Shown one piece after another: positions 1 through 34,625 of a stretch of 34,625 nucleotides of DNA. Source of the stretch: a virus; IMG/VR virus record IMGVR_UViG_3300011116_000315, positions 1 to 34,625 of that record. The stretch is one strand, 5' to 3'. How positions within the stretch are numbered: position 1 is the stretch's first letter; the number at the start of each line of letters is the position of its first letter. The translations under genes and the position numbers were made by a program. The notes beneath the pieces were generated by a model, which was given only the letters and a program-made list of their open reading frames with translations, was not told where the DNA came from and made no database searches.

Positions 1-37
1 CTGAGGAGCAGTGCGCCAATTTTTAAGTCATTCCGCA

Positions 38-424
38 TTATGAAATCAAGTGTATCTCGCCCGCAACATAATCGTGCACCTCGCCTTTCTTTTCAAGCCC
101 TGTCTTTATGGAGTGGCACTCAGCGCAGAGCGACTGAAAGCGGTTGCCCATCCATTTATCCTTGTCCATTCTGTGCGGGAAGATATGGTCAACGTGGTGA
201 GCTGGCGTAATTCTTCCGAGGCTTTGGCATCGAGCGCAGATCGGATGCTTTGACAGTTGGATCTGCCTGAATTGTTGCCATTGCTTAGTACCGTACAGTT
301 TATTGAAAGCCTTGCGGTCTGTAGATATTGCGCCGCCATGCTGGTTGCAGAACGTTGAGCCGTTGACCTTGGGATTTGTACAGCCTAACTCCCGACAGGT
401 TGTCTGCTTGGGCGTTCTTGGCAT
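38..424 (-). CDS. HNH endonuclease, terminase-associated type
   Basis: A 128-residue protein with an N-terminal Cys/His cluster (CRELGCTNP, then C26 and H29) and an HNH core: CARC near residue 63, HHVDHIFPH near 76-84 and a distal CAECH near 99-103. Paired CxxC motifs around a central HVDHI are the signature of HK97 gp74-like HNH proteins. In that family the enzyme is encoded next to the small terminase and assists DNA packaging. It is the leftmost and most downstream gene of the leftward transcript here, so terS/terL would be expected to the left of base 1. The start is ATG; its first 40 bases overlap the end of the preceding gene. The family assignment is confident; the packaging role is inferred from position. 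Confidence 0.85.
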   Translation of the reverse strand: MPRTPKQTTCRELGCTNPKVNGSTFCNQHGGAISTDRKAFNKLYGTKQWQQFRQIQLSKHPICARCQSLGRITPAHHVDHIFPHRMDKDKWMGNRFQSLCAECHSIKTGLEKKGEVHDYVAGEIHLIS

Positions 425-624
425 ACGGGATATAGGGCTAGGTCTAGGAATAGATCAGACTCTTTGCGAGTCATGCGCCTAGTGATTGACTCTAGTTCTT
501 CACGCTCCATAAGCGCGTTGAATAAACAGTAGAGTGAATAGGGCAGATCATCTTGGTTGAACACAGCCTGGAAGATGAAGTCCTTTTCGTTGGCTAGATG
601 TTCCAGTGCTTTCTCGATCCTCAC
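385..624 (-). CDS. small phage protein of unknown function
   Basis: A 79-residue acidic, helical protein with no recognised domain. The frame also allows an ATG at 639, but the GTG at 624 has a GGAGG five bases upstream (634-630), so GTG is the better start. That Shine-Dalgarno lies inside the preceding small gene, whose end it overlaps by about 77 bases. Its own 3' end overlaps the HNH gene by 40 bases. Such dense overlaps fit a co-transcribed phage operon. The middle (residues about 30-60) has the charged pattern REELESITRRMTRKESD, suggesting a helix-turn-helix or coiled segment, but no function can be given. Confidence 0.55.
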   Translation of the reverse strand: MRIEKALEHLANEKDFIFQAVFNQDDLPYSLYCLFNALMEREELESITRRMTRKESDLFLDLALYPVCQERPSRQPVGS

Positions 625-733
625 GATAACCTCCAGCATAGGCGGCTCTTGCTACTGCTTGAGCCTTTTGTAGTGTTGGGAATGGTCCCTTACTTCCCCA
701 GAACCATCCCTTAGCCGTTTTTTTGTACGGCAT
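548..733 (-). CDS. short conserved phage-type ORF
   Basis: A 61-residue ORF starting with MPYKKTAKGWFWGSKGPF. N-termini of this type (MPYKKT..GWFWGSKGPFPT..KA) occur as very short phage proteins close to terminase genes. The ATG at 733 overlaps the stop of the upstream 225-residue gene by one base (TAATG), implying translational coupling. The first 37 or so residues look conserved. The remainder overlaps the next gene in another frame and is probably unconstrained. Function unknown; reality of the gene rests on the coupling and the recognisable N-terminus. Confidence 0.55.
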   Translation of the reverse strand: MPYKKTAKGWFWGSKGPFPTLQKAQAVARAAYAGGYREDRESTGTSSQRKGLHLPGCVQPR

Positions 734-1410
734 TACTTAAGAAACGTGAGCTTGTAGAGCGTGGATTGCATAAGCGCTGCAATCTCGTCGATGCCGTTCT
801 GTATCGCAGAATCATCGCCCATTGAGCTTCTATAGTCAGATACATAAGCAAGCATGTATTCAAGCTCAGACTTAGCCGTACTCTCTGGCGGTCTGTACTC
901 GATGGGGTAGTTCATCAGCTTGCCGTTGAGACCTTGCCATTGCTCAACCACGGAATCCACTAAGTCGCCCAGATCCTCGTAGCAACTGCCGAGCGCTTTA
1001 TGTTGGGCATAGCTTTGGCTTTGCAGATGGAGTATGTGAGCGTTGGTTACGGCGTGAAGCAGGCACATAACGAATCTGCCCGGTGTATAGACTTCTTGTG
1101 GTTGCGCTTGCTCTTTCTTGTTGGCGTTTGCCCAACTCTTTCCCGCATCACCGCCCCACAATGCCCAGGCTATCCGCCCTGCTGATGGGTAACCATCTTC
1201 GCCTGGAGACCATCCTTCGCCCTGCTTATCAACTTCGTGCCTTGCAAAGTAGCTAATCATCCGGCTAATCGTTTGTTGCGGAAGATCGGCTTTGTTGATG
1301 ATGTCTCGGGCTCGCGCTACGCCTATGGCCGTTCCACCACGGCTAAATTCTTCTCGCCAAGCCAAACCTTTCTTAGCCTCGGCAACCATCGCATCGTTAG
1401 GAACTGGCAT
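733..1410 (-). CDS. two-domain phage protein: head-region accessory domain plus ferritin-like (DUF5856-type) domain
   Basis: A 225-residue protein. Residues 1-95 (MPVPNDAMVAEAKKGLAWR...GRIAWALWGGDAG) match a short domain often found in phage proteins near head or packaging genes, sometimes fused to other domains. Residues 110-225 contain H118, H124, H127 and QSYAQHKALGSCYEDLGDLVD, the pattern of small Dps/ferritin-like helical phage proteins annotated as DUF5856. Function is unknown for both parts; in this fold the spaced His/Glu residues could bind a metal. The ATG at 1410 has GGAG five bases upstream, and that Shine-Dalgarno begins immediately after the U-run of an intrinsic terminator. This gene may therefore open a separately controlled transcript running through HNH into terminase and the late genes. 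Confidence 0.7.
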   Translation of the reverse strand: MPVPNDAMVAEAKKGLAWREEFSRGGTAIGVARARDIINKADLPQQTISRMISYFARHEVDKQGEGWSPGEDGYPSAGRIAWALWGGDAGKSWANANKKEQAQPQEVYTPGRFVMCLLHAVTNAHILHLQSQSYAQHKALGSCYEDLGDLVDSVVEQWQGLNGKLMNYPIEYRPPESTAKSELEYMLAYVSDYRSSMGDDSAIQNGIDEIAALMQSTLYKLTFLK

Positions 1411-1419
1411 AAGCGCTCC

Positions 1420-1443
1420 AAAAAAAGCCCTCGCGGAGAGGGC
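1420..1443 (-). terminator. intrinsic (Rho-independent) terminator
   Basis: On the minus strand GCCCTC (1443-1438), a TCCGC loop and GAGGGC (1432-1427) form a perfect 6-bp GC-rich stem followed by seven T (1426-1420). It lies between the stop of a 63-residue ORF (1459) and the Shine-Dalgarno of the 225-residue gene (start 1410). It should end, or attenuate, the leftward early transcript. Confidence 0.88.
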
Positions 1444-1458
1444 AACCAGGGGAAGGAG

Positions 1459-1650
1459 TCACTTTTTGAGTTTACTCCCACTTCTTGACGAATTCAATGC
1501 CATGATGTACGCCTCGATTCTTGTAGCAAATATGAGCATTTCAGCCTCATTTTGCTTTGTGAGAAGGTTTCTACCTACAGACTTCATTTCCTCGACTGTA
1601 AGCCTTCTCCACGGCTCCACAATACCTTTCACAGATTCCCATTCACTCAC
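1459..1650 (-). CDS. small protein of unknown function
   Basis: A 63-residue basic protein starting at GTG with AGGAGG seven bases upstream (1663-1658), a near-ideal Shine-Dalgarno. It overlaps the previous 58-residue ORF by eight bases. The sequence is predominantly helical, with W4, W14 and a Lys/Ser-rich C-terminus (SSRSGSKLKK). No family is recognised. It is the last gene before the terminator at 1420-1443. Confidence 0.6.
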   Translation of the reverse strand: MSEWESVKGIVEPWRRLTVEEMKSVGRNLLTKQNEAEMLIFATRIEAYIMALNSSRSGSKLKK

Positions 1651-1819
1651 CTTTTAACCTCCTAAGCTGTTCTTCTGCTTCGTCGGCTAACTGTTTTGCT
1701 AGTGCCGCCAAATCTTCGGCCATCTCACAAATCTCGTCGATCTGAAGCATGAGTTTGTCGAAGTCACTGAGGTTTTCCGTTAGTGAGTTTAGAAATGCTT
1801 GCCTTGCCATGTCGTTCAT
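1643..1819 (-). CDS. small acidic helical protein of unknown function
   Basis: A 58-residue ORF starting MNDMARQAFLNSL. Its ATG (1819) forms an ATGA overlap with the stop of the upstream winged-helix gene, and its stop overlaps the GTG of the next gene by eight bases. The whole chain is one acidic heptad-like helix (EICEMAEDLAALAKQLADEAEE), suggesting a coiled coil. The evidence is its exact fit into the chain of overlapping genes; it fills what would otherwise be a 165-base gap. Confidence 0.6.
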   Translation of the reverse strand: MNDMARQAFLNSLTENLSDFDKLMLQIDEICEMAEDLAALAKQLADEAEEQLRRLKGE

Positions 1820-2163
1820 AGTTCCCTCTTAATTTGCTTTGCTAGCTCTTCGCCGCGATCAGTAAGCATCCAAACATAAGCCTTGCTTCCAGACGGAGCG
1901 GGTCGTTTTACCTTGTTTCCGTCATCGTCTCGGTAATGCGTTACTAATCCTGCATCCTGGCAGTCTTTCCTACGTTTACCAATACTGTTCTGCTGTAGAC
2001 CGGTTTTATCTGCCAGCTCGTAGTCGGTAAGGTTGCCGTGTTCGAGTAAAGCAAGCAGGGCGGTACGCCTATGGTTGTTCGCCTTAAACCTCGCGTCGAT
2101 TGCCGCCATATGTGAGGTCAGCGGATCTGTGCGTCTTGCCGTTGGAAAAGTAAATGGAATCAT
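1816..2163 (-). CDS. winged helix-turn-helix DNA-binding protein
   Basis: A 115-residue protein. The N-terminus (FTFPTARRTDPLTSHMAA) is a hallmark of a common phage wHTH family. It is followed by a helix-turn-helix (LLEHGNLTDYELADKTGLQQNSIGKRRKDCQDAGLV, residues about 39-74) and a wing ending in YVWMLTDRGEELAKQI. Known relatives are annotated as MarR/ArsR-like or phage replication-associated HTH proteins. It could act as an early-operon regulator or replication accessory factor; the sequence does not decide. It has ATGA overlaps with the genes on both sides. Start ATG at 2163. Confidence 0.75.
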   Translation of the reverse strand: MIPFTFPTARRTDPLTSHMAAIDARFKANNHRRTALLALLEHGNLTDYELADKTGLQQNSIGKRRKDCQDAGLVTHYRDDDGNKVKRPAPSGSKAYVWMLTDRGEELAKQIKREL

Positions 2164-2381
2164 CCCTCGCCCCTAAGTAAGTCTGCTGCGTCTTTATGAC
2201 CATGTTTCTCTAAAAGCTCGATGCAGTGATTGAGTCTCGCTTCTCCTACGTTGAACCTCACAAGCTCAGCAAAATCCTCTAGCTCTTTTAGATTTACCGG
2301 CTCGCCTGTCTTAAAGTAGGTTGGCAGTTTCGCAATCTTTGCCATCCTAATTACCTCGTCTCGTTTGATCTCTGAAATCAT
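2160..2381 (-). CDS. small phage protein of unknown function
   Basis: A 73-residue protein starting MISEIKRDEVIRMAKIAKL. The frame stays open upstream to 2489, but the ATG at 2381 makes a precise ATGA overlap with the preceding stop, as at most junctions of this operon, so it is the preferred start. Predicted fully helical, with an acidic middle (VNLKELEDFAELV) and a C-terminal HCIELLEKHGHKDAADLL helix. No domain recognised. Confidence 0.65.
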   Translation of the reverse strand: MISEIKRDEVIRMAKIAKLPTYFKTGEPVNLKELEDFAELVRFNVGEARLNHCIELLEKHGHKDAADLLRGEG

Positions 2382-2602
2382 GGCATTCCTTTCAAATGCT
2401 TTGACATAAGAATCTGTTTTATATGCTCGGGAACTTTGGGCAGCGGAGCCCATGCCACCGCCCAGTCTGTCCATGTTCCGATCACGCATACACCACCAGC
2501 GTTAAGTAGAAGCATCTTTACCCCTCGCGGTGGCGTTTCATCGTCTGGTGTTCGCCAGTTAGATTCGCCGGCTATGTATGTTTTCAAGCCGGCCTCGGCC
2601 AC
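2378..2602 (-). CDS. DUF551-like small phage protein
   Basis: A 74-residue protein whose arrangement W16..P18DDETPPRGVKMLLLN..GVCVIGTWTDW..AWAPLPKVPE matches the DUF551 pattern (W-x-P-x-D-x-x-P-P ... G-x-W ... W-x-P-L-P-x-P) common in phage early regions. Function unknown. The start appears to be GTG at 2602, overlapping the upstream gene by 19 bases; a later ATG would remove the conserved N-terminal WRTPDDE. Its stop overlaps the next ATG (ATGA). Confidence 0.65.
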   Translation of the reverse strand: MAEAGLKTYIAGESNWRTPDDETPPRGVKMLLLNAGGVCVIGTWTDWAVAWAPLPKVPEHIKQILMSKHLKGMP

Positions 2603-2775
2603 AAATAAGACACTGCTGGCTTGTAGCCCTTGTCTATAAGCGTCTGTTCTTTTATCTCACGCCCACCTGGAAGCACGAACGTCTTTTTCTTGCTGTAGTG
2701 CGGAACGATCATGATTTCGTGCGCGTAGTAAACGTTTACCCAATCATGTTCCTGCATCTTTGCTTCTATTTTCAT
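2584..2775 (-). CDS. small protein of unknown function
   Basis: A 63-residue protein starting at ATG with AGGA nine bases upstream, immediately after the stop of the preceding gene. It is aromatic and basic (VYYAHEIMIVPHYSKKKTFVLPGGREIKEQ), probably a small beta-rich fold. No family recognised. Confidence 0.55.
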   Translation of the reverse strand: MKIEAKMQEHDWVNVYYAHEIMIVPHYSKKKTFVLPGGREIKEQTLIDKGYKPAVSYLWPRPA

Positions 2776-2776
2776 G

Positions 2777-3133
2777 TCATTGTCCTATGTTGAAAGGGTT
2801 GTTAAAAAATTTTGGCTCTGTTGTCACTCTGCTTTTGTGAAACTTTGGTTTTTGTTTAACCACCGGTTTTTCTGCGACCTTATCGGTTGCAAACTCGTAC
2901 ACGCGCTCTTTCACAAACGTATCCATCGTCAGCCATGTTTTTAGGAATCCTTTGTTCACAAGCTGCCTGAGCGCTTGATCGCAGGGCCTCTTTTCCATTC
3001 TGACCTGTAAGCAAACCTGTTTCAGCGTTGCTGGTGTCTTGCGCTTCTTGAGGTAGTTCAGGATCTTGGTTTGCTTGTCGGTTTGCGTGGATTTCCATTT
3101 GATGGAATCGTGGAGATTGTGATCGCCGCTCAT
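2777..3133 (-). CDS. winged-helix-like protein of unknown role
   Basis: A 118-residue basic protein starting MSGDHNLHDSIKWKS. The ATG at 3133 forms an ATGA overlap with the upstream stop, which is why the longer frame (to 3160) is not used. Residues about 20-70 (TKILNYLKKRKTPATLKQVCLQVRMEKRPCDQALRQLVNKGFL) have the spacing of a winged-helix domain. A basic tail (KPVVKQKPKFHKSRVT) could contact nucleic acid. It is one of three wHTH-type proteins in this operon; a replication or transcription role is plausible but not shown. Confidence 0.65.
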   Translation of the reverse strand: MSGDHNLHDSIKWKSTQTDKQTKILNYLKKRKTPATLKQVCLQVRMEKRPCDQALRQLVNKGFLKTWLTMDTFVKERVYEFATDKVAEKPVVKQKPKFHKSRVTTEPKFFNNPFNIGQ

Positions 3134-3450
3134 AGTTTTCTTTGGTAGTAATAAAACCAAGCGCCAACGTGTTGCTTGAATAGCTTCTCTTTTGAGATTA
3201 GCTTTCGAGCCTCTAGCGCCCTAATCATCTTGAGCGCGTTCTGCGTTGTGCACCCAAACTGATCGGCTAAGTTTTGCAGTGACTTTGGCTCGGCCAACGC
3301 GTCTAAATAAATCTTCTGGGTTTTGGTTAGCGGTCTAAAGCGCTTAATAATTCGTTTACCAAACTTCGCAACCGACTGCTCAAACTCAGGCTTTCCAGAA
3401 ATCATCACGCCCATCGTCTTTGCAAGCCTTAACACTTCTTGCTGATTCAT
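3130..3450 (-). CDS. winged helix-turn-helix protein
   Basis: A 106-residue protein starting MNQQEVLRLAKTMGV at the ATG (3450) that overlaps the upstream stop (ATGA). Residues about 42-95 (LTKTQKIYLDALAEPKSLQNLADQFGCTTQNALKMIRALEARKLISKE) form a clear HTH with a recognition helix TTQNALKMIRALE. It ends in an aromatic-rich strand (GAWFYYYQRKL). Likely DNA-binding; target unknown. The frame upstream of 3450 stays open but overlaps coding sequence of the preceding gene. Confidence 0.7.
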   Translation of the reverse strand: MNQQEVLRLAKTMGVMISGKPEFEQSVAKFGKRIIKRFRPLTKTQKIYLDALAEPKSLQNLADQFGCTTQNALKMIRALEARKLISKEKLFKQHVGAWFYYYQRKL

Positions 3451-3665
3451 GTGTTTTTTCCCTTTAGCTTGGCTTCGATAGCGCGGGCAAAACCCCACCG
3501 ATCAAACCACTCCGAGTTACTAGCATCAATCTTTTGTGAGAGATAACTCAAGTCCTGAATTTCTTCATCCGTCAGCTCGACCCATGTGCGCTCAGCACAG
3601 CAATGCCCGCACCTTGGGCAGTCAATTACATAATCATGCTTTGTCTCTAGTGCTTCTCTGCTCAT
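3447..3665 (-). CDS. small zinc-ribbon-like phage protein
   Basis: A 72-residue protein with CPRCGHCC at residues 16-23, a likely partial zinc-binding knuckle, followed by ELTDEEIQDLSYL and WFDRWGFARAIEAKLK, a C-terminal segment seen in many small phage early proteins. Function unknown. ATGA-type overlaps with both neighbours place it in the same translation-coupled operon. Confidence 0.65.
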   Translation of the reverse strand: MSREALETKHDYVIDCPRCGHCCAERTWVELTDEEIQDLSYLSQKIDASNSEWFDRWGFARAIEAKLKGKNT

Positions 3666-4006
3666 TTGTCAGCCCTCGCTATCGCCGCCGCATTCGTATA
3701 CGTCTCGCCGTAACGCTTCCTCAGCTTTACGATGTTCGCTTTCAAAATATCTTCACGATCCAAACTAAACGCTTGCCTGATGCCTTCAAGGTAAAACTCT
3801 ATGTCTCCAAGCTCTTCGACAACGTTTTCCAGGTCTAAAGGCTTTTGGTAGATCGCAAACTTTTTAATCGTATCTAGCAGCTCACCAGCTTCGCCAGATA
3901 CACCTATTGCCATGTGCAAAGCAAATGCTTGCATAGGCGTAAGCTCGTCAACAATGTCTTGCCCTGGCTTTGCAAGTTCAAAAACTAGTTTCTTGTGTTC
4001 TTTCAT
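3662..4006 (-). CDS. mazG: MazG-like nucleotide pyrophosphohydrolase
   Basis: A 114-residue all-helical protein with the MazG metal-binding motifs: GEAGELLDTIKK (residues about 38-49) and EELGDIEFYLE (about 64-74). MazG-fold enzymes hydrolyse NTPs or dNTPs to monophosphates with Mg2+. Phage versions are proposed to trim non-canonical nucleotides or tune host alarmone and nucleotide pools during infection. The start is ATG at 4006, with GAGGT four bases before it; the Shine-Dalgarno overlaps the stop of the preceding 54-residue gene. Co-transcription with a base-modification gene pair makes nucleotide-pool management a sensible context, but that link is inference. Confidence 0.87.
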   Translation of the reverse strand: MKEHKKLVFELAKPGQDIVDELTPMQAFALHMAIGVSGEAGELLDTIKKFAIYQKPLDLENVVEELGDIEFYLEGIRQAFSLDREDILKANIVKLRKRYGETYTNAAAIARADK

Positions 4007-4013
4007 GGTTACC

Positions 4014-4178
4014 TCAAAACGGAGCTGGTTCAAAAGGAATAGGCTCAGGCTTAATCTTTTTTCGCTTGACCCATTTGTTACCTACAAACGCAGCGAAAGG
4101 CCATTTGCCAGCTTTTACCGCTTTCTTGATGGTTTGGTCTATGCGCTCTTCAGCTTTTCCGAGATTCGTGTTTTCCAT
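4014..4178 (-). CDS. small basic protein of unknown function
   Basis: A 54-residue protein starting MENTNLGKAEERID. It is rich in Lys and Pro, ending KIKPEPIPFEPAPF. The start at 4178 lies inside the upstream gene's 3' end, in another frame. Its stop sits directly on the Shine-Dalgarno of mazG. No family recognised; supported by its position and lack of an alternative for this interval. Confidence 0.5.
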   Translation of the reverse strand: MENTNLGKAEERIDQTIKKAVKAGKWPFAAFVGNKWVKRKKIKPEPIPFEPAPF

Positions 4179-4504
4179 TGGTTCCAATCCTCTCCCGGCC
4201 TTGCGGGACATCCAATCTTTTCCGCCATTTCAGCGGTCCCTTTTTCTGTTGCCCACCAGTTAACTGCTTTCTCTTGGTGGGTCATGTCTAGCTCATCTTC
4301 CCATCGTGCTTGATTAAGCCATGTAGCGGGATGTGGCATAAATTCACTTGCAGTCGATTTGATCGTCCAGTACCGCTTGTGATTCTTGACTGCTTGTATT
4401 GCATCTTGCCGCTCTTGATGACTCATCTTTAGCCAAGCCTTTTGTGCTGCTCTCTTGGCTACCTTTCGTGGGTACTGTTGCCAGAACTCCTCGAAACCTT
4501 CCAA
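4139..4504 (-). CDS. replication-protein-like C-terminal domain, stand-alone
   Basis: A 121-residue protein beginning EGFEEFWQQYPRKVAKRAAQKAWLKM and continuing FMPHPATWLNQARWEDEL. This FWxxYPrK..K..A...W ... mPhpaTWLnq.RWeDe arrangement is the C-terminal module of phage replisome-organiser or helicase-loader proteins that normally carry an N-terminal HTH domain. Here the module stands alone, so it may work with one of the separate wHTH proteins of this operon. The start is TTG at 4504 with AGGAG seven bases upstream. Replication role inferred from family. Confidence 0.7.
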   Translation of the reverse strand: MEGFEEFWQQYPRKVAKRAAQKAWLKMSHQERQDAIQAVKNHKRYWTIKSTASEFMPHPATWLNQARWEDELDMTHQEKAVNWWATEKGTAEMAEKIGCPARPGEDWNQWKTRISEKLKSA

Positions 4505-4550
4505 TTTATTTCTCCTGTTAATTGCGACAGGGAAAGTCTAGATCGGAATT

Positions 4551-5066
4551 TCACGCGGCTGTTGATTCTTGTTCTTGATTCTGATGAGCGGCAGACCTTA
4601 GCAGACGGTCGGCAACATATACCCAAATAAAACCACCAGCAATCTTTGCGGCAAATTGAAGAAGCACGATTCCGGGCATTAGCCCTCCAAACGCAATCGT
4701 CGGAAATACAAGGGAATCAACTGCGGCTCCGGCAACGTTGCTTTTGTTTGCCCTAGAAAACCAAGAACCTTTCATCTTTGCAAAAACAACCCAGTCAACC
4801 AATGCGGCTAACGTAAACGCGCAAGCCGACGCTATGGCAATTTTTCCACTAGCAGGGTTAAGCAAATAAGTAAGAATTCCAGACGAAGCTATGAGCGCAC
4901 CCATCTTCCACAGTCTTAGCCTTACATGTAACCAATCTCTTAACGCCAAATCTAAGCCTATAAACAGAAAAGCATTAATTGGACTAATCGCAGGGCCAAA
5001 CGCAGCAACCGAAAGATTCGCAAGCGTCATTGCAATCGTGTAAATACCAATAGCTATGTAAAGCAT
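4551..5066 (-). CDS. yhhQ: YhhQ/VUT-family queuosine-precursor (preQ0/preQ1) transporter
   Basis: A 171-residue integral membrane protein with about six hydrophobic segments. It carries the VUT/DUF165 signatures FGPAISPINAFLFIGLDLALRDWLH (residues about 23-48) and an NVAGAAVDSLVFPTIAFG segment (about 110-127). In bacteria this family imports the 7-deazaguanine bases preQ0/preQ1 across the inner membrane. It is somewhat shorter than the E. coli protein (about 220 residues). The ATG at 5066 has AGGAG five bases upstream, located in the last codons of the DpdA-like gene, so the two are tightly coupled (13-base overlap). Import of the modified base would feed DpdA directly. Substrate is inferred from family and neighbour. 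Confidence 0.85.
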   Translation of the reverse strand: MLYIAIGIYTIAMTLANLSVAAFGPAISPINAFLFIGLDLALRDWLHVRLRLWKMGALIASSGILTYLLNPASGKIAIASACAFTLAALVDWVVFAKMKGSWFSRANKSNVAGAAVDSLVFPTIAFGGLMPGIVLLQFAAKIAGGFIWVYVADRLLRSAAHQNQEQESTAA

Positions 5067-5737
5067 AAGTTCTCCTGTACAGGTCTAAGGTTCCAATGGT
5101 TCGGTGGGTTTTCTGAGTCAATACGCTTTGCCATGCAATAAGCGCATTCAGTCATGCTTTTATGGTTGACAGCAACATTTGTGGAATCCGCACTTGATAA
5201 CGGCCAGCGTTCGAGCCCCTGTCCCAACATCCGCATTCCATGCGTCCAAGGTAGCCGACCAAATGTTTTCGCAAGCCGGTTGAATGTTTCGTCCATTCTT
5301 CCCTGCCACTTTGCATCGCCGACATTCCAGTATTCACCAGATGAGCCGAGACAAACTCGACCCCAATCGTCTACAAGCTCGCAAAGGTAATCTAACGATA
5401 AACCTAGATGCCAGACCGGAATGCCTAAAGACTTTGGGAAAGGCCATGTCGCAGTCATTTCTCGCTGTTGCTCTATCGTCCCGTCGATTACATCAGGAAC
5501 AACACCCCAATGAGGGTGAGCAAGTATTGGATCTATCCAGTCGTAGAAACCGTGTAAGTCAAACGGAACCCCTCTTGTCTTGCAACTAAAGGCTCCGTTA
5601 TCCAACATCAGCGACTGACCGATTTTTAGACAAGTTTTTAAGTCTCTTGGCTCAAAGTAAGAAATGCAGAAGTGTTCACCGGCTAAAGTCTCTAGGACTG
5701 ATCTAGGTGTAATAGGTGTACCGTGGTAGTGGATCAT
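5054..5737 (-). CDS. dpdA: DpdA-like DNA guanine transglycosylase (7-deazaguanine insertion)
   Basis: A 227-residue protein resembling phage DpdA, the TGT-related enzyme that swaps guanine in DNA for preQ0 or a derivative. Visible motifs are LDNGAFS (D46, where TGT enzymes have DSGGFQ), PDVIDG (D82), VWHLG (H110), LGSSGEYW, H166GMRMLG and SSADST (D184, the likely nucleophile position), plus a possible metal site C198xxC201. Its tight overlap with the YhhQ transporter supports the assignment. No QueC/D/E/F or FolE homologue was seen, so the phage would depend on host-made precursor. The start ATG at 5737 has no Shine-Dalgarno of its own and overlaps the stop of a six-codon ORF that has one. 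The bound base (preQ0, preQ1 or other) cannot be told from sequence. Confidence 0.78.
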   Translation of the reverse strand: MIHYHGTPITPRSVLETLAGEHFCISYFEPRDLKTCLKIGQSLMLDNGAFSCKTRGVPFDLHGFYDWIDPILAHPHWGVVPDVIDGTIEQQREMTATWPFPKSLGIPVWHLGLSLDYLCELVDDWGRVCLGSSGEYWNVGDAKWQGRMDETFNRLAKTFGRLPWTHGMRMLGQGLERWPLSSADSTNVAVNHKSMTECAYCMAKRIDSENPPNHWNLRPVQENLCFT

Positions 5738-5754
5738 TTGTTAACTTTAGACAT
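5734..5754 (-). CDS. putative six-residue leader ORF coupled to dpdA
   Basis: ATG (5754) to TGA (5736-5734) encodes MSKVNK. GGGGGA lies just upstream, and the stop forms ATGA with the dpdA start, which itself lacks a Shine-Dalgarno. It may deliver ribosomes to dpdA by termination-reinitiation. It could instead be a coincidence, or the tail of a decayed longer frame. Confidence 0.35.
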   Translation of the reverse strand: MSKVNK

Positions 5755-6004
5755 AGTTCCCCCAAGGGTGGTAGCACTCACCTTACCCAGCAGGGGTCGC
5801 TTCTGGATGTTCCCTGCCTAGTACAGCCTAAGCCAGCGATTCTCTCCACCTCTTGCTTGTCCCACCCATGTACAAGAGGCTTTGTCCAGTACCTCACTGA
5901 CAGTCTGGATCGGCATGAAACGGGGTGTTTCGCCAGCCGGTGTTTTCTTCCGCGCATCCCATGCAGGATCTTGATAACGCTCGGAGTACGGTTGACGTGC
6001 AAAC
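5755..6004 (-). other. leader region upstream of dpdA; no convincing gene
   Basis: About 250 bases between the terminator-like structure at 6005-6076 and the dpdA start. A 65-residue frame (GTG 6015 to TAG 5818) starts inside the terminator stem and has no Shine-Dalgarno. Beyond its TAG the same frame stays open into MSKVNK at 5734. Local inverted repeats are visible: CCTCTTG/CAAGAGG around 5848-5880 and GCAGGG/CCCTGC around 5790-5817. The last is followed by ACCACCCTTGGGGG, in which CCC could mask the GGGGG Shine-Dalgarno. It reads more like a structured 5' untranslated region than a gene. No clear promoter was found inside it. Confidence 0.4.
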
Positions 6005-6103
6005 AAAAAAGCCACTTACTGCTGCGCCTAGTAGCTGTCCCCTGTTTTAACAAGGGTAGACGCATGAGTAAGTGGCCTTTCGATTGTTGACAGCTACGAC
6101 AAC
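6005..6103 (-). ncRNA. candidate pseudoknotted RNA ending in an intrinsic terminator
   Basis: Minus-strand RNA with two crossing helices. Helix 1 pairs GCCACUUACU (6076-6067) with AGUAAGUGGC (6020-6011). After a 2x2 internal loop it continues with UGCGUCUA (6064-6057) against UAGGCGCA (6030-6023), which includes one G-U pair. Helix 2 pairs GUAGCUGUC (6097-6089) with GACAGCUAC (6039-6031), all nine Watson-Crick. A small hairpin CCC(U)UGU/ACAGGG sits at 6056-6040. The order 5'-H2-H1-hairpin-H2'-H1'-3' is an H-type pseudoknot with directly stackable helices, and helix 1 is followed by six U (6010-6005). The complementary strand lacks a U-run, so the minus strand is favoured. It could be an independent small RNA, or the structured 3' end of the upstream nuclease mRNA and leader of dpdA. 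No known family was recognised. Confidence 0.6.
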
Positions 6104-6109
6104 ATCTTG

Positions 6110-6137
6110 ACTTTATCAGAAATCCACAATCTTGCAA
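6110..6137 (-). promoter_or_regulatory. possible sigma70-type promoter for the structured RNA
   Basis: On the minus strand TTGCAA (6137-6132), a 16-base spacer and TAAAGT (6115-6110), preceded by TG as an extended -10, would place the start near 6103, just before helix 2 of the structured RNA. Each hexamer departs from consensus. The -35 lies inside the end of the nuclease gene. Speculative. Confidence 0.3.
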
Positions 6138-6430
6138 GTCCATCCCGCCTTTAGCTTTCCCCATCCGTGAACAGTAATCTTCCAGCCTGCCGACAGGATC
6201 GTAGGCAAATGCTCCGACTCTTGGATCTTAGTCACTCGCGCAGCAACGTTACCTCTGCTTGTAGTCTGCACCAGTAGCGTCTCACCGGCTCTGATTGCCA
6301 GTATGTCGCCTATGCCAAATAGGTCTTGCCTGATCCTCGCATGAGGGTTCCAGCGCTCGACAATCTGGCAGAGATAGCCTTCAGATCTGAGTTTTTCCAG
6401 TGATCGTTGTGTTGGTGATTTACCGCTCAT
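6116..6430 (-). CDS. PD-(D/E)XK-like phage nuclease (resolvase-like)
   Basis: A 104-residue protein of a phage family with the pattern SPTQRSLEKLRSEGY ... VERWNPHARIRQDLFGIGDILAI ... LLVQTTS. The core beta strands carry E25, D36, D42 and QTT (55-57), consistent with a degenerate PD-(D/E)XK/VRR-type fold in which the final E-x-K is Q-x-T. Relatives are annotated as hypothetical or Holliday-junction-resolvase-like, so an active nuclease is possible but not certain. It is the first gene of the leftward early operon, divergent from the recombination genes, and ends immediately before the pseudoknot-like RNA. Start ATG 6430; its Shine-Dalgarno is weak. Confidence 0.65.
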   Translation of the reverse strand: MSGKSPTQRSLEKLRSEGYLCQIVERWNPHARIRQDLFGIGDILAIRAGETLLVQTTSRGNVAARVTKIQESEHLPTILSAGWKITVHGWGKLKAGWTCKIVDF

Positions 6431-6517
6431 CTGCTGGCTGCTGCCTTTCGTCTGCTTGTGTGCATAAGTCTAAGATACCTGTTCTATAGTGAAGTTTCTT
6501 ACTTAACGGAGTTTTAC
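6431..6517 (+). promoter_or_regulatory. divergent early control region
   Basis: 87 bases separating the leftward and rightward early operons, so both promoters are expected here. TATAGT (6485-6490) is a candidate rightward -10, but no good -35 is visible. Just downstream AAGT-TTCTT-ACTT (6492-6504) is a small inverted repeat that could be an operator. No repressor gene was identified. Confidence 0.4.
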
Positions 6518-6595
6518 ATGAGGAAAATTGAATGGATGGCTTTCGTAGCGTTAGGGATGTTTTACGGGTTCCTGCTGTTCCTGTTCGTGAGGTAA
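6518..6595 (+). CDS. 25-residue single-span membrane peptide
   Basis: ATG at 6518 with GGAG seven bases upstream encodes MRKIEWMAFVALGMFYGFLLF and four further residues. After a charged N-terminus (RKIE) almost the whole peptide is one hydrophobic membrane segment. It is the first rightward gene and ends two bases before the annealing-protein start. Short early membrane peptides occur in many phages; function unknown. Confidence 0.55.
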   Translation: MRKIEWMAFVALGMFYGFLLFLFVR

Positions 6596-6597
6596 CC

Positions 6598-7131
6598 ATG
6601 AAATTCGCAGAGCTAAACAAGATCAACGTAAAAGACAAGATAGAAAAGAAAAATGGTCTTAACTATCTTAGTTGGGCGTGGGCTGTAGAACAGCTTTTGC
6701 TGAACGATCCGTCTGCAACCTGGGAGTACAAGCCTTATCAAATGTGGGGCGATACGGTCATGGTGTTTTGCTCAGTTAAAGCCTTTGGCGTGGAGCGTAC
6801 AGCTCAGCTTCCCGTCATGGATTACAAAAACAAAGCGATTGCAAACCCTGATTCGTTTGCAGTAAATACAGCCATGCAACGCTGCTTAGCAAAAGCTATC
6901 GCATTACACGGCATCGGCCTTTACATCTATGCTGGCGAGGATCTTCCTAGCTCGGAATCATCAGAATCGCCAGAATTCACTGAGAAGCTGATGCTGATTG
7001 CTGAAGCCACCAAAGAGACACTAAAAGAAGTGTACGAAGCCATTTATTCGGAATACAAAGATTATCCTAGCCTGCAAAAGGAAATCATCAAAGTAAAAGA
7101 TCAACGTAAAACTGCATTGGGGATCAAATAA
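6598..7131 (+). CDS. single-strand annealing protein, DUF1071/Sak3 type
   Basis: A 177-residue protein starting MKFAELNKINVKDKIEKKNG with the family signature LNYLSWAWAVEQLLLNDPSATWEY (residues about 21-44), followed by VKAFG and AVNTAMQRCLAKAIALHGIGLYIYAGEDLP (about 101-130). DUF1071/Sak3 proteins anneal complementary single strands in phage recombination. Pairing with the YqaJ-type exonuclease and SSB downstream is the classical phage recombination module. The frame is open upstream to 6532, but ATG 6598 has GAGG upstream and follows the 25-residue peptide. The next gene overlaps its stop by one base (TAATG). Confidence 0.85.
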   Translation: MKFAELNKINVKDKIEKKNGLNYLSWAWAVEQLLLNDPSATWEYKPYQMWGDTVMVFCSVKAFGVERTAQLPVMDYKNKAIANPDSFAVNTAMQRCLAKAIALHGIGLYIYAGEDLPSSESSESPEFTEKLMLIAEATKETLKEVYEAIYSEYKDYPSLQKEIIKVKDQRKTALGIK

Positions 7132-7289
7132 TGATTGAGATTATGTCTAATGAGCTTCGCCGCCTTTACGAAGTTACAAACGAAATGGTTGATGTTTTGC
7201 AAGCAGTATTGCCTTTGATAAAAGATCAAACATTGCGCGATCAGATCGAAACGGCAATTTACAAAGCTACCGAGCATGAGCCCCAATAA
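7131..7289 (+). CDS. small helical protein of unknown function
   Basis: A 52-residue ORF starting MIEIMSNELRRLYEVTNEMV. Its ATG overlaps the stop of the annealing-protein gene (TAATG), so it is translationally coupled. Its 3' end overlaps the next gene by 14 bases. Predicted helical. No family recognised. Confidence 0.6.
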   Translation: MIEIMSNELRRLYEVTNEMVDVLQAVLPLIKDQTLRDQIETAIYKATEHEPQ

Positions 7290-7590
7290 AGCAGTTGAAT
7301 TTATCTACAAGCACTCTGAGCTGATCGCTAAGGCAAAAGCAGAGCGCGTTTATCTTGAGGAATTTCGCAAGGTAAAGAAAGCCCTGCTTATGCAAGACAT
7401 GGAAGGATCAGTTGCAGCCCAAGAGCGTGACGCTTACGCTCATGAGGATTACCAGGAGCTTCTAAAAGAGCTTAAAAAAGCCGTAGAGCAAGAAGAAGCT
7501 CTTAGATGGAAGATGATTTCAGCCCAAGCCCATATTGAGGTCTGGAGGTCTCAGGAAGCATCCAACAGAGCGGAGATGAAACTTGTATAG
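7276..7590 (+). CDS. conserved phage protein of the recombination cassette, function unknown
   Basis: A 104-residue, highly charged helical protein. Its pattern AKAKAERVYLEEFRKVKKALLM ... AAQERDAYAHEDYQELLKELK ... LRWKM ... EVWRSQEASNRAE recurs in phages next to SSB and annealing-protein genes. Two long helices suggest a coiled coil. A structural or recombination-associated role is guessed from genomic neighbours only. It ends in TAG at 7590; the next gene starts at a TTG within its last codons. Confidence 0.7.
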   Translation: MSPNKAVEFIYKHSELIAKAKAERVYLEEFRKVKKALLMQDMEGSVAAQERDAYAHEDYQELLKELKKAVEQEEALRWKMISAQAHIEVWRSQEASNRAEMKLV

Positions 7591-7879
7591 GAATCAGAAA
7601 TTATTGGAAACCGTTCGCGAGTTTGAGTGTGTTTTGTGCGGCGCGGAAGATGGCACCGTCGTGGCCGCGCACAGCAACCAACTTAGGGACGGGAAAGGTA
7701 AAGGGATAAAGGCAAGTGATGCTGCCATTGCTGCTTTGTGTTATTCTTGTCACTTCAAGATAGACCAAGGTAGCAAATTGTCTAAAAATGAGCGTTTAGA
7801 TCTTTGGGAGCTTGCTCATAGAAAAACAATGCGCCTCTTAATTGAAAGGGGATTTTTAATTGTCAACCGTAATTTGTAA
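7583..7879 (+). CDS. YbcO/DUF1364-like nuclease
   Basis: A 98-residue protein with CVLCGAEDGTVVAAHSNQLRDGKGKGIKASD (residues about 16-46), CYSCH at about 53-57 and IDQGSKLSKNERLDLWELAHRKT. This is the DUF1364 family typified by lambdoid YbcO, a small metal-dependent HNH-type structure-specific nuclease thought to act in phage recombination in place of NinG or Rap. The two Cys pairs and the AAHSNQ histidine form the metal and catalytic site. The start is TTG at 7583, overlapping the previous stop. Confidence 0.82.
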   Translation: MYRNQKLLETVREFECVLCGAEDGTVVAAHSNQLRDGKGKGIKASDAAIAALCYSCHFKIDQGSKLSKNERLDLWELAHRKTMRLLIERGFLIVNRNL

Positions 7880-8555
7880 GTTTTGCAAAACAAATATTGA
7901 AGTGCCGCCATCCAGAATATGGAGAACACATTTTTGCTCAAACGCATGTAGATCACAACATAAATCGGTTTTATTAAAAACACGATCTAAAACTTGCAAG
8001 GTTTGCCAAACTTTATTTACGCCTAGAAAACAACAATTAGATGCCGGTCATGGAATTTATTGCTCAAATTCCTGTAAAAACTCAGTCAAACCTAAAATGT
8101 GCAATGCCGAATCTAGAGCGAAAGCCCTTCAAACATACTTAAATAATTTAAGGCAAGGATTGATAAAACACAAAACCGGAATAGATCATCCCAGATGGAA
8201 AGGCGGTGATATTGCAGCTAGAGAAAGAAGAGTAAAAGATGGAAGATCAAAACAAAGCATAGCTAAATATAGGAAACTAAATCCCGAAAAAACAAAATTA
8301 TGGGCATTAAAACGCAGATTGCTTATGGGTAAAACCATTCCAGTCAAATACATTAAAGATAAATTACAACAACAAAATTATCTTTGCGTTTATTGCAAAA
8401 CAAACATATTTACAAAATATCATCGAGATCACATAGTTCCATTAGCCTTAGGAGGAAAAAACGAAATATCAAACATACAAATGTTATGCCAATCCTGCAA
8501 TAGCAAAAAATGGATTAAATTAAATTTTTCGTTGCATAACAGCGCAACAAATTAA
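7860..8555 (+). CDS. HNH homing endonuclease with N-terminal zinc fingers
   Basis: A 231-residue basic protein. Residues 6-85 contain three Cys-pair zinc-finger-like units (CKFCKT...FCSNACRS, CKVCQT, YCSNSCKN). A basic linker with HPRWKGG follows, and an HNH core (CVYCKTNIF...HRDHIVPLALGGKNEISNIQMLCQSCNSKK, about 173-215) ends the protein. This is a typical free-standing phage homing endonuclease. The gene is conspicuously richer in A and T than its neighbours, a sign of recent acquisition. The TTG start at 7860 overlaps the end of the YbcO-like gene by 20 bases, so the element was inserted with little disruption. A self-propagating role is inferred. Confidence 0.87.
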   Translation: MSTVICKFCKTNIEVPPSRIWRTHFCSNACRSQHKSVLLKTRSKTCKVCQTLFTPRKQQLDAGHGIYCSNSCKNSVKPKMCNAESRAKALQTYLNNLRQGLIKHKTGIDHPRWKGGDIAARERRVKDGRSKQSIAKYRKLNPEKTKLWALKRRLLMGKTIPVKYIKDKLQQQNYLCVYCKTNIFTKYHRDHIVPLALGGKNEISNIQMLCQSCNSKKWIKLNFSLHNSATN

Positions 8556-8569
8556 TAAATAGGAAAGTT

Positions 8570-8941
8570 ATGGGTTCAGTAAATAAAGCGATAGTGATTG
8601 GTAATGCCGGCAAAGATCCAGAGACGAAATACACGGATGCAGGGGTTGCGGTTTGTACTCTGGTGTTAGCAACGAAACATTCCTGGAAGCAACAAGACGG
8701 TACACGCCAGGAAAAGACAGAATGGCATCGCGTTGTCTTTTGGGGAAAGCTAGCCGAGATCGTTGATAAGTACGTTAAGAAAGGATCTCAGGTTTACGTT
8801 GAGGGCAGGATAGAAACCCGAAAATGGACAGACAAAAACGGTCACGATAAGTACACAACCGAGATCGTTGCTGACCAGATGCAAATGTTGAGCGGCAGAC
8901 CAAAAGCCGAGGTCGACAACGATGATGAGGTTCCGTTCTGA
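8570..8941 (+). CDS. ssb: single-stranded DNA-binding protein
   Basis: A 123-residue SSB. The OB-fold begins NKAIVIGNAGKDPETKYTDAGVAVCTLVLAT and contains EWHRVVFWGKLAEIVDKYVKKGSQVYVEGRIETRKWTDKNG. The tail is acidic and ends in DNDDEVPF, the bacterial-type tip that recruits repair and replication partners. Shine-Dalgarno AGGAAAG precedes ATG 8570. It works with the Sak3-type annealing protein and exonuclease. Its stop overlaps the next start (TGATG). Confidence 0.95.
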   Translation: MGSVNKAIVIGNAGKDPETKYTDAGVAVCTLVLATKHSWKQQDGTRQEKTEWHRVVFWGKLAEIVDKYVKKGSQVYVEGRIETRKWTDKNGHDKYTTEIVADQMQMLSGRPKAEVDNDDEVPF

Positions 8942-9531
8942 TGGAGCAGGGAACTGAGGAATGGAAACTCGCCCGGCTAGGTAAAGTCACGGCATCTAGG
9001 GTATCGGATGCCCGCGCTAAAGCCGGAACCGCAACGCGAGCTAATTACATTGCAGACATCATTTCAGAGCGTCTTACAGGCTCACCAATCGAGTCTTATA
9101 CGAATGCGTACATGGAGTGGGGAACGGCCAACGAACCGCTCGCAAGGGCAGCGTATGAGATCAAAACAAGCATCTGGGTAGAGCAAGTCGCTATCGTCAA
9201 TCATTCGACGATTCCAAACTTTGCAGCATCGCCTGACGGTCTCGTATGGACAGACGGTTTACTGGAAATCAAATGCCCAAAAACATCCACGCATCTTAAT
9301 TGGATGATGAAGGGAACCGTACCTTCTGAACACAAGAATCAGATGCTTGCTCAGCTTGCCTGTACCGGTAGAGAGTGGGTTGACTTTGTATCGTTTGATC
9401 CACGGTTGCCTGAGCATCTTCAGTTGTTCGTGGTTAGGTTTCAACCAGATCCCAAAGACATCAAAGATTTAGAACAAGATGTAATGACTTTTTTAACGGA
9501 AGTTGACACAATGCAAAGGAAATTAGGATGA
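8941..9531 (+). CDS. YqaJ/lambda-exo type 5'-3' recombination exonuclease
   Basis: A 196-residue protein with the YqaJ viral-recombinase architecture: GTEEWKLARLGKVTASR (residues 4-20), MEWGTANEPLARAAYE (58-73), then the PD-(D/E)XK active site SPDG (D99) and LEIKCP (E109, K111). It resects double-stranded ends for the annealing protein encoded upstream. The start overlaps the ssb stop, and its stop overlaps the next start, so the cassette is translated as a block. Length is normal for the family. Confidence 0.92.
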   Translation: MEQGTEEWKLARLGKVTASRVSDARAKAGTATRANYIADIISERLTGSPIESYTNAYMEWGTANEPLARAAYEIKTSIWVEQVAIVNHSTIPNFAASPDGLVWTDGLLEIKCPKTSTHLNWMMKGTVPSEHKNQMLAQLACTGREWVDFVSFDPRLPEHLQLFVVRFQPDPKDIKDLEQDVMTFLTEVDTMQRKLG

Positions 9532-9719
9532 GCTGGAGAGAGTTAATTGCAGAGCAAAGAACCCCCAGAACCTTCAAGCCCGTTGAGGAGATCTGGCGAC
9601 AGTACGGCTGGAAGCCGCCCTCAACCGAATGCGAAGACACCATCGAAAAACATAAAGCATTTCGAGCGTGGAGTCTCGGAGAACTGGATCTCGACCATCA
9701 AGCAGGTAACCAGCAGTGA
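9528..9719 (+). CDS. small phage protein of unknown function
   Basis: A 63-residue ORF starting MSWRELIAEQRTPRTFKPVEEIWRQYGWKPPS at an ATGA overlap with the exonuclease stop. The first 45 residues look like a genuine conserved phage N-terminus. The C-terminal part overlaps the next gene's frame and looks unconstrained. It may be an independent gene, or be joined to the next frame by a +1 shift (see findings). Confidence 0.55.
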   Translation: MSWRELIAEQRTPRTFKPVEEIWRQYGWKPPSTECEDTIEKHKAFRAWSLGELDLDHQAGNQQ

Positions 9720-9903
9720 TCGACAGGAAATTGCGGCAGCTTATGAGAAAGTTATGCCGCTGGTCGTCGAGGATTGGGCTCACTGGCTTTTATCGAAGCC
9801 TAAGACTCGGCGGCTACCGCTGATAGAGTTAATAGCAAAACATCATGGCGAGAGCGTCGGCCAAATGGTGAAAGATGCTCTTATCCGGCTAAATAAAGCA
9901 TAG
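9547..9903 (+). CDS. phage protein of unknown function, start uncertain
   Basis: A frame of 118 codons. Its second half (SDRQEIAAAYEKVMPLVVEDWAHWLLSKPKTRR and on to KDALIRLNKA) looks convincingly coding. The first half overlaps the preceding ORF for 173 bases and offers only TTG starts (9547 and another near 9583). An ATG near 9752 would leave 49 residues. The protein is helical with two tryptophans. Its 3' end runs 23 bases into the convergent endolysin gene. No family recognised. Confidence 0.5.
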   Translation: MQSKEPPEPSSPLRRSGDSTAGSRPQPNAKTPSKNIKHFERGVSENWISTIKQVTSSDRQEIAAAYEKVMPLVVEDWAHWLLSKPKTRRLPLIELIAKHHGESVGQMVKDALIRLNKA

Positions 9904-10354
9904 ACTCATCGCGCCTACGCTTTACCAATCCTGGTAATTCTTTGCCGGCGGCCTTTGTCCACATCATGAAGGCTTGCGCGGCTCCAGCATAGTCACCTCG
10001 GTTATGCCGCATTCGGATCGTCGATCTTTGAAGGTTTCCTAATCCAACATTAAACCCAAAGCTGGTGAGTGCATCAGCGCGATTAGGAGTAAGGCCAGCA
10101 GGACATAATCGGCGAACGCCAGCCTCAAATGTCTGTAGATCAGCCGCCAGAATCTCATCGACTTCTGCCATCGTGAGCGTTCGATCCCATCCGCTCGGGA
10201 TCGGTAAAGAGAGTCTCTCTTCAAACTTCACCCTTATGTGTGATGGGTCAATAACGTGGCCTACGCCGATTGTCCACAGTCTCGCTGGGCAGCGGTAAGG
10301 TCTAAGCCTTACGCCCTCGTGATGCTTGAGCATCTCAAGAGACTTACTTTGCAA
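9881..10354 (-). CDS. endolysin, GH24 phage lysozyme
   Basis: A 157-residue T4/P22-type lysozyme with the GH24 triad in its usual spacing: E13 (HHEGVRLRPY), C22 in place of Asp, and T28 (LWTIGVGH). Family features continue with DALTSFGFNVGLGNLQRSTI and MMWTKAAGKELPGLVKRR. It cleaves peptidoglycan between MurNAc and GlcNAc. The frame extends upstream to 10414, but TTG 10354 is preferred: it overlaps the holin-like gene by 11 bases and has GGAAG upstream. ATG 10333 is a possible alternative. There is no clear SAR or signal segment, so export depends on a holin. It is the last gene of the late operon. Confidence 0.92.
   Translation of the reverse strand: MQSKSLEMLKHHEGVRLRPYRCPARLWTIGVGHVIDPSHIRVKFEERLSLPIPSGWDRTLTMAEVDEILAADLQTFEAGVRRLCPAGLTPNRADALTSFGFNVGLGNLQRSTIRMRHNRGDYAGAAQAFMMWTKAAGKELPGLVKRRRDESMLYLAG
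9895..9923. terminator. weak bidirectional hairpin between convergent operons
   Basis: AAAGCATAG (9895-9903) and CTACGCTTT (9915-9923) pair with one mismatch around an 11-base loop at the convergent junction of the rightward early and leftward late transcripts. Short A and T tracts flank it, but there is no strong U-run. It may function as a weak terminator in either direction. Confidence 0.3.
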
Positions 10355-10826
10355 ATGCGCGGCTTCCAAAATGGAATGCAATGATTGCAGCCCAGATCTG
10401 CTGCGTCTCATCATCCCAAAGCTGATTCAGCATTTGATCGAACGGTACGTTCATTGTCCATGCGTACCAAAAGCCAGCAACATCCACAAAGACTAGTAGC
10501 GCAAACATGCCGTAAGTAATCACTGGTCTAACAAGGGCTCGGAGATTCTTTACCCATTGCGAAACCCCGTCACCAAGGGCTATATCGTGCGCGTAAAGCG
10601 CTTTCATCTCGTCTGCTTGAGCTTGTATCTGTACCTGTTCCGTTCGTATCTCCTCGACCCGCTGCTGAGCCAAGAAGCCTTCTTTTGCCATCTCTAGTTC
10701 GCGCTGCATTTGAAGCTGAGCAAGCTGTAATTCGTGCGCTTTGTCTTTTGAGTCTTGCCATATGTCGAGCAACCTGGGAACGCCTCCGGCCAGGAAGGAA
10801 AGAAGCGACGAAAGCAAAGTGATCAT
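10344..10826 (-). CDS. holin-like membrane protein (GTA/3TM holin type)
   Basis: A 160-residue protein. It has a short N-terminal hydrophobic segment (MITLLSSLLSFLAGGV), a long charged helix (about 25-80, Gln/Glu-rich coiled coil), then two membrane segments (ITYGMFALLVFVDVAGFWYAW and IWAAIIAFHFGS) after VKNLRALVRP. This matches the three-span holins first described in gene transfer agents (VRP..TY..F, then a C-terminal FGSRA). It is adjacent to, and coupled with, the endolysin. It would form the inner-membrane lesion that releases the lysozyme. Confidence 0.8.
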   Translation of the reverse strand: MITLLSSLLSFLAGGVPRLLDIWQDSKDKAHELQLAQLQMQRELEMAKEGFLAQQRVEEIRTEQVQIQAQADEMKALYAHDIALGDGVSQWVKNLRALVRPVITYGMFALLVFVDVAGFWYAWTMNVPFDQMLNQLWDDETQQIWAAIIAFHFGSRAFAK

Positions 10827-11092
10827 TTCTTGGTTAACCTCTCGCGCTCTTCTAAAAGCCTGACTTTTACTTGCAGCTCGTTGATATGCTGCATCAGTTG
10901 CTCTTTTTGCATCGCCCGTTTCTCTGCGCTGATCGGGCTGTCAGTCGGCACACCTTCCTTTGTGATTAGCGCCGGCATGGAACCTTCTATCTTTGTCAGC
11001 CGTGTCGAGAAGTCTGCAACCTGACCTAGCAACCAAGCTAGCGAAGCAACGATTACAGGAATGACAGCCTTGAGAACGTCTGACCAATTCAT
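10823..11092 (-). CDS. small membrane-anchored coiled-coil protein of the lysis cassette
   Basis: An 89-residue protein with one N-terminal membrane segment (VLKAVIPVIVASLAWLLGQV, residues 6-25), a polar linker and a C-terminal coiled coil (KRAMQKEQLMQHINELQVKVRLLEERE). The topology suits an i-spanin-like or auxiliary holin protein, but no matching o-spanin lipobox ORF was noticed nearby. ATGA overlaps with its neighbours tie it to the holin-like gene. Confidence 0.6.
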   Translation of the reverse strand: MNWSDVLKAVIPVIVASLAWLLGQVADFSTRLTKIEGSMPALITKEGVPTDSPISAEKRAMQKEQLMQHINELQVKVRLLEERERLTKK

Positions 11093-11322
11093 TTGTCTTG
11101 CTTATGGTCTAGCTTATCGAAGATCTTAGCGAGCATGTTTTTGATGTCGCTGATGTCTTTTTCGTAATCCGGTTTTAGAACATAGGCGTGAGGCAAGCCC
11201 TTTTCGAGGTCTCTAAGATCACGCTGTAACTCTTGCTGGGCCTCCCAAACTACCCGGAAAAACCAACCGAATGCAGCAGAGAGAACGCCGAAAGCGATAT
11301 TAAGCAGCGTTTGCGATTCCAT
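11089..11322 (-). CDS. small membrane protein, lysis cassette
   Basis: A 77-residue protein starting MESQTLLNIAFGVLSAAFGWFFRVVWEA (ATG 11322, AGGAAT upstream). One N-terminal hydrophobic helix is followed by a charged tail with YVLKPDYEKDISDIKNMLAKIFDKLDHK, a layout shared by many small phage proteins beside holins. The reading frame is open to 11472, but the upstream part lies inside the coding region of the glycosyltransferase gene. It overlaps that gene's end by 23 bases. Possibly a holin regulator; unproven. Confidence 0.65.
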   Translation of the reverse strand: MESQTLLNIAFGVLSAAFGWFFRVVWEAQQELQRDLRDLEKGLPHAYVLKPDYEKDISDIKNMLAKIFDKLDHKQDK

Positions 11323-12850
11323 AATATTCAAGATTCCTAGCGAGTCGTTGATCACCCGGCGACAAATCCACCGCCGCCTGCCCGTATCGTATCGCTTCGT
11401 CTTTAAGCCCGAGATTGTGGGCAGAGATTGCTGCCAAGTCATAAGGCTTAGATCCCCATACTTCAGGATCACAGGTATACACCAGTTCCTTATCTTTGAT
11501 CTCTAGCGCCATTGTAGACGCGTGAAAGCATTCTTTCCACATCTGCTTACGGTATGCAGACATCGCAAAATCTACCCACGGTTCCCTTGTTCCTGGAGCT
11601 TCTGCGATTGCCATCCTGTACCACTTAAGCGCTTGCCAGTAGTCAAGTTTCTCGTCGTAAACCTTTCCTAATAGACGCATGGCATAGCATCGCTCGTTTT
11701 GCCATGTAGCCTCGGGCATGTTGAGATATGAGTTGAGAGCGTCTATAGCCTCATCCCAAAGATTGTAGAAAGTAAGCTCACGCGCAAAGTAAAAAGCATT
11801 TCTTGGGCATCGCGGATCTTCTTTTACTGCCATCCTGAGAAGGTCTAAATACTGCCCACGGCTTTTCGTCGGATCTGGATGGTGAGAAACTAAAAGCCTA
11901 TCGGTATGGGCATAGACTTCTTTTGTTCGCTGATCTGGCCTTGGGTATTCGTGAACCGGATGATGCCAGTGATAGCCAACTCGGTGATGAATCTTTTCGT
12001 AGTAAAAAAGAATGTTATGACCCCAATCAAACTTGTAGCGTAGCCTAGTTGTTTCAGGCTCCCATACACGCTCGATTTCTTCCCGCCAGCCAGGCTCCAT
12101 AACCTCGTCTATGTCTAACGATACGCAAACATCGTAATCGCCAGGAATAAGGCATAGCGCCGTATCTCGCGCCATATCAAATCGCCAGGGTCTAACAGAA
12201 ATGTTGTAGACAGCTACGCCGCATTCTTCTGCAAGCGTTGCGGTGTTATCTGTTGATCCGGTATCAGCCAACAAAACAAGATCGGCATCCTTGCAAGAAT
12301 CTGACCATCGCTTAACAAATTGCTCTTCGTTTTTAGAGATTGCGTAGACGCAGATTTTTAAGTTGCGATAAACAAAAACACCAATCTCATTTTCTTGATG
12401 CTCTTGCCAGGGTTCGCCAAAGGTTTCTACAAAGTCGCTTCTTGACCAATTGTCGGTGACGTGTTTTTCGTAGGGATTGCCCTTGTATTCGTCTTGTGGA
12501 TAATGGCCGAGAGGAATGCTAACAATGACGTACTTAGACTGTCTGCATTTATCTAAAAGCGCTTTTGCTTCACTTTTAGACATATGCTCAAGAACATCTC
12601 CGAGTATTACCAGATCATAAACACCAAAGTCTATGTCTCTGGCATCACCGCAGATTACTTCGTCGTACAGGCTTTTAAGGTTGAACTGTTCAATATTTGG
12701 CTGCCATATCTCTATGGCTGTCCAATGACCACCGCTCTTAACGCGAGCATATGTTCCGCTGCCCGCGCCTATATCTAAAATTGTTTTTGGGTTGATGCGC
12801 TTTATTAAATCTATTGTGTATTGTTTGCCGCTAGGGCTTGAGTAAGGCAT
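11300..12850 (-). CDS. fused SAM methyltransferase - GT2 glycosyltransferase - TPR protein
   Basis: A 516-residue protein with three parts. Residues 1-163 are a Rossmann methyltransferase: DIGAGSG (26-32), acidic E47, GDARD (68-72) and LVILGDVLEHM (80-90). Residues about 165-345 are a family 2 glycosyltransferase of the WaaE/KdtX-like type: CVYAISKNEEQFVKRW, ADTGSTDNT (195-203) and the DxD motif SLDIDEV (D246-D248). Residues about 350-505 are TPR-like helical repeats (NAFYFARELTFYNLWDEAIDALNSYL...). It lies among tail-appendage genes, so it could glycosylate and methylate fibre proteins or alter host surface glycans. The target is unknown. It is a large auxiliary enzyme for a genome of this size. 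Confidence 0.85.
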   Translation of the reverse strand: MPYSSPSGKQYTIDLIKRINPKTILDIGAGSGTYARVKSGGHWTAIEIWQPNIEQFNLKSLYDEVICGDARDIDFGVYDLVILGDVLEHMSKSEAKALLDKCRQSKYVIVSIPLGHYPQDEYKGNPYEKHVTDNWSRSDFVETFGEPWQEHQENEIGVFVYRNLKICVYAISKNEEQFVKRWSDSCKDADLVLLADTGSTDNTATLAEECGVAVYNISVRPWRFDMARDTALCLIPGDYDVCVSLDIDEVMEPGWREEIERVWEPETTRLRYKFDWGHNILFYYEKIHHRVGYHWHHPVHEYPRPDQRTKEVYAHTDRLLVSHHPDPTKSRGQYLDLLRMAVKEDPRCPRNAFYFARELTFYNLWDEAIDALNSYLNMPEATWQNERCYAMRLLGKVYDEKLDYWQALKWYRMAIAEAPGTREPWVDFAMSAYRKQMWKECFHASTMALEIKDKELVYTCDPEVWGSKPYDLAAISAHNLGLKDEAIRYGQAAVDLSPGDQRLARNLEYYGIANAA

Positions 12851-12853
12851 GTC

Positions 12854-13216
12854 TTATCCTATTTGAGTTTCTACCCAACTTGTCGATGCTTCATCCCAAC
12901 TGTACATCTTTCCGTCTGTAGGCATCGCTACTGGCGCTTCCCACTGTGCGTTAGCGTTAAGTAACCAACTAGCAAAGGGCTTAGGTGCTACAAACGCGTC
13001 AATGTCTTCTCTGTAGGTGTAACCAATCCCTGCGTAGTTTTTCCTGATTCTGCCGTTGTAGCTTGTCTGCTTCCAAGTACCACCTAGAATCTTCTCAAGA
13101 TGCGCCGCGCCGATATGCTCTTTCTCTACGCCAAAAGCATCTGCGGTGTCCTTGTTATCGACAACGACAACTTGAAGCACTAAACCATTTTCATCTATGC
13201 GAGCAAAGTGACTCAT
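12854..13216 (-). CDS. virion-associated protein common in aquatic phages
   Basis: A 120-residue protein starting MSHFARIDENGLVLQVVVVDN and containing WKQTSYNGRIRKNYAGIGYTYREDIDAFVAPKPFASWLLN and WEAPVAMPTDGKMYSWDEASTSW. This sequence type is frequent in cyanophage and freshwater-phage tail regions, where it is usually hypothetical or structural. It has many Trp/Tyr residues and is probably all-beta. It may decorate fibres or act as a fibre adaptor. It begins directly at the end of the oxygenase-like gene (one-base overlap). Confidence 0.7.
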   Translation of the reverse strand: MSHFARIDENGLVLQVVVVDNKDTADAFGVEKEHIGAAHLEKILGGTWKQTSYNGRIRKNYAGIGYTYREDIDAFVAPKPFASWLLNANAQWEAPVAMPTDGKMYSWDEASTSWVETQIG

Positions 13217-13818
13217 TACGCCTCCAGCTTTAATCCAGTTAAATCCATTTCTTCCCCAACAACACCGACAGGAAAGGTATTAAACGATAGTGAAATCCGA
13301 GTGTCATCGCCTTCAATAGTCGGAACCATATGGGTTAGCGATGAAGGAAACAGAATCAGTCTGCCTGTATAAGCCTCGAACCACCAAGACTCTGAGTTGT
13401 ACGGGTTCCATTGTTCAGGTGGAAACTTGATCTGCTGCCAGCCATCTTTGTAGAAGTAGATCTTGTCGTTAGGGTTCGTCTGAACGTAGAACACCCCTGA
13501 GATGTAGCTATTAGGGTGAGCATGTTTATGATGGTATTGCCCAGGCTCCGAGTAGTTACACCAGCTTTGGGTCACTCTTAGGCTGACATTATGTTTGGGA
13601 TTGACTGTGCTTTTGAAGTAATCCGAAACCGCATCTTCGATAAACGAACGCAGGCTTGTTAGCGCAGGGTCACGCAGTACAAAGTTGTTCGTGCTTGTGG
13701 TGTTACCCATGTTTGGTCTTGTATCAAGCTCACGGATGAAGAACAACTCCTCATCGCTTAGCGGCCTACCAAGCTCTGCAAAGCCTACAGGGGTTGGAAA
13801 TAGATTATGCAATTGCAT
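13216..13818 (-). CDS. putative 2OG-Fe(II) oxygenase fold protein
   Basis: A 200-residue protein of the phage 2OG-FeII_Oxy family. The core H99-A-H101-PNSYISGVFYVQT, a distal H163 in FPSSLTHMVP and R174 in RISLSFN match the iron- and 2-oxoglutarate-binding pattern (H-x-H/D...H...R). Such proteins are frequent in cyanophages and aquatic phages, in tail regions. Proposed roles are hydroxylation of virion or host proteins, or of nucleic acid bases. The nearby collagen-like fibre, with many Gly-Pro-Thr triplets, is an attractive prolyl-hydroxylase-style substrate, but that is speculation. Its 3' end meets the next gene's start. Confidence 0.8.
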   Translation of the reverse strand: MQLHNLFPTPVGFAELGRPLSDEELFFIRELDTRPNMGNTTSTNNFVLRDPALTSLRSFIEDAVSDYFKSTVNPKHNVSLRVTQSWCNYSEPGQYHHKHAHPNSYISGVFYVQTNPNDKIYFYKDGWQQIKFPPEQWNPYNSESWWFEAYTGRLILFPSSLTHMVPTIEGDDTRISLSFNTFPVGVVGEEMDLTGLKLEA

Positions 13819-14059
13819 CTTCGATTTCCTTTTGCCGTATGCCCATTTCCTCTAACTGCTCTGGTAGCCAAATCGTAGGAATCATTTCCTCAAACTCTTT
13901 GATCTTGTCCATCACCCAGTAGACTTCTTCTATGCTTGGGCATGGCCGTGGATCATCCCACCTTGTAAAGACGTTGTTTGATATTTCCCACTTTGCACCT
14001 GGACGTAGTAGGTGCATTGCTGTATCAATCCCTAGAAACCTAAATACCTTTGTTGTCAT
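13805..14059 (-). CDS. small conserved tail-region protein
   Basis: An 84-residue protein: LRPGAKWEISNNVFTRWDDPRPCPSIEEVYWVMDKIKEFEEMIPTIWLPEQ. The GAxWxISNNxxTRWxDPRPxPSxEEV pattern recurs in aquatic phage fibre regions without a known function. It is found next to 2OG-oxygenase-like genes, as here (14-base overlap). Start ATG 14059. Confidence 0.65.
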   Translation of the reverse strand: MTTKVFRFLGIDTAMHLLRPGAKWEISNNVFTRWDDPRPCPSIEEVYWVMDKIKEFEEMIPTIWLPEQLEEMGIRQKEIEDAIA

Positions 14060-14066
14060 AGACCCT

Positions 14067-16067
14067 CTATTGATTTATTTTTATGATAACGATACCGGAA
14101 CCGCCTGCGCCGCCAAAAGAATCAGGATAAGATGGCGCAGGAGTTCCACCACCACCTCCACCACCGCCAGTATTTGGTGTTCCAGCAGAACCCGTGGTTG
14201 TGCTATTTCCGTTTCCACCGCCGCCATTACCTCCCGCTCCGGCAGTTCCAGGGTTTTCAGAACCTCCACCACCGCCGCCAGCATAATAAACAGAAGTTCC
14301 GGTTATTGATGATTGAGTACCTATACCACCAGCGCCGGCAATCTGTGGGAACGACCCAGTAGAACCGTTAGCCGCAGAACCACCACCACCACCGCCGCCA
14401 TTTCCAGCGACGCTAGACCCGCCGTTATAACCCTGCCTTGTTCCAGAAATAAAAGGAGAGCCTGGATAAACTCCACTTCCTCCCGGGCCTATTCCTGCTG
14501 CACCACCACCAGAGCCTCCATTTCTTCCTGGATATTGTGAGCCACCCCCTGTAGAACCACCCCCGCCGCCACCAAATGAGTTGATTCCGCTGAGAGATCC
14601 CGTGATTGTTGTACTAGAAACAGTTTGGCTTACATTAACAGTATAAGTACCTGCACCACCAGTTCCTGTTCCGTATGCAGTAATGAGAGTTCCTGCGGCA
14701 ACACCAGTACCAGATAGAGCCATACCAGCATAAAACGTATTGGTTACTGTACCGCCTACGGTTAGAGTTGTCCCTGATATAGACGATGCTGTACCGGATG
14801 CGCTTGAAATAGATGGGTCATTTGTAATTGGTGAGCCATAAAAAGACGAATTGCCTCCATTAGCGCCCCAAACATTTATTTGGCCTCCAGCGCCGCCACC
14901 TCCAACAACAATGGTGTAGTCCTGCCCAGCAGTAACAGCCTGACCTGAGCCAGTTCTGTAACCTCCAGCCCCACCACCGCCGCCGTTGCGTCCACCACCC
15001 CCTCCACCACCCGCAACCACAAGGTAGTCAACACTGGTAACACCTGTCGGGCATTTCCAAGTGGTCGTTCCTTTGAACGTAAATACGGTTTGGCTTGCTA
15101 CGGTGTACTTGAGGATTACTATGCCGGAGCCGCCTGCCGCCGCAACGCCAGAAGGGCTATCTCCACTGTTTCTCGTACCACCGCCACCACTACCAGTATT
15201 TGTAGCGCCAGCACCAGCACCCGTAGTCCATACACCAGCGCCGCCAATACCGCTACCGCCTGTTGAATTAGGTTGACCACCACCGCCACCGCCGCCAGCA
15301 TAAGGTACAGACGTTCCCGTAATTGTTGATGCCTGACCGGCCCCACCGTTACCACCAGCGTTACCAGAACCGGTTGAACCAGCACCACCAGCACCTCCAC
15401 CACCACCAGCACCTACAGCGCCGCTTTGCCCATTCCCGCCATTAAAACCTTGGTAAGGTACAGCCGGAGCGCCATTACCACCCGCTGAGGGTTGGTTTGG
15501 TGTATTTCCTGTGCCGCCAGGAACATAATTAGGCGATGTGTATAAACAAGAACCACCACCACCTGAGCCACCGTTTTGACCTGCGCTTACAGCAAAAGCG
15601 CCTCCACCACCACCACCGTTAGAAATAATTCCAGGAGTTGCAAAAGGGGAAGGGCTTGAACCGCCAACAATAGAAGAATTACCGCCGTTACCTCCTGTAG
15701 CTCCCGATACGCTAACACCAGCGCCAGCAGTTCCAGCAGCTCCAACAGTAATGACGTAATCAGTTCCAGCAGAAACGGAAGCACCAGTTCCCGTTCTAAA
15801 CCCACCGGCCCCGCCGCCTCCACCTGTTGTACACCCGCCACCACCACCACCACCAACTACTAGGTAATCAACACTAGTAACGCCAGCAGGGCATGTCCAT
15901 GTAGACGTAGCTGTAAAGGTTTGGACGATGGTGTAGCCAGACGAAGCAATAGGCCAAATGCCCTGACTCTTAGCAATCATCTGCTCCATCAGCGACCACA
16001 CGCCTTTTGCAACGGTTGTAGTCGGAATATTTGCCGGGCCTATAACCCCGCCGTTACCTCTAGGCAT
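14067..16067 (-). CDS. glycine-rich tail fibre/adhesin with duplicated module
   Basis: A 666-residue protein starting [24 protein letters not shown] at ATG 16067 (GGAG five bases upstream). The N-terminus probably anchors to the virion. Two successive modules each begin with a strand motif: [31 protein letters not shown] near residue 50 and [28 protein letters not shown] near 345. Each continues into long polyglycine stretches and ends in AGGSGIVI(L/I)K. This is the phage glycine-rich adhesin domain, in which Gly-rich loops form a polyglycine-II sandwich at fibre tips and determine receptor specificity. The second module carries a unique insert (around 430-500, [22 protein letters not shown]). 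Likely receptor-binding protein. Confidence 0.85.
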
Positions 16068-16075
16068 GTCAGCTC

Positions 16076-16447
16076 CTAAGAAATATCTTCGTAAGAACAA
16101 ACAATCTGTAACGCGCTAGACGTTCCAGCAGTCGCCCCTAAGCTCGTGTTTTCTTCCAGATAGACATAAGCATCTTTGTCAATCACTACTAATGTAGCGT
16201 TCCCGGGAACAGCAATCGTCGATGCAATCGGGAACGCCGTTCCGCCCAACGCCGCTGCCGAATACTGATTGATCGTAATGTTCGCCGCCGTTGCAGTTGT
16301 GTTTGCAACGTAAAGCGAATTTACTTTCAAAACCTTACCCGAGCTTGCAGCGTTGCTAAGTACAGACGTTGCGCTAGTCGTAGAAAGGTTAACGGTTGTT
16401 GTTTTACCGTTAATTGTCGATGCTGATACTAGATTTGGCGCTGCCAT
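16076..16447 (-). CDS. virion structural protein of unknown function
   Basis: A 123-residue, Ala/Thr/Ser-rich protein with few charges ([27 protein letters not shown] ... [15 protein letters not shown]). It looks like an all-beta surface protein and resembles small proteins seen beside aquatic phage fibres. GGGGATAAGAA provides the Shine-Dalgarno before ATG 16447. It sits between the collagen-like and glycine-rich fibres, suggesting a fibre connector or decoration protein. Confidence 0.65.
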
Positions 16448-16450
16448 TTC

Positions 16451-18052
16451 TTATCCCCAAATTAAAGCTGCAACGATGCCGCTAGATGTTCCGCCGCCGC
16501 CAGCAGGGCCCGTCGGACCCGTAGGGCCGGTGGTTCCTGTGCCTGTCGGACCAGTGGGACCGGATGTTCCCGTTGGACCTGTTGGTCCGGCCACCGTACT
16601 TGCGGCTCCGGTCGGTCCGGTTGGTCCGCCGGTTCCCGTGGGACCCGTTGGCCCGCTCGCGCCGGATGTTCCCGTGGGACCGGTAGGTCCGCTAGACCCG
16701 CTCGCACCAGTGGGTCCAGTGGGGCCGGCCACCGTTGATGCTGCCCCTGTCGGACCGGTAGGCCCGCTCGCCCCAGAAGCCCCGGTAGGACCCGTCGGGC
16801 CAGAAACACCTGTGGGACCGGTGGGACCGGAAGCGCCAGAACTACCCGTGGGACCTGTGGGCCCCGCCACTGTTGAAGCAGCACCCGTCGGGCCTGTGGG
16901 ACCCGCTGCGCCGCTCGCTCCCGTAGGACCAGTAGGTCCCGCAACCGTACTGGCAGCACCCGTTGGACCGGTAGGCCCAGAAGCACCGGTGGGACCGGTT
17001 GGTCCGGCAGTTCCGGTTGCCCCCGTGGGTCCCGTCGGCCCTAAGCCTCCAGTTACTACAACGGTTACATCGGTTCCTATTGCGGTAGCCGTAACACCCG
17101 TACCCGTAAAGTTGAATGAAGTAACGCCAGAAGTTAGTAGCGTCCCCTCATCCGATACAGCGATATTCGTACCCGTTCCCGCAGGCCCTGTCGGTCCCGT
17201 CGGCCCAGCAGATCCGGCTCCCGTGGGACCAGTAGGACCAGCAGCGCCAGTAGGGCCAGCAACGGTAGAAGCTGCCCCCGTGGGTCCCGTTGGCCCCAAA
17301 TCACCCGTGGGTCCGGTTGGCCCAGCAACCGTGGATGCAGCACCGGTTGGACCGGTAGGGCCTGAGCTACCAGCGCTTCCTGTGGGACCGGTGGGACCTG
17401 CGACGGTACTGGCCGCACCGGTAGGACCTGTGGGACCTTCGTTTCCTGCGCTGCCCGTAGGCCCTGTAGGACCGGCAACACCTGTTGGACCGGTAGCGCC
17501 AATATTACCCGTGGGACCTGTGGGGCCCGCAACGCCTGAGCCTCCCGTAGGACCGGTGGGACCGCCTGCGGGACCCGTGGGCCCGATATCTCCGGTAGGA
17601 CCCGTGGGGCCGTTAACCCCAGCAGATCCGCTAGCGCCGGTTGGACCCGTAGGGCCATTTGCGCCATTACTCCCAGTGGGACCCGTGGGGCCAACGCTTC
17701 CAGAACTACCAGACGCTCCCGTCGGTCCCGTCGGGCCGGTTACGGAAGCACCGGTAGGACCTGTCGGACCGCCCGCTGGACCGGTTGGGCCGGTATCTCC
17801 GGTGGGACCGGTGGGGCCATTTGTTCCATTACTGCCGGTGGGGCCCGTGGGACCGCTACTTCCTGCGGCTCCGCTAGCACCCGTGGGACCTGTGGGTCCG
17901 CCAGGGGTTCCCGCAGCTCCAGTGGGACCCGTTGCTCCGGTAGGACCCGCTGCACCAGTGGGGCCTCCCGGTAAGCCGGCAGGACCGGTAGGGCCGATTA
18001 CGCCTTGGTCAACAACCAAGGTGATATTGCTGCCGTTAACAGTAGTAGTCAA
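16451..18052 (-). CDS. collagen-like tail fibre protein
   Basis: A 533-residue protein built mostly of Gly-X-Y triplets, dominated by GPTGPTG blocks separated by short variants ([19 protein letters not shown]). Residues about 1-18 ([18 protein letters not shown]) form a small head. Two collagenous arms are separated by a globular beta segment (about 292-338, [21 protein letters not shown]...VVVTGG). The C-terminus is [11 protein letters not shown]. Phage collagen-like proteins trimerise into triple-helical fibres. The start is TTG 18052, in a TTGA overlap with the upstream gene. The repeat DNA invites slippage, so length may vary between relatives. Confidence 0.88.
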
Positions 18053-18531
18053 TTTGTAACTCCGTCAGAGCGGACTAAAAATAGCAAGAAGATAATGAGA
18101 TCTTGCGCTGGAGTCGTTCCGCTAGCGGGAATCGCAATTTTTATATTTCCTGAAAACCCTACAGGATTAGCCGCGTTAATGTCTAGTTGAGAATCTGTAG
18201 AAAGAACTGACCATGCAGACTCATCAATAATTAGCGTAAACGATCCGCCCGAAAGATTTTCGTTGGCTATTGTTAAGCTGATAGGCGAGGGAGGAGGCGT
18301 GTAATCAGATATATCAAACGTTAACCCATATCGAGAGTCTCTGACGTTTGAAAGCTGGCGGCGGATGATTTGGCTTGTAATGGTCGCGCCCGTTAGATTG
18401 CGCGGCGTACCATCGGAATTATTGAGCGTTAAATTCCAATATGCCCTTTGGTTGTAAACCAACTCACCGGCAATAATTTGATTGTCGAACCCGCTTATTT
18501 GCGTAAGCGTATTCTTATTGAATATAGCTAT
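18049..18531 (-). CDS. BppU-like tail/fibre N-terminal domain protein; probable ATA start
   Basis: A 160-residue protein if started at ATA 18531 ([20 protein letters not shown]), or 137 residues from TTG 18462. The core [38 protein letters not shown] has the pattern of phage domains that present fibres (DLTGatv... as in baseplate upper proteins). The TTG has no properly spaced Shine-Dalgarno. The extra residues upstream are protein-like and in frame, and AGGG lies seven bases before the ATA. No ATG, GTG or TTG is available between 18462 and an in-frame TAG at 18576-18574. It is probably an adaptor for the collagen-like fibre, whose start it overlaps. Confidence 0.6.
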
Positions 18532-18619
18532 GCTTTTACCCTGCCTTTCCCTAAACTCGGTAATTAACGCGTTCTATGCACTCACAGATCCGCGACGGCT
18601 ATGGTATCGTTTCCACATT

Positions 18620-18916
18620 CTACGCCCACGGCAACGGTGGGTCAATCGCTGGCGTGATTTTATCTTGTATGCGCTGCGTAACTATAGCTTCCGTTCCTGA
18701 TTGGCTGACCTTCTTAAAAACCCATTCTAAAACCTGAGCTTCTGTAAGCTGATCGTAAGGTGTGAAATTATCGCCTGGAGGCTCAACTAAAGTAACGCCG
18801 CTGAATGTCTCGGTAATACCCTGCTGAGTATCGGTTACAGACCAGCTTACGGATATAACAACATCTGTTAAGCCTTCGTAAGTTGTAACTTCTAGCTTAG
18901 TAACTGACCAGTTCAT
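18620..18916 (-). CDS. small tail-tip-associated protein (DUF7936-like)
   Basis: A 98-residue protein: MNWSVTKLEVTTYEGLTDVVISVSWSVT ... NFTPYDQLTEAQVLEWVFKKV ... PPLPWA. The pattern (MNWxVtqLe, beta-rich centre, ytPydqLTEaqVLeWV, ending in PPLPW) is typical of a small phage protein encoded directly after the tail-tip gene. Function unknown; probably virion-associated. Shine-Dalgarno GGAGG lies in the final codons of the tail-tip gene, and the start overlaps its stop (ATGA). Confidence 0.7.
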   Translation of the reverse strand: MNWSVTKLEVTTYEGLTDVVISVSWSVTDTQQGITETFSGVTLVEPPGDNFTPYDQLTEAQVLEWVFKKVSQSGTEAIVTQRIQDKITPAIDPPLPWA

Positions 18917-21900
18917 TTTGCCTCCAGCGCGGCAATCCTTGCCTCTAAAGCATCGACCTTGTGAACAAGCTCCAAAAGCGCCAAGTCTTTAAGCATTTGA
19001 AACTTTGTGTTGTCAAAGGTAAGAACCCGATCCTCGGTTCCTGGAACCTTCTGAAACTCCCCATTTGGAAGCTGCGGAGACTCTATAAGAGCTGAAGGTA
19101 AACCGTGCCCAACTTGCTGCGCCGTATAGCCCCAAACTGGATTCGATGCTTCGTGCTTCCATTTCCAGATTACCGGCTTTCCTATAGCCTTTATGGCTTC
19201 TAGAGCATTGGGAACTGGTATATCTCCCAACACATCTTTCATCCGCGCATCAGATGTTAGCGTTGACCAAGTAGCCGTTGAACCTCTTTGATTGATGTAC
19301 ACGCCCGCATAGGTTCCGCCGGATAGTGTGTAATAAACCATGTTGCCCGTCGTTAGATTTGTATTCTCCGAGCCCATGAACGTTTGCAGCGTTGCGGTTG
19401 ATCCTGTACCCGCTGCCCCTACTATGCTTGTGCTTCCGTTTTTAAAGCCGCCAACATAAGTTTCGGAAACCAAACCGCTCGTTATCTTGCTTCCTGGTAG
19501 GTTGGGTATATCGCTAGCAGATAGACTGATAGTTCCGCCGAGCGTAAGGCTCCCGCTTGTGGTTACCGTTCCGCTCAACGTAATGCCAGAAACGGAGCCC
19601 GTACCGCTTACGCTAGTAACTGTTCCAGATCCGCCGCTTGGCGTTGCGAATGTTCCATCACCACGAAGGAATTGAGTTGTTGAACCATTAAACGCGGAGA
19701 ACGTGTAAGACCCGTATCGGATAGAACCGCTTCTAACATTGATTGCATAGCCAGATGAATCAGCGATGGAAACTTCTGTACCGCCAGAAGTGTTATACCC
19801 ACGAACCGCTGCCGAATAAGATCCGTCTTGATAGCCTAAAAAGCCACTAACAACACCCGAGCCGTAATCACGCGTTCCGCTTGCGCCTGCCCTTATGTTT
19901 GTCGAGCCCGTTCCAACCCATGCCCCTAACGTTCCTTCTATAGAAGCGTCGGTTGTTTTAGCGTAGTAACCATAAGCGCTATTTGATAAACCGGTTACGT
20001 TTGGAATCTGAGCGCTTGCCCCTACAGCAGTCGTTCCCGTCAGAACCGGATTAAGAATTAACAACGCATCGGTACTCGCCCCGGTTCCGCCAAAAGTAGA
20101 AAGCAATGTATTGCTTGAGTTGTAGACCGCGACTTTATTTGAGACACCTTTATTGATCTCGACCCGCTGGGCTCCGCTAACACCCGTGACTAGCTCGCCG
20201 CGCAGATAAGCGGCATTTGCGTAGAGATTGCCCGAGGGCTGATCCAAATACCAACCAAGCGTTCCAAAGTTAGATGTTGTCGGCGGCGTTGGCCCGTTGT
20301 AGTTATCAGATCTAATACTCTGGAAGATTGACGCAGCAATTGGGCCCGTCCATGCCGTGGTATTACCTCCAACTCCATCGACCGTTACCGCGTTAGCGTT
20401 GTATCGACCTTGTATGTACCAAAGAACTTGACCTATGGCCACAGCGGGAACCGTCGATGACCAACCAGAGGGAACTGCTGAGCCAGACGTTGGTGTTGTA
20501 AATGTTGGTGTTGATGCGGATTGAGACTGAACTAAATAAGCTGTAAGGGCTGCGATACCTACTAAGCCAGCGCTACCCGTTGGGCCGGTAACAGATGCCC
20601 CAGTTGGGCCTGTGGCTCCGCCCGCTCCGGTTGGGCCTGTAGGGCCTGCTAACGCAGTAGGAGACCAAACTAACGCCGCGCTTGTTGCGCTCAGCGTACT
20701 TTTTGCAGAATCGTTTTCAACCGAAAAAGCAAAATAATAAGTACCGGATGAAAGCGTTATATTCTCAAACTTAAACGTAGATGAATTGGTGAATGTCGCT
20801 CCGTTGGAAAGTATCGCCGTAGACCATGTTTTCCAATCGGTTGCCGCTGGCGTAGCTGATGTGGTGTAAAACAGTGTTATAGAAGTAATCCTGCCTACAG
20901 CTGGCATCGTACAAGTAGCCGAAAACGTAGGAGGAGCGGCGCTTGGCGCTAGATCCCCGATGACCGGAGCGTTAAGGCTTGAGAAATAATTAGGAGACGG
21001 AAGCGAAGAATTAGGAGCGGCAGTAAAAGCGGTAATGGTTGCATCGTCATAAACGACAGCGTTGTACTCGGAAAGCTCTAATGTCGCGCCAAGATTCCCA
21101 TCGTCAACGGTTGCCTCCGAGACTTTCATAACTCGGAATAGTTTGTTCGTCCATCCGTAATCGGCGTTAGTAATGTCAACCACATCGCCAGCGTCTACTT
21201 GAATGCCAGGGTATGTCGAAGTGATGGTGACAATTAGATCTTCCCGCGCTTGCTCTAGCCTTCGGTTACCTAAGTATTGAGCCTGTACAGAGTCATTCGT
21301 AAACTCTAGCGTCGTGGTCTGTCTGTTAGCGGGTTCGTTGGGATACAGAAGCCCTGCCGGTGTTTCCATGTAAACCAGATCAGGTTGGTCTCGGTTTAGC
21401 TTAGAAGGAAACTCAATCTGAATCTGGTTGATCTGCTGGTTGATATCAATAGCAGAGACTCTGATTTCACCGATAAGATTTGTATCGTTGAAAGAGAAGG
21501 AAGAAGTTTCTGCTTTATTTATGACTACCGACCAAAGACCGGATGCCGCGTTGTATGCCATCCAGGAATCACAACATTCAAGCATCTTCTCGACGTTATC
21601 TAAAACGGGTTTGCCAGAGTCAACTACCCCATTGATTCTGTATCGAGCCTGAGTGGAAGAACCGCCTCCGGCTGGCGTATAGGTAATCGTCTGATCCGAG
21701 TAGGTATTAAGAGCGGTTGCGCTTGCAGAATCAACCAATCCCGTCATGCCAGCGCCGTACCGCGTATCGGTCATGTAGTCATACCAAACATCCCCAGGCT
21801 TTGCTACCGTTCCACCCTTGGGGTAATGCTTGCAGTAAAACGTAATCGGCTGGAGACCCGTCGTTCCCGCGTCAGCGTTGTAATTAAGTTTGACAATGGC

Positions 21901-22482
21901 AAACGCCAACCCATTCATCTGCCGGCCAGATGCCGGCCAGCGTAAAGCAACAGGAATATCCGCGCCGCCCATTGTCACGTTGGGAGCCGTTCCGTTGACT
22001 GCGGTTATAACACCAGCATTGGTAGATGTATAAAGGCTGATGTATAGATTGCCGCTAATCTTTGTATCTACATTCCCATCGCCATCTGTAAGCGAAACAA
22101 CTTTTGTTTGGTCAGTTCCATCAAACGTAACAAGCCTGTCGCCGTAGTAAAACTTTGTACGATCATATGAGAATGTTGCGGAAGCGTCAGACGAAATAGA
22201 AGAGATCGCCATGACGTAATACATCGTTTTTTGATCGGTAGACAGAACCGCATCAACAAACGTACCGCCCAACCATGCGTCGCCGTACACCACGGGAATC
22301 GAATTGTTATTGGCTGGAGGAACCTGTTGCCGAGCGCCCGTGTCTTGAGACTGCGGCGGCTTAGACCCGAATGCCCGAGTAACGACAAACGAAACTGCAA
22401 AGTTAATTGCAAACGTCGCAGCAGCTAACGGTAATCCAGTCAGCGTTACGCCTATAGCCTGAAGAATGATTGATGCTGGCAT
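18913..22482 (-). CDS. tail tip / central fibre protein (gpJ-like) with collagen insert and S74 chaperone
   Basis: A 1189-residue protein. The N-terminus is hydrophobic (residues about 1-40). The next ~450 residues are a gpJ-like hub: VPPANNNSIPVVYGDAWLGG, DVWYDYMTDTRYGAG, and QINQIQIEFPSKLNRDQPD...ETPAGLLYPNEPANRQTT. A fibronectin-like segment lies around 520-610, a short collagen-like stretch (GPTGPTG) at about 611-640, and then beta-rich fibre repeats. From about 1076 there is a Peptidase_S74 intramolecular chaperone (SDARMKD with the autocleavage Ser at about 1077, ending in a coiled coil LVHKVDALEARIAALEAK). It forms the tail tip and carries host-recognition parts; the S74 domain trimerises the fibre and then cleaves itself off. 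Confidence 0.9.
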   Translation of the reverse strand: MPASIILQAIGVTLTGLPLAAATFAINFAVSFVVTRAFGSKPPQSQDTGARQQVPPANNNSIPVVYGDAWLGGTFVDAVLSTDQKTMYYVMAISSISSDASATFSYDRTKFYYGDRLVTFDGTDQTKVVSLTDGDGNVDTKISGNLYISLYTSTNAGVITAVNGTAPNVTMGGADIPVALRWPASGRQMNGLAFAIVKLNYNADAGTTGLQPITFYCKHYPKGGTVAKPGDVWYDYMTDTRYGAGMTGLVDSASATALNTYSDQTITYTPAGGGSSTQARYRINGVVDSGKPVLDNVEKMLECCDSWMAYNAASGLWSVVINKAETSSFSFNDTNLIGEIRVSAIDINQQINQIQIEFPSKLNRDQPDLVYMETPAGLLYPNEPANRQTTTLEFTNDSVQAQYLGNRRLEQAREDLIVTITSTYPGIQVDAGDVVDITNADYGWTNKLFRVMKVSEATVDDGNLGATLELSEYNAVVYDDATITAFTAAPNSSLPSPNYFSSLNAPVIGDLAPSAAPPTFSATCTMPAVGRITSITLFYTTSATPAATDWKTWSTAILSNGATFTNSSTFKFENITLSSGTYYFAFSVENDSAKSTLSATSAALVWSPTALAGPTGPTGAGGATGPTGASVTGPTGSAGLVGIAALTAYLVQSQSASTPTFTTPTSGSAVPSGWSSTVPAVAIGQVLWYIQGRYNANAVTVDGVGGNTTAWTGPIAASIFQSIRSDNYNGPTPPTTSNFGTLGWYLDQPSGNLYANAAYLRGELVTGVSGAQRVEINKGVSNKVAVYNSSNTLLSTFGGTGASTDALLILNPVLTGTTAVGASAQIPNVTGLSNSAYGYYAKTTDASIEGTLGAWVGTGSTNIRAGASGTRDYGSGVVSGFLGYQDGSYSAAVRGYNTSGGTEVSIADSSGYAINVRSGSIRYGSYTFSAFNGSTTQFLRGDGTFATPSGGSGTVTSVSGTGSVSGITLSGTVTTSGSLTLGGTISLSASDIPNLPGSKITSGLVSETYVGGFKNGSTSIVGAAGTGSTATLQTFMGSENTNLTTGNMVYYTLSGGTYAGVYINQRGSTATWSTLTSDARMKDVLGDIPVPNALEAIKAIGKPVIWKWKHEASNPVWGYTAQQVGHGLPSALIESPQLPNGEFQKVPGTEDRVLTFDNTKFQMLKDLALLELVHKVDALEARIAALEAK

Positions 22483-22485
22483 GAT

Positions 22486-22923
22486 CTACTCTCGAAAGAA
22501 CGTCGCTTGCATGGGCTTAAACTTGTATCTTGTGTAATCAATGTTTGGCGAATTAGGCATTAGGCTTGTGCAGACAATTTGAACCCGCTTTTGATCTAGC
22601 ATGTCTTGCGCGAGCTTGTTAAATCTCAACCACAGTTTCCCACCAACAGATGTATCTCTAAATTCTGGTACAACCCACCACGCTACCTCGTGAAGCTCTT
22701 TAACTGAACTATTCCAAAAGTTTCGCGTTACATAAGCCGCCAAGAACCCGCGAAACTGATCGTCAATAAGAACAAAACCTCGGCCTTTTATCATCTCAAA
22801 GAAGAGCGTTTTTACATGCCCTTCATTCTGGTTTTGCTTTAGTGTCTCTATGCCTGCTTCGTCTGCGTATGCCTTCATCATCTCAATCAAATGAGGCATG
22901 TCGTATTTTGTGGCGTATCTCAT
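22486..22923 (-). CDS. GNAT-fold acetyltransferase-like protein in the tail operon
   Basis: A 145-residue protein with GNAT features: N-terminal helix DMPHLIEMMKAYADEAG, central strands FVLIDDQFRGFLAAYVT, motif A VAWWVVPEFRDTSVGGKLWLRF (residues about 80-101, acetyl-CoA loop RDTSVGG) and a C-terminal TRYKFKPMQATFFRE. GNAT-like proteins are recurrently encoded just before the tail-tip gene in siphoviruses, at the place where lambda has K and I. Substrate unknown; acetylation of a virion or host protein is possible. It has short overlaps or gaps with both neighbours. Confidence 0.78.
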   Translation of the reverse strand: MRYATKYDMPHLIEMMKAYADEAGIETLKQNQNEGHVKTLFFEMIKGRGFVLIDDQFRGFLAAYVTRNFWNSSVKELHEVAWWVVPEFRDTSVGGKLWLRFNKLAQDMLDQKRVQIVCTSLMPNSPNIDYTRYKFKPMQATFFRE

Positions 22924-23576
22924 CCTGCTTGACTTATATCGTTAACGTCTGCTTGCGCTGGTTGAACGGTTCCCGGATCTGACTGCGATCCCGATTTCGG
23001 CGGAGCGCCAAAGTCAAAGTATTGACCGGAGATTGCGGCAACTCGGCTCATGCTTGTGTCTGATGCGTAGCGCTGTTGCCATGTCGAAAGATTGGTTTTG
23101 ATGCCGGCTATTCTGTTCTCCAGAATAGATCTGAACGATGTGCAAGATATTGACGCGGTAGCGGTACGGCTTCGGATGTTGTCGTTCCAATCTTCGGTGA
23201 TTGAAATGTTAGAAACGATACCTTGATAGCGCTTGAAGAACTGTGTAGACGGGCTTGTAATGATCTGATAGTTGGAGTCAAAGAATCCGCGCCAAACTTC
23301 TACTGTTGAACCCTTGATATTTGACCCAAGAACGATTGATATATTAGTTGGGTCAATACCGATAAGCCCAATGATCATGTCAATCGAAGTCGCTTTAATT
23401 TCTCGGTTTACTGCGCCAACAGAAAGAAGGCTGCCTAATCCTGAGAATGTATTCCCGCCGACAGTGATTGCGGCAGACGCATTGCAAAACGTGTAGGTTG
23501 CTGTTGAGGTTGTCAGTTTTACAAATTCGCCGTGGGTAATGCTTGCGCTATTGAGCGCTGTCATAGGGGTACTCAT
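22920..23576 (-). CDS. tail tip assembly protein (gpL / DUF2163-like)
   Basis: A 218-residue protein containing TALNSASITHGEFVKLTTSTATYTFCNAS, VNREIKATSIDMIIGLIGID and TVEVWRGFFDSNYQII..PSTQFFKRYQGIVSNISITEDW, followed by RTATASISCTSFRSILENRIAGIKT. The 'vEiwrGfFd ... rfkGiv... ' layout is that of distal-tail/hub proteins encoded between tape measure and tail tip (lambda L, DUF2163). The C-terminal 40 residues are low-complexity. Start ATG 23576 overlaps the upstream stop. Confidence 0.72.
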   Translation of the reverse strand: MSTPMTALNSASITHGEFVKLTTSTATYTFCNASAAITVGGNTFSGLGSLLSVGAVNREIKATSIDMIIGLIGIDPTNISIVLGSNIKGSTVEVWRGFFDSNYQIITSPSTQFFKRYQGIVSNISITEDWNDNIRSRTATASISCTSFRSILENRIAGIKTNLSTWQQRYASDTSMSRVAAISGQYFDFGAPPKSGSQSDPGTVQPAQADVNDISQAG

Positions 23577-24220
23577 TGAACATTCTCCCTAAAGACAAAA
23601 TCAGCATCCCAATCGACAAACGCGCCGTTGGTCATGGGTCGTAATGTGTAGGTCGGGCAAACCTCGGCAACTACGGAAAACGTACACGCAGATCCTACAG
23701 CCGTGAGCGTACCGACAGATGGTGTACCGATTACTGGTCGATGCAGCGTAACGCTAACTGTCGATCCCGAGCCTCTTAAAACCTGAGCAGTTACTTTGTA
23801 CGGATAGCTACCGATCTGTAGGAAATCGCCAGCAGCAAAAACAATCGTTCCGCTTGCAACCGCTGGTAGATTGCCTACCGAAATCGTCGTCGCATTAGCC
23901 GCCGGAACAGATGCGAGCGTCAACGCCGCAGCCTGAACGGATGAAAGCTGGCCTTGGTAAGCGGTAAACCATTGAAGGTTTGTGGAGCTAAACGTAATCG
24001 TTGCCGCTGTCTGCCGGTCGAGGTTGTCGATGGTCTGAATCACATCTCGAACCTGGGGATAGTAAAGAAATGAATGAGGTTTGACTGTAAACACCCAAGG
24101 AACGGATGTAACGTAAAGCGCCGTTCTAACTTGCCCTGATCTTGAGTATTGCTGGCCTACCATCCGCCGGTTGTTAACCGTGATTGTTTGGCTGATGTCT
24201 AAAATGGTTTGGAAGCTCAT
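23573..24220 (-). CDS. minor tail protein (distal tail / gpM-like position)
   Basis: A 215-residue beta-rich protein: MSFQTILDISQTITVNNRRMVGQQYSRSGQVRTALYVTSVPWVFTVKPHSFLYYPQVRDVI ... WDADFVFREN. It directly follows the tape measure, where lambda gpM or a Dit-like protein is encoded. The N-terminal strand pattern and R-rich loop agree with a tail-ring protein. The middle (about 95-150) is a small beta domain with FLQIGSYPYKV. Probably forms the ring between tube and tip. Confidence 0.7.
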   Translation of the reverse strand: MSFQTILDISQTITVNNRRMVGQQYSRSGQVRTALYVTSVPWVFTVKPHSFLYYPQVRDVIQTIDNLDRQTAATITFSSTNLQWFTAYQGQLSSVQAAALTLASVPAANATTISVGNLPAVASGTIVFAAGDFLQIGSYPYKVTAQVLRGSGSTVSVTLHRPVIGTPSVGTLTAVGSACTFSVVAEVCPTYTLRPMTNGAFVDWDADFVFRENVQ

Positions 24221-25953
24221 GCTCTGCCTCGCGGTGAGAGAGATTTCTGAGCGTAGGAGTTAGCCGCCCAGACCGCTCGATTGCTGCCCATGATTCTTTC
24301 CTCAAAAGACTTAACGTCAATCGCTTGTATGTTGTAGTTATTGACTGTCGATGTTCCGCTCATCGCGTAAGACGGAACTACTTGGCCGGCCATGCTTGGA
24401 ACAAATAGTTCCGGCCCTCTTTCGCCCACAAGATACGGAGCGCCAGAGTTAACCGGACCGCCGCCGGCTCGCTTACCAAAGAGACCACCAAGAACGGGAA
24501 CGGTAGACATGAAGTTCTCAAACAGAGACGGAGCGCCTTTTATGTCTGACTTAAAAATAAGATCTAAAAATTTGTCTAGCGAGCGAGAAGCTAGCTTTTG
24601 GAGCAAAGAGGAGAGAGCAGACTTAAAAGCATCTGCTGCCGATTTGCCAGACATAAATGCCTCGACAATGGTTGTGCCGATTGATTTATATCCATCGCGT
24701 ATATCTTCAAGAAGATCCAGTTCTTCGCTTGCCGCCTTTTTCTTTTCCATCATATCTTCTAGTTCTTTGTTGGCTGTGATTTCGGCTTGCGCCTGAACCT
24801 CATTAAGAACCTGTGCGGATTCTTTTTCTAGCTCGATTTCACGCTCAATTTGCTTCAGCCTTAACTCAAGATTAAATCGCCGCAAATCGTCCATCGCGGC
24901 CAGCTCTTGATTGGCTTCTTTTGTCAGCCTCTGCATCTCTTCTTGTTGCTCAGCTTCCTCGCGGCGCAGACGGATAATCTCTTCCATCTTCGCAAGACCG
25001 GCAGGCCCGCCTTGCTTTGCGGCCTCGAACCGTAATGCCGCTTCTTCGCCTTCTTTCAGCTTAAGAATCTGCGCGTCCAAACCCTCAAGGTAACTCTTAA
25101 GCGCTTTTGCGCGAGACTCGGCCTCGGAATCCCTAACGGCTTTGACTTTGGTTCCTGATTGCCTTCCGCCCTGCGTAACGCCAACCACCGGAGCGGCGGC
25201 GGGCTCTTCTGGGGAACCAAAGCCAAGAAACTCTTTGACGCTATCCCAAGCATTTCTTGCTTTGCCGACCAGACTAAGAAAACCGACTTTGGCTTTCTCA
25301 ACCATGATGTCTATAGCATCGCCAATATCACCAATCGTCTGAACGCCGCGCTTTGCTTCGCCCGTAAACTTATCAGTGTTTCGAGATAGTTGGTCAATCT
25401 TAGAAATGTCTAAATTTGCAAACTGCTTCCCGAAAAGCTGAACTTGTAATCGAGCGCGTTCCGCGCCTGCGCTCATCCCTGAAAGCACCGACGTTAGGTC
25501 TCGGAAGATGTCAATCTCAGGTCTCAACATGCCGCCAGCGTCGGCAATGTTTACCCCTAATTCCTTGAACAAATCGGCTTGTTCCTTTTGACCATCAGCA
25601 GCAGCGCCCAACGTTGTCGAGAAGCGATCCCACATCTGTGCAGCGTTATCGGCATCTTTTCCGGCCTGAACCATAGCGCCCTGAAGGGCTAAGACCTCTT
25701 CAATCGCCAGACCCGAGCCTTCAGCAAAGTCGTTAACCGCATCCGCAGCTTTGAAAAAAGAAGTTGCAAATGCTCCCGCAGCGGCGGCGGCAAGCAACAT
25801 AGGATGACGCAACGCCCCCATCGCAGTGCCAAGCAAATTGACACTGACTTGCATTTCGCGGGTTTTGGCTTTGGCCCTGTCGATCTCTTGAACGAACTTT
25901 GCGCTCTCAAGACCTAGCGCGACTTGTAGGGCTGCGATTAGCTTACCGGCCAT
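24217..25953 (-). CDS. tail tape measure protein
   Basis: A 578-residue, mostly helical protein. It opens with MAGKLIAALQVALGLESAKFVQEIDRAKAKTREM, has a hydrophobic Ala-rich segment (LLAAAAAGAFATSFF, about 53-67) and long coiled coils at about 265-400. It ends in the common tape-measure tail KRAGGGPVNSGAPYLVGERGPELFVPS (about 500-526). Known rule: tail length scales at about 0.15 nm per residue, so a short siphovirus tail of about 85 nm is expected. It follows the G/GT chaperone genes as usual. Start ATG 25953 overlaps the T frame. Confidence 0.92.
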   Translation of the reverse strand: MAGKLIAALQVALGLESAKFVQEIDRAKAKTREMQVSVNLLGTAMGALRHPMLLAAAAAGAFATSFFKAADAVNDFAEGSGLAIEEVLALQGAMVQAGKDADNAAQMWDRFSTTLGAAADGQKEQADLFKELGVNIADAGGMLRPEIDIFRDLTSVLSGMSAGAERARLQVQLFGKQFANLDISKIDQLSRNTDKFTGEAKRGVQTIGDIGDAIDIMVEKAKVGFLSLVGKARNAWDSVKEFLGFGSPEEPAAAPVVGVTQGGRQSGTKVKAVRDSEAESRAKALKSYLEGLDAQILKLKEGEEAALRFEAAKQGGPAGLAKMEEIIRLRREEAEQQEEMQRLTKEANQELAAMDDLRRFNLELRLKQIEREIELEKESAQVLNEVQAQAEITANKELEDMMEKKKAASEELDLLEDIRDGYKSIGTTIVEAFMSGKSAADAFKSALSSLLQKLASRSLDKFLDLIFKSDIKGAPSLFENFMSTVPVLGGLFGKRAGGGPVNSGAPYLVGERGPELFVPSMAGQVVPSYAMSGTSTVNNYNIQAIDVKSFEERIMGSNRAVWAANSYAQKSLSPRGRA

Positions 25954-26260
25954 TGTTTCCCCCTAAGATGTCTAAAAACTCTGACTTGAACCCTGGCAGA
26001 CTTGTAAACGCAAGGAAGTCTCGCTCTTGTCTTGTCATGTAGTTTGGAGGGACGAAATACTCCTCCAGATGCGGGAAAAACTCTCGACTCTTGATTGGGT
26101 TTTTAGACAACGCGTTATAAACAATCGCCATCAAATGCGAGATCAACATTAAGTTTTGTCTCGCGCCAATCATGCCATCGCGGTACAGCAATTCTACCTC
26201 TCTGGTGGTCACTACATCAAGGCTTTCTATGACCTCGGGAGACTGACCGTTAAAGATCAT
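25943..26260 (-). CDS. T domain of the tail assembly chaperone, made as a G-T frameshift fusion
   Basis: A 105-residue frame (MIFNGQSPEVIESLDVVTTREVELLYRDGMIGARQNLMLISHLM...) that is not expected to be translated alone. The -1 frame after the slippery site at 26302-26296 runs LKRSLYRQIRAA directly into this ATG. The full GT protein would be 26760 to 25943, about 272 residues. In lambda-like phages GT binds the tape measure and recruits tail-tube subunits. The T segment is helical and ends beside the tape-measure start, which it overlaps by 11 bases. Confidence 0.88.
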   Translation of the reverse strand: MIFNGQSPEVIESLDVVTTREVELLYRDGMIGARQNLMLISHLMAIVYNALSKNPIKSREFFPHLEEYFVPPNYMTRQERDFLAFTSLPGFKSEFLDILGGNNGR

Positions 26261-26292
26261 TGCCGCCCGAATCTGCCGATATAGTGACCGCT

Positions 26293-26760
26293 TTAGTTTT
26301 TTTCGACTTCCTTATAGTCTGGGTTTACTGCCTTTTCGATCAACTCCGTCAGATGCTTAATCTGCGCTGGCGAGAAGGCTTCGGAAATATCCTCGTACGA
26401 AAGCGCAAAAAGCTCTTGCCCTTCCTCAAAACCGACTAAGTTGATAAGCGCAATCTCGCGCATGATTTCTTGAGCTTTGTAGCGCGACGCTTCTTTTAGG
26501 CTTCGGCCCTCAACCACAATGTCATCGTCTTTACGCTCAACCTCTACAGATTTATTGATCTTGTATAGTTTCTCAAACGTATCGACTAGCTTTGTGTATT
26601 CCTGTTCTAACAAAGCATCAGGAGGGTTTTTGATCTTGCCCTCAAGCTCAAGCATTTCTTTCCTAGTAGGAAGATAGACCTTTAGCGCATGACCAGCGAA
26701 ATCAATGTCTGCGTATTTTTGCCTTTGGAACGAAGAACCGAACTTGTCTTGTAATCTCAT
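26293..26760 (-). CDS. tail assembly chaperone G
   Basis: A 155-residue acidic protein (MRLQDKFGSSFQRQKYADIDFAGHALKVYLPTRKEMLELEGKI...). It has the N-terminal beta segment plus helical C-terminus of G-type chaperones, and sits immediately upstream of T and the tape measure. The stop TAA follows a perfect A-AAA-AAC slippery heptamer. G is made in excess over GT and coats the tape measure before tube assembly. Start ATG 26760 forms an ATGA overlap with the gp10-like gene. Confidence 0.88.
   Translation of the reverse strand: MRLQDKFGSSFQRQKYADIDFAGHALKVYLPTRKEMLELEGKIKNPPDALLEQEYTKLVDTFEKLYKINKSVEVERKDDDIVVEGRSLKEASRYKAQEIMREIALINLVGFEEGQELFALSYEDISEAFSPAQIKHLTELIEKAVNPDYKEVEKN
26296..26302 (-). 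promoter_or_regulatory. programmed -1 ribosomal frameshift site (A AAA AAC)
   Basis: On the minus strand the last sense codons of G read GTC GAA AAA AAC followed by TAA. The heptamer A-AAA-AAC (26302-26296) is the canonical tandem-slip sequence. Shifting back one base reads AAA AAA then CTA AAG CGG ... into the T frame without a stop. Confidence 0.93.
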
Positions 26761-27233
26761 TTTTTAACCTTTGCTCGTTGTTTTGCCGCCCAGAGATCCA
26801 TGTGAGCGCTCATGAGAGACGCTAACCGATCCAGAGCGGAGCTTGCAATTGATTGGAAACTGTTTCGTATAAACGGCCTAGCAGGAACTTCTGCTGTGCC
26901 AAATTCTATAGCCTCTGCTGCTGGCCTGTACTCGCCTTTAGCATCCTTGTAACCAACGCCAACATCGACAAACCCAAAAGCAACTGTGTCGCGGCTAAGA
27001 TACTTTTTAGATTTGTCTTTACGCGTTGCAACCTTCGCGCCGTTGCGAACCTTGAGTTGTAACTTCCCGGTATCGACAGGAACTCTTGCGCGGATTGCCG
27101 CTTTTACGGGCTCCATCGCAGACTTAAGACCTGGAAGTAAAGACCGACGGGCTTTGGTCGTGCCGAACTCTTGAGCTAATTCTAAAAGCGAATCCTCAAA
27201 CTCTCGGAAGCCCTTAACCTCAATCTTTCCCAT
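26757..27233 (-). CDS. HK97 gp10-like head-tail/tail completion protein
   Basis: A 158-residue basic protein with the HK97-gp10 pattern: MGKIEVKGFREFEDSLLELAQEFG, AAIRARVPVDTGKLQLKVR (residues about 46-64, the highly conserved aPvdTGkLr motif) and AIEFGTAEVPARPFIRNSFQS (about 110-130, E(f/y)Gt..~pa~PFirpa). It forms part of the neck where head and tail join. It lies after the tail-tube gene, not before the tail terminator as in HK97, separated from the other connectors. Confidence 0.88.
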   Translation of the reverse strand: MGKIEVKGFREFEDSLLELAQEFGTTKARRSLLPGLKSAMEPVKAAIRARVPVDTGKLQLKVRNGAKVATRKDKSKKYLSRDTVAFGFVDVGVGYKDAKGEYRPAAEAIEFGTAEVPARPFIRNSFQSIASSALDRLASLMSAHMDLWAAKQRAKVKK

Positions 27234-27444
27234 TGGTCACGATCTTTTTGAAAATTAGATCGTTGAGACGAATCACATAATTAACTACTTCGTCTGGTGT
27301 CATATCTGGCGCATGATTCTCCGCGATCTTGTGGCAAAGGCTAATGTTGATGAGCCTTTGTTGAGGATACCCAAACCAGTTTTTAGAACCGGTCTGGGCT
27401 TGCGTGACTAAGTAAGCCAGCAGATCGTCACTCGCTCTTTGCAT
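27220..27444 (-). CDS. small protein of unknown function (tail region)
   Basis: A 74-residue helical protein (MQRASDDLLAYLVTQAQTGSKNWFGYPQQRLINISLCHKIAENHAPDMTPDEVVNYVIRLNDLIFKKIV). Start ATG 27444 overlaps the preceding gene by 17 bases; its end overlaps the gp10-like gene. The LTDEVVNYVxxLNxLIFKK type of C-terminus is seen in small phage proteins between tube and tape-measure genes. No function known. Confidence 0.6.
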   Translation of the reverse strand: MQRASDDLLAYLVTQAQTGSKNWFGYPQQRLINISLCHKIAENHAPDMTPDEVVNYVIRLNDLIFKKIVTNGKD

Positions 27445-27616
27445 GAGCTCTTAGCACTGAAAGACAGACTGCTTCGGCCCCGCCGGGGCTGGCTTCCTGT
27501 AGGGCGGCATCCACCTCTTGAAGGGTAAAGGGATGCCCTTTTGCCATAGCGTGTAAATCGCCATGAAAGCTAGCCATCAAAGCTACAAGATCATCAAGTG
27601 TTGTTTTGCCATCCAT
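27428..27616 (-). CDS. small acidic protein of unknown function (tail region)
   Basis: A 62-residue protein starting MDGKTTLDDLVALMASFHGDLHAM at ATG 27616 with GAGG upstream. The frame is open to 27679, but those codons lie inside the tail-tube gene. It overlaps the tube gene's end by 23 bases and the next gene by 17 bases. Helical, acidic. With its neighbour it occupies the position between tube and chaperone genes; role unknown. Confidence 0.6.
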   Translation of the reverse strand: MDGKTTLDDLVALMASFHGDLHAMAKGHPFTLQEVDAALQEASPGGAEAVCLSVLRAHAKSE

Positions 27617-28088
27617 ATTGGTTTCCTCGCGGGTGAATCGTGAAAGTAACCTGAGCTTCTGCGCCTGGAGCAGGATCAATTGTCCATTGACTTACGCGTC
27701 CATTGAAAGAAAAATAAACAGTGTTAGTACCGTCTGTTGCGGCAATAACAAAAGTTCTATCTATGGTTCCGTTATACGCGTCAGCGCGAAGCAAAAGAAG
27801 ATTTGTGCTTGCTGGATTCCATGCGGCCACAACCGTCATGGAAGTTGGCGCAGACTGGACCGGAATCTTGTCAGATTGACGCGAGCCAGCAACCGAAAAG
27901 TTAGCAACCGCATCGTCTTGTCCAAATGCGGGAATCGCCTCAACCGGAACAAGATTTCCAGCTATTGCAATTGCAGAAACATTTGCATATGTAGAAAGTT
28001 CTGCGGTGGTTAAAGGAGTGGGCGTAGCCCCCGGCTGGCAATATAGCGAGGCGCTGAAGCCGGGTAAAACTTTATTAGGGAGAGCCAT
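27594..28088 (-). CDS. major tail tube protein
   Basis: A 164-residue beta-rich, Ala/Thr/Ser-rich protein (MALPNKVLPGFSASLYCQPGATPTPLTTAELSTYANV...). The central part is SRQSDKIPVQSAPTSMTVVAAWNPASTNLLLLRADAYNGTIDRTFVI, and it closes with FNGRVSQWTIDPAPGAEAQVTFTIHPRG. The segment order (N-terminal strand, D...P...A.WNP.~~~~~~l~~~a~~g~..r.f.i, fngyvs.~~~..~~~~~a~~~~~i~~~g) is that of lambda V/HK97-type tube proteins. It is encoded right after the tail terminator. It polymerises around the tape measure. Confidence 0.85.
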   Translation of the reverse strand: MALPNKVLPGFSASLYCQPGATPTPLTTAELSTYANVSAIAIAGNLVPVEAIPAFGQDDAVANFSVAGSRQSDKIPVQSAPTSMTVVAAWNPASTNLLLLRADAYNGTIDRTFVIAATDGTNTVYFSFNGRVSQWTIDPAPGAEAQVTFTIHPRGNQYGWQNNT

Positions 28089-28096
28089 TTTTCACC

Positions 28097-28501
28097 TCAC
28101 GAAGGAATGTTCAAAGTCGAGTCTAAAACAATTTGATGTAATTTTGAATCGTTGTCGTATGTGTGGAAAAGCCAATCAACGTCTACTTTCGCCACAAAAA
28201 ATAAGCCGCCAAATGTTCCCTGATAGCCGTGGAGCGCATCGACAATCTGCTGAGCCTTCGAGTAACAGTTCGCCATTTGCTGAGCAAAGACCGTCGCTTG
28301 AAAGACAGGTCTATCTATACCCTTGACCGACTGCGGCCCTGTGTAAACCGGCTGATGAACATCTCTTAGCTGCCAAGTAACAAACGTCGGCTCGGTTGAA
28401 AAGTTGCGGTTGAACACAGCATAAACCGGCGTGGGTGTACAAACCGAGGTTAGCTGCGCCTGTATCGCTTGAGCATAGGTAACGGCTGAATTCTGGCCCA
28501 T
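28097..28501 (-). CDS. tail terminator protein (DUF3168-like)
   Basis: A 134-residue protein: YAQAIQAQLTSVCTPTPVYAVFNRNFSTEPTFVTWQLRDVHQPVYTGPQSVKGIDRPVFQATVFAQQMANCYSKAQQIVDALHGYQGTF. The pattern 'l....~pvy~vf....~~P~v~~q~........~~~~d.p~~qv~v~a~~~~~~~~~~~~v~~al~' is the DUF3168/gpU-like tail-terminator fold. It would cap tail-tube polymerisation and join tail to head. Its position between head-closure and tube genes agrees. Confidence 0.8.
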   Translation of the reverse strand: MGQNSAVTYAQAIQAQLTSVCTPTPVYAVFNRNFSTEPTFVTWQLRDVHQPVYTGPQSVKGIDRPVFQATVFAQQMANCYSKAQQIVDALHGYQGTFGGLFFVAKVDVDWLFHTYDNDSKLHQIVLDSTLNIPS

Positions 28502-28845
28502 CAGACTGCAACCGTTGGTTCGTTACGATAGCAAGTGAACGTCACCCACTGCCGATCATCGTGCTCGTAAACCTCAGCGATCCGCCAAGACTTGTCTCGG
28601 AAGGAAATGCTGTAAGCCTCTTGAGCATCCGAAATCGTACGCATATTGGGCGTGTAATTCACGGTGAACTCAATCATGTTGTCGTACTGACGAAACTTCT
28701 CAAGCGTCCGAATGCGGTTATGCACAGACTTGGTTTTTGCTCGCGTCTGAAACCATGCGGTCTCTGTCGTTGTCTGCTCGCCAAGATTGGTAAGCCCAAA
28801 CGTCAGATTGTTGATGGTGATTTGATCGACGCGTAAAACCATCAC
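28501..28845 (-). CDS. head closure / head-tail adaptor protein
   Basis: A 114-residue beta-barrel protein: TETAWFQTRAKTKSVHNRIRTLEKFRQYDNMIEFTVNYTPNMRTISDAQEAYSISFRDKSWRIAEVYEHDDRQWVTFTCYRNE. This is the Phage_H_T_join/SPP1 gp16-type pattern (t..~w~~~r~...~~~~f~iRy~~~i~....i.~~~~~w~I~~v~~~d~r~~~~~~~c). It seals the portal-connector channel. Starts at ATG 28845, overlapping the upstream stop; the one-base overlap at 28501 couples it to the tail terminator. Confidence 0.82.
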   Translation of the reverse strand: MMVLRVDQITINNLTFGLTNLGEQTTTETAWFQTRAKTKSVHNRIRTLEKFRQYDNMIEFTVNYTPNMRTISDAQEAYSISFRDKSWRIAEVYEHDDRQWVTFTCYRNEPTVAV

Positions 28846-29486
28846 ATCACCAAAGTGCGGTAGGGTCGCAACAACTGGTCAATCGCCCAGGGAAGCTGAT
28901 ATTGCTTAGCCTCAGATATGGCAGACCGGTTATTGTAGAAATGCGTGAGAAGCATTAGACCTGCTTGCTTAACTGCGGGATACTGACCAATGACGCTGCC
29001 TTGCAGAGTGTACTGACAAAGCATCGGAGCGGTCATGTAGGTATTGATGTTGTTGGGAACCTCGAAAAGCACCAACTTGTTGCCTGTTGGATCAAAGTAA
29101 TAATTTGAGCTTGTGATTGTCGTAAGAACTGGAGGGTTTAGGTCGTTGTAATACTTAACCGAATTGATTGTCACTCCGCTTTGCGAAACCTCGGGAAAGT
29201 CTAAGGAAACTGGAGCCGCCATCAGGCCCGAAATCATGTAACCAACCTCGTAAGTTACATTGCAGATCGGGAACCCTAAATAATCCTCAATAGCCATGCG
29301 CGTAGCCAGCTCAAGCGATTCGAGATAAGCGTCTTGTGACTCATCCGCGAAAAGATTGAGCTGGTTGGTGATTTCGTCGAGCGTGAGCCATTGCGTAACA
29401 ATGTCACGATTTGATTGAACTACCTTTTGGTAGTTGAACGGGTTACGCGAACCCGCTCCGAAATTACCCTGTAGCTGACTTGGCAT
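28842..29486 (-). CDS. head-tail connector (HK97 gp6-like)
   Basis: A 214-residue protein. Residues about 30-75 (VTQWLTLDEITNQLNLFADESQDAYLESLELATRMAIEDYLGFPI) form the helical core of gp6/gp15-like adaptors, and the C-terminus has KQAGLMLLTHFYNNRSAISEAKQYQLPWAIDQLLRPYRTL, the classical LPxxv~~Ll~pyR ending. In between is a beta insertion (SQSGVTINSVKYYNDLNPPVLTTI). It forms the ring below the portal. Starts ATG 29486, immediately after the second capsid gene. Confidence 0.87.
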   Translation of the reverse strand: MPSQLQGNFGAGSRNPFNYQKVVQSNRDIVTQWLTLDEITNQLNLFADESQDAYLESLELATRMAIEDYLGFPICNVTYEVGYMISGLMAAPVSLDFPEVSQSGVTINSVKYYNDLNPPVLTTITSSNYYFDPTGNKLVLFEVPNNINTYMTAPMLCQYTLQGSVIGQYPAVKQAGLMLLTHFYNNRSAISEAKQYQLPWAIDQLLRPYRTLVM

Positions 29487-29487
29487 A

Positions 29488-30516
29488 TCAAGCCCCGATC
29501 AAACGGACACCAGCGGTCACATCACGCACAGTCGAGACCAAACGCTTCTCAGCGTAGATCGTAATCGTCCCAGGCTGCGTTTGTTCCATGCGTTGCAGCG
29601 TCATCTCCGAATGGTCAACGATCCACATAAACCGAGGCCAATTAGCTAGGTAAATGGGAGAAGCGCCAGCCGCGGGAGCATCTAAGTAGGGATTGACAAT
29701 AACCGGCCACCCCATGATGTTTACACCCGGACCCTCGTCTTTTTCACCAGTTTCAACCAGCGCGTAGGAATTACTTGCATGGGTGTATTCACGCAAAGTT
29801 TGTAATGCCGTTGGGTGCATCATCCACGCCGTTCCGGGCATTCTCCAAAACTGACCTGGAAGAGCGTTAGCAACATCAACAAGGCTTTCCCACTCAATGC
29901 CGCCGCTATGCGTATAGCCGACCGTGTTGAGCGTGTGGATGCCGTTGGTTATTGACGTTCCCGAACTACCGTAAGCCGCAGAAGAACCAGCGGTTCCTGC
30001 GTACATTTTTAGACCGCGCAGACCATTAGTTGCGCCAGTGCTTGTCGTGGTTGATCCCGCCTGATCGTTATTGATCGCCATTGACGCGGCTTCGATCTGG
30101 CTAAATTCCATTGCAAGATCTTCGGCTAAAGCGGCATCCAGGCCGTTGATATCATCCATCGCTGCCGCGCGGATAGGCATCTGAGCGCTAATAACGCGCA
30201 TCGGAAGCTGCCAAATGCTCGTGGCAATGTTGGGCGATCCGCTGTTAGCGTTTACTGTGTAGCCCCAGGGGTTTGTACTGTTTGCGGCGTTACCAGTCTT
30301 TACAACAAACTGAATATCCGAATCTGCCGTCATGGTCTGGTTAGCGTAAACCCGGAAAGGGTTCCAATAACGCAGACTTGCAAAAACATCTTCGTTAAAC
30401 ACGCGGCCACCAACGCCGGAGCCCGAGCCCGTGAGGGCTGAGGCTTCAGCGAGGTTCACCGTGGCTTTGCCCTCGTGGAGAGCCTGCTTAAGCCCTTCTA
30501 AAATTACCTGTCTCAT
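29488..30516 (-). CDS. second HK97-fold major-capsid-like protein (paralogue)
   Basis: A 342-residue HK97-fold protein clearly paralogous to the preceding capsid gene. Shared landmarks in order: ALTGSGSGVGGRVFNEDVFASLRYWNPFR, WGYTVNANSG, SIWQLPMRVISAQMPIRAAAMDDINGLD, NNDQAG...NGLRGLKMYAG, TSGTSITNGIHTLNT-type repeat, and MEQTQPGTITIYAEKRLVSTVRDVTAGVR at the end. It lacks the ~105-residue coiled-coil delta domain of its neighbour, starting with only about 25 residues before the shared core. It could occupy special capsid positions such as pentamers, or be a redundant duplicate. A GNRA hairpin separates the two genes. Confidence 0.85.
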   Translation of the reverse strand: MRQVILEGLKQALHEGKATVNLAEASALTGSGSGVGGRVFNEDVFASLRYWNPFRVYANQTMTADSDIQFVVKTGNAANSTNPWGYTVNANSGSPNIATSIWQLPMRVISAQMPIRAAAMDDINGLDAALAEDLAMEFSQIEAASMAINNDQAGSTTTSTGATNGLRGLKMYAGTAGSSAAYGSSGTSITNGIHTLNTVGYTHSGGIEWESLVDVANALPGQFWRMPGTAWMMHPTALQTLREYTHASNSYALVETGEKDEGPGVNIMGWPVIVNPYLDAPAAGASPIYLANWPRFMWIVDHSEMTLQRMEQTQPGTITIYAEKRLVSTVRDVTAGVRLIGA

Positions 30517-30533
30517 AGTCTCTCCATAGAGGG

Positions 30534-30551
30534 AGAGGGCTTTCGCCCTCT
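30534..30551 (-). other. GNRA-tetraloop hairpin between the capsid paralogues
   Basis: On the minus strand AGAGGGC-GAAA-GCCCTCT forms a perfect 7-bp stem with a GAAA tetraloop, in the 39-base gap between the two capsid genes and just upstream of the GGAGAG Shine-Dalgarno of the second. No U-run follows, so it is more likely an mRNA-stability, processing or partial-attenuation element than a full terminator. Confidence 0.6.
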
Positions 30552-30555
30552 TAAA

Positions 30556-31905
30556 TTAAGCCGCAGTTCCAGTCGAGCGATAACGTACGCCAGCGTTAGG
30601 ATCGCGCACCGAAGTGGCTGCACGAGTCTCGCCGTAGAACGTGATCGAGCCTGGGAGCGTCTGGTCATAACGACGCAGAACCATGCTCAAGCGCATAACG
30701 ATGGTGTGGAACAACTGCCAGTCCGCAAAATACATCGGATAGTAGGAAGTCGTGCCAGCCGCGCCGGTTGTGGGCTGAGAAGGATTGTCAACGTACTTGT
30801 TAACAACCACATCGAAGCCAAGCAACTTACCAACGATGCCATCATCACGGCTCAGACCGTCGATGTAGATCGGACGCTTCTGATCGTCAACCAAACCGCG
30901 GATGCCCTGCAACAAGATTGGGTTAATCATGAAGCGAGCGGTCGGGGTCCAGTACTGCTGTGGCAAGCTGTAGATGAAGTTCACAACGTCTTTGTAAACG
31001 ATGTTATTTGCACCGACAGTATTTGCGTTGGTAGTGAGCTGGTCATACGTTGCAAGGCTATGCAGACCGTTGGTCGTTGCGGTTCCCGAGGTTCCGAAAG
31101 AAGCTGTGGAAACTGTACCGCCCGTGTAGGTTGCATTCGCGCCCGCATACTGATCCAAACCGCGTAGACCGTCAGCGCCGCCAGTGGATACCGAGGTTCC
31201 GGTTCCCGATTGGTCGTTGTTCTGAACCATTGAGGTTGCCATTGCCTGCTGGAATTCAAGCAGCATGTCGTCAACAACGTTGGGCTCAAGACCGTCAATA
31301 TCGTCGAGCGCAGCGGTTCTGATTGGGAACTGTGCGTTCAAGTCTTTGAGGATTACCTGCCAGATCGACGTTGATTCAGTTGTTGGTGCGCCGTTGTTTT
31401 GAACGGTATACCCCCATTGAGCGCCAGAATTCCCCTGCTTCACGCGAAACTGATAGGCAGAACCGTCAGTTGCAACGATTCGGGAAAGATCCATCATCGG
31501 GTTTGCAAGACGCTTAGCCACAAACACGGGATCGTAAGCGGTACGGCCACCAACGTCGTAACCGGAAGCGGTAAGCGCAGATGCTTCACGAATGTACCCG
31601 TCGAACTGATCGACCGATTCAAAGATCTTTACTTCGCGCTCAACCTGATTGCCACCTTTTACGTACTCTTTTAGCACGTCACGGAAGCGACGGTTTGCCT
31701 CACCACGGATTGTCTTGTGGATTGGGCGAATGATCGAAGGAGCGGCAATCTTTGCCTCAAGAGCGGCAAGTTTTTGCTCGGTTTCTGCTTTGACTGCCTG
31801 GACAGCTTCGGTAACTTGAGTCTTTACAGCCTCAGCGGTCTCAGCGAGTTTTGCAGCGTTAGACGCTTCGATTGCATCTAGTTTTTCAATGACTTTTTCA
31901 AGCAT
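30556..31905 (-). CDS. major capsid protein with N-terminal scaffold (delta) domain
   Basis: A 449-residue HK97-type capsid protein. Residues 1-105 form a charged coiled-coil delta domain (LEKVIEKLDAIEASNAAKLAETAEAVKTQVTEAVQAVKAETEQKLAALEAKI) acting as internal scaffold; the S78 protease is expected to remove it near residues 95-110. The mature core begins about VDQFDGYIREASALTASGYDVGGRTAYDPVFV and ends RRYDQTLPGSITFYGETRAATSVRDPNAGVRYR. The order portal-kinase-protease-capsid agrees with the HK97 module apart from the inserted kinase. A related but shorter capsid gene follows. Confidence 0.93.
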   Translation of the reverse strand: MLEKVIEKLDAIEASNAAKLAETAEAVKTQVTEAVQAVKAETEQKLAALEAKIAAPSIIRPIHKTIRGEANRRFRDVLKEYVKGGNQVEREVKIFESVDQFDGYIREASALTASGYDVGGRTAYDPVFVAKRLANPMMDLSRIVATDGSAYQFRVKQGNSGAQWGYTVQNNGAPTTESTSIWQVILKDLNAQFPIRTAALDDIDGLEPNVVDDMLLEFQQAMATSMVQNNDQSGTGTSVSTGGADGLRGLDQYAGANATYTGGTVSTASFGTSGTATTNGLHSLATYDQLTTNANTVGANNIVYKDVVNFIYSLPQQYWTPTARFMINPILLQGIRGLVDDQKRPIYIDGLSRDDGIVGKLLGFDVVVNKYVDNPSQPTTGAAGTTSYYPMYFADWQLFHTIVMRLSMVLRRYDQTLPGSITFYGETRAATSVRDPNAGVRYRSTGTAA

Positions 31906-31915
31906 GATAGTTCCT

Positions 31916-32680
31916 TTATCGGGTTGCGATTGCCTTCAGCAGCTCACGGTATTGGAGTGCCTCGAGCAGTTTCACCGCTGCGTCCGACTCACTCGGATTA
32001 GCGGGTTGAGAAGTTGTCACGGCAGCGTCACGCTGCTCTATGATCGACTTCAACAAGCCGGATGCAGCGGCTGCATCCTTTCGAGAAAGCCCAGCATCAC
32101 GCAGAGCTTTTTCAATCGTTCTGGGGTTTGGTTTATCCCCCATCCAATATTCAAGTCTTGAGATCTCAGCTTTAGGATTGTTGGGGTTCATCACAATCGA
32201 AACCTCAGCCAATCCGCCTTTCATGATCTGAAAGAAGCTGTCAGGATCATCTGTAGGCTCGCCGTTCTCATCGACCATTTGGTATTCGTCAGCGTACGCG
32301 CCGACAGAAACACCGCCGACCATGCGCGGCGATTCCTTCATGATCGTATAAAGATCCGATCCTGCCGTCGTATTCAGGAAAAGTTTTCCGGTTCCGGTCA
32401 TACCTTCGTCGGTAATGTCGAACTTTGACCACTCGCCCACGGGCATCATGTCTGAGCTGTGCTGAAAGTACATCGGCAACGGTCTACCGGCTTCCATCCA
32501 GCCTTCGTGCCACATCTCAAAAGCTGCTGGCGTGTAGAAAAATCTGCGCCCGTCTGCGCCTTCTCTTGCGCCCCAGGTTGTCAGGGTTGCTTCGATCTCG
32601 CCAGTAGGTTCGCCGGTTGCCTCGTCAGCCATACGGCCAAGCTCAACCTTTGCCTCGGTGAAGAATTGAACATGTTTCAT
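31916..32680 (-). CDS. prohead protease, S78-like family
   Basis: A 254-residue protein with the herpes-assemblin-like protease features. It has GEIEATLTTWGAREGADGRRFFYTPAAF, the catalytic His in PLPMYFQH74SSDMMPVGEW, and the Ser in MVGGVS125VGAYADEY, followed by LAEVSIVMNPNNPKAEI. The C-terminal 70 residues are helical (targeting to the capsid delta domain). It cleaves scaffold domains during head maturation. It is immediately upstream of the capsid gene in transcription order. Confidence 0.9.
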   Translation of the reverse strand: MKHVQFFTEAKVELGRMADEATGEPTGEIEATLTTWGAREGADGRRFFYTPAAFEMWHEGWMEAGRPLPMYFQHSSDMMPVGEWSKFDITDEGMTGTGKLFLNTTAGSDLYTIMKESPRMVGGVSVGAYADEYQMVDENGEPTDDPDSFFQIMKGGLAEVSIVMNPNNPKAEISRLEYWMGDKPNPRTIEKALRDAGLSRKDAAAASGLLKSIIEQRDAAVTTSQPANPSESDAAVKLLEALQYRELLKAIATR

Positions 32681-32687
32681 AGTTACC

Positions 32688-33191
32688 TCACATAAACCTA
32701 AATGGTGAACCGACCGAGCTTCTTTCTAGTATCCGCTGCGCCGAATGGAGCATCACATCGTCTACATTTGCTGGCATCAAATTCATTTCCTGTATAACTG
32801 CTGGCGGCGATTGATACCACTGCATAATTTTCTCAACCGTCCCTTTAGACCTCTCACGCGCTCTTTCTAAGCAAACCTCTAAACCTGGATCAATTAAAAC
32901 AAACTCAACGCGTCGGTTTCTGTAAAGCGCAATGTTTTCTTGTTTAGGGCTTGTGTCGATAATATAAGCATCCGATTTTAAGCCTTGAAATATTCTTCGT
33001 ATCGCAGCTTCTCTTACAGCAAAAGCCACTTCTCTTATGTCGCCGGTTGATCTATGGCTAACCATCGAACCAAGCGCTTTAGCTAACGAATCAAAATCGA
33101 CAACTACATCATCCGGTCCACGCACTTTCTTTATGTAAGTGCTTTTGCCTGAGCAGGGAGCGCCAATAACTACTTTAACTTTTCCGCTCAT
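32688..33191 (-). CDS. P-loop nucleotide/polynucleotide kinase-like protein
   Basis: A 167-residue protein with Walker A GAPCSGKST (residues 10-18), a DFDSLAKALG segment (33-42), a Walker-B-like YIIDTS (77-82) and an Arg-rich lid (LERARERSKGT, about 112-122). The size and motifs are of the AAA_33/polynucleotide or gluconate-kinase-like family. Kinase substrate unknown (nucleoside, nucleic acid end or small molecule). Its place between portal and protease is unusual for a metabolic enzyme and suggests an accessory cassette or a DNA-end processing role. Upstream ORF overlap 17 bases. Confidence 0.78.
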   Translation of the reverse strand: MSGKVKVVIGAPCSGKSTYIKKVRGPDDVVVDFDSLAKALGSMVSHRSTGDIREVAFAVREAAIRRIFQGLKSDAYIIDTSPKQENIALYRNRRVEFVLIDPGLEVCLERARERSKGTVEKIMQWYQSPPAVIQEMNLMPANVDDVMLHSAQRILERSSVGSPFRFM

Positions 33192-33291
33192 TTACCCGCT
33201 CTTTTTCCTGTAGTTTGCCATCAACCTGTTTCGGCGGAGGTTTACGCTTTGCCGCTTCATTTTTAAGACGCTGAAGAACATCCTTAAGCAT
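33175..33291 (-). CDS. 38-residue basic peptide between portal and kinase
   Basis: ATG 33291 to TAA 33175 encodes MLKDVLQRLKNEAAKRKPPP followed by a Lys/Glu-rich tail. It overlaps the portal stop by eight bases and the kinase start by 17 bases, filling the gap in the same style as other operon junctions. Helical and strongly basic. Supported by position only; the Shine-Dalgarno is weak. Confidence 0.5.
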   Translation of the reverse strand: MLKDVLQRLKNEAAKRKPPPKQVDGKLQEKERVNERKS

Positions 33292-34625
33292 TACCAGCTC
33301 GCCCGGTCTTGCCTACGACCTTAAGATTTCCGCCGCCGCCAGTATCCTGCGGCGAAGAGCCGGGAATAGGCTTATCAACACCACCGGCAGCAAGCAGAGA
33401 ATCACCATCATCCACGCTATCAAGCCCAAGATAGTCTCTAGCTTCGTTGGGCGTGAGAATGCCATTCTTGACTCCGGCCACAACATAGTTCATCTGATCC
33501 AGTGGAGCGCCCTTGAGGAAATCCTGCGTCTGAAACTGCACATACAGATTGGGATAACCACCGAGAAGGCTTGTCTTTAGCTTCTGCTCAATGTTCGTGA
33601 TAAACGGCATCATCGTGCTCTTATAAAACTCGTCAAGCATCGTCTGAGTGTTGTTGTACTTAGACTCACCCACGCCGATCATCGCCGGAGGAACACCAAA
33701 CAAGCCAGCAATTCGCGCCATCGTTTGTTTCTTCAACTCTCGCGCGTCCACGTCTTGCAGCGTCAAGGGCTTGATACTTTCGTACATCATACCTTGGTCT
33801 AATAGCATCGACTGCCCAGGCTTGCTCAAGTCTGAAGGCTGGCTGTTAAGCATGTTCGTCCATGCTTCTTTTAGCCGCGCCGCAATCTCTTTGAACTTAG
33901 AGTCGGGTATGACTTGCTCGGTACGGAACAAACCAGAAGGCTTTGCGCCGTTGAGCATGATGAAGTTAGAGTAAAGATCAATATCTTGATCGAGCGAAAT
34001 CAGCTCGACAGCTTGCAAGCGGTTAAACGAAGAAGAACCCTGCCAAGGCTCGCTCTTGACGTGCATAACCTGGAAGTATTGCAAGGGCTCGTCTTTGTTA
34101 AACCCGTAAGAAGAGCTTGTAAGCGTGTAGAACGGGTATCTCGTCTCGGAAATACGCGGAACAATCAGCGTGGAGTCGAGAACGTAAACTTCAAGCGGAA
34201 CCTGTTGCGGATCGGCCTCGTTCTTTCTCCAAAGTAATACGAAAGTTTCACCGGCCAGTTCATGCCACATCGTGAACTGATACCAGAACTCGTATTGACT
34301 CTGGAAGTTGTTGGGCTGAGCAAGAAGGTTAAGAATCGACTTTGCGCGATTCTTTTCCCGCTCAGGAACCCCGGGTTCCGTCTGAGTATCAACCAAAGTA
34401 CCGTCAGCTTGCCGCGACATGATCTTTACCGGCAACTGTGCGAGCGCTCTAGCCTTAGTTCCCACGCAAGCCATGACCGTGGAGTTTCTGGCAAGCGTTG
34501 TAATGTCTAATGAACGCCCAGCTTCGTTGACAGCAGAGGTAGTTACATAGAGAAGTTGGTTAGATCCGTAGCCTTGCCCCTTGCCTCGGAGCATGACGTT
34601 ATTACCCAAAACAGTGTTGCCGAAC
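33284..34625 (-). CDS. portal protein (HK97 gp3-like), 5' end outside window
   Basis: At least 441 residues of an HK97-family portal: LDITTLARNSTVMACVGTKARALAQLPVKIM near the N-terminus, FWYQFTMWHELAGETFVLLWR (about 100-120), LNGAKPSGLFRTEQVI, then MARIAGLFGVPPAMIGVGESKYNNTQTMLDEFYKSTMMPFITNIEQKL (about 290-340) and NEARDYLGLDSVDDGD, all hallmark portal segments. It forms the dodecameric DNA entry ring. The reading frame continues to the window edge (FGNTV before the TTG at 34609), so the real start is likely to the right. The large terminase is expected upstream. Confidence 0.95.
   Translation of the reverse strand, partial: FGNTVLGNNVMLRGKGQGYGSNQLLYVTTSAVNEAGRSLDITTLARNSTVMACVGTKARALAQLPVKIMSRQADGTLVDTQTEPGVPEREKNRAKSILNLLAQPNNFQSQYEFWYQFTMWHELAGETFVLLWRKNEADPQQVPLEVYVLDSTLIVPRISETRYPFYTLTSSSYGFNKDEPLQYFQVMHVKSEPWQGSSSFNRLQAVELISLDQDIDLYSNFIMLNGAKPSGLFRTEQVIPDSKFKEIAARLKEAWTNMLNSQPSDLSKPGQSMLLDQGMMYESIKPLTLQDVDARELKKQTMARIAGLFGVPPAMIGVGESKYNNTQTMLDEFYKSTMMPFITNIEQKLKTSLLGGYPNLYVQFQTQDFLKGAPLDQMNYVVAGVKNGILTPNEARDYLGLDSVDDGDSLLAAGGVDKPIPGSSPQDTGGGGNLKVVGKTGRAGNA

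Follow-up and report, generated by a model that had tools for sequence, protein, structure and literature searches.

A small DpdA-like gene overlapping a VUT/YhhQ-type transporter gene in an environmental phage record: a candidate two-gene 7-deazaguanine module

The gene pair and its surroundings

The stretch of DNA analysed here, called the window throughout, is a whole IMG/VR virus record (IMGVR_UViG_3300011116_000315), linear, 34,625 bp in length and possibly a fragment. Two overlapping open reading frames on its minus strand were located where the sequence-only reading had placed them:

5054-5737, minus strand: dpdA-like gene, open reading frame of 227 aa with an ATG start
4551-5066, minus strand: vut, gene of a VUT/QPTR (YhhQ-type) membrane protein, open reading frame of 171 aa with an ATG start

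The genes follow each other in the order dpdA then vut, and the end of dpdA and the start of vut have 13 nt in common, an overlap that probably makes them translationally coupled. In a first scan they were side by side in all 37 complete loci. The dN/dS ratios against close relatives were 0.02-0.11 for dpdA and 0.10-0.27 for vut, well below 1, which indicates that both proteins are maintained; the two reading frames are genes and not chance ORFs. Their products matched the profiles PHROG_887 and Vut_1, respectively, and the two motifs first used to recognise the DpdA-like protein were found at residues 46-51 (DNGAFS) and 181-186 (SSADST).

The vut protein was matched by the Pfam model Vut_1 (PF02592) with an E-value of 8.1e-12 and 46.2 bits (cut-off 27.2), and by phrog_4899 with 3.9e-34. 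The Vut_1 match above cut-off bears out the proposed VUT/YhhQ-type identity, a family that transports preQ0 and preQ1. The NCBIfam preQ0/preQ1 transporter equivalogs TIGR00697 and NF008406 gave 3.6e-5 and 5.2e-6, below their cut-offs. Since the E. coli family member carries both preQ0 and preQ1 and the one of Chlamydia carries queuine (PMC11130926), substrate specificity is not readable from a VUT sequence, and preQ0/preQ1 is the putative substrate here.

No tRNA genes were found in the window. A freshwater betaproteobacterium is a plausible host, as the portal protein has 66% identity with its counterpart in Methylophilaceae phage P19250A. Neither a preQ1 riboswitch nor any other Rfam element reached the gathering score around dpdA and vut. 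On the minus strand at 6007-6080, upstream of dpdA, two 24-nt arms form a stem-loop that is accompanied by a T-run; 25 pairs were predicted across seven sequences, eight of them with pair-keeping changes on both sides. It was considered as a regulator of the pair and rejected, because many dpdA-vut relatives lack it, and it is more probably the terminator of the preceding gene. Elsewhere in the window, within the structural gene region, a long protein of collagen-like GPTGPTGA repeats is encoded at 16451-18052 (minus strand).

Predicted fold, candidate active site and relatives of the small DpdA

The dpdA protein was matched by PHROG_887, annotated as 'queuine tRNA-ribosyltransferase', with an E-value of 2e-42; no Pfam family matched it, and Pfam TGT (PF01702) matched none of 81 relatives. 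For structure prediction an alignment of 82 homologues was used, drawn from viral and bacterial contigs and reaching down to 31% identity to the window protein. AlphaFold2 predicted a (beta-alpha)8 barrel with a pLDDT of 94.3 and a pTM of 0.90, with strands at residues 2-6, 22-26, 42-46, 77-79, 108-110, 127-131, 164-167 and 182-185. This model replaced an earlier one from 11 close sequences, which was unusable (pLDDT 52).

Structural matches were obtained by rescoring Foldseek candidates with VIA-align, where Z differences within 1 are ties. The top match was archaeosine TGT (arcTGT, 1j2b; Z 14.6, 209 residues, 3.2 Å), tied with the CBASS protein Cap10 (9ntn; Z 14.5 over 211 residues) and followed by many entries of Z. 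mobilis TGT with Z of about 14 over 200 or more residues, including complexes with preQ0 and preQ1. Foldseek alone ranked transaldolases and other barrels of the PDB first, none below 1e-3, and the TGTs emerged only by VIA-align. In the comparison with predicted viral structures, most of the matches that carry a name were phage queuine-TGT proteins. A HMMER profile of the family gave only chance matches and no TGT among PDB sequences, and hhalign of the small-DpdA family against bacterial TGT sequences gave no link. The sequence-only reading had made its proposal depend on a TGT-like barrel; such a barrel is what the high-confidence model shows, TGTs match it best by structure, and this predicted fold places the window protein in the TGT superfamily. 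An HMM comparison, also suggested there, gave profile links to the DpdAs of Salmonella phage 7-11 and Enterobacteria phage 9g and none to bacterial TGTs.

Fifteen residues are invariant in the 82 sequences: H5, G6, P8, D46, P81, D82, P107, V108, H110, G131, H166, R169, P179, D184 and S185. Six of them (D46, D82, H110, G131, H166 and D184) lie at or next to the ends of successive strands in the model. The active-site aspartates of TGT are D102 (in DSGGFQ), D156 and D280, on strands 3, 4 and 8, and the candidate counterparts in the window are encoded as follows:

5600-5602, minus strand: codon of Asp46 (DNGAFS), invariant, at the end of strand 3 (42-46), proposed equivalent of TGT Asp102
5492-5494, minus strand: codon of Asp82 (PDVIDG), invariant, just after strand 4 (77-79), proposed equivalent of TGT Asp156
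5186-5188, minus strand: codon of Asp184 (SSADST), invariant, in strand 8 (182-185), proposed equivalent of TGT Asp280

This putative equivalence is drawn from strand order and motif. Taken together with the known TGT mechanism, it suggests that D184 would be the nucleophile and D46 and D82 the acids of the base pocket. The zinc subdomain of TGTs (C-x-C-x2-C...H) is not conserved: only two cysteines, C198 and C201, are found there, and they are invariant only within the clade of the window. In one relative (L035:2405-3076) dpdA has an internal stop and the VUT frame is open.

The window protein groups with phage DpdAs, as had been proposed. Against the DpdA of phage 7-11 it has 32% identity (BLASTP E 3e-28; hhalign profile E 3.5e-40), against that of Pantoea phage vB_PagS_MED16 39% identity over 83% of the query, and against that of 9g an hhalign profile E of 1.4e-8, with PHROG_887 common to both. 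Its description as a small, divergent DpdA subgroup is correct, yet such a subgroup is not new, as the DpdAs of 7-11 and MED16 have 234 and 261 aa. By sequence comparison, the nearest relatives from phages with measured DNA are these two small DpdAs, MED16 being the closest. Both phages carry dADG in their DNA and are without synthesis genes (PMC8306585), and the part played by the 9g DpdA in modifying DNA has been tested in E. coli (PMC6884629). That the window protein sits among known small, synthesis-free DpdAs is the strongest reason to take it for a DNA modifier.

Base supply and the neighbours of small dpdA genes

Profile scans of the whole record, which may be a fragment, found no FolE (GTP cyclohydrolase I), PTPS/QueD, QueC, QueF or radical SAM (QueE) family member in the window, in agreement with the absence of synthesis genes reported before. 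Nor was any of these five families found in ten records of the window clade (34-38 kb), except for a single QueC match in a relative that fell short of the cut-off of the family.

Window-clade copies also occur in two sequenced bacteria, Ideonella livida and a betaproteobacterial MAG. Both have a TGT and a QueC of their own, so that the importer would supplement the host supply and not replace it. The sole Vut_1 match in each is the one at the dpdA locus position itself; the phage would therefore give the host a means of uptake that it does not otherwise have, next to the host's own synthesis. The suggestion that the phage scavenges precursor is plausible in this form, as a supplement.

The comparison of neighbourhoods covered 176 distinct loci in which dpdA is flanked on each side by at least about 1.5 kb. 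In 78 of them VUT is found no more than 2.5 kb from dpdA, and in the window clade it is directly beside dpdA in 43 of 45 loci. In more distant relatives other genes occupy its position: PTPS/QueD-family genes occur near dpdA in 25 of the 176, never with VUT, and an 84-aa protein of PHROG_37496 in 26, six of which also have VUT. Since 53 of the 176 loci have none of these three partners, the importer is not obligatory. VUT and PTPS share no locus (78 against 25; Fisher 9e-8) and the dpdA tree has at least seven switches between the two kinds of loci, but with only seven supported independent pairs a phylogeny-corrected exclusion test is powerless, and the exclusion is a pattern that does not prove avoidance.

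The catalytic cysteine of the CxxxHGH motif is kept in 3 of 27 PTPS neighbours, and the HGH and DH motifs in most; with this cysteine mostly lost, the proteins may not be working QueD enzymes. Genes of this kind overlap or adjoin small dpdA at L272:3603-4004, L176:3675-4004, L299:4195-4590 and other loci. Examples of the 84-aa protein are at L136:5726-5995, L139:5594-6004 and L062:5594-5932. The idea that it is a shortened QueD was dropped, as hhalign against the PTPS neighbours failed. A direct search of isolated phages found it in two only, Pseudomonas phage Epa33 and Microcystis phage Mae-JY30 (three records), where it directly adjoins dpdA every time; a diverged PHROG_37496 copy adjoins dpdA in Rhizobium phage RHph_X2_30. 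A further recurrent protein in the vicinity of dpdA, about 80 aa long (PHROG_9572), is present in phages of Rhizobium, Pseudanabaena and Caulobacter (L042:2512-2757, L043:3678-3938, L044:4723-4977), and lies between dpdA and VUT in two of the three cases.

Small dpdA is next to VUT in 15 of the 22 isolated-phage records with such a VUT; in one of the 15, Pam5, a small ORF lies between the two. The other seven are mEp-type coliphages. In the one examined, Escherichia phage mEp010 (L324:2956-4247), VUT adjoins a gene other than dpdA, which looks by eye like a DNA methyltransferase gene, and the importer may serve something else there.

One conceivable reading of these neighbourhoods is that the slot beside small dpdA is exchangeable among the QPTR importer, the mostly cysteine-less PTPS/QueD-like proteins and the 84-aa PHROG_37496 protein, all serving the same base. 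We regard this as rather doubtful. If true, the cysteine-less PTPS-like and 84-aa proteins would be new handlers of 7-deazaguanines, acting for instance as a carrier or in the missing conversion of preQ0 to the amide that lies behind dADG in phages that have no known synthesis genes.

Interpretation and closest known systems

We propose, with moderate confidence, that the pair is a two-gene 7-deazaguanine module in which a small DpdA exchanges bases, most likely in DNA, and a coupled importer supports it. The 227-aa DpdA, a bare TGT barrel, would cut guanine out of a polynucleotide, most likely the phage DNA, through an intermediate linked to Asp184, and would place a 7-deazaguanine base of the preQ0 type at the vacated position. 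The coupled VUT/QPTR protein would import that base or a precursor, adding to the supply made by the host. The chemistry, DNA as the target, preQ0/preQ1 as the imported substrate and the benefit are putative; the benefit may be avoidance of restriction or some other effect. In MED16, dADG accounts for about 0.13% of G and gives little protection: the DNA is still cut by most restriction enzymes whose sites contain G (PMC8306585). Judged by its closest relatives, DNA modification is most likely the best reading of the window DpdA, with tRNA and protein targets as alternatives.

The protein might instead act as a TGT on tRNA of the host or the phage, inserting the imported base and tuning translation during infection, with the importer feeding the reaction. 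The fold is shared with tRNA-modifying TGTs, arcTGT being the top match, databases label the family 'queuine tRNA-ribosyltransferase', and the importer family serves queuosine salvage (PMC11130926). We nevertheless consider a tRNA target unlikely: the zinc subdomain is not conserved and C198/C201 are invariant only in the clade of the window, a PUA-type extension would not fit into 227 aa, tRNA genes are absent from the window, the hosts own a full-length TGT, and close relatives sit in phages with dADG in their DNA (PMC8306585).

More improbable still is a protein-directed, counter-defence role like that of Cap10, in which the protein would recognise a partner bearing 7-deazaguanine and attach to it, edit it or remove it, for instance against type IV CBASS or Qat. 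Cap10 is tied for the best structural match, and deazaguanylation of proteins serves in anti-phage defence (PMC11996544, PMC13329287). Its Z of 14.5, however, lies within 1 of the TGT values and counts as a tie, and all three active-site aspartates are invariant, as base exchange needs. An importer or PTPS-like partner also suits an enzyme that consumes a base better than it suits a binder. No PADLOC model matched dpdA or vut, and the record has no QueC-family gene that would point to a CBASS IV operon, where Cap10 occurs with the QueC-like Cap9 and a CD-NTase.

A chance neighbourhood or decaying remnant, that is, a shortened TGT relic beside an unrelated membrane gene, could explain the short gene (317 aa in 9g DpdA, 361 aa or more in bacterial TGT), the internal stop in L035 and the below-cut-off NCBIfam transporter matches, but it is very improbable and largely refuted by the dN/dS of both genes, the intact barrel with all its active-site residues, and pairing in 43 of 45 loci in two gene orders.

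Parts of this picture are already known. A 2019 survey, in which phages with DpdA but lacking synthesis genes formed the largest class, left the modification status and base supply of these phages open and found YhhQ in some phages, uncorrelated with any group (PMC6884629); a transporter that raises preQ0 has been proposed in phage EC151 (PMC8310023). The present analysis adds the structural test, the regular pairing of two overlapping genes within a single lineage, and the observation that the partner gene is exchanged across relatives. No description of a steady DpdA-importer pairing as a unit was found in the literature searched. A lineage of environmental phages has retained a dedicated importer whose gene overlaps that of the enzyme, and this makes the question of supply testable with two genes, for example in queD yhhQ E. 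coli. The window DpdA is also a very compact candidate writer of 7-deazaguanines into DNA.

The closest relative with measured DNA, MED16, has a small DpdA (gp38, 261 aa) of the TGT_1 type and, like the window, no preQ0 synthesis genes (PMC8306585). Unlike the window, it has no VUT or PTPS near dpdA in the 8.6-kb stretch examined, its DpdA has a longer C-terminal part, and its host is a gammaproteobacterium. The DpdA of phage 7-11 (gp032, 234 aa; group 3 of Hutinet et al. 2019, PMC6884629) resembles that of the window in size, in most conserved motifs and in the lack of synthesis genes. It differs in that no importer is among the genes annotated around dpdA, with no 7-11 record among the VUT matches, and in belonging to a 90-kb phage of another type.

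Cap10 has the TGT-family fold (9ntn, Z 14.5) but acts within a defence operon by binding a deazaguanylated protein N-terminus (PMC11996544). Phage 9g DpdA belongs to the same superfamily and has the conserved pattern LDSGAFS...HAG...CDSS; it is a 317-aa protein encoded in a full synthesis cluster (folE, queD, queC and further genes), whereas the window has the importer instead. Enterobacter phage EC151 and Seuratvirus have a preQ0 transporter in the dpdA cluster, proposed to raise preQ0 (PMC8310023), but there it is accompanied by folE, queD, queC and queE, and in the window the importer stands alone.

In the isolated phages PEAT2 (Pectobacterium), AB3P2 (Acinetobacter), Opt-719, LHE71 and RCIP0319 (Escherichia), Flyfo siphovirus Tbat1_6 and Phc (Enterobacter), VUT directly adjoins a small dpdA. 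Their DpdAs are 34-40% identical to that of the window, and in most of them VUT comes before dpdA, whereas in the window dpdA comes before VUT.

Follow-up and report, generated by a model that had tools for sequence, protein, structure and literature searches.

The virus record IMGVR_UViG_3300011116_000315, analysed over its full 34,625 nucleotides (hereafter the window), carries a long RNA pseudoknot with an intrinsic terminator upstream of a dpdA-like gene. The question is whether this element serves the neighbouring gene or is an RNA with a role of its own. An earlier note, made from the sequence alone, had entertained both a phage small RNA and an attenuator. Comparison across related loci favours an RNA in its own right, situated ahead of a second, larger structured RNA.

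The fold of R1

The element, named R1, lies on the minus strand (6103-6005) and has two crossing helices, one of 10 + 8 bp flanking a 2x2 loop and one of 9 bp, with U6 at its end. These two interleaved inverted repeats, described in the earlier note, can be read off the minus strand exactly. The parts of R1 are:

6005..6103 (-): R1 RNA, with P0 hairpin, H2 pseudoknot, P1a/P1b stem, P3 hairpin and terminator; match to the R1 covariance model at 6004-6107, 95.3 bits, and covariation
6086..6103 (-): P0 hairpin, GTTG(T)/(T)CAAC with an 8-nt loop; 95% of cells paired, two-sided change at 4/5 pairs
6097-6089 (-): H2 in full, GTAGCTGTC paired with GACAGCTAC at 6039-6031, 9 bp in the window copy; from sequence
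6097-6091 (-): conserved part of H2, 7 bp, GTAGCTG paired with H2' CAGCTAC at 6037-6031; from covariation
6011..6077 (-): stem of P1a, 2x2 loop CA/GC and P1b, around P3 and H2'; 99.8% of cells paired, two-sided change at 14/18 pairs
6077-6067 (-): P1a, GGCCACTTACT paired with AGTAAGTGGC at 6020-6011; from sequence
6066-6065 (-): CA of the 2x2 internal loop between P1a and P1b, opposite GC at 6022-6021; from sequence
6064-6057 (-): P1b, TGCGTCTA paired with TAGGCGCA at 6030-6023, 8 bp with one G-U; from sequence
6056-6039 (-): P3 hairpin, CCCTTGT-TAAA-ACAGGGG; 82.5% of cells paired, two-sided change at 4/4 modelled pairs
6005..6010 (-): U6 tract, intrinsic terminator; from sequence, with a T-run 3' of the stem family-wide

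P0, which was absent from the earlier note together with the promoter and the downstream second RNA (E2), is a helix of 4 bp (GTTG 6103-6100 with CAAC 6089-6086), and the H2 5' strand comes from its loop. The nested part of R1 on its own folds at -46.8 kcal/mol (z = -5.2), equalled by none of 200 shuffles. A scan for a 10-bp arm beside T6 with an 8-bp crossing helix matched the window once and gave no match in 200 shuffles of its full length, in line with the earlier judgement that crossing helices of this length are improbable by chance. By their pairing, H2 and the terminator stem are mutually compatible, so that one molecule can contain both and a switch between the two is not evident.

Covariation in the R1 family

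A DNA pattern based on the conserved stem (TTACTCATGC N25-55 GCAGYAGTAA) recovered at least 120 stretches and, among the matches listed, R1 is present in upwards of 120 viral contigs (>120, a lower bound). A covariance model was built from 37 dereplicated members. Over 101 aligned matches (100 distinct, one row being an antisense shadow), 93.9% of cells are paired and two-sided compensatory changes occur at 28 of 34 pairs; the covariation score is 0.477, as against 0.180 for shuffled alignments and 0.07-0.15 for slid partners. H2 had been left out of the model, which therefore could not bias the test of its pairing: with its own H2', the crossing helix forms 7/7 pairs in 99 of 100 members over 42 distinct loops, compared with 4.1% when partners are swapped between members with different loops. 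A sub-class has an H2 of 9-15 bp and an unchanged P1 core. Covariation thus supports all four helices, the crossing one included. Compensatory changes in both helices, which the earlier note had proposed to seek in relatives with a covariance model, are seen, and relatives examined for the loss of either helix keep them.

Since the stem UUACU-CA-UGC/GCA-GY-AGUAA was fixed in the first pattern, its invariance was tested separately. Among the matches listed, a scan with the 2x2 loop freed gave no R1 member bearing another loop; with the three pairs next to the loop freed, UGC/GCA was found in 92/93 and a compensated UAC/GUA in 1/93. The stem is nearly invariant in the main R1 clade. In a set anchored on E2 instead of R1 (see below), some R1 relatives have compensated stems, e.g., UUACA-CA-UGC/GCA-GU-UGUAA, and in others the stem differs; the fixed core is therefore a trait of the main clade and not of the whole group. 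Taken together, the comparative data demonstrate the structure of R1 and show that the fold is real, defining a family of ~100-base knotted RNAs in many environmental phages.

R1 as a predicted transcription unit

A promoter can be recognised directly upstream of R1:

6132..6137 (-): -35 element TTGCAA, within the final codons of ORF 6116-6430 (104 aa); from sequence
6110..6115 (-): -10 element TAAAGT, extended TGn, 16-bp spacer; from sequence

The window copy (TTGCAA-16-TAAAGT) is a moderate match to the consensus, weaker than the R1 family average, and relatives share the layout as TTGCAA-16-TAAgAT. When the 50 nt upstream of R1 were scored at 109 dereplicated sites, a sigma70 promoter with at least 9/12 consensus bases was found at 66, compared with 8.9% of shuffles, and the family -10 hexamer lies mostly 12-13 nt 5' of GTTG. 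From the promoter position, R1 is expected to start at ~6104 and to end at 6005. At the R1/E2 junction a promoter is not apparent (>=9/12 at 2/109 sites). A T-run, which also served as a filter in some scripts, follows the stem throughout the family. R1 is present as one copy in each record that carries it (32 of 38 records searched); where a record gave a second match, it was an antisense shadow due to palindromy or, once, a weak partial match. With its own promoter, a compact RNA body and a GC stem followed by a U-run, R1 thus has the sequence hallmarks of a generic terminator-ended phage small RNA, and the promoter, the terminator signature and the single copy per genome are demonstrated at this level.

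Genomic context and distribution

The genes on either side of R1 in the window are:

5054..5737 (-): dpdA-like tRNA-guanine transglycosylase (phrog_887), next gene downstream; PHROG match 2e-42
6116..6430 (-): 104-aa ORF upstream, whose 3' end includes the -35 of the promoter; Pfam and PHROG searches negative

The 104-aa protein has 200 relatives in viral contigs among the matches listed. The genes that flank R1 elsewhere are diverse and include the 104-aa ORF, terL, scaffold, portal, replication and recombination genes and dpdA. A dpdA-like gene lies directly downstream in 9 of 131 R1 loci; conversely, some dpdA phages are without R1 (G031, G032, G036, G037) or have a different pseudoknot RNA, termed class II, in its place (L102, L104). 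As the neighbours vary, R1 does not appear to gate dpdA, and the earlier suggestion of an attenuator gating dpdA-yhhQ does not hold up against these counts. Its companion, the sensing of a 7-deazaguanine, fares no better, with dpdA so seldom the next gene and no preQ1 riboswitch match even at relaxed Rfam thresholds; the same searches bear out the earlier observation that no preQ1 consensus was recognisable.

Searches of cultured phages by blastn with several R1 members returned only MW202484, itself an uncultivated Manatee Spring phage. The strict R1 pattern gave two real matches in 84,980 bacterial and archaeal genomes (L246, L250), both of them short MAG contigs labelled betaproteobacterial and the sole source of the host assignment. 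In two samples of 399 genomes, with 10 candidates scored per genome, the R1 model found no convincing chromosomal copy. R1 thus appears to be nearly absent from bacterial chromosomes. At ~45 sister loci, including L029:5339-5407, int-alpA RNA (RF02996) replaces R1 after the same 104-aa ORF, an identity verified by Rfam in L029 and assigned by pattern in the others. Int-alpA RNA is probably part of phage loci of the R1-E2 kind.

A second structured RNA downstream of R1

The sequence beyond the U-run is conserved across unrelated contexts and defines a further element, E2, which begins within ~30 nt of the R1 3' end and is ~250 nt long. In the window it sits between R1 and dpdA:

5746..5991 (-): E2, second structured RNA, CCGTACTCC... 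to ...CTATGTCTAAA; first row of a 29-sequence alignment

Two-sided changes occur at 28/32 pairs in this alignment of 29 sequences, and the covariation score is 0.753 vs 0.252 for shuffled alignments; as the E2 helices were picked from the same alignment, a fairer yardstick is given by slid controls (0.05-0.17). The single-sequence fold of the window E2 is no better than that of shuffles, so that the support for E2 comes entirely from covariation. A reading of the region as a small ORF (5818-6015; CDS UOF77725.1 in MW202484) was rejected because the covariation points to RNA. In MW202484 the hypothetical protein annotated there (UOF77725.1, L002:3024-3383) starts inside R1, spans E2 and is probably not a real gene. 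At the end of E2 in the window, a mini-ORF, ATGTCTAAAGTTAACAAATGA (MSKVNK), has a stop codon overlapping the dpdA start codon, which suggests translational coupling in this phage.

At two loci (L131:3442-3558 (-) and L177:6892-7009 (-)) the E2 directly downstream of R1 is Betaproteobacteria-1 RNA (RF02932); the bacterial genomes L569 and L570 carry RF02932 without an obvious R1. The idea of R1 as a free-floating small RNA lacking a fixed partner was overturned by E2.

What precedes E2

Sets anchored on R1 inflate the link between the two elements, and the weight is carried by an E2-anchored scan, which was not conditioned on R1, used one E2 type and comprised 79 dereplicated sites among the matches listed. 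A terminator hairpin with a T-run was found within 60 nt upstream of E2 at 67 of these sites. The main R1 type accounts for 22 of the 67 and some 23 more are recognised by the R1 model, giving ~45 R1 relatives, whereas the remaining terminator sites belong mostly to a second pseudoknot-terminator class, class II (L005, L008, L433-L450; L478-L559). Class II RNAs (AACCCC...GGGGTTTTT) occupy the same position as R1 upstream of E2 and have an H2 of 7-15 bp outside the stem, which is kept in 20/21 sequences vs 12% with swapped partners, the lone exception probably being a chance match. This anchored test discriminated; a free crossing-helix search and the first class II pattern were too permissive. 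At two sites (L424, L476), a tRNA-like 3' end (GGTTCGAATCC, GGTTCGATTCC; read by eye) precedes E2 in place of R1. On the genomic evidence, the linkage of R1 to E2 is tight and demonstrated by comparison, and a stable linkage of R1 to any gene was not seen.

Relation to known RNAs

Rfam cmscan gave no match at gathering score over the whole window and, for 5950-6200 at E<=10, only a chance match to mir-1744, with preQ1 and HDV-type families absent. Rfam 15 holds no family for R1, class II or the E2 type of the window, relaxed thresholds being included for R1 and the window E2, and the GOLLD and ROOL models are unmatched both in the window and at every other locus scanned. Searches of the open-access literature gave no description of R1. 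Together with the covariation and the promoter and terminator signature, the Rfam result supports the earlier proposal that this is a small RNA of the phage, previously undescribed, which folds as a pseudoknot and ends in an intrinsic terminator.

A published parallel is RCd22-abiF of the Clostridioides difficile phage phi027, in which a small RNA is terminated and accumulates ahead of a unit that is transcribed together with it; the case shows that such an RNA can combine a role of its own with one in cis (PMC12373285). Like this RNA (abiF motif RF03085), R1 is a structured RNA of ~100-130 nt with its own promoter and an intrinsic terminator, and the read-through by which the downstream unit is co-transcribed in RCd22-abiF is one that we infer at R1. 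In contrast, RCd22 contains a pair of abiF motifs and lies ahead of a toxin gene, whereas R1 is a single pseudoknotted unit before a second RNA and is not followed by a conserved protein. GOLLD and ROOL are large structured phage RNAs, and in GOLLD a conserved 3' part is joined to a 5' part that is less so (PMC12286853), a division reminiscent of E2 and R1; a further likeness is the tRNA-like end that precedes two of the E2 copies. Unlike GOLLD and ROOL, R1 is ~100 nt and terminator-ended, and both R1 and the window E2 are without an Rfam match. Betaproteobacteria-1 RNA (RF02932) and int-alpA RNA (RF02996) are elements of the E2 side, and neither model matches R1. The window shares with preQ1 riboswitches a pseudoknot close to a gene related to 7-deazaguanine, but R1 has no family match and its neighbour gene is not conserved.

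Proposed mechanism and alternatives

We propose that R1 is a dedicated phage gene for a short, probably protein-binding RNA, which is released by its pseudoknotted terminator; the same terminator would restrict read-through into E2. We give this reading about an even chance. Host RNA polymerase would start at the sigma70 promoter of R1, make ~100 nt and mostly halt at U6, at an efficiency that we infer from the terminator signature. The product would be compact, with a pseudoknot of 7-15 bp tying the loop of the 5' hairpin to the terminator stem. Some polymerases would pass the terminator and transcribe E2 by read-through, such that R1 may also set the transcription level of E2 and of any gene that follows; the locus would then yield two RNAs from one promoter, R1 mostly by termination and E2 by read-through. 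The free sequence of H2 with strict pairing, set against a near-fixed irregular stem, suggests that H2 provides architecture and the stem a contact surface, most likely for a protein, which would probably come from the host; the RNA may benefit the phage. Alternatively, the conserved stem could be a recognition site for RNA polymerase or function in termination, and the different stem sequences found with the same E2 in R1 relatives and class II argue against one universal protein contact.

The main rival is a purely cis role, in which R1 is a pseudoknotted attenuator that meters E2, the folding of H2 decides entry into E2 and the 100-nt product is functionless; a trans role would then be superfluous. 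We hold this to be possible, if rather doubtful. Elements of R1 topology do lie directly upstream of E2 at most E2-anchored sites, without an apparent promoter in between, and pseudoknot-terminators of different sequence (class II, L005 type) take the same position; however, attenuation does not need the near-invariant UUACU-CA-UGC/GCA-GY-AGUAA, and an alternative antiterminator pairing is not seen, H2 and the terminator being compatible. The constant spacing and the one upstream promoter would also suit a single RNA of ~360 nt comprising R1 and E2, with a U-run that is not a working terminator. This is unlikely given the canonical stem and U-run at 67/79 E2-anchored sites, across sequence-unrelated classes, and the presence of the E2-type RF02932 in bacterial genomes that lack an obvious R1.

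The other candidates are considerably weaker. A 7-deazaguanine-sensing attenuator of dpdA-yhhQ, as in the earlier note, would account for the position of R1 in the window and in the few other loci with dpdA next to it, but the unrelated downstream genes of most R1 loci largely refute it, dpdA being found without R1 and a preQ1 family match being absent; it is very improbable. HDV-like ribozymes have the strand order P1-P2-P3-P1'-P2', and in these and the theta ribozymes P1 is invariably 7 bp long and a joining strand carrying the catalytic C lies before P2'. R1 shares this nested double-pseudoknot order, and such ribozymes are known in phages (PMC10879173). Nevertheless, a self-cleaving ribozyme of the theta type is the least credible of these readings: the H2 of R1 varies from 7 to 15 bp, the 0-2 nt between H2' and P1b' leave no joining strand for a catalytic cytosine, the molecule ends in a terminator, its conserved nucleotides are paired and no Rfam ribozyme matches it. 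A type III antitoxin-like RNA of the ToxI kind, directed against a ribonuclease toxin, would likewise be pseudoknotted, promoter-driven and terminator-ended, but R1 is a single copy per record and not a repeat array, and its downstream genes are mutually unrelated, with no conserved ORF among them; we consider this hardly probable.

A broader reading, which we put forward as tentative though quite conceivable, is that many environmental phages have, one to a genome, a two-part noncoding cassette that moves as a unit, in which an interchangeable pseudoknotted-terminator RNA is followed at most ~30 nt on by a large E2, the two being driven by one promoter and acting jointly on the host. It would cover R1, its variants, class II and others, some of them unrelated in sequence and alike in strand order, with E2 drawn from several unrelated families including Betaproteobacteria-1 RNA. 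R1 is a structured noncoding RNA of phages, and for the two-part locus there is a real chance of novelty; if the two-part reading is true, a small and a large RNA acting jointly on the host would constitute a new kind of phage RNA system. R1 itself adds an unusually well-proven RNA family (pseudoknots in 99/100 members over 42 loops) that is common in environmental phages and outside Rfam 15, and Betaproteobacteria-1 RNA, a known orphan, belongs to the R1-E2 kind of phage locus. The locus also offers concrete constructs for probing the roles of large and small phage RNAs (cf. GOLLD, ROOL).

Two minor observations concern the contigs themselves. One R1-bearing phage contig also has a Type II hammerhead ribozyme (RF02276; L148:7942-8003 (-)), and the structural genes of the window include a protein with a long collagen-like GPTGPTG repeat (16451-18052 (-)).
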